Of a stretch of 64,000 bases of DNA, positions 1 through 64,000 are shown one piece after another. Made by a program: the position numbers and the translations under genes. Below the pieces are notes generated by a model. That model did not search any database, had not been told where the DNA came from, and saw only the letters and a program-made list of their open reading frames with translations. Positions within the stretch are counted from its first letter, which is position 1, and each line of letters starts with the position of its first letter. The stretch comes from Schistocephalus solidus (taxonomy: Eukaryota > Platyhelminthes > Cestoda > Diphyllobothriidea > Diphyllobothriidae), in contig WEDG01006405.1 in the NCBI GenBank assembly GCA_017591395.1, positions 45,533-109,532 of the forward strand, in the 5' to 3' direction.

Positions 1-17
1 GCTTAACCTTTCTTTAA

Positions 18-86
18 GCTGATGTTCCTGTATGCAGGTTGAGACAGATTTTTTCGTTTGCTCATATCACACGGCGTCAAAACTGA
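18..86 (-). repeat. PLE GIY-YIG fragment, inverted
   Basis: On the minus strand this short piece resembles the part of the Penelope-like endonuclease region that encodes the RLHEHQ stretch (compare 25,516-25,580). Only about 70 bases are recognisable and no reading frame survives. It lies beside a plus-strand PLE 3' end (110-215), so the window opens with two PLE fragments in opposite orientation. Confidence 0.6.
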
Positions 87-109
87 CTTCGGCCAAACAC
101 CGACTTGTA

Positions 110-215
110 GGTTAAGCACGGTTAAGTAGTTTCCTGTTCCTGTACATGACCCATGAGTCTGCTGAAAATCTGGGGGCCCAGTCTTGAAAATTTAAAGAAT
201 AAAATTATGCAGTTT
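110..215 (+). repeat. Penelope-like element 3' end fragment
   Basis: This matches, with many substitutions, the non-coding 3' end of the PLE at 20.4-23.5 kb: the 'cctgtac' stretch, the CTGG/CCAG stem and the following GAAAATTTA motif are all recognisable. The hammerhead core (157-197) is damaged, reading CTGCTGA instead of CTGANGA. It is an old truncated copy. Confidence 0.65.
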
Positions 216-3200
216 TCAAATAATTTAGCCTTTACAATTTTCACGTCACTAAATACCCATTTATCAATATATTTAAATAGATTTTATTATAAGACCAACT
301 TAAACTTGAAGATGCCCCAATGTTTAAACTAACTTAAGGGTTTTTGATTGATAAAAAATATGTGTGATGTTTTGCGCGGTACCTCAGACGACCTCATAAA
401 TCTCAAGTTAATTCGAGAGTATTAACTAACCTGTCTAATTCTGGCAAAATTTAAATAACTGAATTAATAAGAAACGTAAGACTGGGGATTTGTAAAAGTA
501 ACATGTTTTATTTTTCTAGTTTTACTCAACCCTTATGTTCGCTTTTTTAATGTGCTAAAAAATATACATAAGAAACATAAACGCACCACTTGGGCGCCTC
601 CTGTTTCCGCAACTGCTCCTGTCTGATCTGTCTCAATTTTTGCTGTCAATTGCAACGATCATTCTTCGTTCCTCGATAACATTTAAACAGACGTCACCTC
701 AATTAAACTCCTCACTCTGCTCATCTTCCCTGGTGCATTGCTTTCAGGATCTTGTGTAGAGCTCATTACAATCCTTAGCAACACTTGCTATCTAAAAAGG
801 CAACGTTTTCTTGAGTCTGCATTCTAAAAATTCCTGTTGTTTTTACCATCCTTTTTTTAATTTTTAGTGTAGACACACAATTCCCCACGTAGTTTTTTTT
901 TCGACACCATAGTTTTTAGCAGTTTTAACGCTTCGACTACACAACAAGACCCAGTTTAATGTCCTTACCCAAAAAAGCCGAAAAGGCTTAATCATTTGGA
1001 TACTTTTGCGCTTAAAATCATGTCACGAGAGCGCAATTGTCGTTGACTGTTTAATGTGCTTGATATTACTAAACTCAATAGGCTCGCAGTCGTACAATTG
1101 CCCATTTCATGATATTTTGTGGACTTAAATTGCTATTGAAAGCTGGAGTTAATGCAAAATTAACTAAAAATATAAACCAGATATTATAATAATTGCTAAG
1201 TCGCATGCTTGTTAAGATACGGGCGGAAAGAAGATGTTCCCTTTAAAAATACTAGACGCGTGTGCATTGTAATTCTTCTACCTGGTAAACACCATCATCA
1301 GACAGTAAACCATCAACTGTCGCGAGCTTTATTTTGAAGGTTCAGTCAAACAGTCCAAACTTTTTTCTCGTTGAAATTGGTTGAGCTGCGGCTGGCGTCC
1401 TGACAGTCCATCTGTCAGACAATTATTTAATTTACCAATGAGCTATCAGTAGGTCACGCGTCGCTCGTTCCACAATCAGTGGCTATCTTTTGGTCACTGG
1501 CATCTAACTTAGAGTGATTTTCGTTTCAATTTGATAATTCTTTCAAATGCTTAAAGTTTCGATGTAGTCTAACCTTGTATTAAGGTTCAAAAGCTATACA
1601 ATTCGTAATTAAGGGGACTGATGGAGAACAGTTTGAACAGCGATGTTGACTGACTGTTCACCAGGATCTTCTTTATGTACGTTGTAGACAAAATGCGATG
1701 GATAGTAGGGTAAAATGCGTTCAAACAGCATGGGTGTAAAGAGGGATCGAAGGAAACTTTGCCCTTTTGAAATACTCTCGTTACCTGGAAGCAACGGAAG
1801 GAGCTACCTAGTCAGTCATTCCTCGTTAAGCGAGTACCAAACGAGAAGGTGCGCTTGATTGTAGGGCCCGCTGCATTGTGGGTTTGCTGACAATGTATTG
1901 GCTGTCCACTAGGCGTACTTCGCTTGCATTCTGCGTCTGGTTGGTGTCACAATACAAAAACTATGCATCTCTCACAGATTGCTGAAACACGGAAAGGGTC
2001 CCGAGGTTGTGTTGTCTGAAGTATATTTTAAATAATATCTTTATTTTTCGTCCTCTTCTCATGGAAAACGGGATTTTTGAACAAAGCATTCAGCATGCTT
2101 AGGATGTCCGGGTAGCCTCAAACTGATTATGCTGACCAAACCATAAACGATGGAGCATATATTTTCACTGCTTCCACACACAAATATTTGACCATTATCT
2201 AGTTCATTTATCTTCTGATAAAATGTTGATCACTTCCTCTGGTCAACCAATGCGGTACTTATGGGGATGCATAGGGTACCCACGACAAAATAATCGGAAA
2301 CCTAGGTGAGATTTTAAACCACCGCACGAACTTATCATTTTTTGAACTCACAATTTACTAAGGCGAAGTGAATTGCATCTGCATTTTTTAAAATTTGTTG
2401 AGGCCTTCTTCGAACCAAAGTAATCTTCATCCGGATGCATCTGGACATCAAAGGCCTCATAAGGTAATGGTCTTTACCTTATGTTGTGAACATGAAACCT
2501 AAGTTTATATTTATGGTCTTCTTGTCTTACGTTCTAAGTAGGTCTTCAAGTTTGATCCATTTAAAGACGCTATCGGATATTAATTTGTGTTGAGCTTATG
2601 TATACGAACGAAATGTTTTTAAAAATATAATAAATAAAATTATTCTTTCGTAATATATTAGGGTTCAATTAGGGAATTATTCAAACTAGGAGGACCATTC
2701 GTCATCCGACCAACACTTAATGCTGAACCACTTGAAGTTTAAACCGGAACTCGGAAATGCGTTTGTGGTAAGAATGGAGTATTCAAACTAGTTTTTCGTG
2801 TTTAATTCCAAAATAACTTTACTTACTAAATGACAACAGATTTTGCATGCCACTGTTAAAATCCAAACTCGGTGAAATATACAAACATAACTAGTATAAG
2901 GATTTACGTTGGTTATGAATTTCCGTATAACCATGTTTTCGTTTAATTCCCAGCTATCATAACAGATATTTGAGATTTAAGATAAGTGAGATTTGATGAA
3001 AACAAATGGTTATGTAAATACCAAAGGATATTTTCGCTGAATATTTCTCATTAGGAAGTACACAAGATGCTGAATAATAAATGAAGCCTTTACGATCCCA
3101 AATATGCCATCAAATGGAAGAATGTGTAATTTTCCTTTAGTTTAAAAGTACCCAAGTACTTATCTCAAAAGCCTAAGGGAAATTCCTCGGCACATCAGGT

Positions 3201-3600
3201 TTAAAACTAACTGTTACATTTAAAGGATGCATTTCTGGCTAGCTTACTATTTGACTCAGACGTTTTTTTTCTTCCAAATGAATGAAACAATGTCTATCTT
3301 TTGTTCCTGCTTTCGTTTAAATAAATGTGAATTAAGCATTGCAGACAAAATCAATGGCCCAGAGGTAAAGGAAGATACAAAAATGTTTTTGGTGGTTTTC
3401 CCTTGGAAAAGAAGTGCATGCATAAGACGGTATATTGGCACGCTTAAAAAATCCAACTACGAAAGCGTTTCAAAATTTTGGCAAACATTTAATGAGATTT
3501 TATACTATTCAACTTATGCACATATTTGCTCACGGTTTTTCATGGTGCCGTGATACGGATAACGAAAATGCACGCTGTGCCTTCTGACGCCTTTAGTAAA
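216..3600. other. No supported gene
   Basis: AT-rich sequence with only short chance reading frames. The longest, 108 codons at 3,227-3,553 on the plus strand, has a low-complexity aromatic start and no recognisable domain or splice context. A weak hammerhead-like motif at 1,265-1,303 (minus) is listed separately. Nothing else is recognised. Confidence 0.6.
1265..1303 (-). ncRNA. Degenerate hammerhead-like motif
   Basis: On the minus strand a perfect CTGATGA core is followed by a T, then a stem that can pair (GGT/ACC), then GAAG where GAAA is expected, then AATTAC, which resembles the PLE ribozyme's palindromic third stem. One or more core bases are wrong and stem I is not convincing. Probably a decayed PLE 3' end. 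Confidence 0.3.
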
Positions 3601-3606
3601 CATTGG

Positions 3607-4530
3607 TAAGGTCATCATGTATGCCCTTAAAAATTCTTTTGCTGAGGCAAACTCTGATGAGAATCATATGCTAGTTGTGAAAAGCACCGGTGAACACAGA
3701 GAATTCGACTAGAACCTATATTATGGTGTTAAATAAACGAAGAGTAGAGTCTTCCACGTACATGGCGTTGGCCGATACTAATGCAGTATGGTCAGGGCTA
3801 TGAACGTGAATCACCTAATAGGAGCAACGACTGAAGTAATATTCCTATGATTATTGGTATTCTTAAACACCTAGGAATGAGGGTTGTCAATCGTCTGGAT
3901 GCTAGTCACACCTGAAAAATGTCCTTTCTTTCAGCAAACTGTATGTGTTCAGATACGCAATAAGTGAAACGCAGGCATTGTTTATGCCTAATGACCTTGA
4001 AGTATCGGACAAAAATCACCTGATTTTGCTGGTGTGCGTACATGAATAGGATGTTGCGAACGACCTTGAAAAATTGCGATAGAATGTGTTTACGCGGGTA
4101 GCAAAATTGATGGCAAGGTAGAATTTACACTTGGCTTCGTTAAGCATCTCTGAATGAGGATTGTCGACCGTCTGAAATCTAGAAACACCTGAAACTATTA
4201 TTTTCGTTCCCGCAACTAGTATGTGTTCTGATACACAAGAGGGAAGACAAAGGTGTTGTTTATGCCTATCGCCATTGAAGCATCGGACAAAAATCACCTT
4301 AATTTTGCTGGTGCGCGTACATGACTAGGGGGTTGCAAACGACCTTCAATACGTGCGATAATATGTGTTTACTCAGGTACCACAAATAATGGCAGGGTAG
4401 AATTTGCACTTGCATGTCAAAGGTGGCATATCCGCCTTGACACAACAATGGAAAAGTCATCTAATGTGCCGCAAAATAATTATTTGCCGAGGCAAAGCTG
4501 ATGTTGGCCATATGCCTTTTCTGAAACGTA
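3607..4530. repeat. Diverged local duplication, ~278-bp period
   Basis: Two adjacent related blocks begin near 3,875 and 4,152. They share 'gaatgag..ttgtc..cgtctg', 'cggacaaaaatcacct' (near 4,006 and 4,284) and 'gtagaattt.cacttg' (near 4,127 and 4,405), giving a period of about 278 bp. A second module related between 3,607-3,690 and 4,440-4,530 flanks them. The copies are clearly diverged. No coding homology is seen. Confidence 0.7.
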
Positions 4531-4599
4531 CAGGAGGACGCAGTACTGATAATTATATTGAGCTACCCAATGACCACACATTCTGAATTAAAATCCCAA

Positions 4600-4745
4600 G
4601 TTATCCAGACCTAGGGTTGGGTGTATATGTCCGACGCTGCCCAATAAGTCAGAAATGGCCATATTATCCTCCTTTTATTCTTGGCGTCCTCAGTTATCGC
4701 TATGTGACTGCCTGCATAAGGGAACCAGCATGTCCGGAACCTGAC
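4600..4745 (+). repeat. Degraded tRNA/hammerhead repeat (3' half)
   Basis: Matches the 3' half of the ~300-bp repeat found at 23.6-24.7 kb: the 'ttgggt' lead-in, a worn hammerhead region (4,625-4,672, retaining AGAAATGGCCAT), then the 'tcgctatg.gactgcct' segment that in the intact array belongs to the start of the next unit. Because the homology crosses a unit boundary, this copy probably came from a tandem or dimeric form. Confidence 0.65.
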
Positions 4746-7700
4746 GGGTGAACTCGCTTTCCAAAATAAGTGACCAAACGGTTCATGTCAGATTTCATGC
4801 AGAGTTTTTGCAACGTGTAGGACTTTTAACTGAGATTGGGTTTTTTTAGCTATGCCACTACGATTGGGTAACATTTTCAAAGGTTTATATGTCTAAAGCG
4901 AATGAATTAGGAAGCGTTGAATAATCTATAGTCCATTTACTATTTCTGGGCCTTAAAAATGGTTAAATGAACATCGTAAACAATATGGTTGGGAAAAAAG
5001 GTATGACAGGCCAAGTACGTGTATATCGCAGATATGGTAAGTTACCTTGATTTAATTTCTATTGACTATGGAGCTTGAAATAAGTGACGTTGTTGCTCAA
5101 GACCACCTGTGTTGCTGGGGTATCTATTGCCGTAGCCAATCAAGTGCACGTTAAGGTATCGATTAGTCATAGGCTCTGCTGACGTCGAAAAGTGGGCTTA
5201 GTCTTTTCCCTAATACCGTACCTTCCTCTAAGCAGACGCGATGTACAATATAATCCTTTTTAAGCAATTTAGCAAGTGTCCTTTTATTCGGTATGTTTTG
5301 CGAAAGATGCAGTATAGTAATACCCGGAATCAATATATAAGGCTGCATTTAAAAATTTAACAATGAAGCAGAATAAAAGCGCTCGCTGTTTATTTACTTA
5401 TTTCAGAATTACATGATAGACAGCACTGGGAGCACATGTTTTCTCAATGTGCTGCTACTGCGTGACACATTTTCGAGGGTTTCAGCCTACCATTCAATCT
5501 GCCAGCGTTCTCCTTTTTTTGGTAAACATCTCAGTTTGGAAGTTGCTGTTTTTTACTCTCCCCGGAAACAAAAACTCCTTAATTTGCAGTAAATCAGTCA
5601 GAAGTAAGCTTTGTAGGCTCAGTTTAAAAGCCGATGTGAATATTTGGTTGAATGTGTAGGCTTTCAGCTGGTACCTCAGCCGTCAGGATGCTCTATTTGT
5701 TATGCTGATGCAACCTAGAACAGTCCAAAAACCATGCAGAGAGCCATTGATGTCTGAAATCACACAAAGATCCCTTTCACATAGAGGGGCGTTGTCCGGT
5801 CTATCGTGATGACATGAGGTAAGAGAAGTTTCCGATCACTTGCAAACCCAAACAACAGCTCTGCCCATCGTTAAAATGTCCAACACATCTAAAGGGTAAG
5901 AGTTAGGAACTGCGAAGCCAGCTGATGATTTTGCTCTGCCTAAAACGCTCCTTCATCATGTACTGACTTCATTCCTTTGACTCCCATTTAATTATTTACA
6001 AATAGTTCGCATTCGCCAAAACAGTTTGATTGATCGCGAAGTTGCACGGCAACTCCAACTCCAAAAAGCTTGGCCTAATACCGCAATGCATATAAGATAC
6101 CTGATGACTGTCTCAATCTAATTACTTCATAAGAAAAGGCTCGGATACTCTTAGTAGGTTCCCTATCATTCTTCTAGCAGGGTACCCATTTTCGAAGGAC
6201 AAAGCGTTTCAGAAAGATACGTTTCTGGCTAAAAACTGTAATCCTGTCTGTGACATTTATTCTATTCTTTGAACTTCTGAACTGGTCTTCAAGAGAAGTC
6301 AGACAGGCCAAAAGAGTGAATAAAGACTTCCTGGCATTACATATGATCGCACGACGGGCACGAGACCACAGTATAACTTAGATCTTGCCGTCTGTCCTGG
6401 GTGTATGAGTCCCTCAATGTATCAATCGGGAGAAGCTCTGGGCCAACACGGCGGCTAGTTTTAAATTAATCTGTTAGCGCACCCCTAATTATCACCCAAA
6501 ATTGGGTGCGGTGGCAAAGGCCTGGCCAGGCAAGCCAGCTGGGTTCATTTGCAGCAGCTGATTGGCTCAAAAAAGAGTCTAGAGACAAAGGTAGATCATG
6601 TTGATTAAGGTCCACTCGGAAGCCTCCGTCCCTACTGCTCTTAGCACTTTTTTCTCAACATAAGCCACCAGACAAGCTTTTAAACTCCTATATGCGTTGA
6701 ATGTCGTGAGTGGGAACTGACGGGACAGCTTGGTCCTCCAGTAAGGACAGAAAGTCAGGTGGAAATTCCTCCTTCCTCATATGACCTCTATGGCACTTTC
6801 ACTCAGATTGGATCTGAGCCGCAGTGAAAATCTGGGCCATTTTCCACGAACGAGACGTGTGCGAGCCGCGTAGAAAGGCTATTTGACATTATCAGCCACC
6901 ACGCCTAATCTCGCTCGAGATCCGCCCGACTCTTTTGGACAACAGACGATAGAGGATGGCAATAAATGGATGCTGCATACGTCCGTTATCACTATTAACG
7001 AATTCACACATAAGTCAACGGCCTGCCCTAGCGTCGTTTGCAACAGTCAAACTGACAGTTTTGTTCAAACATATAGGATAGGGAAACCAAGGTCACCATT
7101 AACTTGAGCAAACTGTAGTCAGCGTGAGTTACTTAGCATCACCTAACTTTGAACCAGTCCATTATTTGTTATTGGATGTCCGCATATGTGCTTACATCTG
7201 TAGCTGACATCCTCCACTGTGACCGGTGTATCAAACGAACGTGTTGCCCACATGAGACCTATGCCTACTTCAAAAGTTGGATTTCTTGATGAAGAATCCA
7301 TCAGGACGATTGGCCAATCCCACCGACCGACAAGCCATATTTCGTAGAACATCCCGGTCATTCCAAAAACGTGCCAGCGCAGTTATTAGGAGGACGAAAG
7401 GTGCAGGTTTTTTTCATTTATAATTTCTTGTCGTCAACATTGAGCCGCTGATAACTCAACAACAAGAGGGTTGAATTTAAAATCAAACACGTGCCTCAGC
7501 GCCAGTTAGACTTGAAGTAATTAGGCCTATAGGCAGAAGCACGCAAATTGTATATCAAGTAATCTGAAATTTGCTCAAAGATAAATAAACGTCGCCAGAA
7601 CTCATGGCGATGGTTCGCAAAATGTAAAGTGCAGCTTTGGACGTGAAAAATGTCGTATCTAAGGGCAATTTCGTGTATCGCATGCGATATTGAGTTCCAT

Positions 7701-10700
7701 CTGCCTACTGTATCTTAGTTCATTCATATTCGATGTCAGAGTTTTCTGAAAATAGATGGGTTTGCAAACACTTGTTCCTGTTTTGCCAACTAATTCAACC
7801 CTAAAAAGTATAAAGAAATTCCAAAATAGCCGCGAAGAGTGACATTCCATTTATCAGATAACAGAGATATTGACTGTTGAGTTAAATTTTTTAACAACTT
7901 AATCATTGTTTTCCTTTCTTGGTTCTGTTTTCAAGCATCAACACCAAATACGACTTTTTTCCGAGTAATTTGGCAAAATCAACCAGTTTTACGCATAAGG
8001 GCAATGTGCGGCTATGTCTGCAATCCCCTGAGATTACAAATGAGTGACATCAAACAGCGTGACCATCCTTTGAATGCGCGAAAATATGACCCCTGTTAGC
8101 GGAATGGCCTGGAATGCCATTGGTAAATCAAATGAGCCAACAGGAAGAAATTCAGGTGGACAAAGAAAATTACGCTAGCTTTATCGGAATGCCATTTCCA
8201 GTGAGTTATAGCAGTATTTTATATATTTTATATACTTACAGGTCTGTAAGTAACACGCGCCTCTCTGTCTAACTGTATGCTCCCACTTTTTAAATCACCT
8301 TGTATTTTAACCGTAGTAATCCTGCGGAAACTTCTACTGAACAAAATGAGCATCGGTACACTATTAACTCTGCAAGCAATAATTTTCCTGCAAATATCAC
8401 CTCCATTTATCGGCTCGGACGGGGACCCTAGCGCAATCATCGCATCATGTGCGAACAATGATATCGTAATTGAATTTGGCACTTGCTGTCATGAAAGCTG
8501 CGTCCTGTAAATACTGCATCCATGGTGCCTTCATCCCCTTTATCTTTCTTCTTTCTTTGGTGGTGTGTAAGAACGAGAATCCGAAAAATGCGAACCAATT
8601 AAATGTCATGTTCTGATGACCTACGCTTCTTGTCCTGAACTGCTCTATGGGACTCTCTTGTACGCTTCTATTAATTATTGGGTTTTACGTGTTAATAAAC
8701 GATGTTATACGTGATTCATTTTAAAAAGCAGCAAGTCAACTTCATTTTCATTTTTCCATTCAATGAATTGAGTGCATTTAAAGAAGATGCATGTTGAGAT
8801 CAAATTGAATACATAGATTTGAAGCCTACATGTAGAGAATTTCCGTTAGTTATGGCCACTTGTATGCTGCATCAATTTCTTCATGTTTAATTCTGCTTGG
8901 CAAGGTCAGTATTGACTGTTTGCGTAGAATAACTTTTACCTTTCCGCAGTGTCAGCTATGTGTCAATCTTATGTCGGTTTATTTAAGTGTTATTCCTACT
9001 GCAGTTTATTGGTCTCGACGATATCAACATAACTTATTTTAATCACCGCCCACCACATTCAATTGCACATCCGCAAGTGATAGGTGGCTATCTAAACCGG
9101 TCAATTTACTTCAAGGCCCATTCAGACATGCTGTTGCTGAAGGCGCTGTGATGCATTTCACATTGTCTCCCGGGGCGTGGCTCTCACGGTGCGGACGTGC
9201 ACTTTCATCGGCTTCAAACTTTTTTCAACTGGTTCTCTAACCTACCTGTAAAGAATGCACTATCCTTGCAACTGATCTTCTACTTTTTCCCTTTCTACTC
9301 GAGATCGGGTCTGAAGGACGTATTGGCCGGGGTTTCACTGGGGCTTGCACTACTGTGACACGTGGAACTAGGCCAGCAACAGCGATTGACTTGCTTTTTC
9401 ATAAATTTGTCACTACTTGAGTTGCCTGCCTGTCGGCATTTGCTGAGAGGCTTGTTTGCTGCGTTTATTGAGGTTTTCAATACGAGGGGAATACTGCTAT
9501 ATCACTGTGAAAAAATGCTTTGTAATTTTGAAAATACATTCCAACACCTCACGTGGCAATCCAGGATTTCAAATGTGGATAAAAATTGTGTGTGGTCATC
9601 TTTCTCCCTAAGGCATGACCACAAAAAGTGACAGTATTTCGCGGGTTCTCCCATTTATATTTTTTGTGGTCTCAGTTAACAATGTGGTAAAAATACTAAG
9701 TCACACAAAATTAGTTCTGACTTCTATGGCACAAAACTTTATCAATTTGCAAAAATTAATGCGCCCTTTTATCCTGAAAACCATGCGATATCTCATACAC
9801 GTTTTGCCTGATTTTTATGAACCTCACCCATTTTACTTGCCTAAAAGGGATTTATTTTGACCTTTGTCCACTTCTATTTATGTTTTTTTATATAGTAAAA
9901 CATGCAAAAACACGAGATATTCATTTGCAACTTTCAGTATCTTGGTAAACTACTTAGCTGACAAGAAAGGTCGACGTTCACTCAATTCTAGCCTGCATTT
10001 TCTTCATAAAACAGAGTTAAAATAAACTGTTCTTTGGTAAACAGTTTCCAGCGGTTCCATTCATTTCAACAAACAAAATTGACAAGCGCAGCTATGTGGC
10101 GTTCTATCAGATGGACATTTCCCGAGTGAGGCAATCTACTGTAATATTCATTAAAAGGCCTCAATCATGATTTCATCTCTGACGGGCTACTTATCTCTCT
10201 GAAAAAAACGGTCAAACTCATGCCCACTGTGCGTACACTCGGTAATCGTGCTCGTGAGGTCACAGGAATCAGCTCAACTCTTAATGAGCTTTTTCTGCCT
10301 ATTTGCAAGGCCTATTAATGCATCACGTGAGTAAAAGGAGCGGAATTACGCGTCATACACCTTTTTTTAGCGTAAGCGCCCGGTTGACGCAACGAAACGC
10401 ATTCGACAGTGGAATGTTATCTCGACAAGGACACATTTTCTTAGTCACTTTAAATACCACAATGGTTTGAAACGATTAAGCACATGACCGTCAACAGGTG
10501 TGGTCTTCAGATATACAAATTATAAACTTAAAAGAGATGGTACATCTTTGGTAAGGCGTGTAATGGTATCGCATTCTTCGGTTAATGCGATTAAGGAAGG
10601 CTTGCGTAACTAGTTAATTATATGATAGTTAAGACCCGTAAAGGCATCTTTGGGTTTTTAAAACTTCGTAATTAGGAGCTTCTGAAGACCGTGCAATCTC

Positions 10701-11020
10701 CATTTAACTACTATGACAAATGTGGGCTTATTAATGGTGCTTGTTAAGTCTACGACATAGTCCACATCCAGCGCAAATTGCATAAGCCATTTACGATATC
10801 TCCATGATACGATACAGAAATGTATGCATTCTTTTACATGAAAAAGACGCAGCATTCTGATTGGAAACCCTAAACGCGAATGCAACGACAGATCATGTTC
10901 GAAATTTTTCGTGAATTGAAAAAGTGCATTAAAACTCAAAGTTACACTTCCTTGGAATATAAATGCAAAGACGATGTGATTTCCTTGAATCCGAGCGTTA
11001 AAAAGACTCGCGACAGTTCC
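4746..11020. other. No supported gene
   Basis: About 6.3 kb without a supportable gene. Reading frames are short (up to about 90 codons, for example 9,362-9,631 plus), with no domain, paired splice signals or retroelement motif. A 137-codon minus-strand frame at 10,658-11,071 abuts the PLE fragment but resembles no PLE protein and is treated as chance. Confidence 0.55.
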
Positions 11021-11029
11021 TGGAGTAGA

Positions 11030-12425
11030 TAAAAGACTTAAAAATTGCAAACGACGAAATAATGGTGTCATTTGATGTTATTTCTTTATTTACGTCTATA
11101 CCTCTGGACCTAGCGAGGACCTGTACTACAGAACTCCTACAGGCCTACTCTACCGATGTACCGGTGGAAGTCCTCCTGGAACTTCTCGATATTTTCCTTG
11201 AAACAAACTTTTTCTTTGCTGAAAATTTTAATCGACAGCTAAAAGGCACCCCTATGGGTTCGCCAATATCCGGTTTGCGGGAGGCTGTGATGCAGAAACT
11301 AGAGACTACAGCTCTCCCCAGAATAAACCCGTGATTTTGGCTACGCTACGTAGACGATACATTTGTAATCGTCAAAAAAATTAAATTGAATCACTCCACA
11401 AAAACCTGATTTACACGTTCCCAGGAATTCAATTCACCCTTGAAACAGAAGTTAATGAAAGACTCCCTTTCTTAGACGTCCTCGTACATAGGAAGACAGA
11501 CGGGACACTACATACCGCAGTCTATCGTAAAGATACATACTCCGAGGTCATTTTACATTTCGGGAGTAACCACCCCGTGTCTCACAAACGCAGCTCTGTT
11601 TACAACTTGCTCAGTCGCGCAAATAAACCTATTGATACATATCGAAAAGAAATGAAATAACTTTTCCAATTATTTTCCCATAAAAGATATCCTACTGACT
11701 TTGTCCGTCGATGTATGCGACGAAAACAGTTCAACGAAAAACGTATTTCCAGAGCTATGACGTTTAAAGTATCAAAAGCAACAAACTATCGAACCCACCC
11801 TTATGTTAAGAATGTATCTGAGCTCGTTGAAAGACAGCTCAAGAAACCCCATATGCAAATAGCGCACAAACCAACAACAACTCTTCGCACCAAGCTTGTA
11901 CACTCTAAGGACAGTGTTGGCTATTTCAACAGAAAAGAATTCGTCTACAAAATACCGCATACCAGATGTGATGCAGTTTATTATGGCCACCCCGGAAAAT
12001 CTCTATCCACTCGTTTACATGAACATAAATTAGCGGTGAGGAGATGAGCCCCCTTATCTCAGGTAGCCATGCGCACAGTGGACACAGGACACCTATTTTC
12101 ATGGGAGGATACCCACATCGTTGGCGCTTGCCCAACAAGGAAGGGCCGCGTATTCCTGGAGGCAATGCACTCAGACGAGTCATATATTAACAGGCATATC
12201 GATTTAAATGCCAATTACAAATTTCTCAAGGTCAAGTGAAGGCACAACCAGCCACTATCGACCAGACAAATTGAAACTCTAGAGGTCTATTGGCTCAAAC
12301 TTAAGCCAACCAAAGAATCTTGTCTTAGGCATTGTAAAAGGTTAACTGTTTTCTGTACATTCCCATTTGTCTGAGTACGAACTGGGGCACCAGATTCAAA
12401 AATGTAAACAATAAATTTATTTTGT
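11030..12425 (+). mobile_element. Penelope-like element A, 5'-truncated and decayed
   Basis: PLE retroelements encode a telomerase-like reverse transcriptase (RT) followed by a GIY-YIG endonuclease. Here the RT palm is recognisable from MVSFDVISLFTSIPLD (11,062) through KGTPMGSPISG to LRYVDDTFVIV (about 11,340-11,370), then the linker and a GIY-YIG domain with VYKIP and TRLHEHK (about 11,940-12,045). In-frame stops (near 11,332 and 12,045), an in-frame loss in the GFLAEAV region and further frameshifts make it inactive. The N-terminal third is missing. The non-coding end (12,371-12,410) keeps a pairable stem but the hammerhead core reads CTGAGTA. A short (TA)n tract at 12,463-12,478 follows. 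Confidence 0.9.
12371..12410 (+). ncRNA. PLE-A hammerhead-like motif, core-damaged
   Basis: Position-equivalent to the minimal hammerhead of PLE-B. Stem II still pairs, with GAA/TTC and CTGG/CCAG and one bulged base, although the bases differ from PLE-B (GAG/CTC). The catalytic core CTGANGA has become CTGAGTA and GAAA has become CAAA, so it should not cleave. Confidence 0.5.
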
Positions 12426-12479
12426 TCCCAAAGAACTCAATTTGGTTTGCCGATATTTCAATATATATATATATATATC

Positions 12480-15400
12480 AAGGAGTTCTCTACCAAGAAC
12501 CTGGTCTCCGGCTGATCATTTTCATTTTATCTGCAAGTAAATTCCGAATTGAAGACTTAATCATAGATGGCACTTTTTGAGATAACAGTTAAGGGCAACA
12601 ATGCCTTCGATCTCGCAAATCGACGAGATATGATGGGAGAGGGCTCCAAGCTTAAATAATCCGTCAGTAAGGTTCCTTTGTAATTTCCAGTGAGAACGGT
12701 CTTAAAGGACCTCATACAAAGAGCATTCATCAACTCGAACGTCAGTATTTGGCAAAATTTTCAAGACCTCTTTTGACCTAACCGAAAGTATGCAGTTCAA
12801 GCAGGAGTCCGTTTTTGAGTAAGCATTTGCAACTTCTACAAAGATACCATGGACGCATTACAACCTGGGATTTGATGAAAACCCCCAAAGCCTTTGTTAT
12901 TTAAATTGGCTTTTTCTAGGTTGTGAAATGGAGTCCTCGTGGAAATATAGGGATGTCAGGGAAGCACGTCCTTTCAATGGTAGATTTTGCCGAAATAGAA
13001 TACTGGTCCTGTTGGTGTTTCCAAGGTCCTCATGCAACATCTAAGTAAATATTTCTTTGTGTGTACATTATGGCTGATGTGAGTAAATTCTCAACCTTAT
13101 AGATTATCAGCTTCCCATTTAACAGCAAAAATGCATGCTACTGAAATACATCTAGTAGTGTATTTATATGGCGCACTTATAGGGCCAGCAATGTGCACGC
13201 ACCCCAAAAAGGAATTCGCTCTAGTGCAATCGGAGATGGGTAGAAGTTTGTGATTACACAACAATAGATGGAAGATTTTTAAAAATCTTTCTGGTTTCAA
13301 TAAAAACGAACTATCTTTCATACCCTTACATGGGACATGTGTCGTGGCAAGTTAGGCTTTCCTGCTGCCTTCTCTTTCAAGGTAATTCAAGTGCACGACT
13401 GTGCCATTAAGCGGTAATGTGACCTCCCTCCAGAACAGAAAGAAGATGCGTACTACATAATTACAATTTATGACTACGTTTTCTCTCGATAAATTTTTCC
13501 AAGGCTTTTCAACCAATAAGATTCTGTATTTTGAAGTTCTGTCTGCGTATGAGTCGTAAATTCGAGATGCAGGTGAGATGGATCGGTTGTCTGTAAGATT
13601 CCTTCCTACGGGGAAGGTAGTTATAAAGTGTAAAAAATTACATGATTCCCATTCCTAGTGCTATTAGCGAAGCAATCTGAACTGGCGTACGAGCCAGCGT
13701 TTCCATGCTTATGGCTGAGGCATGATAGTCGATAACATCGAAATTCTGTAATTAATGGTCGGCGAGGAAGTGTTAGTGCGATTTTTTTACATCTCACTAA
13801 TCGGTGACTCCGATTTGATCATAGGCCGGCAACACTACAGCACAGCTCGGCTCAATCTACGCATGGTTCTCCATCGTAAATGTGTGCGTCCTGTTTACCT
13901 TGTCATGGGACCTGTCTATGTAAAACGCAATTGCCGACATTATGTTACGGAGGGTAGTATGCTGTCAACAAGACTCAACTCACCCAATCCAATATCTGAG
14001 GTAACTACATCTTCATTTGAAAATAACAAAAACTACCGAAACTATAATTTCAGTCTCAATAATTTTGCTTATTTGCTCTTTGCACAACTGACATTCTGGT
14101 CATGCCCTTACGCGATAGCCCTGTTTTTCGGCTTAGAATTCCTGCACAAAACCAAACGAATAGATGGATCCTCCTGATTGGCTCCATTCTGGTTAGTGGC
14201 AACTACACAGACAGCCTACTACGATCCGATTGGATCTAAACTGCGATTTAAAAAAAAAACTACTCTACAAGACGCCTTTGATTTTCGTACTGTGAAGGAA
14301 CCATCGAATCCAGTCCAAAAGGAAAATCGAAGGGAACTGAAGCCGTTCAAAAGAGAATTTATCCTTCAAAGGTAAAATACAAATACCTGTGCATGAGATG
14401 TTAGGAAGGAAGATTAATAATGTCGTTAAAATAGCATTACATGCAGTCTCAAGGCTTCCAAAAAAGCGGAACAAAAAAAAAGGAAAAAAAAACTAGATCA
14501 TGTGAAGAACGCAGAGATAAAAGGAGGCAAAAGAATGACTAAGTAATAGGGTTCATCTTTTATGTAGCGTATCAGCAGCTGCTGTTGCTAGCGCCGAGTA
14601 TTGAATGCCAAAAACGCGGCTTGGTAGTTTGCGCGATAGAGTCGATACTTGAAAGCAGCTAGAGGAGGGAAACGAGCACCACGACGATTGCCTCGTTCTT
14701 TTGAGTTCGAAGAGAGCGAGAAAGCGCGCGGAGGGATAGGCGCCGGGTCGCCATCTCCGGGGGTGATCAGTGCCAGTGGCGTGTGGGACGTTTGGGGGTG
14801 TCACATGCAAATGTGAAAAGAGGGTAAGCAGGCTGGAAGACGTCAGGCGGGAGTCAGGGCGCCAAGAAAACAGGTGCGCTATAAGATGGTCCAGGGATCA
14901 GTTGACTGCGATGATGATGACGAGAATAACGGCCACAATGGCGGCAACCGTTGCATGTAGGCTGATCACAAAATACTTGAAAATGCGACCCTATTTAAAT
15001 GCAAATAACAGTGCTACTTAATTCACTAAAAAACCACGTTTAGTGTAAAGGAATTTACATTAATCTTGTAGAATTATTAGAATACAGAGGTTGCTAATTT
15101 TCAGCATGGGCATTAAATTAAGCCTTTCGCGCCAAAGTTGAACAGCATATCGCCTTAACCACGGGCTAAGCAAAATATTAAGGTTGAAAGGACTAGCCAC
15201 CAAAATATTAGAAGTAATAAACGGCAAAGTTAGCAGACGCCTGCTTTTGAATGCGTCTGTTTGACCGTCGTAATCCAACGAAGTCCACAGTATGCTCCAC
15301 AGCATGGTGGTGTAGAAACGGTGCCTTGTCAGTTCATTAGGTTTAAGGAATAGTAGACTTGCACTGCATCTACCGCACTCTCTTCCGCCTATGCCCAGTG

Positions 15401-16531
15401 TCAAGACATTGTCAAGAAGACCGGAGGCGGGATCAAGCACAGATTAAGCATCTCCCACGGAGTGGAAGAGCGGGGCGCGGCATGAGCCTGCACCTACACG
15501 TGCCCATGTTGGGCACGCGCACTCCCAATGCCCGGCATTTGTTGTGTGACCGCATCCCAGAACAATAACGCCTGCCGAACCCTCATATGGCCCCCGTGTT
15601 TTTAAATAGCAAGCAATGAGCAAGAGGTGGGATGTAAGCCGGTTTTGTTTGCTCGATTTCTGTAATGCGGCATGGTAGGATGCGAGATTCAGTTTAGGGT
15701 AGAGTAGCTGATGGGCATGCACAGAGATGGATTTCAACCTGTCTGAATTGTGTTAAGTTGGACGGTGCTCCCGCATCCATCTGAACAAACCAATGAACTC
15801 TGGTACCCAATTTTCAGAAGCATCCTTGTCATCCCTCGAGTGATAGACTTTCTTACTCAGACTTCTTCCATGTTCATTGGCATTTTAATATGCCATGGTG
15901 GATCAGGTTTTAGTCGCCCACACGAACAGAAGCCTATTCAGACTAATGGGTCATCCTGTGTGACTCAGTTAGAGCATGTGTCTAGACACGTTGCACGTTG
16001 GACAGGCCCGATTATGAATGATGGAAAACGTGCGGTTACCCATTCGAACTCATTCAATGCTACCATGCGTAAGTAAGACGTAGGCCTAGGACAATTACAC
16101 CGCACATTTTAATACTCTTCCTATGTAATAATACAAATTAGTCTTTATTATTGCCATCTGTTAGTAACCATTTCTAAACTTGGTATGCCGACGTTTACAT
16201 ATGCGAACCTCATACATCAAGGTGGTACAATATCCCACACTTACGCAGATAAAGTAACCTAAACGTCACCCAAAATATGCCCTTTTTTCAGGAACAAGAA
16301 CTGCCTTGGATCACTGTCTGATGTACCAGAAACCCGGGTCTAATCTACTTTTCTATCTGGAAACGTCTTAATGGTCAGATGACGAGCTTCCCAGTGGGGA
16401 AAAAAAACATAACAACACCAACGATAGTTCTCAAAGTGCTAAAATATTTCACTCTTAATCCTGGGCATTTGTAGAATTGCCGAAGAGCAACCATGCAGGT
16501 TTGTTAGAGAGAATAAAGACTTTAAACTCAC
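12480..16531. other. No supported gene; GC-rich patch at 14.59-14.89 kb
   Basis: Downstream of the last assigned exon of the reductase gene in its direction of transcription. A 140-codon plus frame (13,755-14,177) and a minus frame of 126 codons (15,060-15,440) carry no recognised domain. The 14,590-14,890 patch is richer in G, C and CpG than its surroundings and could hold an exon (for example a 3' exon of the reductase on the minus strand), but I could not fix borders. A minus-strand AATAAA lies at 16,144-16,149. Confidence 0.45.
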
Positions 16532-16629
16532 AGAAGGCTCGGGTTCAGCAGGTCGAGGAGTCGGCGCACCTCCAGATTGCGTGGCAATGCGGTAGTTTTC
16601 CAACTCGTTCAGATAGGCCATACGTTTGT
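16532..16629 (-). CDS. Ferric reductase-like gene, exon 6 (cytoplasmic tail)
   Basis: A minus-strand exon between an acceptor (tttttag at 16,630-16,636) and a donor (gtgagt ending at 16,531). It encodes KRMAYLNELENYR followed by a Pro/Glu-rich stretch ending in PEPS. Exon 5 ends with one base of a split codon, and this exon supplies exactly the two missing bases (giving Asn) and then stays open to its donor. A basic, polar sequence straight after the last membrane helix suits a cytoplasmic tail. No sequence homology confirms the link. If the donor is ignored, the frame reads on for 30 residues to a stop at 16,439-16,441, and an AATAAA on the same strand lies at 16,144-16,149, so this could also be the terminal exon. 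Confidence 0.6.
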
Positions 16630-16636
16630 CTAAAAA

Positions 16637-18049
16637 ATAGGATGTAAAAGAGGCAAAACATTACGATCGGCACGGTCCAACAAAACTTGAACTTTGAGCC
16701 TGATTTCTTCAAGAAAAACAGATTTTTAAACCGCCAGGCAGGTCTTCGTGACAAATACTCAATGCAAATAACTCGATTGTGCACATAGTAGTGTTTGAAA
16801 ATTCCCCGGCCGAAGACACGAGCAGTTAATCATCCTTACAGTGTCTTCTGTCCCAACCGAATCCGGATAAAAATCACTTAACTGATAAAGGCAGAACTTG
16901 AAAAATGACTTTCATACAATTTTGAAGGAATGGTAACACAAAAATTTAAATGTCCAAAAAGGAAAGAAGTTCCTGCTGAATAGAAAGGTGTTCTGCGTGC
17001 AAAGAAAACTTTCGAATTCGAAGTATATGCCGAAAAGTATTTGATAAATGAGCAACGATTATCAAGTTCAGGGCCAGTGAGATGTTCAAGCAACGTTCGA
17101 AGTAGAGATATAGCAGGATAAAGTCTACCTGTAAACTTCTTAGAAATCGATAAATAAAAGGAGTCATAACAGGTATCATATCATAAGAAGGTGATCTTGC
17201 CGGAAGGTTAAAGTAGTGATTTTAGCTATCTCTTTTCGGATGCTAGTGTTATAAGGGCTGCGATTAGCACGTCCTACAGACTCTTCCAACCTTAATTACA
17301 GCAACCGTTCAATGTGAGGTGGCCATGAAGCACTTGAGCATACAATCCTTTTAAAATATAACTAATCTTACTTAAATCAATAGAATAGCATGTTTAGTGC
17401 AAAATACTTGAAAGGTTACGCCCGTAGGGACAGCAGTCGGCAATTGTTTAACAGGCGTTGACCTGCGTCCTTGGCACCATGTGCGCACAGTGTGCACTAC
17501 TCATCCAGTGTCATGAGCAATCTACACGATAGGGAGGATACGCGCGTGGGAAACACAGGTCTCATAGCGAAATTAGTATATAGGATTCTGCGGTGGCTGA
17601 AAACTGCTAGTCGTGGTCACTACCTGCACTGTCTGATAGCTAGCACACCTGACCTATCAACTGCTTCATCGACGTGTCCCAGAAACACGGTGGGAACATG
17701 AAGCAGTCCATGAAAAAGGCCAGCATTTATATAGGCTGCTCCGGAAAAAAAGTACCCAGTGGGGAGAGGACGGTTCAACAGAAATTCTCGCCAAAGTATC
17801 GACGCTTTTGCCAAATGCGTATAAAGAAACGAACATTTGACAGAGTGCGCTTTAGTAAGGATGAAAAAAGGAAAAAAAAAACTATTTACGACATTTAGTA
17901 AACACGCGGTATTTCTGCGGATACGGGCACGCTTTATAATTCTTCAATGATCAGATACTGCGCAAAAAGGGGTTTTGTCAAACCATTACAAATGCTCTAC
18001 TTTTGGGACAGGATGAGGAGTGGAACATCGAATGAGAAGAAACTGACTG
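16637..18049. other. Intron 5, left part: nothing recognised
   Basis: AT-rich intronic sequence between exon 6 and the first tRNA/hammerhead repeat copy. Reading frames here (up to 79 codons) show no domain, and no mobile element is recognised. Confidence 0.5.
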
Positions 18050-18365
18050 GCAAATAGGCTGAGCATTGCCGGCAAATAAAAGAGAGACCGTAATGGTAAC
18101 CTCTGGCTCATAAGCGGTTATCAACCAGTCATACCCAACCCCAGGTGGAGCACCACTCAAGGTTTTGAACCCACGACCTGTTAATTAGAAATCCAACGCT
18201 CTAAACATTTAACCATAGACTCGTTCTCTTGGTGGTTTAGAGAATATTGACAATCGTTGATGGACGCTTCAACGATCAGTTACTGGACTCATTCATTCCG
18301 TTCTGCCTTGGGGTTCACTATTGGGCCCCACCAGCAGTCGCTAGTGTCATAGGTAAGTGAACAGT
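18050..18365 (-). repeat. tRNA/hammerhead repeat copy, diverged
   Basis: A single, nearly full-length but diverged copy of the ~300-bp repeat on the minus strand. Ribozyme region 18,086-18,130 (core reads TTGATAA, so inactive, though GACTGG and CGGTC arms remain), tRNA-like region about 18,163-18,222, then the upstream segment including the 'cagtcgc' landmark near 18,335. This standalone copy shows that the tRNA-like and ribozyme parts belong to one element and were not brought together only in the 23.6-kb array. Confidence 0.75.
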
Positions 18366-20280
18366 GCCAACACAGACACGCACTCTAGTTGCATAACCGA
18401 TCGGTGAAGCGTTTATCAACCAATGGCACTTAGAGAGTCTATGCATATGATGATCAAGACCACGCTTTGACGAAGTCGGAGTTAAGTGGTCAGAAAAGAC
18501 CTTTTCAGGTTAGTTCCAAATGCTTGCATAAATGACCGAGCTGAAAAATCGGAACATCAGGGGAAAATAAATTGGCTAACCCGGTCAACCTACCTATAAC
18601 GCATGTTAATCGCAAAAATGGGGGGGGTTATTATAGATCAAAAACAGGTTGCAGCAAAAATGGCAACGGTGCCTAGAGGATTTTTTGAGCATTCAAATAA
18701 ATTACACAAAACGAATTGAGAAAAGATCCGACAAATCCTGTTTCGAGAACCTTACTTTAAGTTAGGGCATTCAGTTGTGTTAAGGTGCACCGGAGTATTT
18801 TCAGAGGCGCATTCAGTACATTATCCAGTCCACATTCAAAATTGAAATCGTGTTAGAAACAACAAAGAAAACACAAGGTTTCTGAGCCCATCCACTGGCA
18901 GCTGGTTGGAAGAGTAGACACTATAAATATTCTCGGAGAGTCAAGCGCAGACTTTTTGACCAAGCCCTGTGTCTAGGTGCTAAGGGTGTGCGCTGGACAG
19001 CGGTTTTCTAATTACAGTTAAAGAGTCAAAAGACTGTATTGAGTCTTCCTCGTCTACCTACTTCGCTGCTAGCTGCTAGGTTAACGGGTTCTCTGTGTTC
19101 GCTAACTACATACTTCACAACCTTGCTCGTGCTCTTAAATGAGCAGTATCAAACTGTTCGTGCCACTGGAGTGCACTTACACACCATGCTGACCACCCAA
19201 ACTACTAATTTGAGTAGAATAACAGGGCGTCAGCCTACGCAGCGAACTGTCTGCTGATTCACATCCAGTGACACGGCATCATACAGAGTCAGAATAAGCT
19301 GGCATCCTCCTCTTTCCGAGTTACCCGCGGAGACAGGGAAATGCCAACGCATACGCGCATCACCCCCCTTCCCCCGGCACGCTTGCCTACGCCTACGCGT
19401 TCGCACAAACGACCTACACACAAATGGGCGCGATCCCAGATGCGCAGTTGGTGAGTGTTGGTTGGCTGTGTGTGTGTGCGTGCGTGCGTGTCTCCCGTTA
19501 GAGCGTCCTGTTTAGCCCACAGCCGTGGATCCTCTATGTGGGTAGGACAACCGAAGGAGCGCTCTTGGGAATTCCTGTTTATGACGCTACCAACTGGTTC
19601 AGGTTTGGTGGTGCAACGTCGACAGGTCCGGCTACGCGCAAGCAATCCGGTTACCGACAAAGAAAGAGCCTGCCAAATGACAGTGTCTGTCTTTCGCTCT
19701 GCGCGTGGCCTCAGGTGACTGCTGAATATCCGGGCGCAGCACATACGCATGCGCCTAGGCTTGCACAAACGCATGCAAATTTGAGCCAATCAGCAGTCAC
19801 ATATTCACAAGGTGCAATCCAGCGTTTTCACACAAATCGAGGGTGAAACTGTGACTAAGAGTCCTTGCGTATTGCTGACGAATACAGCGTGTCTTCGGTG
19901 CCGCTTTTTTAAGGAATATTAAGCAATGAGAAAAAAAGAGATATGCTAATAAGGCATGGTGGTCGAGTTGTCGGTTGAACGAGGCACGCAATTTCCTGAC
20001 GGATAGAGAGTTGCACCAAAGAAATTTTAGGAGGATCTGCAAGGATCAGAAGTCCATCATGCCTTCACAGTCATATAGAAGGAATTCGAAAAAAGAGGGA
20101 GAGGATAAGATTCGGGTTGTGGGATGAAGCCTTGGGGTACTTTACTGAGGGAGTAGGGGTGGAGAGAAGTAAATAAAGTCCGACCTGACTTGATAAGTGC
20201 GAGGAAATAACGTCTGGGGTAGCACTAATGCGAAGCTAATTATTGCCATTAAGGTTTCCTATTTAATAAAAAAATATCAT
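18366..20280. other. Intron 5: CpG-rich block, no supported gene
   Basis: From about 19,040 to 19,800 the sequence becomes richer in G, C and CpG, with a (TG)n/(TGCG)n run at 19,468-19,492 and overlapping frames on both strands (166 codons minus at 19,289-19,789; 102 plus at 19,538-19,846). None shows a domain, and frames open on both strands are typical of GC-rich non-coding DNA. Could be a buried exon or regulatory island; undecided. Confidence 0.4.
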
Positions 20281-20282
20281 AA

Positions 20283-20377
20283 CACTTGGGATTGGGTATG
20301 ACTGGCTGATGACGGCTAATAAGCCAGAAATGTCCATTCCGGTCTCCCTTGTCTTTGGCGGTTTCACATTATCAACA
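20283..20377 (+). repeat. tRNA/hammerhead repeat, 3' fragment fused to PLE-B
   Basis: The last ~95 bp of the repeat: the 'acacttgggattgggtatg' lead, then the hammerhead (20,300-20,344) with an intact CTGATGA core, GGCT/AGCC stem II, GAAA and GACTGG/CCGGTC stem I. One substitution breaks the palindromic stem III (TGTCCA instead of TGGCCA). It runs directly into the left terminal repeat of PLE-B; the bases AACA at the join fit both partners. Confidence 0.85.
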
Positions 20378-20983
20378 CCAGATACAAGTAGCACACCACC
20401 CTACATCTACTTTACGCTCACAGCTTGTACACCCTAAGGACAGGGTTAGCTACCTTGATAAAAAGGTGTTGTCTACAAAATTCCATGTTCCAGTTGTAAT
20501 GCCGTTTATTGTGGCCAAACTGGGAAATCTGTCTCAACCCGCCTACACGAACATCAGTTGGCGGTTAGAAGACGAGACCATTTATCCCAAGTGGCTATGC
20601 ATACACTGGAAACCGGACATAAATTTGCATGGGAGAAAACACGGATTGTTGGCATCTGCCCAATCAGAAAAGGCCGTGAATTCCTGGAAGCAATGCACTC
20701 AGATGAGGCATGCATCAACCGGCATATCGATTTGGATGCCACATACAAAATCGTTAAAGAAAAATTCAAACGCGCACAACCAATCACGACGGGATGACGA
20801 AATACACTGAAAGCCTATTGGTTCGGATTTTGGGCAATCTCAGAATCCTTTGTTTAACACGGTTAATTGATTAATTGTTCCTGTACACTGCCTGTAGTCT
20901 GACGACGAGCTGGGGGACCAGTCTCGAAAATTTACGCATTAAAGTTTCTATTTTTTTTCCCAAAGAATTTCATCTTTTCTATT
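20374..20983 (+). repeat. PLE-B left pseudo-LTR
   Basis: About 610 bp, nearly identical to 22,946-23,554. It contains the endonuclease 3' half (frame broken by the same one-base deletion in an A-run as the right copy), the 3' untranslated part and a hammerhead motif at 20,897-20,935. It is followed after about 12 bp by the ATG of the element's coding region. Confidence 0.9.
20897..20935 (+). ncRNA. Minimal hammerhead ribozyme motif, PLE-B left repeat
   Basis: CTGACGA core, an extra C, stem II (GAG/CTC plus CTGG/CCAG, loop GGGA, one bulged T), GAAA, then the self-complementary AATT that would make stem III only between two molecules. Stem I has just GT/AC next to the core. PLEs are known to carry such minimal hammerheads, thought to act as dimers. 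Conservation of stem II pairing in the second PLE subfamily supports it. Confidence 0.65.
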
Positions 20984-20995
20984 GAATATCTTGGG

Positions 20996-23369
20996 ATGCC
21001 TGTTTTTCAATACATACGTACGAATTTTGAGCGAAGTGTTTTGCTTTGTGCTCGACGATGGGAAAAGTGTACCATTCGCGAAAGTTTAACGCGAGAACAA
21101 TTATCCTTTTTACACCGTTGTCGAAACAATAGGATTCTACCGAAATCCGTGAAGATAAAACCCGCAATAAAGTCATCCCAGGGCTTTCAAGCCGCTTTCC
21201 GTTACGGCTATCAAATGCTTGGAGCATTTATAACAGACGCACACTATCGACTTCGTAGATTCAAGGAGCAGAAAGAACAAAACATGCAATTTTGCCATGA
21301 CCAACTCCCTGCACACGTATTTAAAACACTACAGGAAACTATCACGCACGTTTCAGAACTAGAACGACTAAAAAAGAGAAGCATCTTGACGAAAAAGTGG
21401 ATGAGAATTTCTCATGAAAATCACAATGATACGATGTATCCAAATAAAGTCATAAACTTATCCTCGAAAGTCCTAACAAAAACAGAGGAAAAGGTGCTGT
21501 CCAAAGGAATGAAGTACAATCCATCGGATTCCAACTACCTTGACTTCCTTGCAAACTTTGAATCAATCATATCATCAACAAATCTTACAGAAGAAGAACA
21601 GTTTGCAATTCGCAGCAGTACTGTACATGCCTTGAATAACCGAAGTAAACACTCAACATTATCTTGCGATGAAAGAAAAGCACTCAAGGCACTGAAACAA
21701 GAAAAAGATATCATCATTCTACCTGCTGATAAAGGAGGTGCAACCACCATCCTAAACAAAGAAGATTACACAGGGAAAATGCTTTCAATTTTTAAAAGAC
21801 GATTCAACATACAAACCTTTGTCTGCAGACCCCACAAAATCCCAAAACTCGTGCATTGAAAAAGCACTAAAACGCCTTACGGGAAGGAAATTAATATCAG
21901 AAGTTCTTGCTAAATCCTTAAAACAGGAAGAACCCACCATTGCAAAAATATATGGTCTTCCAAAAATTCACAAAACTGGTATCCCACTGCGACCGATAGT
22001 CTCTTTAATCGGTGCACCGAATTATAAAATTTCAAAGTGGCTATTTCACCAGCTATATCCACTTACAAAGAACTCTGAATACTCCATTGAAGATTCAAAA
22101 CGTTTTCTAGACAAATTAAAAGGAATCACAGTTACATCTGACGAGGTAATGGTTTCATTCGATGTGGTCTCGCTCTTCACCTCGATCCCCCTTGATTTAG
22201 CGAGATCATGCACCGAAGAACTACTCCACGCCTACGTCACTGATGTACCTGCCGATGCATTACTCCAACTCCTAGACCTTTGTCTAGAAACCAATTTTTC
22301 CTTCTCCGGCCAATGCTATCAACAACTTAAAGGAGCCCCTATGGGGTCACCCATATCCGGCTTCCTGGCTGAAGCTGTAATGCAGAAATTGGAATCGATA
22401 GCTCTCCCTGGTGTAAAACCAAAATTGTGGTTGCGATACGTTGATGATACATTTGTCATCGTCAAGAAAGAACTATTAGATCCGCTCCACAAAAATTCTA
22501 AACTCAACATTTCCAGGAATTGAATTTACGTTCGAGACGGAAGCTGATGGACAACTCCCATTTCTGGATGTCCTCGTACATCGGAAAACTGATGGATCAC
22601 TCCACACCTCAGTTTACCGCAAAGAAACATATTCTGAGGTCATCCTACACTTTGAGAGTAATCATCCTATCTCTCACAAAAGGAGTTCTGTCTACAGTCT
22701 CCTAAATCGAGCCAAAACACACTGCTCTGATGAAGAAAGTTATCGAGCAGAAATGAAATACCTATTTAACTTGTTCTCTAAAAATGGATACCCCCGTGAC
22801 TTCGTGTATCGATGTCTAAAACAACAAGAATCCAAAGAGAAAGGTATTTCAAACACCACGGCCACCCAGGCACCCAAAACAATGACCTGGCGAACTCTCC
22901 CATACATTAAAAATGTATCTGAGCTTGTCGAAAGACAGCTTAAAAAACACCAGATACAAGTAGCACACCACCCTACATCTACTTTACGCTCACAGCTTGT
23001 ACACCCTAAGGACAGGGTTAGCTACCTTGATAAAAAGGTGTTGTCTACAAAATTCCATGTTCCAGTTGTAATGCCGTTTATTGTGGCCAAACTGGGAAAT
23101 CTGTCTCAACCCGCCTACACGAACATCAGTTGGCGGTTAGAAGACGAGACCATTTATCCCAAGTGGCTATGCATACACTGGAAACCGGACATAAATTTGC
23201 ATGGGAGAAAACACGGATTGTTGGCATCTGCCCAATCAGAAAAGGCCGTGAATTCCTGGAAGCAATGCACTCAGATGAGGCATGCATCAACCGGCATATC
23301 GATTTGGATGCCACATACAAAATCGTTAAAGAAAAATTCAAACGCGCACAACCAATCACGACGGGATGA
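20996..23369 (+). pseudogene. PLE-B reverse transcriptase-GIY-YIG endonuclease, three frameshifts
   Basis: Retroelement polyprotein: RT plus C-terminal GIY-YIG endonuclease for target-primed insertion. Frame 1 (20,996 to about 21,795) is the N-terminal region with ILPADKGG. Frame 2 (to about 22,498) has YGLPKIHKTGIPLRPI, SFDVVSLFTSIPLD (first catalytic Asp), GAPMGSPISG and LRYVDDTFVI (catalytic Asp pair). Frame 3 (from 22,513) continues the thumb and linker; after about 23,034 the endonuclease continues in a shifted frame. Each break is a single-base indel, two of them in homopolymers (about 21,795; A-run at 23,032-23,036, five A where PLE-C has six) and one extra T near 22,498. ATG at 20,996 chosen because it opens the first frame just after the left repeat. 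Likely otherwise intact. Confidence 0.9.
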
Positions 23370-23554
23370 CGAAATACACTCAAAGCCTATTGGTTCGGAT
23401 TTTGGGCAATCTCAGAATCCTTTGTTTAACACGGTTAATTGATTAATTGTTCCTGTACACTGCCTGTAGTCTGACGACGAGCTGGGGGACCAGTCTCGAA
23501 AATTTACGCATTAAAGTTTCTATTTTTTCCCAAAGAATTTCGTCTTTTTCTATT
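22946..23554 (+). repeat. PLE-B right pseudo-LTR
   Basis: Direct repeat partner of 20,374-20,983, covering the endonuclease 3' half and the 3' untranslated region. The hammerhead motif is at 23,469-23,507 and is unchanged from the left copy. Differences seen include a G/C change near 23,380 and length changes in T-runs near 23,525 and 23,545. It ends in a (TA)-rich microsatellite. Confidence 0.9.
23469..23507 (+). ncRNA. Minimal hammerhead ribozyme motif, PLE-B right repeat
   Basis: Same motif as at 20,897: CTGACGA, extra C, paired stem II with GGGA loop, GAAA followed by palindromic AATT. In a full-length PLE transcript the two copies would sit about 2.57 kb apart, so paired cleavage would release a unit-length RNA. 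Confidence 0.65.
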
Positions 23555-23612
23555 ATATATATCTATATATATATGTATATATATATGTATATACATGATA
23601 TGTTGTCTATAT
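23555..23612. repeat. (TA)n-type microsatellite at PLE-B 3' end
   Basis: Interrupted TA-rich tract (tatata, tctata, tgtata variants) directly after the right end of PLE-B and before the tRNA/hammerhead array. Confidence 0.85.
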
Positions 23613-23627
23613 ACTAGAGACAAGGGA

Positions 23628-23672
23628 GACCGGAATGGCCATTTCTGGCTTATTAGCCGTCATCAGCCAGTC
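23628..23672 (-). ncRNA. Hammerhead ribozyme motif, array unit 1
   Basis: Type I hammerhead layout read on the minus strand: stem I GACTGG/CCGGTC (six pairs, one G-T), intact CTGATGA core, an unpaired C, stem II GGCT/AGCC with loop AATA, an A, GAAA, then palindromic ATGGCCAT followed by T as the cleavage-site base. C opposite A at the foot of stem II is unlike the usual G-C pair. The palindrome means stem III is either a tiny hairpin or formed between two RNAs. Confidence 0.75.
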
Positions 23673-23697
23673 ATACCCAATCCCAAGTGTGGAACAC

Positions 23698-23761
23698 CTG
23701 GGATTCGAACCCGCGACCTTTGGTATTTGAGTCGAACGCTCTACCATTGAGCCACGGGCTC
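23698..23761 (-). ncRNA. tRNA-like module with A and B boxes, unit 1
   Basis: Sense strand begins GAGCCCG and contains TGGCTCAATGG, a perfect fit to the RNA polymerase III A-box consensus, and GGTTCGAATCC, a perfect B box. The D-arm pairs (GCTC/GAGC) and the T-loop is canonical. The anticodon stem does not pair and the acceptor 3' strand is missing, so this is a tRNA-derived promoter module and not a working tRNA. Confidence 0.85.
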
Positions 23762-23928
23762 GTTGCTTTTGTCGGTTGCGATCGGGAATATGATGATAGT
23801 GTGGCTCACCGATCTGCTTAAGGAACATGTATGTTCCGTTGTGCCCTGGAGCTCAGACTAGAGCCCTCACAGGCAGTCGCATAGCGACGTGTAGCATATG
23901 ATGAAATGGAACCGACAAAGACAAGGGA

Positions 23929-23973
23929 GACCGGAATGGCCATTTCTGGCTTATTAGCCGTCATCAGCCAGTC
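23929..23973 (-). ncRNA. Hammerhead ribozyme motif, array unit 2
   Basis: Identical in arms, core and palindrome to unit 1, exactly 301 bp further on. Cleavage at both sites would release an RNA of about 300 nt with the tRNA-like module near its middle. Confidence 0.75.
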
Positions 23974-23998
23974 ATACCCAATCCCAAGTGTGGAACAC

Positions 23999-24062
23999 CT
24001 GGGATTCGAACCCGCGACCTTTGGTATTTGAGTCGAACGCTCTACCATTGAGCCACGGGCTC
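23999..24062 (-). ncRNA. tRNA-like module with A and B boxes, unit 2
   Basis: Same A box, B box and D-arm as unit 1, so every complete unit carries its own internal polymerase III-type promoter. Confidence 0.85.
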
Positions 24063-24228
24063 GTTGTTTGTCGGTTGCGATCGGGAATATGATGATAGTG
24101 TGGGGCTCACCGATCTGCTTAAGGAACATGTATGTTCCGTTGTGCCCTGAGCTCAGACTAGAGCCCTCACAGGCAGTCGCATAGCGACGTGTAGCATATG
24201 ATGAATGGAACCGACAAAGACAAGGGGA

Positions 24229-24273
24229 GACCGGAATGGCCATTTCTGGCTTATTAGCCGTCATCAGCCAGTC
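24229..24273 (-). ncRNA. Hammerhead ribozyme motif, array unit 3
   Basis: Third array copy; arms, CTGATGA core, stem II and GAAA unchanged. Its unit is cut at 24,310 within the adjoining tRNA-like part. Confidence 0.75.
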
Positions 24274-24401
24274 ATACCCAATCCCAAGTGTGGAACACCT
24301 GGGATTCGAGTTCCAGGGCACAACGGAACATAAATGTTCCTTAAGCAGATCGGTGAGCCACACACTATCATCATATTCCCGATCGCAACCGACAAAGCAA
24401 C

Positions 24402-24465
24402 GAGCCCGTGGCTTAATGGTAGAGCGTTCGACTCAAATACCAAAGGTCGCGGGTTCGAATCTCAG
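24402..24465 (+). ncRNA. tRNA-like module, inverted copy
   Basis: A box TGGCTTAATGG and B box GGTTCGAATCT; each differs by one base from the array copies. D-arm pairing is weakened by the C-to-T change. Confidence 0.8.
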
Positions 24466-24490
24466 GTGTTCCACACTTGGGATTGGGTAT

Positions 24491-24535
24491 GACTGGCTGA
24501 TGACGGCTAATAAGCCAGAAATGGCCATTCGGTCT
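24491..24535 (+). ncRNA. Hammerhead motif, inverted copy
   Basis: CTGATGA core, GGCT/AGCC stem II, GAAA and ATGGCCAT intact. One C is lost after the cleavage site, so stem I is GACTGG against CGGTC. Confidence 0.7.
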
Positions 24536-24667
24536 CCTTGTCTTTGTCGGTTCCATTATCAACATATACACGTCGCTATGCGACTGCTCTGTGAGTACTC
24601 TAGTCTGAGTTCCAGGGCAAACAACGGAACATAAATGTTCCTTAAGCAGATCGGTGAGCCACACACT

Positions 24668-24668
<1 letters not shown>

Positions 24669-24728
<60 letters not shown>

Positions 24729-24757
24729 TATATATATATATATATATATATTTCCCA
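24669..24757. repeat. Long (TA)n microsatellite
   Basis: Roughly 85 bp of TA dinucleotides, interrupted once by 'tgc'. Read-through frames of alternating Tyr-Ile here are not genes. Confidence 0.95.
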
Positions 24758-24838
24758 TATATATAAGAAGTGGAAAGACGGCATCCCAAGAAATAAAGTT
24801 GAAGTTGAATACGTTCTATGGGAAATGGAGCTTTATTG

Positions 24839-24880
24839 TGTAAATGTTCAACACCGGTTCTCCGGGTCGTCGTTAGACAG
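24839..24880 (-). ncRNA. Hammerhead-like motif, PLE subfamily 2, inactive copy
   Basis: Core reads CTAACGA (the conserved G is changed) and GAAA has become GAAC. Stem II with CCGG/CCGG is kept. Confidence 0.5.
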
Positions 24881-24994
24881 GACAGGCTGATACACACGGC
24901 GGCCGCTCAATGGTGCCAATGTTCACGCCAGTATCGATTTTTTTCGCGTGATAACGATGTCAACTGTTTTTGGTCACATTTCCTGCCCGCCTGC

Positions 24995-25033
24995 GTCTGA
25001 CGACGACCCGGAGAACCGGTGTTGAAAATTTAC
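24995..25033 (+). ncRNA. Minimal hammerhead motif, PLE subfamily 2
   Basis: CTGACGA core, extra C, stem II (GAC/GTT plus CCGG/CCGG, loop AGAA, bulged T), GAAA and palindromic AATT. Every stem II position that differs from PLE-B still pairs, which is strong evidence for a conserved RNA fold. Confidence 0.65.
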
Positions 25034-25097
25034 ACAATAAAGCTCCATTTCCCATAGAACGTATTCAACTTCTATATATATATCTATATATCTATAT

Positions 25098-26435
25098 AGA
25101 AAAGACGAAATTCTTTGGGAATAAATCGAAACTTTAATGCGTAAATGTTCGAGACTGGTCCCCCAGCTCGTCTTCAGACTACGGGCAGTGTACAGGAACA
25201 ATAAATCAATTAACCATGTTAAACAAAGGATTCTGAGATTGGGCAAAATCCGCACCAATAGGCTTTGATTGTATTTCATCATCCCGTCGTGATTGGTTTT
25301 GGGCGTTTGAATTTTTCTTTAACGATTTTGTATGTGGCATCCAAATCGATATGCCGGTTGATGCATGCCTCATCTGAGTGCATTGCTTCCAGGAATTCAC
25401 GGCCTTTTCTGATTGGGCAGATGCCAACAATCCGTGTATTCTCCCATGCAAATTTATGTCCGGTTTCCAGTGTATGCATAGCCACTTGGGATAAATGCTC
25501 TCGTCTTCTAACCGCCAACTGATGTTCGTGTAGGCGGGTTGAGACAGATTTCCCAGTTTGGCCACAATAAACGGCATTACAACTGGAACATGGAATTTTG
25601 TAGACAACACCTTTTTTATCAAGGTAGCTAACCCTGTCCTTAGGGTGTACAAGCTGTGAGCGTAAAGTAGATGTAGGGTGGTGTGCTACTTGTATCTGGT
25701 GTTTTTTAAGCTGTCTTTCGACAAGCTCAGATACATTTTTAATGTACGGGAGAGTTCGCCAGGTCATTGTTTTGGGTGCCTGGGTGGCCGTGTTGTTTGA
25801 AATACCCTTCTCTTTGGATTCTTGTCGCTTTAGACAACGATACACGAAGTCACGGGGGTATCCATTTTTTGAGAGCAAGTTAAAGAGGTATATCATTTCT
25901 GCTCGATCACTTTCTTCATCAGAGCAGTGTGTTTTGGCTCGATTTAGGAGACTGTAGACAGAACTCCTTTTTTGAGAGATAGGATGATTACTCTCAAAGT
26001 GTAGGATGACCTCAGAATATGTTTCTTTGCGGTAAACTGAGGTGTGGAGTGATCCATCAGTTTTCCGCTGTACGAGGACATCCAGAAATGGGAGTTGTCC
26101 ATCAGCTTCCGTCTCGAACGTAAATTCAATTCCTGGAAATGTTGAGTTTAGATTTTTGTGGAGCAGGTCTAATAGTTCTTTCTTGACGATGACAAATGTA
26201 TCATCAACGTATCGCAACCACAATTTTGGTTTAACACCACGGAGAGCTATCGATTTCAATTTCTGCATTACAGCTTCAGCCAGGAAGCCGGATATGGGCG
26301 ACCCCATAGGGGCTCCTTTAAGTTGTTGATAGCATTGGCCGGAGAAGGAAAAATTGGTTTCTAGACAAAGGTATAGGAGTTGGAGATAAGCATCGGCAGG
26401 TACATCAGTGACGTAGGCGTGGAGTAGTTCTTCGG
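25098..26435 (-). mobile_element. Penelope-like element C, 5'-truncated
   Basis: Same subfamily as PLE-B, on the minus strand. The 3' end at 25,098 abuts a TA-rich tract; the 5' end is cut inside the RT palm at about 26,435, where it joins a tRNA/hammerhead repeat. Unlike PLE-B the frame is open throughout. A hammerhead motif lies at 25,139-25,179 (core CTGAAGA, which fits CTGANGA, but GAAC instead of GAAA). Confidence 0.9.
25139..25179 (-). ncRNA. Hammerhead-like motif of PLE-C
   Basis: Core CTGAAGA fits the consensus and the stem II arms GAG/CTC and CTGG/CCAG pair. The GAAA element reads GAAC, so activity is doubtful. Confidence 0.5.
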
Positions 26436-26559
26436 TGAGCCCCACACTATCATCATATTCCTGATCACAACCGACAAAAACAACGAGCCCGTGGCTCAAT
26501 GGTAGAGCGTTCGACTCAAATACAAAAGATCGCGGGTTCGAATCCCAGGTGTGCCACAC
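25279..26559 (-). CDS. PLE-C RT remnant + GIY-YIG endonuclease ORF (chimeric start)
   Basis: A 426-codon open frame. Residues 1 to about 42 are read from the antisense of the adjoining tRNA/hammerhead repeat. The PLE part starts with EELLHAYVTD, keeps KGAPMGSPISG and LRYVDDTFVI, then the thumb and linker, and ends with a complete GIY-YIG domain: VVYKIP..C..C..VYCGQTGK, then STRLHEHQ, and the C-terminal HSDEACINRHI region. The RT fingers and the first catalytic Asp (in SFDVVSLF of PLE-B) are missing, so the RT must be dead, while the endonuclease looks intact. Two Cys between GIY and YIG are typical of PLE endonucleases. Whether the ORF is expressed is unknown. Confidence 0.85.
   Translation of the reverse strand: MWHTWDSNPRSFVFESNALPLSHGLVVFVGCDQEYDDSVGLTEELLHAYVTDVPADAYLQLLYLCLETNFSFSGQCYQQLKGAPMGSPISGFLAEAVMQKLKSIALRGVKPKLWLRYVDDTFVIVKKELLDLLHKNLNSTFPGIEFTFETEADGQLPFLDVLVQRKTDGSLHTSVYRKETYSEVILHFESNHPISQKRSSVYSLLNRAKTHCSDEESDRAEMIYLFNLLSKNGYPRDFVYRCLKRQESKEKGISNNTATQAPKTMTWRTLPYIKNVSELVERQLKKHQIQVAHHPTSTLRSQLVHPKDRVSYLDKKGVVYKIPCSSCNAVYCGQTGKSVSTRLHEHQLAVRRREHLSQVAMHTLETGHKFAWENTRIVGICPIRKGREFLEAMHSDEACINRHIDLDATYKIVKEKFKRPKPITTG
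26485..26549 (+). ncRNA. tRNA-like module with A and B boxes
   Basis: TGGCTCAATGG and GGTTCGAATCC are both perfect; D-arm paired. The anticodon-arm region differs slightly from the array copies (aatacaaaaga). Confidence 0.85.
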
Positions 26560-26573
26560 TTGGGATTGGGTAT

Positions 26574-26618
26574 GACTGGCTGATGACGGCTAATAAGCCA
26601 GAAATGGCAATTCCGGTC
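26574..26618 (+). ncRNA. Hammerhead motif of the PLE-C-linked repeat
   Basis: GACTGG/CCGGTC stem I, CTGATGA, GGCT/AGCC and GAAA intact. One C-to-A change makes stem III non-palindromic. Confidence 0.7.
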
Positions 26619-26635
26619 TCCCTTGTCTTTGCCCT

Positions 26636-27238
26636 GTGCAATCGCGTACAGCAATCTGCTGGCAAGGACGCTAAGAGCATTGGTGACTAATCCTTGTCAG
26701 AAAACTGATCACACCACCAGAGGCCAACAGATTTCGCATGGCGTTTGATAAGTCGAGCGCAAATCACAGTATGCAAAGAGAGGTCTGATGGAAGCCGAAA
26801 TATGTGTGCTGTTTTAAATGGGGCCTTGTCCAACGTTTGGAAATCGTCAGATTGATCTAATGATAACCTGATCACCCGCTGTACTGGTAAGAGTAAGGTC
26901 TAAAAATCGATCTCCCAAAATACCTGCCAACGAAGTGTCGTGAGATGCTGGCTGATTTGTTTTCAGTGCGGACTAGCTCATCAGCGAGACCGAGTCAGTG
27001 GAGCACGATGCGATGGGATGCGGGGAAAAAGACTTTCTTTTATCTACAGACCAAAGTATGCCACCTCTAGAGCAAAAACGCACGGTGATGGTATTGTGCG
27101 ATTGCAGACGTTTTATAGCTGTAAGGTGATAGTAATTTCGAAAGAGAATGCGCGCGGCTGTCGCCCGACGCCCAAAACGCGATGAGTTTACTTCCTACGT
27201 GAGCAATTGGCGCGCACAAAAAGGCCTACAAGCCCTCT

Positions 27239-27293
<55 letters not shown>

Positions 27294-27602
27294 GAACTTG
27301 ATTGGAGAAGGTCAGAAGCACAAAGTGCGGATTTATGTACTAAGACAGGTTGCAACATCGGCACTCCTAAGGTGTGTACCCTGGGCGACCTTGAAATGGC
27401 TTGCTGGCGCTGGATGCCCGCACTTGGACCACACAAACTGGGCACTAAGCCAGAAAACCGCAAAAGTGAAAACGTTTTAGATAATTAAATATCAAGAGAG
27501 GATTTGGAGGGGAAACGAGGCGGATAGCACGGTACGAAGAGGCAACAGGGCAGGGGAGAGAAGAGTGGGGAACTGGTGTTTCCGGTGCTGGTACTGCTTT
27601 TA
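26636..27602. other. Intron 5, right part; GA-rich microsatellite
   Basis: No gene recognised. A (GAAA)n/(GA)n microsatellite lies at 27,240-27,292; frames reading Arg-Glu or Leu-Ser repeats through it are artefacts. Confidence 0.6.
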
Positions 27603-27608
27603 ACTTAC

Positions 27609-27867
27609 TTTTATTGCGTCTGTAGAATATGCAGCCGTGTATTTCCAAAGTGATCTCCACAATGAATTGGAAGATGACGAAGAAGATGAGAATCCAGAGG
27701 GGATAGTTTAGCGTCCTCAAGTGAACCCCAGCAGCTGGCAACCTTAGTCCCAACATCATCGTAGGGATAGAGAGGCAGTGTGCGAACGTGCCAATGAAGA
27801 AGTGGATCCAGTTGAAATATGGTCTGTGCTTGCTGTTTGGATGACAACGGCAGAACGAGGTGAGAGG
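27609..27867 (-). CDS. Ferric reductase-like gene, exon 5 (end of cytochrome b561 core)
   Basis: Acceptor cttgtag and donor gtaagt frame 259 bases: 86 codons plus one base. It begins PLTSFCRCHPNSKHRPYF, continues with NWIHFFIGTFAHCLSIP and ends with a membrane helix YPLWILIFFVIFQFIVEI followed by HGCIFYRRNK. The motif 'P..R..FNW.H...G' is the signature of the second half of FRRS1-type cytochrome b561 domains; His339 (in NWIH) is a predicted haem ligand. It follows exon 4 in phase 0 so that the helix-loop-helix of the core is rebuilt. The basic RRNK marks the cytoplasmic side. Confidence 0.9.
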
Positions 27868-28109
27868 CTACAAGCAGAGGAGGTAGATCATGGAAAAACA
27901 CCTGTACTTTTAAGAGCAAAAAAATGTGTGCAAATCAAAGGATGAAAAAATAAAATACTATGACTACCTGTCCGTGTATTCTCTGCTACCTAAAACGCCA
28001 ATCAGAGGCGGCTCAATGTTGCCTATGTACGTGCTTACTCCCGGAGAACCCAAACAGAAACAGCCGAGTCGGGTTGAGCGTACCGCATGCCATGTCTAAA
28101 CTTTCCTCG

Positions 28110-28395
28110 AACTACATACAACAGACGGGAAGCACGCATAGATCACGCATCCACGAACCTAAGCTGGCTGTGAGACGGGGTAACGAATTGTCAAAAGTGA
28201 CTGCACACGCCTGCAACCCAGGTCACGAGTCTAACATCCCAGTCAAACGAAAAAATCGTGCATGACAGAATCAAGACAAGCTGAGAATTGATAGAAGACT
28301 GGTCATCAGATGAGAACTCATTCAATCGATACATCGATCTGGCGCTGACATACAGAGTCCTACGCAATCACCTCCGGATTCTCGTTAGGGATGTT
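28110..28395 (+). pseudogene. Ancient PLE GIY-YIG relic
   Basis: Plus-strand translation gives YIQQTGSTHRSRIHEPKLAVRR and then HACNPGHE, matching the PLE endonuclease pattern YCGQTGKSVSTRLHEHQLAVRR and HTLETGHK. Further on, in another frame, DENSFNRYIDLALTYRV matches the DEACINRHIDLDATYKI region. It is more diverged than all other PLE copies here. Confidence 0.7.
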
Positions 28396-28897
28396 TAATT
28401 GCCCCTATAACTGTTACTTATTTTTGTTGCCGCTTTTATCTCTGACAATAGACTCCAGTAGGAGTTTGAAAGTTCGGACAAATAAAGGCATGACTCCGGC
28501 GAACGAACAGCTTTCTCGTTCACCTGGAATGCAAACATTCGCCTCAATTCATGAGAGATGGTAGCAACAGATATCAAAAACTGATGACTATCGACAATTA
28601 CCAGTAATTTACTATAATGTAAGATTAATGCAATTTTCTCATATGGGGCGAAGGAGATAAGAAGGGTGAAAGAAGGAAGTCGCTGTCGATAGAGAAAAAA
28701 ACGACGCACGCAGGATGCAGTAACCAACAGTGCAGCTCTACAAGACGCAGAAACCCAGATGGATCTTGGTGGGTTGATGATAAACTCATTGATAGAGGGT
28801 GCCACGCAACACAGTCTCAATGTCACATGCCATCCAGACAGCCTTCATAGGTTTTAATGAAGATCTCTGCTCTAGGATGTTGAAACATTTGTTATAC

Positions 28898-29060
28898 CGA
28901 CCTGGAGACGGTGGACAGTCTTGAAAGAGTTGCAAGAAGAACCACCGATATGGTCCGGGGGATCAAAGTTCCCCGCCATATGCCACACGCCTAACACGTC
29001 TAAAGTGCGCAGAGATCGTTTAAGAGCATTTCGTGTTGTGCGGAAATCGGATTACAGCCT
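28898..29060 (+). pseudogene. LINE RT C-terminal relic
   Basis: Plus-strand translation reads DLETVDSLERVARRTTDMVRGIK, the 'LE.VQRRAT..V.G' motif found after the RT domain of CR1/Jockey-group LINEs, followed by stops. The only LINE relic here on the plus strand. Confidence 0.6.
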
Positions 29061-30464
29061 GAGATTTTTTGGTGGAGTTTACTAGCATAGTCACACTCAA
29101 AGGCCACCCAGTCTTATGTCACTATGTCATCCAGGTGGGTGGAACAGCAAGTTATTTAAGAAGTGATCTCCCGGATGGGCTCGAGGAGGAGGCTTGTTTG
29201 ACAGCAAGAAGTAGGCGACGTTATGGATCGCTACTCTCACCTGTAGGAAGCCAGAATCACCTCATTGTGTGGGTTCGTCGACAATCGGTCCAGTTCTGGG
29301 TCCTCCTGTAAAAAGCGCTTGCCTTAGAGAAGGACCTAACCGATCATGTCTCTATTTGACTAGTAGCGACTTCTGTGTAGTGGTTGAGGTTAGAATTTCC
29401 GCTAGTCTCCAAAATGCATGCTCGAATAGGTGGAGGCGCCAATTCGTGACGCGTGCTGCAACGAGCAAGGACTGTAGGCGAAACAGCCACCCACTAAGGT
29501 ATTCAGGCTGCAGCCTTCGTCCGAAGGTGCTGGAAGGACTCAATAAGATGGAAAGCAAAATGAATTCATTTCGAAGATGCCTTGTGAATTGTGAACTTGA
29601 AAATAGTTGGGCTGTTTAAACCATACAACTGCGGTCACATGGTCGTCCTATTTTCACACAAGTTCAATACCAATTTCTGTTGCAGAAATCGCTTTCTACA
29701 CTCATATTTGCAAAGGTGCTTGCTTTGGTCTGGGTGCGGAAATGTCCCTCGCCATTTTCATTCCCAGAAAACACGATGAAGTGATAGAAGTACGATCACT
29801 GGAGTGGCCTCACGTCCACTGACCGGGTGTTCTCTGCCATGCCTGCATGCATGCAGTCAATGAGGTAACCGCCTTGGCCCACTCTCACACAATTTTCGGT
29901 AGAATCCAGAGACTTTGCGATACCGTAGCGAAATTATTCCGTTTTTGCTAAGCTCTACTTCTTGTGCTCACATTCAGGACGCCTGGGGTGATCCTCGTTC
30001 AATACACTTTCCTTTAGATAGAAGCGCGTAACGGGTCATCCTACTGAGTGAAAAGAAGGCAACGTTGCCGACATCATGATGAAATGTCTGGACCCACTTG
30101 TACAGAAAGGAGGGTTTAGGGGTTGTTGGTTGTGCAGCTGCATTCGGACATGCAATACGGTGATAAAAAGACTTTTTCATAGGGCGCGCAAGAAAGAAGA
30201 AGTGCTAACCCAGTACTACAAGATGGTAAGATGTTTCTGTGGCTGTTATAATTCACAGCAGTCCTGCAACCGTAAGAACTGTGTTCCATGTCGTCAAAGT
30301 CTATACTGCGCTTGAACAGCTGCTCCAGGCGCTGGCAAAGCTTCGATCGTATGCCTGAATGTTTCGCTCGTGGACAATTAGGTACGCATCAAGTGCGGCA
30401 CCTGAAAGAATTAATATTCTTGTAATAACAGAGTGAGTGGGGCACCGACCGCTTGAGTTACGGG

Positions 30465-30545
30465 GCATATGCGTCCCGTTGGATATGACTGTCTGATGAC
30501 GGCTTATACGCCAGAAATGGCCATTTCAGTCTGTTTTGTCTTCCT
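30465..30545 (+). repeat. tRNA/hammerhead repeat, 3' fragment
   Basis: Only the ribozyme portion and short flanks remain. The copy has several substitutions relative to the 23.6-kb array, yet its ribozyme core is unchanged. Confidence 0.75.
30487..30531 (+). ncRNA. Hammerhead motif with compensatory change
   Basis: CTGATGA, GAAA and ATGGCCAT are intact. Stem I reads GACTG against CAGTC: a G-to-A change turns the G-T wobble of the array copies into a T-A pair. The first pair next to the core is T against T. Stem II reads GGCT..CGCC, with one weakened pair. Confidence 0.65.
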
Positions 30546-31290
30546 CTGCAGTTATTTTTTCCCTCTACTCTAATAACGGGAAGGTAAAGCAGTAGGGTAC
30601 TCTTAAAAAGAATGCGAACCGTGCCGTTTAGGGACTTCAGAAAAATGAGAAAATCAAAATTTTCATAGCAAGATATCTGGCCTTTCAAACATCAAATTCC
30701 AAAACGTCGTAAACTATCATGTACTGACTGCAACAAATTACAATATTTTACTCCCCCTATAAAAACTGATTATACTTATAAGGGTACCAGAGACTACTGG
30801 AAAGCATTCCGACTAAGGTACTATTGGAGGTTTCCCAACTGTGATGGGCATCTCAGAACTCGAAAACTTGTCGTTACAAGCGAACGGCGATTTCAAGGAA
30901 AGAAAGGGCGCCTGGATTGTCAGAAAAATGTTTACATTCACCTGACGTTTCGGATTCACTCTCGAGCCCCCTGGCACATAGCTTTGTCTGCTGCTGGCTC
31001 TGATTACGCCTTCAAGAGTAAAAACCGAAACACCAAGCAAATCAAATGCCCGTGTCCCCGATCGAAGATCCGACCGTTCAGCTGGAAACATTCTCGGCCA
31101 AACGCCCGCATGGCATTCTGTATTGAGTAAGAAGAGGCCATGGTACTCATCTCAGCAACAGAGTCGATTAACTACTCTTTTCAGTGGAAAATCGGTAGTG
31201 AATGCAGTCACTGAAGTGGGGCGAGAATTTGACGCCTTAGGGGTCAAACAAACCGTAACATCGATCGCACATGCAGCAGTCGGAGCTTAC

Positions 31291-31624
31291 ATTAATGAAG
31301 GCCAAACAGAGGACTATGAGACCAAGGATGGGATGGATGTAGTCGGGATAGGAGGAGAGGGTCGAATAGCCGTAGCAGAAGGCGAAGGCGAGGATGACGG
31401 CGATGCAGGTGAGGCCGACACACACGCCCATCAGGATGCGGTGCAGCTGAAACCAGACGCGTTCACCCAGGAGGCCAGAATTGGGCCACATATCCTTGTA
31501 GTAGCGAGATAGGATAACGCCCACACTGGAGCAGAACACCCACGCCAGCACCATCATGCAGCCATGCGCCTTCGCCACGCCAGACGCCCGCATCTGATCC
31601 TCTATGCGCACTCCATACAGTGGT
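31291..31624 (-). CDS. Ferric reductase-like gene, exon 4 (cytochrome b561 core)
   Basis: Acceptor cctcttacacag and donor gtaagc frame 334 bases: one base completing a Ser codon, then 111 codons. It encodes PLYGVRIEDQMRASGVAKAH and three hydrophobic helices. Three candidate haem histidines lie at conserved places: KAHGCMMVLAW (His226), FQLHRILMG (His267) and YIHPILGLIVL (His303). In cytochrome b561 proteins such His pairs hold two haems that carry electrons across the membrane. The 'AHG..M..AW' and 'HP.LG' motifs are typical of the FRRS1/DOMON-b561 family. GC content is higher than in the introns around it. The clearest exon of the window. Confidence 0.95.
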
Positions 31625-34600
31625 CTGTGTAAGAGGAAGAGAAGCAAGATGAGGAGAAGGTGGGCGAGGAGCGTGCAAATAGACAAAAAGCCGTTAAAGT
31701 GTCAAAGCAAAGCACACCTTCTGCAAAACGTCTGACGGACCAGTTGAAGCGGTATTTAGGGAGTCTGGGCAGTGATTGTACTCGGAGCACTATAAGCATC
31801 AGAGCGAACCTTTCGCCAAATAACTGTGTGAAACCTAAAACCCCCTATTCTTTGAAGCAGTCGGAAAACCAGATCGTGTGTGGCAGGCATAGATGGTCCG
31901 TTAAAATTTCGCAGCTACTCCGTCCATCATGCTTGTGTCTTGTCATTTTAATTTGGTCCCCCCATTGAAACACATTGGGGATGGGAGAGTAGATTGAGAT
32001 ATACGGCGTTCAAGTCTGCTTCCACATCAAAAACAACTCAGGAGCAAGTTACGACCGCGCCATTTGGATGGCAGCGACGGCGACGTAACCCGTCTATTGG
32101 TACGGTCAATCCACTGAATTTTTGTTGGTCAAAAGTATGACTTGCTTAAAGTTAGAAACAACTGTTGCCCATAATTCACTGTCTGTGTGTGGCTGCCTCA
32201 GATTTCGAAGCACGTAATCATAAATCCAGGAAATTTGTCAACGGACGAAGCCTGGGAAAATAGCTTGCGAATCCTAAATGGAGAAGGAACAAGGCAAGCA
32301 GAAACTCTAAGAAAGGAGAGTCTATACGTGCTTCTTCTCGCCTCTATAGGACTAGACTAAAACCCCTGACCTCTGAACGCCCTCAACCCTCTCCCCCGTA
32401 CTTACTGCCTATTAGATGTTTAAACTTGCGTCACTTTACCCTCCCTTAAGGCCTGATAATGAATAATCAAAAGCATGCATTCGCAAAACTCGACTTCTTA
32501 AAAAGTCTCTAAAAGTTTTGAATGCAAGCAGAAATTTGAAGTGGCTTAACGACCAAATACAATGAAAAGATTGCAGTTGACGAGGTGGAAGTAGACATCC
32601 TACTTGGCTACCCAGTTCTGGGAAGACCTCTTTTTAGTTGTGCTAGAAAGAGTGACCTCTCAACTCGGCACTTCATCTGTGGAATAGGATGACTCCCGCA
32701 AATACGTCCAACGAAGCAGGGAAGACTTGCATGTCAATTTGCTTTTAATGATCGAGAGACTCTTCCAGCGTCAACCTCACTCTCTAACCAAACAGATTTT
32801 AGTTCTGTAACCATAAGATATCAAGTGGACTAGAAATTCGGTTTGCGCGTCCAATATGAGGCCAAAAGCCACAATACGAATGGGTCCGCCCTTATTGAGA
32901 GAAGCAGCCTACAAGCACACCACCACACCGAATCATCTACCCAGTCGAGACGGCTGCCGGAGGGTGAAACTACAGTTGTCACCAGATTCGCGAAGTCATA
33001 GAAACCAAGACAGGTTAAAATGGCGTGGGGTGTCGTGCCACTAGAGGGCTTTAAATGCCATTGGACAGTGAAACCTTGGATCCTAAAAAACCCCAATAAC
33101 TGCAGTTAGGAGAACGATCTTGAAACAATCTTGCATATATGGTATCAGCCGTTTTGTCAAAGGCCTGAACCGGAGCAGGCCCTAGTCCTCCAGGCTACCT
33201 TGAAGAACTAGGGCGAATGGGTGCCGTTATATGTACGTGGTAGCAATTATTGACGTTTGTTAAAATTCACCAGGCAGCCCCGGCGTGAGCACAAAAGCAG
33301 CGCTGGTGCACTTTTAGAATTGGGCGATGCAAAAAGGGTTCATCTGTTTTCCGCATTTGAAGCAAAGATTACCATACTGCGCAGTTGAGGATAGGGTCCA
33401 CTTGAGTTCCAGGGCGCTTGCTAGCTCAATAAAGGCTAAAAATGCACACCAAAGTCTGCTGATGCGGAAGGATAAGATACGATCGCTGGAACGGGAAGTT
33501 TATTGGTCTGACTTTTCGGATTCTCACTCCATACCCATCATCAGAAACAGTGGCAGATAAGGATTATAGAGGCAAAAGGTGTGCAGTATTGATAGTCCGT
33601 AGTGTTCACGCGAACACATGCGTACTAAAATTAGAAGCCATCGCGACCACCGCGGAGGGACGTAATTGATGCCACGATGGCTTGGCCATCAGCGTACGAG
33701 TCGTTATCTGTCACTGTCTGTGGTGATGGGTTCGTCTCCTTGTGAAATGCTTCCTGGAACTCGACTTTTGCTTTTATAAGCGGTCGGCTATTCATGCACC
33801 CGTTTGGGATATATGTCCTAGAGTGTGTACAAATCGGCTTAAAACAAAGTTTGAACTGAGAAGCACGTCTGTAAACGGTCATTTCCAGACATGCTAATAA
33901 AGTCAATTGACGTTTAAATACGATTAAGTAGTTTAAATTGCACTGAAAAGGACTGGGGAGAGTGTAGCGGGCGAAACGAACAAATTTGAAGCACTGAATC
34001 AGTTTTGCAGTGCGAGGCCCTGTCGGTGTCGATTCCAGTGCACTGACGCGGGTAAAATCGAGAGATTTTTCGACTCTCTTCGTATGATGTACGCCTTGTC
34101 GACGGTGTACAAAGGTATTCCGCAACACGTATTTCATCTCATCGTCGTTGAAGATACAGCATGTGACCTATATCATGAAACCGTGATGATGGAAATTGAA
34201 ATGATCAACTGTTGGCAACTTAAATGCTGCGCATTTAATTGATTCGCCTAATCTATTGCGAAAAATGAACTTTTTATGCATATCGTGTTTATAAATAATT
34301 TAAAACAGTCAAAAGTTTAGCCAATTTCAGTGGAAATCTTCGTTGCCTTGAATTCCGGTGGTTTTCTATGATGCGAGCTATCGTAGGCTATGTTTGCGAA
34401 TCCGTGCGTTTTCTATAGGAAGAAAGTTATCCAAACTCGAGTTTTACTAAACGGAACGTGCCGCACTTGAAAATGGATTGTGTTATCTACGTTAATCAGA
34501 TAAAGCAAGGCACGAGTAAACAGGTTATTTTTAGAAACCCACACAAAAAATTATCTAGTAAGATACTTTTTTATGATTCAGTTTCCATTAATGCGTAAGT

Positions 34601-34893
34601 AAGAAACAGGACAGATGGAAGATTAGCAGTTGCAGCAATTTTGAAGTTTTCATAATGTCGCACTTTTCTGAAAAATGCTGCATTTCTCAGTAACTTAATA
34701 TTACTTTTTATATGCCTTTTTCAAATCGTTCAAAGTTGCTCACTATGATTTCAAAGCTTTGGTCCATTCGCTGGTGTCAGTTGGCGAGTAATTGCCAATC
34801 TTTTCGTAAATTTCGGCATGGTCAGAGAATCTAGGTGATCACAGTAGTTTTCCACTTCTCTTATGCGAGGAGGAAGAAGAAAAAAATACTTAC
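31625..34893. other. Intron 3 of reductase-like gene
   Basis: About 3.3 kb. Apart from a hammerhead/PLE-like end near 33.5 kb, no element or exon is recognised. The 168-codon minus frame at 33,631-34,137 has no domain I know. Confidence 0.6.
33455..33560 (-). repeat. PLE-type 3' end with hammerhead-like motif
   Basis: On the minus strand: CTGATGA (33,538-33,544), an extra T, a weak stem II GGGT/ATCC around a long loop, GAAA (33,514-33,517), AGTCAGAC, then 'ccaataaac'. The order matches the PLE ends at 23.5 and 25.0 kb (core, stem, GAAA, ~15 bases, AATAAA), suggesting a third PLE subfamily. No coding remnant is attached. Confidence 0.4.
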
Positions 34894-35132
34894 GAGGTGA
34901 CAACAGCGTTCTCCTTAGAGACAGCCTCGCCGCCGGGATAGAGGCTGCCGAAGGCCGAGCCAAGGGGATCGGAGCCACGCTGGATCATTAGAAAGTATGC
35001 GTTGGGTGGCGCCAGATCCTTCAGACGGTCCGACAGACGCACAGGCGTCACCCGACGGCGGAATCTGCACTGCAGCTGCTGCTTCACTTCGCTGTACTCG
35101 CCACCCAAATTCTCTCCTTCAGTGACCAGAAG
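34894..35132 (-). CDS. Ferric reductase-like gene, exon 3 (DOMON C-terminal half)
   Basis: Acceptor tttttgcccttcag and donor gtaagt frame 239 bases: 79 codons plus two bases of a Ser codon finished by exon 4. It encodes LLVTEGENLGGEYSEVKQQ, LQCRFRRRV and a stretch ending NAYFLMIQRGSDP..YPGGEAVSKENAVVT. The 'L.C.F.R' strand followed by a stretch ending in a long loop before the first membrane helix fits the C-terminal half of FRRS1 DOMON domains. Exons 2 and 3 join in phase 0. Confidence 0.88.
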
Positions 35133-38100
35133 CTGAAGGGCAAAAAATGGCGTTAGGTGTGATCGCCTCATATGAGTGGAAAGGCGTTTTGGTGTGTCGT
35201 CTCCTAATGTTAGCCGGCTTGACTGCCGTTGTATCCGCAACAGTGAGGTGAGCTGTGAAAAAGGTATTCTTGCACGCTTACGCAAGCATGTACGAGCACT
35301 CAAATACCACTGGCCTGATATCTGGGATTCACTGTCACGGCCCAGCATCAGAGACGGCCATAGATAAAGTTAGCACGGACGCACAGAGAGTGCAAGATGT
35401 GACTGTCACGCAGTGATCTCATCCCTGCTTTTTCATGGCTTACAACACAAGCGATCAAATAGTCGAGTAATTATTGCCCCAATCATCAAAACCAAAGATG
35501 AAATCGCAGTCACCAAGGACATGGACGCTGGCCCTCGATCAATAGTATTTCCGGCAAAGAAGACTCGAGCGCTTGAAGGTCTATTTTATTCACCTGAGGT
35601 CTCGAAGTTGCTCTCAGTGTCAGCCGAAAGATACCTAGTCTGCTGATTGCTGATGTCCCCGGCGATAGGTTCGGGGGGTGCATGTTACGTGTGAGGAGAA
35701 CAAAATTAGCGCTTGCGCGATCAAAGTTTTAGCAAGACAGGGGATTGCGAACCCCTCTATTCGAAGAGGCCTGCAATACCTTTCAGGGGATATTATTGCT
35801 AAGAGTAGGGTTGGGGATAATTTAAGCTTCGGACAAAGGCCAGCGTTAGTGTTCAGTTTAGGGTTTAAATTTAAAGGTTTGTGAGGGGATGAGTCCAGGC
35901 TTTGAGTTAGAGCATGGAAATATTAACTGCCTTCTGGAACTTTGCGTATGGCCGCCTGTATTTAAACACGATGTTGGGGGGATGGGTGGGGGCGGGTGAT
36001 TTATATTCCCACGTCTTTCCGAGTTTTATTCCTTCCAGTCACCCTCTGGAACCCAACACTTCGCTTTTTGGCGGCGGGGGGTGACCGCGGTCTAATCTTT
36101 CAGGACCATGTAAAGCGCGTTCGCCAATGTTTGGGCAGTTAAAAGGAGGTTACATGTACAAAAACAGGTAGCCATGAGTCGGGTAAATGATGTCCCAGTG
36201 ATTAAACCAACGCCGGAAAATGACCCAGATTCGGCAACCAGTATGTGTATTGCAGAGCCGAACGTGGAAGATGACAAGAAACCAGGAATGACACGTTTTG
36301 CGTGGCCATCCGCAGTTAACAGGCTTAAAAATGTCATAACTGTCTAGCCAGTCGAAAGCAACCGATGCCGCACGTGGTATACTAGGACAATACCAGAGCA
36401 CTCCGAAACAACCAGTATTTTACAGATACGCAGGTAATGTTGAAAATAAATTCTATGCAAGTAAGGGCAAACGGTGGTCCAGCGAGTCTTGGATGATAAG
36501 GTCGGAAACTCGGGAAAATCGGCGAGACTCGCACACAGCACCACAACCCTGTAGTTTTGGAGTCCGAAAACGTGAAGTTCGCTCGAGCTAGCAGTCTGCA
36601 TAATCAGCTGGGAAAAAGCAACGGGGTCTTAATGAATTCCTTTTGAATAGGCTTGGCGTTGAACTGTATGTGTCAGACTACGGCAGATAATTTTAAAAGG
36701 CGAAACTAAAACAAAGAAGGCCCTTTGGAGACGAGAAAGATCGCAGCCATCTAGAGCAGGCTTTCCTCGTTTTGCGAATACGTGGGAATTGATAAACTAG
36801 GTTTCGATCACTATTATTTACTAACTTAAGTAATAACTTAACTGTATTTACCGTTAGTAATAACGCTGGTAGTCCATCGACGCTCCCTAGCACCATAAGG
36901 AGCTATTATACCGTAACATGAGAAACAAATCGAGGTGCTTAAATTTTTGTTTCAACTGGGCCGCCAAAATAACAGCCTAATTTCAGTTTTCTAATCTCCT
37001 CTGAAACTGATACGTTAACTTGGAATAAATCATTCGAACCAAGATTTATTAGGCCTGGTTTGAAAGTTTATATGAAAATTTGGGCCAAAGTCCATCAGTT
37101 TCGGGCTGCCAACAGGCAGTCAGTAGTATGCAAACGCTGAATGATTTACCATACTGACAGCAGAGGCATTAGCTAGAAGGGGTTCGACTCATCACTGGGT
37201 CTCCCAGCCATTGTTAACTTGTCAGCTTTTTAATCTGCTCCGAAATTACGCTGTGAACGCGGAGTAAATCATTCGGCAAATAACTTTTCAGGTTCGTTAA
37301 AAATTTGATAGGAATATTTGAGTCGAAATCCATTAGCTAGAAAGTTATAACCGCATAATTTGACATTGATTCTCACTGTGAACCAGGTGCACTGTAAGTC
37401 TATATGTATGTCTGAGAGCGGCTCGCAGATTGACGAAACTCAAGAAACTAGAGCCAGGGAGTGTCTCCGACGCTCCTCGCAGTACATATACCCCTACTGT
37501 TTGCAAGTAACGGGGGCTGCACAAAACAGCTGTCCACTCACACTACATCTACAGGTCGGCTCTGAACGGCGCAATCGGAATGCAGGCTCTAAACGAGGGA
37601 TAATGCCTAGGCAAGAACACCTCTATTCATATCACATCACAATACAAAGTTGTTGCCCAGTTCATTTTATCTTCCCTCCCCGTCGGAAATTTCGTCACCT
37701 CTAACCAACCGTTCCTCTCCCTCTGTTCCAGCTGCTAGCATTGATCCCGCAGTTTCGGTTTGCTGATAGCGTCCAGAAAATGCCACATTTTATCCTAGTG
37801 ATTGGCTTATCTCTGGTGACCTACTCCTGCAGTCAAAGTAAACTGACTGACGTACCTCGGGAATAGCCTTTCAATAATCGCCTTTTGTCTCGCAAAAGTC
37901 AGCTGAGCCTTTAGCATGTGTGGTCCAATCGGAGATGAAGGGGTGGGCAATATGGCAAAGTCAAAGATACCTAGTATACCAGACAGACTGCAGTCACAGA
38001 AAACCAGTCAAAGTAAACTAGTATACCAGACAGACATGTGATTATGCTGCTTCCTCAGTCTCCTACATTTTACCAATAAAGACGGTCAATGTAGTCGTAG

Positions 38101-39504
38101 CAAACTACGTACGAGCTCCTTGAGCTTAGCTAAAGCTACCACGGCTATTGAGCGGCAAAATAAAAGGAGAGATTTAGTCCGCTCTCCAGTGAGTGCTTAT
38201 GTAAACTTTTCAGACGTGTCCCTCGTCTGAAAATCAGCATAAATGGCTCCAACTGGCAGACGCATTACACCAAAACGTGAGTCTGGTTGAGTCGCGGCAG
38301 GCATCCATCGGACTGCGCACAAATCGCGCGAGCCCATAACTATCGCCGCGCATGCGCCCGGTGACATGCCTTAGACGTCAACCTTCCCGCCACCTCAGTC
38401 ACTGCGCCGAATCCCATGAACCCGTTGCTTGACAGACCTGGACAATCGACTAGTACAGGAGAGAGCAAGCAGAGTGACACCTGCACTGGCGAATCCATCC
38501 TCACGACACATCAATGCTTTTCTCACTAAAACGAAGCTGACAGGCTCGAACTTATAGCGACAGACCAAAACTGCGGGCCTGGAAGGTTGCCAACCGACGG
38601 CATAACTACGGTCTTCACAGGACTGAGAGCCGGTCTGAAATGACTGATTCTTTATGTGGCCTTTATGGCACTATCACACATTTCTGATCCAAGTCGTTCT
38701 CTTACGCTGTTGGGTTTAAATCATGCGTGGGTGGCACGCGTCGTCGTGGCACGCGTAGATGGGTTTTTAAAGTTTGTTTGTCATTGTGGCAATGTCGGTG
38801 AGGATCTAGAGAGAGGTAGATGCTGTGAAATTCTGCCTAATCGTGAAAGGAATTTACACGGTGTTATGCTAACTCTCTGGGACACCCGGTGGACGTCGTT
38901 GTATGCGATCGTCTTAAGAATAAAAGTAGAAAAAAAATGAAGGCTTACAAGTATGCGAAATGTCATTAGCTGGGTTATTTTCAGCCACGTCAATTATTTT
39001 ACATTATCTTTAGGGAGTGTAAAGCAGATAAAATATATCAGCTGCCACCTACGACATGTCCTGCTCACTGCGTCCACCTGGTAACTGGAAAGACAAGTGC
39101 GCTGATCACAAGTACAACGGTAATTGTCCTCTTAATCCGATAGGAGAGGAATTCGAATCTTCAGCTAACCCTATCGGCTGAAATTCTGTGTACTATCCCT
39201 TCTGACTTGTGCGACGGATGCATTTATGTGAAAAACTGGACTGTATGAGCAAAATCGCCTATAACCGGACATTTGGCAAGTCGCTCTCCACGAGTCCTAC
39301 ACTCTCCTTGGGCGGTTTACAGTAGGGTACCCAGTCCTTCTTGGCGCAGAGCTCAGTGTGCAAGCTTAGGCTGTAAGAAATGAGATGTATTCAGATTTCG
39401 CTGGATATTTGCGCGTAGGAAACTTGACTGAGTTGTAGGGGGACTTGTCCGACCCCTACCCTCCTGGTTGACAAGAAAAGTACTGAAGAATGTGAAGGAG
39501 TTAC
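35133..39504. other. Intron 2 of reductase-like gene
   Basis: About 4.4 kb, no repeat or exon recognised with confidence. G-runs near 35,975-36,080 and a CpG-richer stretch at 38,270-38,600 stand out in composition only. Confidence 0.55.
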
Positions 39505-39627
39505 CGTCGGATCGTCATCAACACTGACGAGCTGATTCGAGATGGACGCTTCGGGACGATAGCCAGCGCGAACAACTGTTTTCATATTGTAGGTGTCATA
39601 GTAGCATCCTACGAATCCATCGCCGCC
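39505..39627 (-). CDS. Ferric reductase-like gene, exon 2 (DOMON middle)
   Basis: Acceptor ttcctccaag and donor gtaact frame 123 bases, exactly 41 codons in phase 0. It encodes GGDGFVGCYYDTYNMKTVVRAG through SVDDDPT. After the FSKD strand of exon 1, the 'GGDGFVGCY' turn is the DOMON feature 'MG.D.V..C'. The join restores the expected domain without gap. The donor GTAACT is slightly weak but fits. The acceptor lacks a long pyrimidine run yet has 'tttctgctttcctcc'. Confidence 0.88.
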
Positions 39628-42600
39628 CTTGGAGGAAAGCAGAAAAATAAAAGGTATGATAGTATTCAATCAGGCAGTGCGCAGGGTGGGGTGAAACGAC
39701 TGGCTAGCGGATGATAAGTGGACATTATGGAAACCTAACCGAAGCTCCGCGAGAATAAGGAGTTGGCAAAATAGACAGAGGTCCGCACATAAAATGGAAA
39801 AAATGAGGTGATCAAACGCCTGCCGGACTGGCAGCCAACTTAACCAATTTACACACCACCAGGGAAAAGTTGTTATATAGGGTAGCAGCAATGAGTCAAT
39901 GAAATGAGTGCTAACGAAATATATCGTGCAGGGCATTCGGCGTCCCCGGTAAAAAGGAGAGCTTTTTGAAATGACAGGGCCGATAAACAGGTAATATCTG
40001 ACCAGTGATTTAGTAGAGCCAAATGTTATTACGTGTTTGTAGAAGAAACATTTCTGGAAAACCTAGGGACGGATGTTTGCTGGGATGATGCAGTCATGCA
40101 GGCCACAGGCTAGGCAGCTTTGCTTATAATGTCCCCTTAAGGTCCGCTTTCAGTCCAATGACGAGCAAAGTCTTCATGGTTTTTGACGTCACTTTGTCAG
40201 TTTGCTCTTAAGCGAAGCACTGATCATACCGGCTGTTTTTTTCGATCACCAAATGGATATTATGGTCAAAAATTCCAGGCTTTGGGTTTACGATTGGCCT
40301 CCTTCGATTGACTATTTCCGCCCTTACGAGATGCGTTTCGAATGCATACGAAACCCTCATCAGCAGGGCAGATAGGTTTCCCGTGCACCATTTTTCTCCT
40401 CACGAATCACATCCATTGTAAACCCTACTTCAAGCTACTCTGACGGCGCCGACAAGTGAGCGTCCAATAAAACAGTCATCATTAGCAAAAGCACACATAA
40501 GCCACTGATCATACTTAGTAGTTCAGAATTTCTTGTGAATAATTTTAATTCGCATTGATGGTGCCAATACGAGTGTTGACTAAACCAAGCTTAAAACACA
40601 ATTATCCTAAGTAAACAGTGGGAGTGTTTCCTTTGAATCTGTTTTGCCCAAATGTTTAACCCTGCGGTTCGCCCTCCGCAAACTGGCTGCAGTCAACCCA
40701 TTCAGAACCAACCTCAATAAATAAACTTCCGTGGCATAGATGCAAGTAAAATGGCAATTCGATATGACGTTCAAGGTTCGCGCAGGGTGCCTAAAACGCA
40801 GCTGATCGTCTCTGTCATCGTGGCAGAGGTGGCAGCTAGCAAAAGCTGTTGGTGTGTGCGACGAAGTATGCGAAGCGAAGGGAGAAACATCCGCCCACAG
40901 ATTCGGCCTCGAATAGGAGCTGAAGGAGGCGGTAGTAGCGCGCGGTTTTGCAGTCGTCTTTTGGTGCTGCCACTGTCGCCGTGCACGCCACAGCAGCAAT
41001 AGCAGCACCAGTAACGGCAGCTAGGCCAACAGGGAGATGTGCAATCGTGCAGCCTGAAAGTTGACCGCCGATTGGACGGGCAGGTGCACGCAACTACCAT
41101 GTTAGGTCGATAAGACTGGCAGCATTGGTTGGGACGATTCGTAGTCGACCAGTTTGAAGAGGGTGTTGCAGGCAAACCGACCGGGTAAACAAAATATGGT
41201 AATTAATGAGAAGTTCATCCTTATGACCGGAAGAGAGAATAGTCTGTAAATGGTCAACATGTAAAAGTTAGGATGCAGATTTCAAAATCTAAGCACTAAT
41301 TCGTTAAAAATGCATACACATAGATTCACAGAAAGTCAGAGTTAGCAAGCATCCGCTCGCTGAGACATGGAAAGGTTAATTTACCAGTCAAACCACAATT
41401 CGGAACATAAACATTTAAAAAGACGGGTATCCGATTTGTGCGCATTAAACTGACTAGTTCGAGGAGGCGGTTTATGTTATCTGAATTTTAAATCCCACTT
41501 GCCTCACAAAGGAAAGTCTTGGTTTCTTGTTTGTAGTTTCTTGTTTGTAGTTTAGGTTCCTTTGCTTAGGAAAAGGCAAACCACTCAGTTTCTAGAAGGG
41601 AATGCCTTGTCATTTAACTGCGAAATCTATCGTGCAGTTTATTCATCGGAAATTAAGCACATTAAATCTGGAGATTATAATTTCAAGGAGCATGCTTGAT
41701 CTAAAATCCTGGTTAGCGAGGCTGGTTAGTGAGGTGGACAGTTCCAAATGTCTCCTGAGCGGATTGTTGGCAAATGGACGAAGAAAGGGACTATCGCAAC
41801 CAGAATCGAGGTTATTCGCAGAAATTCTGAAAATTCGCAAAGGTACTTCTGAACCTGTCGCGACGCGAAATACGTCATCATGATCGGCACATATATCATC
41901 CAGCTGGTCAGCCCTCATTAATGACTGCGGATGCGGGCTATGCCGTGATGAAACGAATGGAAACTGGGAGGCGAATTAAGTATATCGACTTCTTCTCCCA
42001 CGACTTCTTAAGGATAACCATATTATCAAGGAGAGCTGGCTGAGGTGTTTTAGGCCCAGGCTTAGCCGTCCGCCCACGGGTCCAGTGTTACGGTCCTTGA
42101 TCTGATAGCACTGTCAACTTTGAAGCTCGAAAACTGGCTCGACGCAGTGGTTCTCAGACCTCTGCTAGAAGAAACAGTGGATCAAGCTCCCAAGATTCAC
42201 GATCACAATTCAAAAATGATGAAATGTGCAATTTGAGATAGTGCCGAGAACAGTTGGGTTGACTACGAGCACAGTTATTTGAAGTATAAGAAATTTGCTT
42301 TAACGAATAAAATTTATTTTAATTGAACCTTCAAGGAATAAAACATTATAAAGAGCCAAAACAGACAGCTGGGATAGAATTTCGTCTTGGAGGTAGGCAG
42401 CTTTCACTCAAAATAGAATCAAAAATTAAATCACATCCCAGTTAATTAATCTACATTGAATAGTAAGTGTGTTATTTCTGTGAGATAACCTTTAGTAGGC
42501 ATGAGAATTTTAATTAAGCTGGATGCGTTCAATTCTAGCAGGGGGAAGGATCTAAACCAGATGTGAGCATCAGTATCAAGGCCTTAGAAACCGAGCAGCA

Positions 42601-45600
42601 TGCGCCTGACAAACCAGCAGTCGAAGATCCTATTCATGTGTGTTGTGGGTTATGCTAAAACTTTGTTCTTGTGACGGGTCTATCTAAAAGGCGAGTGAAG
42701 CAAAGTTATAAGAATTTTAAAGCGTCTTTTATGCAACTGGACTTCTATCTTTCCAGGCACCAAATTGAAGACGGATAAGAAAATTCAATGTCTGTCAGTT
42801 AAATCACCACACTATGCTTACAAGTTTAAACTAAGTAAATCCATCTCAAAATGAGGTCACTCTCCTTCAAAAAAAATAAATTGAAATGGCTGGTTCGCAG
42901 TTTGGTCCCTTGGCTTGGAAGCAGTAGCATTTTCAGTCACTTGAGCTACATTCGCGTGTGATGGACAGAAGTTGGATCACACCTTAGGCCTTAAACTGTC
43001 ATTTTTTAATAAGAGGTATGAAGATCACACATCATGAAAACGGTGATTGAGGACTTTCATCGAACATACTGGCTCACCTAGTAAGCGCAATTCCTGCAAG
43101 TGGGAACATCGGTAAAATATCATATTTTCGTGCATAGACAGGCATGCAATTAGAGCATTATGCACTCTATCGCGGAGTTAAAAATAGGTCGCGCTCTTCC
43201 AATGCTACCATACATCCAAAATTCGTGACCCGGAGGACTTTTAGCTGACTGCGGCTTTATGGCACCTCGTACGAATAAGAGATTCTGACTCTTTAATTCA
43301 AGTTCACATGAATTGAAGTAAAGGCCTGCGCGTAACGTGCAAAAAGAGGGCATTCAATGTCTGATCGATCACTGTTTGGAGATCAGCTTCTTACTAGAAT
43401 ATGATAAGTGTGAGAAGAGTAGATGAAGTCAAGTGTGTACTTGCAATTTATAACAATTTGCTGGGTTAACGATGGTTCTCTTCTACCCCGCCGTAGTGTT
43501 TTTTTTAGTACCACCCGTGCAAGTGAGAGATTGGATAAAAATCCTGTTAATTTATTGGGAAAACAAGTTCGGTAGTTTATTGCTTCAAAAAGGGTAGCAA
43601 GAAATTTAATCAAGAACTCAAATTTGAACGTGTATATGCTAGATGCCAGAACAAGGCGGTAGAATATACTTAGTAAAAAAAGGAACAAACGCTGATGTTC
43701 ATCCAGGAAATTGCCTCAATTGAGATGAAGTTCATAAGTAGAGAACGAAACAGGATGAATTTTACCTGAACCGTATGAGTGGGTTGCAAAGAACACGAAA
43801 ATAGACACTATCGGGAGCGACGGTCGTGGCTTGCAGAATCAAAATTCTGGTTTGGAAGCACTGACTGGCTATTCCAGTACTTTGCGTTCAAAACCGTCCC
43901 GGTGCTACGCCAATCTCCTTTACTCCATTACAGGCTTATGTGAGATTTTTTGACTTCAATTATCTATGCGAACCAATATAGATGTGAAAAAGCACGCAAA
44001 GTTAATTGGTGAATTAACACAACTTCCTGTCCATACCTTGAGTCCACGTGTGCGTCTATCAACCAGAAAGTATCTTTAAGATCCTGGCTAAGAATGAAAT
44101 GTTCGATTTAGTTTCATTTTTTATTCTCGTGCCTGAAACATCTGCATGTCGGACGCCAAAAGCAAACTATGTATGGCATGCACAATAAGATCATTAAACA
44201 CCGAATACCACCCTCATGATGACGCAACTCGTGCCGAATTCAAGGATGCTTGTAAGGTTCAGAAAGTTATTTTTTTAAAAAAAAGCACTTATCGACATAT
44301 GGGTCAACATAACTCAGCATTTCAACAATTATCACTACTATGGAATCGTGACCAGATTTGATGATAACATAAATGCGCAAGGGAACTTGTATAACAGTAT
44401 ACGAAAAACGTTCTCTGTCAAACAGACTACGAAGAAACACTAGGATACCGCAGATATTTTATAATTCTTAATTAAAATTGGCAAATCTAGAGTTTGCCCT
44501 CGGTATGCCGAGTGACAATTGTCTTGGCAATACCGACTACATTAACTTGGCTTTCGTAAGCCATTCACACATCCATGGAAGCCTTGATAAGCCCATATAC
44601 TCCACGAACGCAGATGATCATAAAACAGACTGCATGGCCAAGCATGTAAATAATTTGGCCTGCTAAAGCAGTAAGCTGAAATTTTTTCCAAAATCAAGAG
44701 ACAAAAAAACGAGAAAAACCGCTTTAAACAAGCCTTGTTTCAAAGGTGGCTGGTTATAAGCAAGTCAATTTTGGTTGCGAATGCTTCGTCTTCAGGCATG
44801 AAGCACTGCAAAGATAGCAAGGCGTTCAAGACCCGGAACAACTGTTTGCTCTCCAAATTTGCTGGGGTGACAGGATAATTACTTGTGTCATTTATTTTAA
44901 AAGACATGAGTTTATTGTTATTGGAAGTACCGCATTCAGTCAGTAAAACGCGTGTAATATTGATCATGATTTGTTACGAACGACTTAGGAGAAAGTTAAT
45001 CTAGAATGTGAATATTAGGAAAAAAATAGTAGCCCAAAGGAATTAGGCCAGGCCATAACGGAGGTCGTAACTCTTTTTACGGAAAACTGAAATGACGTAA
45101 AAGGATTTTTAGGAAATTATAAAAATTTAAATTTTCGAGTTTTTTTAAGAGAAAAAGAGATCGCAAGATTAATCACAGGTGACAATGAGAGCCTGTCCTT
45201 ACGGAGAACAGCCGTGGTTAACAGATCGAAGTTATACCCTTTGTGAATGGGAGTGGGCGTTTGGAACTAATGGAAGAAATATCTCTGAACTCTGAGTGAA
45301 AGGTATAGGATTAGAAATAAAGGTTCTCTTGATAAAATTTTCGGTAGAGAAAAGTACTATGGGGAATTAATGGCCTGTACTAGTTATGAATGAATTGCTA
45401 TTTTTTAATTTTATCCATTTGGCATATTTGGGCACAGATGCACATGCGTCTAACAACAAGATGGGTTTCCAATCCAGAAAATTATTCCGACTGTCTATTA
45501 GTATTTTTTGCTGTAGGATATGTTTAATCAATAATAAAGGATTGATAGCAGGTAATACTCTTCAATGTGATGGGCACTTGCTTGCCTAAGGTCACTTGTT

Positions 45601-46100
45601 TCAGACTAACCCTTTGTTTAGGTGCGTAATGTCTAAATACAAGGCTTTCTATTTGTCTGGAAAGGAATCAAAACCTTGAAGAGCGTAGAAACTCTAACAG
45701 GAATCTGCGTTCTCTACTTCCTTAGCCTGCAAAGTCAAGCTCTTGGATGGAGACGGAGTAACAATATTAGGCACCATAGTTCGCGCCTTCAGATGACGCC
45801 GAACCACAAATCTCGTCACAGAAAAACTATCAAGGTCTCAGTAAAATGCATGATATGCCTTCCGAGGGCCTTCATACAGCCACAAAAATGAAAAAATATG
45901 CAGAACATAAGTAAGCAACAATCCGCAATATTCACTGGTTGATCGACGTGATGCAAAAAAGAAGCACACATAATCCGGGCATTGGACACAGCACATATGC
46001 CTAAGACTCCATATGTTTCCATGAGAGATGCCTCAAACGACCTGTCCGACTAACATCAATTAAACTAAGGTCTACGGAGTTGTGCATGGACAGAACTTAC
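39628..46100. other. Intron 1 of reductase-like gene
   Basis: About 6.5 kb, mostly AT-rich. A hammerhead-like motif lies at 40,318-40,371. Between 40,700 and 41,170 the sequence is GC-richer with CAG/GCAGC-type runs and overlapping minus frames of 133, 134 and 85 codons; no domain is recognised, so an alternative exon cannot be claimed. Nothing supportable between 41.2 and 46.1 kb. Confidence 0.5.
40318..40371 (-). ncRNA. Hammerhead-ribozyme-like motif in intron 1
   Basis: Minus strand: stem I CTGCCCT/AGGGCGG (seven pairs with two G-T), one bulged G, intact CTGATGA, stem II starting with a G-C pair but weak further up (GGGT/ATTC), GAAA, stem III ACG/CGT with loop CATCT, and GTA as cleavage triplet. 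This is a complete type I set. A competing hairpin (GTTTCG/CGAAAC) overlaps GAAA. Same sense strand as the host gene, so it would lie in the intron RNA. Confidence 0.45.
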
Positions 46101-46355
46101 GAAGTGCCGATCCTTTGAGAAAACAAGGGTTACGAATCCATCGCTTGACTTGACATCACCCAAAAGTTCGAATTCGATATAATCAACTGAGTCCTGATCA
46201 ATCAAACGCCAAGTGGCAGCATATTCACAATGGTCATCTGCACAAACTGACGGCCGTAAGCATCCTTTCGTGACGCCGCAGTTTGTTAAGTCAATTTCTT
46301 GAAAAGCGCCTCTGGCACTTGAGACAAAAATAAATGCAAATATTAGCGATAGCAT
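46101..46355 (-). CDS. Ferric reductase-like gene, exon 1 (signal peptide, DOMON start)
   Basis: Starts at the ATG at 46,355; no ATG lies further upstream in this frame. It encodes a signal peptide MLSLIFAFIFVSSARGAF, then a Cys-rich stretch (NCGVTKGCLRPSVCADDHC) and the first DOMON strands YAATWRLIDQDSVDYIEFEL and DGFVTLVFSKDRHF. The donor gtaagt is perfect and leaves phase 0 (85 codons). The C..GC.R....C spacing and 'W.....D.I.FEL.G' pattern are typical of DOMON domains of ferric-chelate reductase 1. There is no reeler domain before it. Transcription would start somewhat above 46,355; no promoter motif is obvious. Confidence 0.88.
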
Positions 46356-46639
46356 CTTATTGCGAGTACTACAACAGCCAAGATCGGCCGAACAAGGCGC
46401 CAAAAAAAGACTACAATTTGACCTTCAAATACTACCAATAGGATTTCGGTCGTTGCATTTTGTGGACTTCAAATTCAGGTTAGTTCAGTAAATTGGGGGA
46501 GGAATTGCATGAGCCTTTGAGTACGCTGCATGTAACGAAAAATCCAGTGTTGTGTATCACAAAATCATGTGTCTTTCAATTGTTCAAAGTGCGCCATAGG
46601 ATATGAACATGTGCGTGTGAGTCTTACGGGTTAAGCGAA
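46356..46639. other. Presumed 5' flank of reductase-like gene
   Basis: Upstream of the start codon in the direction of transcription. No TATA box or other regulatory motif stands out. An AG in tactcgcaataag sits right before the ATG, so a trans-splice acceptor is conceivable but unproven. Confidence 0.4.
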
Positions 46640-46935
46640 ACCTAAGTTATTAGTCAGTTATTAACGTACATCTGTCAAGGTATCGTTTAAAGCTATCCAG
46701 TGCTGGTGACATCACAACATCTGTGGAAAGGTCATTTAATGATTAAAACGACTCGTACATAGAAGGAGGAACTTGTGCGCATCCAGTCTGGCTCACTGAA
46801 CCCTAGTTTCAATGGTTCTTTTTGGAGATTGATCGTGATAACGAATTCCAAAAGGTCGTCAAACAGCATGTAATAATCTAATTACTTTAAGAATTTGGAA
46901 TAGTTGCATGTTATACACGTGTATTTGCACCTTTT
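46640..46935 (-). pseudogene. LINE 3' relic (family of 61.5-63.2 kb)
   Basis: Minus-strand sequence shares long stretches with 61,660-61,900, such as 'gtgacatcacaacatct' and 'cttg.gcacatccagtct', the region encoding the end of the LINE ORF2. It has stops and frameshifts. Confidence 0.7.
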
Positions 46936-47389
46936 GCCTGTGTTTCGACTATTTTCGACTAAATTCCGTAACAGTGTGCCTTTCAGTTCTCCCTTCTGGA
47001 TTGGATGATACGTTAGACGCCCTGTGGTATTGAGCATGGTTTTTGACACCTGACCTCATTTCGAACTACCAGCAGGTCAAGATCAACCCATGAGACCACC
47101 AAAATACAGCTTGAACAGTCCAACAAGAGTTATGTGAATTAAAACCTTACCTACATTTTGTGCCATATCATACCCTTTAAATGATGCATCCATTTGAATG
47201 ATAAAATCGCGTTCAGCCATTCTATGGAAGAATTGAATGCTAGTTAAGACAAGTCGAGGAAGTGCTCCAGGGGTGTCGGACCTGCACTATAGCCCGATAA
47301 GTGTTTTTTTGGTCTAGGGGTGCAGCTTGTAGGTTACCTCATTTCCCCTGGGCATATGTAACTTCCAACTGATCGAACTTAACATTTCC

Positions 47390-48125
47390 GTACTGGGCCG
47401 ACCCCGAACAATCAATCAGAATTGCGGAGTTTTCGTGGCCTACCATCATATTACCGCCCTTTCATCAGGAATTGCGCATAGATCACCTCTCCCTCCGTTA
47501 ACTGACCGAAAAGTCTTATCACTGCCTTTGACAGCTTTATCACTGATCTGCCGGCTGCCGTATGATCGACTCAACTCTTAGCCCTCATTTTTCATCCTCG
47601 ACACTGACGCTAGTGGTTTGAATATCGGTGCCGTTTCGGTTTTAAGCCATAACATATAGAATGGAGCACCAGATCTGGCTCGCCAGCAAAACGTTTATTA
47701 AATCCTAGTGAACTTATTGCACCCTTCGATATGAATTTCTGGGTTATTTCCATTTTTTATGCGTCCGTTCAAAAACCTGCTTGTGGGCAGACGCTTTATT
47801 TTGCATACGCATCATCACGCACTGTGGTGGTTGCTGTCTTTCAAGGATCCCATGGACTAACTCCCTCGCTGGCAGAAATTCTTACAGGACTTTTACGTTG
47901 AGTTCCGGTTCTGACCAGGTCAGAAGCATGGTACTGTAGCTGCCCTTTTTGCTGTACCATAAACTGACACCTCAGAAGGAAACTTACATTCCACAACTGT
48001 CAGCGCTATCGTAGTTTCCTGGCCCTCTCGCTTTTCCTGGTTTTCGACCCAAAGCACTGACTCCAATACTGCTATCCTCTATCACCATTTAACTCGGGAC
48101 CTTTGAAACCCAGCGAAAAAGACAT
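47390..48125 (+). pseudogene. Gypsy LTR element: RT end and RNase H
   Basis: Plus-strand frames read LRSFRGLPSYYRPFIRN, FILDTDASGLNIGAV and LLVGRRFILHTHHHALWWLLSFKDP. These match the conserved Gypsy order ELRSFLGL.SYYRRFI, FILDTDAS..G.GAVLS and LLGR.F.LRTDH.AL.WL..FK.P that spans the RT thumb and RNase H. Several stops and frameshifts show it is dead. The homology stops near 48,125, where a ~6.8-kb block intervenes; the integrase resumes at 54.95 kb. Confidence 0.85.
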
Positions 48126-48161
48126 TCGAGTCTCTAGGGAAAATGCGTGCATGCTTTTTTT

Positions 48162-48906
48162 AGAATTTATATTTGGTTAGCACCAGCAAGGCAATTGCTA
48201 AACAAACATTATAAACGAAATAACGAAATGAAAATATGTACAGATAAAATTTACAAATACTTAATAAATGTAGACAGAACTTGTCCTGCTAGGTCGACAG
48301 TTACCGATGTTGTGAAAGTTTTGGTGAACTAGAAAAATTGGCAGTAAAGAAATTCTACATTAAAAATGAAGGCAGAGCTCAATAAGCCTTCATTTTTGAA
48401 TAGAAGGTAGGACAAAAAGCTGCTTAGAAAAATAAGGTCAGATGGAAGAAAAGGGTAATAATACAGAAGCATTTCAGAATGAGATAATGAAACGTCGAGA
48501 TGATTCGTTCTTGATCACTTCGGCCTATGAAACAAAATCTCACGAAAATGCGTCAATGAACTTAGGATCCGCATCTAAGGATCCATATTTGAATTATGAT
48601 GATGATGAGTATCCAAAGAAACGGCAGCATTTTAGACTGTGGACCACCGAATGTGTACTTCCGAATGACTTCATCGTTTGGATGACTGGTGATATTAGGA
48701 GACATCATAGTTCAAAGGCGACTCAAGGTAGCGAAAATATAGTGTCAAGAGGGTCAATTAAATTCCCCATGATCCTTTCTCCGAGTCATGGGGAAAGCTA
48801 CTGGTAAAAGAGGATGAAAATAAAAGGGTAATAGAATCAGTGTTAAGATAAATGTGCAGTCTTTGCTTGAATGCAGATAGACTTGTTAATGGCCTAATTT
48901 CAATTT
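48162..48906 (+). repeat. Unclassified ~750-bp repeat, left copy
   Basis: Matches 59,777-60,536 in reverse orientation over its full length with moderate divergence. It contains a 121-codon open frame (48,442-48,807, starting MEEKGNNTEAFQNEIMKRRDD) that is interrupted in the other copy, and I recognise no domain in it. No terminal inverted repeats or RT motifs. A third, short relative lies at 63.41 kb. Confidence 0.8.
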
Positions 48907-49199
48907 GAAAGTAACTCCAAAGTAAACTATACCCAGAAGCAAAGAGAGAACGTTTACACGAGGAGGATGCAGGGGAGGTAAAATTAGGGCAGAATTTCTT
49001 AGGATATAAGGAATACTAACAGGAGTAATGACAGAAAACTTGGGCTGAGTAAAGCTAGTATTTAAGTCGGAAAAGGAGACAAAAGCCTTCTTTCCAGTCT
49101 CCTGACCCCAAGACATATGAGTTTCGTTAGCTGGCATCTTGTTGAGTAGGAAGTAGTTGAAAAGAGTTGGAAACTGGAGTTTTTATGTGAGATGTCTTT
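48907..49199. other. Spacer between repeat and LINE-3
   Basis: Holds an 83-codon minus frame (48,886-49,137, MPANETHMSWGQETGKK) of unknown nature that may be a LINE-associated piece. No homology recognised. Confidence 0.4.
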
Positions 49200-51285
49200 G
49201 GACATTTTTAATTTTTTAATTACTCGGTTCATTCATTAAACTTAAGTAAGGACAGGCATCGTTCGGTCGTAGAGTTAGATAAGGAATAAAAACATTTGAG
49301 GTCATCAATATAAATAAAAGATTGAAAATGTTTAACTATCGATGTAAAGATCATTTATATACAGTAAGAACAACAAAGGACCGAATACGGTACCTTGAAG
49401 GACACCACTAACAATCGGGATAGCACTTGAATATGAGGACACCACTAAAACTTTTGGTATTCCATCATGTAGGTATGATCTAATAAAGTCAGTAAGGGGA
49501 CTACGAAATCCTATAGCTTCTAGTTTAACTAGAAGTCGTCAATCAGGCACTTTATCGAATGCCTTACTAAGATCAAAATAGATAACTACTACAGATAGAT
49601 GACTATTACGAAGAGAGGTTAGTATATTTAGGAGAGACATGTGGCAGGTTTCACCAGAGTGGTCCGGTAAGAAGCCGTGTTGGGAAAAGTTGATAATTTG
49701 ATTGCTTGTGCAAAAATCCGTGCTTTGTGTTTGATTAGTTTTTGAGGAGTTTTAGCAAGAGAGGGCGTTTTATGAACACCGCGATATTTATGAATGTCCG
49801 AGCAGGAATCAGGTTTAAAAACTCGTATTTACAATAGAAGTTTTGTAACAATCGGGGAAGAAACTATTTTCGAGATATACAATGAGAATAATTTGCTTAG
49901 TAAAGGTGGCTAATCCATTTACTGTTAAATACGTGAGTTTGGAATGTCATCATTTCCAACCGAATGTTAATTTTTAGGTGAGCTATTTCTTTTTGAATAC
50001 GTGAAGGCGAGAAATAAATGATTGTAAGTAGTGAATTTGAAAGCAGAGGAATTGTGGGATTTGGGCTAGGTTCAGTGGTAAAGTGGGTCAGCATAAAAAC
50101 GAATTTAACAATTCTGCTATGCCCAAATCGTCAGTAACGAATTTTTTGTTGCAGTCAAGTAATGGCGGAGTTACATTCAGACACTTTGCCGATGACCGAA
50201 CATGGAAGATTTGTGCAACAGATTTAGATGAATTGCCATCACTTAGTGCCCGAGACTCCCTACGTTTATTTCTCGCTAGCCTTATATACGATGCTGATTC
50301 AAATATTTGTGCAATCCTTAAATGAACTGACAAAGAGCTTTTAGATGAATCTTTGAAGTTGCTTTCGTAATTTTTCAAGTCTGTTTTGGAGAAAATGGGG
50401 AACAGTTAAAGAAGCTGTATTTTAATGAAAAATCTTAAACGGGATAAAAGACTGGATTTTTTCTGTGAGGCTCTGCAATAGCTCACGGATAAAGTTTGGA
50501 TCATTGATTAAAAATATGCTATGCTAATCTAGAGCGCTAACGAGATTATTTATTAATTCATGGGTTGTGTTAGCAAAGTCGAGGTTATTGCATTTAACCT
50601 CAGGCTTCGTACGAAGGGGGACTGGAAATCAGCAGTGAATTATTGCGTGATCACTTGTGAATAGATCAAGACGGAAATTCATAAAGAGAGGGTGGACATC
50701 ATTTGTAAAAATTAAATCTAAAATGTTTTCATTTCTGGTAACTGATCTGACCAGTTGGGAGATGTTTGAAAAGTTAATAGTATTGACCAATTTCTGATGT
50801 TTTGGTAGAGAGGAATTTGCCTGCAAGTCAATGTCTGGCAGATTAAATTCGTCTACGATTATTTTGAGATCAAATTGAGTCTCTGCAACTTTTTCAAATA
50901 GATCACAGAGCTCACTTCCATTGCGAGAATATCACGGAGGATTAAAGACACAGCCATTTACCGTTTTATTGTGCGGGAGGATGACTGAATCAAAGCATAC
51001 ATTTCCAGAAAAAGATGAAATGCTCAGCTGAAAAGGGAAATGTACAAACGATGACTTAAATATAAAGGAGGCAACCACCGCCATGTTTTTCAGCGTGGTC
51101 TTGTCAGTACAAATTGAAATTATCTATAGCACGCATCGAGTCAGAAATAAGAGAGTGAGCCCAGGATTCAGTGATGCACAGCACATCTGGATCATGCTCG
51201 AAGGCTACTTTTCTAAGCTCAGCCATCTTATTAACAACTGATCTCGCATTGAGTGAAACTAAGCTGAGCGTGACGCTCACCAGTA
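49200..51285 (-). pseudogene. LINE-3: CR1/L2-type endonuclease-RT, decayed
   Basis: A non-LTR retrotransposon read on the minus strand. The apurinic-type endonuclease begins with LNARSVVNKMAELRKVAFE and PDVLCITESWAHS (near 51,240-51,160); its C-terminal part has ENILDLIFTND and SDHAIIH (50,629-50,826). RT motifs follow: IYFDLSKAFDKVPD, SGVLQGTVFGPLLFLLYINDL (about 49,380) and LYIDDLKCF with the catalytic Asp pair (about 49,290). Frameshifts and stops are scattered. The RT ends soon after the Asp pair, so the 3' part of the element is missing. Confidence 0.85.
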
Positions 51286-51451
51286 TTTAAAAAAATGATA
51301 TTTTGGTGGCGGAGAAGAAAACTGGAAAGAAGAAACGAAAGGTAGGAAACAAAATTGCTCTGGTCTACAATTTTTCGAAATGTTACTGTTAAAAGAATTG
51401 ACATTATTGTACACCGGCATATTTGGATGAAAACCTTGGAAGGGGAGGCTA

Positions 51452-54450
51452 TATTTTATTTTATTTTATTTATTTATTGCCAGTTTACAGGCAAGGTCAA
51501 AAAATGTACAGTAAAGGGTCAAGCTGACAGTGAAAAAACTCCTGATCGTTGTTTCAGGTGTTTTCGGGAAAAAAAACTGCACCTTATTGAGTAATTAAAG
51601 TTCTGGGAAAAGATGCGTTAAGACAGGTGCCCGGTGAAGAACCTCTCCATTCAGTGTTACGGATCCGGTATTCTGCACCAGCAGGTATGTCGGCGAGCGG
51701 CTGTTCGCTGTCGACTGAGAAATAAGCCAATTGAAGTCTGCAGAGCCAGTTATATTGTCCTCAGCATGAAGACCGGCACAGGATTCAGAGTCCGTGAACG
51801 CCATCAGAACCGAAGAGAGCTTCAACAGAGTCAGCACCCAAAAGTTTTGGAAGGTGTCCTGAATGTAGAAAACTAGTGACAGTTCGCGTAAACAAGGGAT
51901 AGCTTTGCTGAATTTTGATACTTCTAGGTAGCTTATTCCAGATTTCTATAGCAGTTACCGAAAAAAACTGTCGGAATCTAACTGTGCGTACCAAAGGAAG
52001 AAATATAAATACATCTCGATGACTGGTGCGCCAAGAGTGGTCGAGGTGCCTCAGAGATGTAAGGGGGTTAAATGTACGACTGTTTAGAAGTTTAAACAGT
52101 ACAAATAGTCTCTTCTGTAATCTGCGAAGCAACAGCGGGTCAATGTTTGTAAGCTCACAGCGTTGTTGGTAGGACAGGTTTCGGTGTTCTGAATAGAAAA
52201 ATCTTTTTTTGTAAAGAAGTGCTGGACTGATTCTATCTTCTTTCGTTCACTAGCGTGCAGAAGACTAAATAGAAACGAGCAGTATTCCAGACTAGGCCTG
52301 ACATACATTTTATAGAGGCTGATTCTAATTTTGACGGTTTTAAAATTTCTGAGAATAAACCCAGTAGTTTGGCGTGCTTTCGAGACAATCAGGGCGCAGT
52401 GCTCTGACAGATTAGGACTACTAGAGTGTATGATATGCCCAGATCCTTTATAACTCCGGGCACGTTTAGATCGTGGCCGTCTATGCTAAGGTGGGTCTGA
52501 TGGTTGTCGCCAATAACCATAAAGGAGCACTTTTGCCAAGAAAGTGAGAGGCGCCATTTGCGACACCACTGAGCGAAGGCCTGAAGATCCGTTTTTACGA
52601 GCTCAAGCACGATGTTGCGATCAACCGGTTTATATCGATAGGCAACTTTTAAATCGTCAGCGTACATAAAGGGCCTACCATACTGAAAACAATCAGGAAC
52701 ATCGTTGACAAAGAGGCAAAATAGAAGCGGGCCGAGCACGCTGCCCTGAATAACTCCGCTCCTCACATGCGTGGGAGTTGGAGATAACATCAGAAATTTT
52801 AACCCGTTGTGCGTGAGCATTCAAATAGGAAAAATATTAAGTTCAGAAGCTTGTTACCCTGCTATGCCGAAGGAGGCAAGTTTCAGCAGTAGGAGATCAT
52901 GGTCAACATGATCAAAAGCCTTAGTGAAATCGAAGTAAACGGTGTAAATTGCAAACCACTGTCTCTAGATTGTAGCACATGATCGAAGAAAGAGAGCTGG
53001 CAAGTGTCACAAGACCTTTTTTCAAGAAAACCATGCTGAGCCGCATTAAGTAGGTTATTTTCTCTTAGGTGACACGTCATTTTGTCTTTGATCAAGGTCT
53101 CGAAGATCTTCGAGACTGCTGGTAGTGTATTTATTGGCCTAAAGTCGTCAAATGACGTAGGTCGGCCGTGTTTCGGAAAAGGCAGTATGTGCGATTCCTT
53201 CCATAAAATAGGGAAAGTTTCACTTTCAAGAGCAAGATTAAATATCTTTTACAGAAGGGACGGAAAAATATCGTTTGCATCCGCCTTTAGAACGCTGACC
53301 GGGACGCCATCTGGTCCTGGACTGTAAGATTGACGAAACGCCGAATGGCTACGGTCACGTCCCAGAGGAGTAAAAGTTATGGTTTCGAGGACGTTACCGG
53401 TCCAAACCCGGATGTTAGGAAAGGGGGCGACAGTATGTTCACTAAAGGTTCTAGACAAGAAAGCATTGAAGCTATCAGCAGTCAACTTAGCGTCAGCTAT
53501 TGGGTTTCCTAAGGCATCTCAAAGTACGGTGTGCTGCGTTTTTCTCTGCGCTTTTACTGTGCGCGAAAAGAGCTTCGCAACATTTAACGAAGGGTTTTCG
53601 GCAAACGTAACCTCATCGGCTTGTCGTTTTTCGTCAGACAGCCTCTTAGCCTCTTTAAAGATTTCCTGGATCAAGGGCAGGACGGAGGTGTCATTTTTTA
53701 GATGAAAACGACGGGAGAGTCTACGCAGTCTACGGCGGAATGATAAAGGGAGGTAGACTTCATCCTTGACATTAATTATTTTCTTACGGGGAACAAAACG
53801 AGAAATGAGTGAACCTAGAACTTTGTCAAAAGTATCAGTACAAACATTCACATCCGAACATACAAAGAAGTTAGTCCAGTCATGGGAATTTAGGTGTGTT
53901 AGCAATTCCCTCATATTTTCTGATCTGAAATCACGGAAAAAGCTATATTTTTTGGAAAACATTTTAGCAGCCTCTAGTTCTAGTGTAGAAAGAACTATAG
54001 TATGATCAGAATTCCCAAGTGGATCTAAAGGTGACACTGACGAGGGCTGACAACCTCTACAAAAAATAAGATCAAGTATGTTTGATCCTCGGGTGGGAAA
54101 AATCAACTACCTGGTCCCACATGCCTATATCTATGGCCTCAAGTAGGTCTTCGAACTTTGCAGGACCGGAAGTTGGAAACCAGTGAACTTCAGGAAGATT
54201 GAAGTCACCTGCAATCAAGCAGTACTTCAGATTTAAGTCAGCTGCAGCGTGAAATGCCTGCGAGAGACAAAGATCGTAATCCTCGCTGGCATTGGGTGGG
54301 CGATAGACACTACCAACGAGTAAAGAGTAGTTATCTTTTAGAACTACTCGGAGCCAACAGCTCTCCTCTACCACGGTAAATTGGCGATAGTCCAATGGAC
54401 AAAATGTAAGTGGTTGCCTAACAAAGATACAGCTTGTTGCGTGGGAAAGC
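51452..54450 (-). pseudogene. LINE-1 copy: CR1-type endonuclease-RT, longest copy
   Basis: Minus strand. Endonuclease: LVGSVYRPPN, LIAGDFNLPEVHWF, NILDLIF, then SDHTIV (54,395-53,950). Linker to about 53,520. RT: SPGPDGVPVSVLK (53,300), ENNLLNAAQHGFLEKRSC (53,050), SGVIQGSVLGPLLFCLFVND and YADDLKVAYRY with both catalytic Asp (about 52,750-52,640). C-terminal region includes VRPSLEYCSFLF (52,300) and FRQFFSVTAIEIWNKLP (51,950). The 3' end is marked by a (TTTTA)n-like tract near 51,452. The endonuclease N-terminus (NARS motif) is not seen. A few frameshifts remain but this is the best-kept LINE here. Confidence 0.9.
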
Positions 54451-54949
54451 TAGGGGTGGTATAGAAATGAGATTTTGAGGGCAGTTAGCATAAATTGGTG
54501 GAAAACGTGCATTTGAAAAAGGAATAAATGATTTTGAAAAGCTGATAACATAATTAGAAGGGTTAATTATTTGAGGATTTCTGGCACTTTTGGGTTGGGA
54601 AAGATGCTAACGTTAGCGTTCGCATCTATTTTATATGCTGAGGGGTTAGCAGGTTTCCCATCGGTAATTACATAACTGATTTTTATGCCTGGCTTAGGCA
54701 TTGATTCAGATTTGCTAGGAGTTTTCTTAGGTAAACTAGATTTCGCAGCTATAGCAGGCATGGTTTGCTTGGGATGAGAAAGAATTGGCGTTGACACGAT
54801 TTAACTCGAACCAGGAACAAGGTTAATGGGTAAAGATTCAGCTGGAATCGAAATTCCTGTCGATCCTGAGGGCCGGGGGCTTGCATTAGCTAGAGGACAA
54901 ACATCTGAGATAACTTTTCGTATTGAAGGTGTAGACTAAGGCTTCTCGT
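54451..54949 (-). other. Possible LINE ORF1 remnant
   Basis: A 76-codon minus frame (54,567-54,797, MSTPILSHPKQTMPAIAAK) rich in Pro and Lys lies upstream of the LINE-1 endonuclease in sense direction. Position and basic composition would suit an ORF1 end, but no zinc knuckle or coiled coil is visible. Confidence 0.3.
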
Positions 54950-56060
54950 TTGCTTATGAGGGTTAAACCCTACGTTCCATTGACTCGGTGGCAACATCTT
55001 AGTGTTGGAGTTGATAGCTTGTTCATTCTTAACTCTTCCTCTAGTCAATTACACCCCGTAGTAACAGGTTTTTTTAAATTAATTCTCTCCTCACTTACCT
55101 TCATACAGAATTGGGCTATTGCTCCCAATGCCGTGATGAGCCGATGGTCCGCATTAGCTTTTGGTGGCTGCAACTACGCTCTTCCGTCCTTTCGATTTCA
55201 TGCATGCTGTAATTCGTTTGGCTCATTCAAACCACCCATCCATGTCCCATGTATGCCAATGCAGTCCATTACTTCGGGGTTCCCCAGTAAAAGATTCAGT
55301 ACCAACATCATCGATCCACTTCCCAATTTGATGCAAAGATTCGAATACATCCTCTTTATGGTCAAATATTTCACTAAATGGGTCGAAGCCGTTTCCCTCC
55401 TCCGTCCAAATGCCATGTCTGCCGCGAACGCTATAATTCGTTTGTGGATAAATCGCTGGTGTCTCACTCTCTCACTGTATTGGGAATGTATAAACACCTT
55501 CGAATCCCGGTTATTTAAGGGCATCTGTGAGATCCACGAGATTCGCACAACCATTAACCACCCTTAAGAAAACTGTCTCTTTGCATGGACGAACCGTACG
55601 TTATGTAGCCTTCTTCTTGTTTGCTCCAGTAACGGTCATGAACATGACCGTGTTGTATACATATCCCTCTGTCTCCCAGCCTATCGGAATTATACTCCCT
55701 CCCAAAAGGTGTTCACTCCCCATTACCTTTGGACCGGGTTTCAACTTTGATTGCCGGTCAACCTTCGGTAACCATACTCATTACGAATTCAACCACCTCG
55801 ATGGATACGCTACCTGCCTGTGCGAGACTATCCATCCAGCAGTCCGCAATGCCCTTAGAAAGTACTTTCTTCACTAAAAAGAGCAATATTATGGTCATTC
55901 CTTGGTCGTTAGAAACGAAATCGGTGACCTCGTCATGTACAACAAGTTTTCCCACCCTCATGGAAGCTCCGCAAACTTTTGTTAACTCTGGCCCGCACCA
56001 ATTGTTGTTCTAGGTATCCCATACCTAAAGCCTTCTTTCCCTGTGTTACTGTAACGGCCA
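54950..56060 (+). pseudogene. Gypsy LTR element: integrase
   Basis: Plus-strand frame 54,950-55,567 contains the integrase core: PCMPMQSITSGFPSKRFSTN (spacer before the core), IIDPLPN..FEYILFMVKYFTKWVEAVSLLRPNA and FESRLFKGICEI. This matches Gypsy 'D.IGPLP....YILV..DYFTKWVEA.P'. The first catalytic Asp of DD35E appears as FSTNII (Asn). Further on, GDLVMYNKFSHPHGSS (about 55,920-55,965) is the C-terminal region before the GPY/F motif. Stops abound. It is the missing continuation of the RNase H at 47.4-48.1 kb. Confidence 0.85.
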
Positions 56061-56719
56061 GTGATCATCCTCTTTACAGCACATTTTGACAAACTTTAAG
56101 TTTACCGTGCCGTACCCGTTTTGTTCCCCTGAATTTCTTCCCATCCTGTCCGCGGACTTAGTCCCCGCTTGCCATAGAGGTCACCTTACCCTCCCATTTT
56201 TGACGATTCCAGCGCTGAGGACAATGCTGCATCCTCAACCGTGCTTTATAACAGACGCACCCAGGACGCGTGTTGTTGTAACGAAAAATTATCTCAGCTA
56301 GTTTTCGGTTTTTAGAAGCCAATTGCACGCATCGTCGTGCAGACAGCACTTTGATTACGAATCCGCGATAAGTTCAGGTTCGCCGATCCTGACCTACTTT
56401 TGTTGCGTTTCCTCATTACGTTCTCACCTTGTTCCGTTGTTAATAATCTCTTTTTCTTCTATATATTTTTACTATATGTCATGTCAAATATGCCGACTAC
56501 CTTTGACTCTGCTCGAACTGATATTCATGAACATTTCGAAAATATCATTGAACAGACGACAGCTGCGGCGATAAAACCCGCGCAAGCATCTACTATTTAC
56601 TGCCAGATTTCTTCAACACTTCACCACTCTGAGGCTATAGCTCTCTTTTGAACTCTTTTGATACTATTCTGATGTAAAACTGTTGAGATACGCTTGTATT
56701 TTATATTTAAAATGCGCCC
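56061..56719. other. Gypsy 3' flank, unassigned
   Basis: May contain the 3' LTR region, but no terminal repeat partner was found upstream at 47 kb. An 83-codon plus frame (56,400-56,651, with DSARTDIHEHFENIIEQT) is unrecognised. Confidence 0.4.
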
Positions 56720-57190
56720 TCAGGAATGTTTTGAGAGCCTTAAGTAGGAGATACTCACCAAAATCCACACAGGCTCTCCTGCTGATGTGCAATATACCCA
56801 TTGGACTCTGCCGCTCTCCAAGAATGAGAGGATGGTTTTAAGGATATCGTCGTTAGCACACCAAAGTGTTTTTGCATTTCAACTTCTTACAGGATTGCGC
56901 CGTTGAGATAGATAGAGTGTACCTTTTGCTGTTGTTGAATAAGGCTGGGTTGCCTAGGCAAAGTTCTACATAACAATTGCCTTTGAACCGCAGAAGGCAA
57001 CGGTTCGACCACTCCGCCAAGTGATTTATTTTGATCTGCAGTACATCTTTGTCAGTATGGCTACATTTTCATGTCTTCAGCAAATATTGCTGATCCACCG
57101 TTCAAATCTCTTACACAATCGTCCACGCTTATAAGAGCAGAATTGATTTCAGGACTGAACCCTGCGAAAACCCCATTACGACCTCCGCAG
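56720..57190 (-). pseudogene. LINE RT relic (family of LINE-4)
   Basis: Minus-strand translation gives ISVDDCVRDLNGGSAIFAEDMKM, matching DDCVRDLDCEAVICHNDMKIW of the copy at 62.4 kb around the RT Asp pair, and HFGVLTTISLKPSSHS. Two RT landmarks only, with stops. Confidence 0.65.
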
Positions 57191-57199
57191 AACTTGACT

Positions 57200-60100
57200 T
57201 CTATTTATTTAATTATTTCCAGTTTAAAGGCAAGGGAAACTTGATAGAGAGTAAAGGATCAAACTGACAGGGAAAAAACTCCTGATCGTTCTTTTAAGTG
57301 TTTTTTTCAGGATAAAAAACTGCAGCCCATTAAATGATTAAAGTTCGGGACGGGGAAGAGTTGACACAAGTGCAAGGTGTTATTGATCCGGCATGCTGCA
57401 CAAGGTAAAGTTTTTCGGCGAACGGTCATAGATCCGATACGTGTTATAGATCCGGCATGCTGCACCAAGTAAGGTTTGTCAGCGAACGGTTACTCGCTGT
57501 CTACTGCGGAATCAGCCTATTACAGACTGCATAGCATCAAATCCTCAGCATGAAGCCTGACACAGTGTTCAGATTCGGCGATTGCCATCAGAGCGGAAGA
57601 GAAATTTCACCGAGTCAGCACCCAAAACTCCTGAGAGGTGTCCTCAATGTGGAAAACTTGATAGTTCCCTTTTTAAAAAGGATACTTTTGTTGAATTTTG
57701 ATAATTCTGGATAGCTTTTTTCACAATGCTATGGCGTTAACTGAGAAACACTGCTAATACATAACAGGAAAAAAATGACATCTCATTGACTGGTGCAACA
57801 AGGGTGGTCGAGCTGCCTCCGAGTATAAAGGGCGTTAAACTTTTGACTGTTTAAAATTTTAATCAGTAAAAATATTTTCTTCTGTAAGCTGCCAAGCCTT
57901 AACGGGTCAAGGTAAATAAGCTCACAGCGTTTTTGCTAGGACAGGTTTCGGTGTTCTTAATGCTGGACCGCTTCTTTCTTATTCCGTTCCCTGGCTACAG
58001 AAGGCTAAATAGAAATCAGCAGTCTTCAAGACTGGTCGCACGTACATTTTTTAAAGACTTGTTCTAATATTGACGGTTTTTAAATTGCTGAGAATAAACC
58101 CAGTAGATCGGCAGGGTTTTGAGGCAATCAGAGCGCATTGCTCTGACAGATTAAGACCACAAGCATAAAATATATCAGATCATTTATAACTTCGGTTCCA
58201 TTTAGGTCATGACTGTCTTTTCGTAGCTGGGGCTAATGATTGTCGCCTACAACCATAGCGTAGAATTTGCGCCAAGAAAAGCTAACGTGCCATGTACAAC
58301 GCCACTGAGTGAACACCCGAATATCTTTTAATATATCTCAAGCACGATGTTGCAATCAGCCGGTTTATATGGATAGGCAACTGTTTAAATAGTCAGCGTA
58401 TATAAAAGACCTACCATACTGAAAAATAATCAGGACAATCGTTGAAAAAAGACAAAATAAGATCGGATCGAGCTCACTGCCCTGAATAACTCCGCTCTTC
58501 AAATGTGTGGTGTTGGAGAAAACGTTGACAATCTTAACTCGTTGTGTGCATTCATCCAACTAGTAGTTCATTTAGTTCCGACGCTTTTTTACCTATGCCT
58601 AAGGAGGCAAGTTTTAGCATGAGGAGGTCATGATCAACATGATCAAACTGTTGCCTCTAGATTTTTGCATATGATCAAAGAAAGTGAGCTGGCAGGTTTC
58701 AAAAGATCTTTTTTCAAGGAACGCATGCTGAGCCGCATTTAAGTAGGTTGTTATCTGTTAGGTGATGCATCGTCTTGTGTTTGATCAGGGTACCCAGATC
58801 TTCGAAGCTACGGGAAACAAATTTATTGACCTTACGTCGTCAAATGCGTTGATCTGCCATGTTTGCGTATAGGCAGAATTTAAGATTCCTTCCATAAAAT
58901 AGGAAAGGTTTTGATTCAAGAGCAAGATTAAATATATTTCACAGTAGGGAAATATAGCATTTTCATCTGCCTTAAGAACGCTGTCAGGTGCAGCATCTTG
59001 TCCAGGACTGTAAGATTGACGAAAACTCCGAATGGCTACGATCGTGTCCCAGAGGGTTAACGTTATGGTTTTGAGGACGATACCGGTCCAAATTTGGATG
59101 GTTGGAAAAAGAGTAACCGAATGTTCAATTAAACTTCACGACAAGAAAGAATTGAAGATATCGGCTGTCAAATTAGATTCAGTTATGGAGTATCCTAAGG
59201 CGTCTTGAAGTATGAGGTGCTCTGTTTTTCTCTGCGATTTTACTGTGCGCGCAAAGAGGTTCAACCATTTAACGAAAGGTTTTTGGGAAATTTGACGTTA
59301 CTGGCTAGCTGTTGTTTCTTCAGACAGCCTATGAGCCTGTACAAAAGTTTGGTTGGATCAAGGGCAAGTCGGGCGTGTCGTTTTCTTCGATGAAAACGCC
59401 GTAAGAGTCTACGTTATCAACGGTTGAATGATTAAAGCGAGATAGAAGTCTTATTTGATATTTATTTTTTTCTTACGGGGAAATAAACGAGAAATGAGGG
59501 AATCTAGAACTTGGTACAGTGTATCAGTACAAACATTCACATCAAAACCTAGAAGGAAGTCCGTCCAATCGTGAGTATTAAGATGAGACAGTAATTTCCC
59601 CATATTTGCTGTTCGGAAACCACGGAAATAAAACTATATTTTGCAAAATATTTCGTCAGCCTAGAATTCTAGTGTAAAAAACTATAAAATGGTCATAACT
59701 CCCAAGTGAGTCTATAGGTGACACTGAAAACCGCTGACAACCTCTACAGTCATTGCTCCTCAGGTGGGAAAATGAACCAATTGAAATAAGGTCATTAACT
59801 ATTCTATCTGCATTCAAGCGAAGACTGCACATTTATCTTAACACTGATTCTAATAACCTTTTATTTTCCTCATCTTTTCCCAGTAGCTTTTCTCCATGAC
59901 TCGGAGAAAGGACCATCAGGAATTTAAGTGACCCTCTTGAAACTATATTTTCGCTACCTCGAGTCCCTCATGAACTATGATGTCTCCTTATATCACCAGT
60001 CATCCAAACGATGAAGTCATTCGGACGTACACATTCGGTGGTCCACAGTCTAAAATTCTGCCGTTTTGTTGGATACTTACAATCATCAGAATTCAATTCT

Positions 60101-60868
60101 GGATTCTAAGATGCTGAGGCCTTAAGTTTATTGAACCATTTTCGTGAGATTTTGTTTAATACGCCTTATTGATCAAGAACGCATCATCTCGACGTTTCAT
60201 TATCTCATTCTGAAATGCAACTGCATTATTACCCTACTCTTCTACCTGATCTTATCTTCCTTGGCAATTTTTTTCTCTGCCCTCTATTTCGAAAATGAAG
60301 GCCTTTTCAAATTCTGCCTCCATTTTAAGGTAGGCGTTTTTTCACTGCCTATTTTTCTAGTTCACCATTTAATTTTAAAACATCGCTAACTATTGACCTA
60401 GCAGGACAAGTTATGTCTACATTATTTAGTATTTGTACATTTTATCTGCACACATTGTCATAACTTTATTTTGTTACTAATATTTTTTAAACAGTGCCTA
60501 GCCGGTGCAAACCAAATATGAATTCTAAATTCTACAGTGTCCCACATGCCGATATCTATGGCCTCAAGTAAGTCTTCGATCTTTGCAAGACCGGATGGTG
60601 GAAACCATTAAACTTCAGGAAGATTTATGTCACCTGCAATAGAGCAGTACTTCCTATTAAAGTCAGCTAAGGCGCAAAATGCCTGTGCGAGACAGAGATT
60701 GTAATCCTCACTGGCGTTGGGTGGGCGATGGAGACCTCCAACAAGTAAAGAGTAGTTATCGTTTAGAACAACTTGGAGCCAACAGCCCTCGTCTACCGCG
60801 GTAAATTTTCGATAGTCGAATGGCAGAAATGTAAGTGGTTACTTAACATAGGTACAGCTTCCTTCACC
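57200..60868 (-). pseudogene. LINE-2 copy: same family as LINE-1, heavily decayed and interrupted
   Basis: Collinear with LINE-1 from the 3' tract (51,460 with 57,210) to the endonuclease (54,440 with 60,868), apart from one insertion at 59,777-60,536. The RT segment reads SGVIQGSELDPILFCLF and FIYADYLNS (58,365-58,559): the second catalytic Asp is Tyr. Many indels. Endonuclease parts around 60,540-60,860 keep YRPPN-type and GDFNLP-type traces. Confidence 0.85.
59777..60536 (-). repeat. Unclassified ~750-bp repeat, right copy inside LINE-2
   Basis: Reverse-complement partner of 48,162-48,906. LINE-2 homology stops at 'ggtgggaaaatgaa' and resumes with 'gtcccacatgcc', which are only ~12 bp apart in LINE-1, so this copy was inserted into the LINE endonuclease. 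No clear target duplication. The open frame of the left copy is broken here. Confidence 0.85.
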
Positions 60869-61029
60869 ACGGCTCTTGTGTCGAGCATTCCGAATGTAGA
60901 CGTATCTAAGAATAGAGAGTTCAGCGCTGGCTCACAGGGTGTTGCCAGTGTCTCTGTAAATAGTACAGTGCACGAAACCTGGTGCTGATCACCAGTGAAA
61001 TTTTTTTGACCCATCTGATGAAATTACTT

Positions 61030-61420
61030 CAGATCTAGTTGTTCTAGACTTTTGTGGCAATGCTGGTATGGCAGGGTGTCGAAAACCTTTTGACAGTCAA
61101 TTAAGGTATTGTGAAGCATTTGCTTAGCATATAGAGCTGGTGCGCCTAACACTTGGGTGATTGCAGCAAAGTTTTTCCTGCAGGCTCTTTCTTTTCAGGA
61201 GTTAAACGCAGTAGCTTCCGATTGACATGAATTTTTCCAGAGTAAAATGATGTTTAAAAAGCATTCACAGAGGTACATGAAGTTAAATATACGAGTTCTT
61301 TGAGAAGCTTGGATATAATCTAGTCTGGACTTGGGGTTTTAAACTCTTTTTATTGCTCTTATTACCTTCACAGACGACTCTCTGAAAACGCGATAAGGCA
61401 CATGCTTGGAGTTTGTATGT
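61030..61420 (-). pseudogene. LINE RT N-terminal relic
   Basis: Minus-strand translation includes LIDCQKVFDTLPYQHC, matching the RT motif 'VD.QKAFDTVPH', preceded by a region resembling 62.9-63.2 kb ('tt.agagtctaaa', 'aagagtttaaaacccc' type). Stops and frameshifts. Confidence 0.65.
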
Positions 61421-61479
61421 AGTCTGCGGAAAGACAAAGGAACTTAGCGTCCTTTTTACAGACTTCAGTTCAGTTCAGT

Positions 61480-63200
61480 ATTCAATTCAATTCAATTTAT
61501 TCAGGGAAAATAGGCATGGGTTTTTGAGTATTATGTTGGTTACGTGACAATGTTTGTATTATACAGAGAAACCATGTGGTTTGCGAGATTTAAAAGGCGA
61601 TCATAAAATATGAAAAGTGGTGCGTAAGCCTCGAGGGTTACGTTAAATTTCTAATGGCTCCAGCTCATTTTTGGAACATCAAAACTGTCAAGGTTCCTTT
61701 TAAACCATTTCAGCGATTGTGACATCACAACATCTATAGGGAGGGAATTCTATGGTTTGACCACTCTGACATAAAAGAAGAAACTTGCGCACATCCAGTC
61801 TCACCTGCTGGACGTGCAGTTGTAATGGGTGACCTCGGAGCTGGGTCATAGCAGCAAATTCAAAGAAGTCCGAGAATTCCAGGCAATAATCCAATCCCTT
61901 CACAATGTTAAATGTCTGCAGGAGATCCCCGCGTATTTGCGTTTAAATCGAAGGGAACAGATTAAGATTCGTTAGGTGGGTTGGATATGGCAAGGAGCTT
62001 TGACCTCTAACCATTTTGGTGGCTCCCCTTTGTACTCTTTCATGACAGTTCTGATTTTGAACTGTCCAGTGTCTGCAGGCTTGTACAGCATATTCCAAAT
62101 GCAGCCTTACGAATATTCTGAAAATCTAAGCGAAGAGATCTTCATCGAAATCGAAAAAGGCTCGTTTGATGGCATTCAACACAGCCATTGCACTCTTGAC
62201 CACTTTCGAGCGGTGAGAGGATGGTTTTGAAGTTGTGGTCATCAGCACACTAACGTCCTTTTAGGTTTTCACATCTTGTAAGTCTTCAACGTCAAGAAAA
62301 TAGCTTCTACCGTCAGAAGAGCTGGATGGGAAGCCTAAGCGAATGTTTGTACACTTATCGACGTTGAACCGCAAAAGCCAATGATTTGACCATTCCTCTA
62401 ACGAAGTTAGGATGATCTGTAGTTCATCTGCATCGGAAGGGCTCTGGATTACATTCCAGATTTTCATATCGTTATGACAAATTACTGCTTCACAGTCCAG
62501 ATCCCTGACACAATCGTCCACGCATATTAGGAACAGTATTAACCGTATAACTGAACCCTAAGGAACCCTACTCTCCACCGCAGCAGACCTTCACATCTCT
62601 TGGCCGATGCACACAACCTGACACTGACCCACGAGGAATTTTTCGATCTACTTGAGGAGGTAACCTCTGATTCCAATTCTTTGTAGCTTGTATAACATTC
62701 TCTGGTGCGGCCAGTGTCGAAGGCTTTCTGAAAGTAAATGAAGGCCATTTGAACCACGTGTCTATCTTCAAGTTTTTCGGTTCAGCTCTGAAGAGATTGT
62801 AACAACTTTCTTGTGCATGTTCTTCCTTTTCGGAACCCGTGTTGACAAGTTGATAACAAATTATGAGTCTCTAGGAATTTCAGCAAGTTTCTCTTGATGA
62901 TACTTTTTATAGCCTTGCCAAGGATGTATGTCAAGCTTATGGGCCTGTTGTTTTTTCACTGACGCCCTGCTACCGCTTTTTTACAAGGGAGTTATATGTG
63001 CCAGCTTCTAATCGATAGGAGAGTTCCAGAATCAAAAGACTTTTAAAAAGAGCACTGATAGAGGTGCAAAAAGTTCGTTCGTGCGTTTTTACAGAAGTTT
63101 AGTTGGTAGCTTATCCGGTTCAGGAGATTTAGACTCTTTTAGCTCCTTTAATACCCTTCGGATCAGCAATTCTGCGAATGGTATGTGGCTAAAGCTTGCA
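61480..63200 (-). pseudogene. LINE-4: CR1/L2-type RT, decayed
   Basis: Minus strand. RT order: RPISLTSILGKAIKSII (about 62,930), CQHGFRKGR (62,850), AFIYFQKAFDT (62,740), DDCVRDLDCEAVICHNDMKIW (62,500; Asp pair reads Asn-Asp), WLLRFNVDKC (62,360), then the C-terminal FEFAAMTQLRGHPLQLHVQQ and RLDVRKFLLL (61,850-61,790). The 3' end has an (AATTG)n-like tail (61,475-61,500), unlike the LINE-1/2 tail, so this is another family. No endonuclease attached. Confidence 0.8.
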
Positions 63201-63409
63201 ATCGGCAGGTTTTAAAGAAATAAATTGTATATTTAAAGGCCAAGAGGGCCTAATCATTCCAAAATTATTATTTCGTTATAAATAAGTACAAATGGATTAT
63301 TGCTGCCCTGTGTGAGCAGCCATATGAGAAGCAGAAATGAGTAGTTTGGTAGGCATATCCGATTCAGAATGATTTGCCATTTATAAAACAAAAGTCAACA
63401 AACGTTGGC

Positions 63410-63560
63410 ATATACGGTGAACTAGAAAAGAAGCAGTAAAAAATAAACTACGGTTAAATCAGAGGGGGAGTTCAGCAAGCCGCCAATTTGTAAAAAACAG
63501 TTAAAAAAACTGCTTCTCTTAAAAATTAATAGCTAGAGTTGATGGGATTGGTACGATGCA
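63410..63560 (+). repeat. Short relative of the ~750-bp repeat
   Basis: 'ggtgaactagaaaa', 'gcagtaaa', 'gttcagcaagcc' and 'aaaactgctt' occur in the same order as at 48,328-48,430. Only about 150 bp is alignable. Confidence 0.5.
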
Positions 63561-64000
63561 ATGGGATAGTATTTAGATTTTGCTGAATATGTATGAGGAT
63601 TCGGAACGCTCCTTGTCGGGTGACAGATAATATAACAGTCAGAACTACTGTTTATAACCACCATGGAGTTGAGAAAGGGCGAACTCATCGTGGACAACAG
63701 GGTCGAAACGAAGAGGGGAAAGTAGAGGTCACGAGATCATCAACGAGATGTGACCTTGCTGACTGGATAGTCTAAAAACAAAGAGGCGAAACCATCAGAA
63801 CCCGTCTTGATCATCAACTGATCCTGAAGACCATCGTCAGGGTTGCAAAATCGGAGGAATATCTCAAGGTTGTCAAGAGATGTCGATGCTAGTTTAAAAG
63901 CAGGAGACGAAGAATTGAACGCGAAGATTTACTCTGCATAGGATGAGGGAAATATTTTAGATACCAATATAATATCAAGGGAATTGCCTCAAATCCAAAA
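63561..64000. other. No supported gene
   Basis: A 60-codon plus frame at 63,593-63,775 has no recognised features. Nothing else seen up to the window end. Confidence 0.5.

Follow-up and report, generated by a model that had tools for sequence, protein, structure and literature searches.

A high-copy tRNA-derived SINE with a hammerhead-type motif in Schistocephalus solidus, possibly mobilized by Penelope-like elements

Introduction

Within the window, the whole 64,000-nt stretch of Schistocephalus solidus DNA analysed here, positions 23618-24676 are filled by a repeat unit of ~301 bp in which a type I hammerhead layout lies downstream of a tRNA-like stretch. How are such units copied, and which enzyme moves them? 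The autonomous mover of animal hammerhead retrozymes is presented as an open question in passages of PMC7761336 and PMC7229834; retrozyme repeats are described in the former as carrying no motif that reveals an autonomous partner, and Penelope-like elements (PLEs) have already been named in the latter as strong candidate movers of metazoan retrozymes. No tapeworm hammerhead SINE was found among the listed titles and abstract starts of openly licensed PMC papers or in the papers cited here. The hammerhead SINE is a kind of element already known, whereas we know of no precedent for the insertion anatomy described below.

Results

Structure of the repeat block

Direct repeats with a spacing of 301 and 300 bp run across the block. 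We number the unit from the first base of the tRNA-like part (u1) and take as reference the 301-nt unit u1-301 at 23762..24062 on the minus strand, which has a GC content of 51.5%. The block and its borders are made up as follows.

23549..23605: AT-rich tract separating the 3' end of a plus-strand PLE from the 3' end of the minus-strand SINE
23618..23761, minus strand: SINE unit fragment u1-144, 3' end towards the left AT-rich tract (blastn with the 301-nt unit, 100%)
23762..24062, minus strand: complete 301-bp SINE unit u1-301, the reference (direct repeats and blastn with the 301-nt unit)
24067..24309, minus strand: SINE unit fragment u54-295, 98% (blastn with the 301-nt unit)
24308..24401, plus strand: inverted SINE fragment u209-301, head-to-head with the minus-strand units, 2-nt overlap (blastn)
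24402..24676, plus strand: inverted SINE fragment u1-275, 3' end into (AT)n (blastn)
24671..24760: (AT)n tract at the 3' end of the plus-strand SINE

The original prediction placed a head-to-tail tandem repeat at 23619..24668. The block itself was recovered, with an extent by alignment of 23618-24676, its 3' end lying at 24676 where the repeat enters an (AT)n tract. The sense strand of the first units is the minus strand, and at 24308/24309 the strand switches, so that a plus-strand copy stands head-to-head with the minus-strand units and the block is not the simple head-to-tail array that had been proposed. Repeat spacing, a tRNA covariance model and a hammerhead descriptor together confirmed that each ~300-bp unit couples a tRNA-like module to a type I hammerhead layout. 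The repeat is a high-copy tRNA-derived SINE that carries a hammerhead-type motif, and the block is a single inverted copy of it; the tandem arrangement stands, but the repeat also forms a dispersed SINE family with RNA-type insertion marks.

The tRNA-like module

23691..23761, minus strand: tRNA-like region with A and B boxes (RF00005, 28.8 bits, E 0.0016)
23992..24062, minus strand: tRNA-like region with A and B boxes (RF00005, 28.8 bits, E 0.0016)
24402..24472, plus strand: tRNA-like region with one change in each box (RF00005, 22.9 bits, E 0.069)

The best score against the tRNA covariance model RF00005, 28.8 bits, is slightly below its gathering score of 29 bits. Read by eye in the RF00005 alignment, the anticodon position is CAA and the anticodon stem is broken; ARAGORN reported no complete tRNA gene within the window, nor in four loci with old copies. 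The A box is exact in 328 and the B box in 315 of 368 copies, and both boxes are exact and the core intact in 275/350 units from loci picked for an exact core or high identity. The reference unit is free of TTTT, which is present in 13 of 264 complete units, and a tandem array could therefore be read through. As proof of pol III read-through this is weak, because 59% of Markov shuffles of the unit also lack TTTT.

The hammerhead-like motif

23628..23672, minus strand: hammerhead-like motif u90-134, predicted cut between 23634 and 23633 (descriptor match)
23929..23973, minus strand: hammerhead-like motif, predicted cut between 23935 and 23934 (descriptor match)
24229..24273, minus strand: hammerhead-like motif, predicted cut between 24235 and 24234 (descriptor match)

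The descriptor required CUGANGA, GAAA, a stem II of 4 bp, a stem I of 6 bp and NUH, and tolerated a mismatch at 10.1/11.1. It matched five times in the window, always in the SINE family, and never in 40 first-order Markov controls of 64 kb, which indicates that the layout is more than chance. In the fourth copy, on the plus strand, one base of stem I is missing and the descriptor did not match. Stem II reads C-GGCT-AATA-AGCC-A and thus places a C·A mismatch at 10.1/11.1, as in 375/392 copies examined; PMC3088659 describes this pair as the most conserved of the hammerhead aside from A15.1-U16.1. In 356/392 copies, from loci picked partly for the exact core, CUGANGA, GAA, A15.1-U16.1 and H17 are intact, and a UAU/AUA loop-loop pairing is possible in 365/393. 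Rfam returned no hammerhead at the gathering score, none in the block at E<=5 and none for one unit at E<=10. The type I assignment holds for layout and core letters but not for the closing pair of stem II or an Rfam match.

For a single copy, the predicted minimum free energy structure (MFE) is a competing hairpin (CUGGCU/AGCCAG) at -22.3 kcal/mol, compared with -12.0 kcal/mol when the three-stem hammerhead is imposed. On letters and predicted fold the motif is non-canonical, with C·A at 10.1/11.1 and a hairpin as monomer MFE. Two motifs cofolded without constraint gave all 28 of the 28 double-hammerhead pairs (-51.9 versus 2 x -22.3 kcal/mol). Folding of the natural 693-nt minus-strand transcript gave a double hammerhead between motifs 1 and 3, with mean pairing probabilities of 0.87-0.92, whereas both adjacent motif pairs hardly pair (0.00-0.08) and the middle motif, 23929..23973, has no predicted pairing with its neighbours. 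A tandem transcript is thus predicted to form a double hammerhead. This dimer fold was kept by 23/97 distinct ungapped natural copies and 28/97 randomly substituted controls; it is lost as fast as under random substitution, and selection on single copies was not seen.

Copy number and conservation

By its COX1 sequence the host is a diphyllobothriid tapeworm. The genome-wide copy count proposed as a check points to dispersed insertions in high copy number: an exact 37-nt core occurs 14,062 times in the 604-Mb genome (reversed control, 0), and the first 100 cores listed lie on many contigs. On contig C889, arrays fill each fetched stretch between 14,500 and 40,000 (21.8 kb fetched), with 69 complete units at 95-98%. 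The exact core was absent from a viral contig collection.

The proposal that ribozyme positions might mutate as fast as their flanks met an equivocal answer. Among 28 copies of <90% identity, conservation was 0.879 for the ribozyme, 0.853 for the median window along the unit and 0.917 for the top one at u244, so the ribozyme is not the best-conserved stretch. The four oldest long copies favour conservation and ten copies of 82-90% identity do not, while the small excess in younger copies comes from loci picked partly for an intact core.

Insertion anatomy

The 3' ends of SINE copies are concentrated in two internal zones, u144-167 and u264-275 (60/74), whereas 5' ends are scattered. An (AT)6+ tract lies within 38 nt of 44/74 3' ends, compared with 6/34 5' ends (Fisher p 6e-5) and 295/11,057 positions of the same loci; the other 30 3' ends, including u147 at the 26432 fusion, are without such a tract. 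Exact junctions counted across the genome numbered 1,399 for u270/275 with (AT)n, 344 for one spelling of the u167 end with (AT)n, and one for the hammerhead cut site with (AT)n. The near absence of the last indicates that priming does not usually take place on a 3' end made by the hammerhead, and hammerhead-cut RNA primed in this way at AT tracts was rejected as the usual template.

Inverted composites make up 22/72 insertions. Their joins are head-to-head in 17 cases and tail-to-tail in two, and the 3' end points outward at 37/39 visible outer ends. Around the cut site (u126-132) there were 0/34 5' ends, or 1/68 with head-to-head joins added (1.6 expected if uniform), a count biased by a search pattern that spans the cut site.

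Penelope-like elements beside and fused to the SINE

20282..20374, plus strand: SINE fragment u72-164, its 3' end directly joined to a 5'-truncated PLE end at 20374
20374..23554, plus strand: PLE, a partial tandem copy and a longer copy, reading frame broken (RVT_1)
23471..23505, plus strand: PLE terminal-repeat hammerhead-like motif (CTGACGA...CGAAA), found by eye; the PLE 3' end is 84 nt downstream
25088..26437, minus strand: 5'-truncated PLE copy, 97% to 22211-23560
26432..26631, plus strand: SINE fragment u251-301 then u1-147, head-to-head and with a 6-nt overlap with the 5'-truncated end of the minus-strand PLE

The plus-strand element contains 610-bp repeats (20374-20983 and 22946-23554, 99%), and hammerheads are described in PLEs (PMC11167929). 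We found six SINE/PLE fusions, three head-to-head and three joining a SINE 3' end to a PLE 5' end, with the PLEs 5'-truncated; two joins are placed at base level and four by protein alignment only, within about 40 nt. In the window and at both C61:163400 and C59:291400, a single AT tract separates a PLE 3' end from an opposing SINE 3' end; C26:422900 is a less certain case of this kind. Several candidates were dropped: the shared AT tracts at C14:298327 and C59:137000 as unclear; C30:69200 and the left side of C59:137000 as fusions, the PLE being only 38-44% identical and its boundary unclear; the PLE/SINE neighbours at C15:117061 and C58:45200; and C10:31641, which is flanked by PLE on either side, the pattern of a SINE that simply inserted into a PLE.

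PLE coding DNA was not denser near the SINE (13.7% within 300 nt versus 21.7% farther away in the same loci); it makes up 8.6% of the window and 114/11,208 nt in eight arbitrary loci. An (AT)6+ tract follows within 300 nt after 9/46 PLE C-terminal ends versus 292/4,069 background windows, a comparison confounded by fragment ends. SINE translations gave no match to 120 listed PLE relatives at E 1e-3.

Discussion

We put at roughly 60% the probability that a PLE reverse transcriptase uses multimeric or circular SINE RNA as its template and places the copies in AT microsatellites. Transcription by pol III would start at the internal A and B boxes. Two motifs in one transcript are predicted to pair through the palindromic AUGGCCAU in an 8-bp stem III, and the resulting double hammerhead would cut after AUU, releasing ~300-nt units that a host ligase could close. 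Reverse transcription, primed from the end of an AT tract, would begin mostly around u155-167, which is 27-39 nt beyond the cut site, or u264-275; the junctions are observed and the priming is our interpretation of them. Insertions often have a 3' end on both sides and two pieces meeting head-to-head, from which we infer that both DNA strands are primed and the cDNAs joined. Long arrays probably then grow via DNA-level exchange.

The AT-tract ends of many examined copies suggest that these were likely pasted in by a PLE enzyme. Three observations lead us to propose its reverse transcriptase/endonuclease: the fusions of PLE and SINE pieces, three of them head-to-head like the SINE pairs; the AT tracts that PLE and SINE 3' ends have in common; and the known action of one PLE enzyme in this way in vitro. 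According to PMC11167929, AT-rich DNA is cut in vitro by the PLE protein of Anolis, which extends both strands and has two internal start sites; hammerhead activity is not needed for insertion, unprocessed RNA being used. It is the resemblance of the insertion anatomy to this published behaviour that leads us to propose a hammerhead SINE mobilized by a PLE. Against the model, both internal start zones of the SINE resemble (AT)n and may reflect mere AT microhomology with the target, unlike the Anolis start site, described there as not homologous to its target. The C·A pair, the hairpin preference of the monomer, the negative Rfam searches, the near lack of pairing between adjacent motifs, the loss of the dimer fold at the random rate, the modest conservation of the ribozyme in copies of <90% identity, the PLE coding DNA that is no denser beside the SINE, the 3' ends without an (AT)6+ tract and the four fusions placed by protein alignment also count against it. 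A fuller model, to which we give slightly less than an even chance on the sequence data, would make the PLE, and not a LINE, the autonomous partner: the hammerhead and its ~35-nt tail would mimic the PLE terminal repeat, and the PLE enzyme would start internally on circular or multimeric SINE RNA at AT tracts and on both strands.

Whether that RNA is a closed circle made by hammerhead cutting and ligation, as in the published retrozyme model (PMC7229834), or an uncut multimer bears on the role of the ribozyme. The circle is a possible template, with the odds leaning against it: the scarcity of cut-site/(AT)n junctions and of 5' ends at u126-132 agrees with it, but the same junctions are expected from an uncut multimer, the 5'-end count carries the search bias noted above, and the Anolis PLE used unprocessed RNA in vitro (PMC11167929). 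Alternatively, the hammerhead may be vestigial or inactive and the region kept as the CUGGCU/AGCCAG hairpin or as a landing structure for reverse transcriptase, with no self-cutting and no circles. We regard this as rather doubtful, though the prevalent C·A pair, the hairpin-type monomer fold, the negative Rfam searches, the rarity of cut-site junctions and the insertion of Anolis PLEs without hammerhead activity (PMC11167929) all speak for it; against it stand the otherwise intact core letters in a biased sample, the unconstrained folding of two copies as a double hammerhead, with motifs 1 and 3 favoured in the natural transcript, and the widespread potential for loop-loop pairing.

The enzyme might also be a LINE. 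Most tRNA-derived SINEs are mobilized by LINEs, whose own target preference would then explain the AT-tract ends, and at about 51785-54449 the window contains a broken LINE, in which RVT_1 and, below threshold, an endonuclease-like match were recognized. This is unlikely in view of the two internal 3' zones, the head-to-head pairs and the direct SINE/PLE fusions; four ORF pieces of the window LINE also had no match in the other 61 loci, with a query far narrower than the 120-protein PLE query. Finally, AT tracts are break-prone and arrays fill the fetched C889 stretches, but ordinary satellite DNA spread by unequal exchange, rolling-circle copies and repair patches at fragile AT tracts is a very improbable source of short single copies with preferred 3' zones, scattered 5' ends, polar AT association and outward 3' ends, which need a polar, RNA-like process, and the simple satellite reading was rejected for these ends.

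The original prediction named the schistosome Sm-alpha satellite and animal retrozymes as parallels, and shared layout and unit features show these to be the right ones. Sm-alpha and Sj-alpha (Ferbeyre 1998 and Laha 2000, by way of PMC2770079, PMC8490949 and PMC6155905) are schistosome SINE-like elements that, like the tapeworm SINE, combine a tRNA-derived part with a type I hammerhead and reach >10,000 copies in parasitic flatworms; their unit is ~335 bp long. Sm-alpha, compared here by description only, has been tied to tRNA-Gln-TTG and carries a type I ribozyme whose activity is fast and proven; the tapeworm SINE differs in its C·A at 10.1/11.1, a palindromic stem III that needs two copies, and a cestode host.

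Metazoan non-LTR retrozymes, as portrayed in parts of PMC7229834, are likewise non-coding ~300-bp tandem repeats, from dimers to long multimers, with a type I hammerhead and with PLEs in the same genome. The tapeworm SINE has the tandem unit of 150-450 bp with a type I hammerhead layout expected of a retrozyme, with reservation for the C·A pair. It differs in GC content (51.5% versus <45% in a figure legend and <50% in the text of that paper) and in its tRNA-like promoter, which those parts do not mention for retrozymes. With hammerhead PLEs, as outlined in PMC11167929, it appears to share the marks of PLE mobilization, namely targets rich in AT, two zones of internal starts that lie downstream of the hammerhead, and priming of both strands, the last inferred from junctions. 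Unlike PLEs it has no known coding content, its start zones are similar to the AT target, and these zones lie ~110 nt apart, compared with a 30-40 bp tail in PLEs. The newt satellite hammerhead, from the description in PMC6155905, is also a tandem repeat acting as a dimer via a longer helix III; its host differs and that description includes no tRNA-like part.

A hammerhead dependent on two tandem copies, with C·A accepted at 10.1/11.1, would also make a useful natural variant. If our reading is true, the engine of animal hammerhead retrozymes would be readable from genomic junctions, and since one genome offers thousands of scorable junctions, start zones, two-strand priming and SINE/PLE fusions are open to computational test.

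Methods

The assembly containing the window comprises 603.7 Mb in 8,019 contigs, cited here as C plus a number. Units of the SINE, the ~301-bp tRNA-like and hammerhead-type repeat, are numbered on the sense strand from the start of the tRNA-like part (u1). The sample of 62 loci (473 fragments) combined the 30 loci best matching the unit (two inside the window) with the first 30 places of an exact core (u96-132) and two flank stretches, which, with the window, gave 33 merged segments, and added 29 of 32 further exact-core clusters on C24-C62, among the matches listed; three multi-copy clusters (C53, C58, C60) were left out. As loci were chosen for exact core or best match, the counts of ribozyme integrity are biased upward; the core search pattern spans the hammerhead cut site. 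End statistics cover 72 insertions that measure 60 bp or more and have a best piece of 88% identity or higher, excluding smaller or older clusters and fetch-cut ends.

Results

A block of ~301-bp units fills 23618-24676 of the window, each complete unit carrying the following features.

u8-18, sense strand of unit: A box
u51-61, sense strand of unit: B box
u90-134, sense strand of unit: type I hammerhead layout

The hammerhead layout comprises stem I (GACTGG/CCGGTC) followed by CTGATGA, stem II (GGCT-AATA-AGCC) followed by GAA, and the palindrome ATGGCCAT, with cutting expected after u128 (AUU). The original prediction, that a tRNA-like part is coupled to a type I hammerhead layout, was sound as an observation and partly right in its reading. 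The tRNA covariance model matches u1-71 at 28.8 bits, and our own hammerhead pattern (stem I 6 bp, stem II 4 bp, NUH) found five matches in the window, every one from the SINE family; 40 Markov controls, each of 64 kb, gave no match. An Rfam search gave no hammerhead match for the motif. The predicted head-to-tail order holds for the ~301-bp units in part: the first lie on the minus strand and meet a plus-strand copy head-to-head at 24308/24309. Older SINE fragments occur at 4592-4662, 18069-18203 and 30479-30542 (73, 74 and 86% identity).

The exact 37-nt stretch u96-132 occurs 14,062 times in the genome (7,357 + 6,705; reversed control 0), and the true copy number must be higher, since 306 of 395 spanning copies in the sampled loci retain it exactly. 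Arrays were seen on C889, where all stretches fetched between 14,500 and 40,000 (21.8 kb) consist of array, with 69 complete units at 95-98%.

In this sample, biased upward for integrity, 356 of 392 copies keep every core letter, and 317 keep stems I and II as well. A C·A mispair occupies 10.1/11.1, the closing pair of stem II, in 375 of 392 copies. According to passages of Perreault et al. (PMC3088659), this is the most conserved hammerhead pair apart from A15.1-U16.1, and a natural U·U mismatch there is more active than all other mispairs; C·A is therefore a real handicap. For a single copy (u72-145) the favoured fold is of hairpin type (-22.3 kcal/mol, against -12.0 for the hammerhead monomer). 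Unconstrained folding of two copies gives the complete double hammerhead, with 28 of the 28 pairs expected and -51.9 kcal/mol, so any cutting would likely occur in a dimer. In the predicted fold of the window's natural 693-nt minus-strand transcript, motifs 1 and 3 pair (mean probabilities 0.87-0.92) and the two neighbouring motif pairs do not (0.00-0.08). Loops UAU (u87-89) and AUA (u109-111), able to pair in 365 of 393 copies, could form a loop-loop contact.

Slower change of ribozyme positions than of flanks was seen in the four long copies of greatest age (70-82% identity; u90-134 0.911, u135-301 0.735, tRNA part 0.785) and not in ten copies of 82-90%, which showed no motif excess (0.900 vs 0.912 and 0.910). 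The small excess in younger classes (0.968 vs 0.951; 0.997 vs 0.988) can be explained by the choice of loci. Motif identity exceeded outside identity in 19 of 28 motif-spanning copies below 90%. The dimer fold was kept in 23 of 97 distinct ungapped natural copies and in 28 of 97 randomly substituted controls; single copies thus decay unchecked, as SINE copies should, and only the oldest ones suggest selection on source copies. At L101, an arbitrarily chosen locus, two old copies were seen: 489-634 (72%) keeps 38 of 45 motif positions vs 74 of 108 elsewhere, and 291-442 (70%) differs little (20/26 vs 89/126). The tRNA part of the former seems closer to a tRNA-Arg, which we take as a lead to the parent tRNA.

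SINE 3' ends fall mainly at u144-167 (35 of 74) and u264-275 (25 of 74), and 5' ends are scattered. Tracts of (AT)6+ are found no more than 38 nt from 44 of 74 3' ends, against six of 34 5' ends and backgrounds of 295/11,057 positions in the same loci, 20/9,137 window positions and 0/2,168 windows in eight arbitrary loci. Inverted composites make up 22 of the 72 insertions; 37 of their 39 visible outer ends are 3' ends. Head-to-head joins number 17, ten with overlapping ends, and both tail-to-tail joins span an AT tract. Exact genome-wide junctions with (AT)n number 1,399 for u270/275, 344 for u167 (one spelling) and one for the hammerhead cut site. Priming therefore appears to take place inside the unit, chiefly within the two zones, and hammerhead cutting very rarely supplies the 3' end used at an AT tract.

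Two inverted Penelope-like element (PLE) copies flank the block.

20374-23554, plus strand: PLE with 610-bp direct repeats and RVT_1 at 34.5 bits
26437-25088, minus strand: PLE with RVT_1 below cut-off

Their closest relatives among the matches listed are hypothetical or unnamed Sparganum and Spirometra proteins with RVT_1. GIY-YIG (PF01541) occurs in three of the 120 relatives listed and received no call in either window copy, so assignment as PLEs rests on relatives, tandem repeats and a hammerhead motif.

SINE/PLE fusions, with precision of the boundary
20374: SINE u164 directly onto truncated PLE (plus strand); base level
26432-26437: SINE u251 head-to-head with truncated PLE (minus strand); base level
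C24:79100: head-to-head; protein alignment, ~40 nt
C39:21000: head-to-head; protein alignment, ~40 nt
C24:198000: SINE 3' end to PLE 5' end; protein alignment, ~40 nt
C5:6582: SINE 3' end to PLE 5' end; protein alignment, ~40 nt

The far side was fetched for five of the six fusions, and in none of these five does PLE sequence continue immediately beyond the SINE; they are thus not SINEs simply inserted into a PLE. C10:31641 does resemble such an insertion and was dropped, as were several unclear neighbours. Single AT tracts in the window, at C61:163400 and at C59:291400, and with less certainty at C26:422900, have a PLE 3' end on one side and a SINE 3' end facing it on the other. Downstream of CTGACGA, the PLE 3' end is reached after 84 nt in the window and after 78 nt at C59:291400; downstream of CTGATGA, the first SINE 3' zone is reached after 59-71 nt. 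As PLE coding sequence is not enriched within 300 nt of SINEs (13.7% vs 21.7% farther off in the same loci), the case for PLEs rests on joins and not on neighbourhood.

By eye, the PLE hammerhead-like motif (20899-20935, 23471-23505) has an extra C after CTGACGA, and the SINE likewise has C at 10.1, possibly a feature common to local hammerheads. The inverted pair at 24801-25072 (78-bp arms) lies, like the SINE block, between AT tracts, resembles a small fragment from another PLE subfamily and carries by eye a separate hammerhead-like motif (CTGACGACGACCCGG...GAAAA).

Elsewhere, the window contains a broken LINE (51785-54449, minus strand; RVT_1 and a sub-threshold endonuclease-like match) and a nuclear ORF (31240-31701, minus strand) 96% identical to a Spirometra protein along 74% of its length. 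Some relatives of this ORF carry PF03188, which we take to be the cytochrome b561 type. COX1, translated with the flatworm code, comes nearest to a Dibothriocephalus dendriticus cluster (94%), followed by Spirometra (88%); with the ORF this makes the host a diphyllobothriid tapeworm. Among the COX1-bearing contigs C589, C6369, C1080, C5997, C7083, C6182 and C5619, two are equal in score and frame, one differs slightly and others have non-TGA stops; they are probably duplicated mitochondrial contigs, perhaps with nuclear copies among them.

Discussion

By description, the tapeworm SINE is identical in architecture to Sm-alpha of Schistosoma mansoni, which the consulted parts of PMC2770079 and PMC8490949 give as a SINE that is linked to tRNA-Gln-TTG, carries a type I hammerhead, has an estimated >10,000 copies and finds its counterpart in Sj-alpha. 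As excerpted, PMC7229834 describes metazoan retrozymes as tandem ~300-bp repeats expressed as circular RNA, with platyhelminths among the named phyla and species-specific sequences. We class the SINE neither with canonical hammerheads, from which its 10.1/11.1 pair and Rfam result depart, nor with retrozymes, from which its GC content departs. The proposed dimer mode resembles that of the newt satellite hammerhead, as presented in part of PMC6155905. The 2014 Spirometra genome paper (PMC4265353), in the part concerned, reports 4% SINEs with no description.

The SINE junctions point to Penelope-type insertion, and their anatomy closely matches the activity of the PLE protein studied by Frangieh et al. 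2024 (PMC11167929). That enzyme favours AT-rich DNA and both cuts and extends the two strands; its two start sites are internal and set the genomic tail, and it can dispense with hammerhead cleavage. The start site differs: that of the PLE protein is not homologous to the target, whereas both SINE zones are (AT)n-like. The SINE template would be a circle or multimer, or else a linear RNA entered internally. The SINE and its boxes, the motif and the ends are established here; the full scheme, with putative transcription, cutting, circles and enzyme, has in our judgement a probability of about 0.6.

The most valuable result, going beyond the original prediction, is these junctions indicating Penelope-type insertion, which provide a new line of evidence on the movement of such hammerhead elements.
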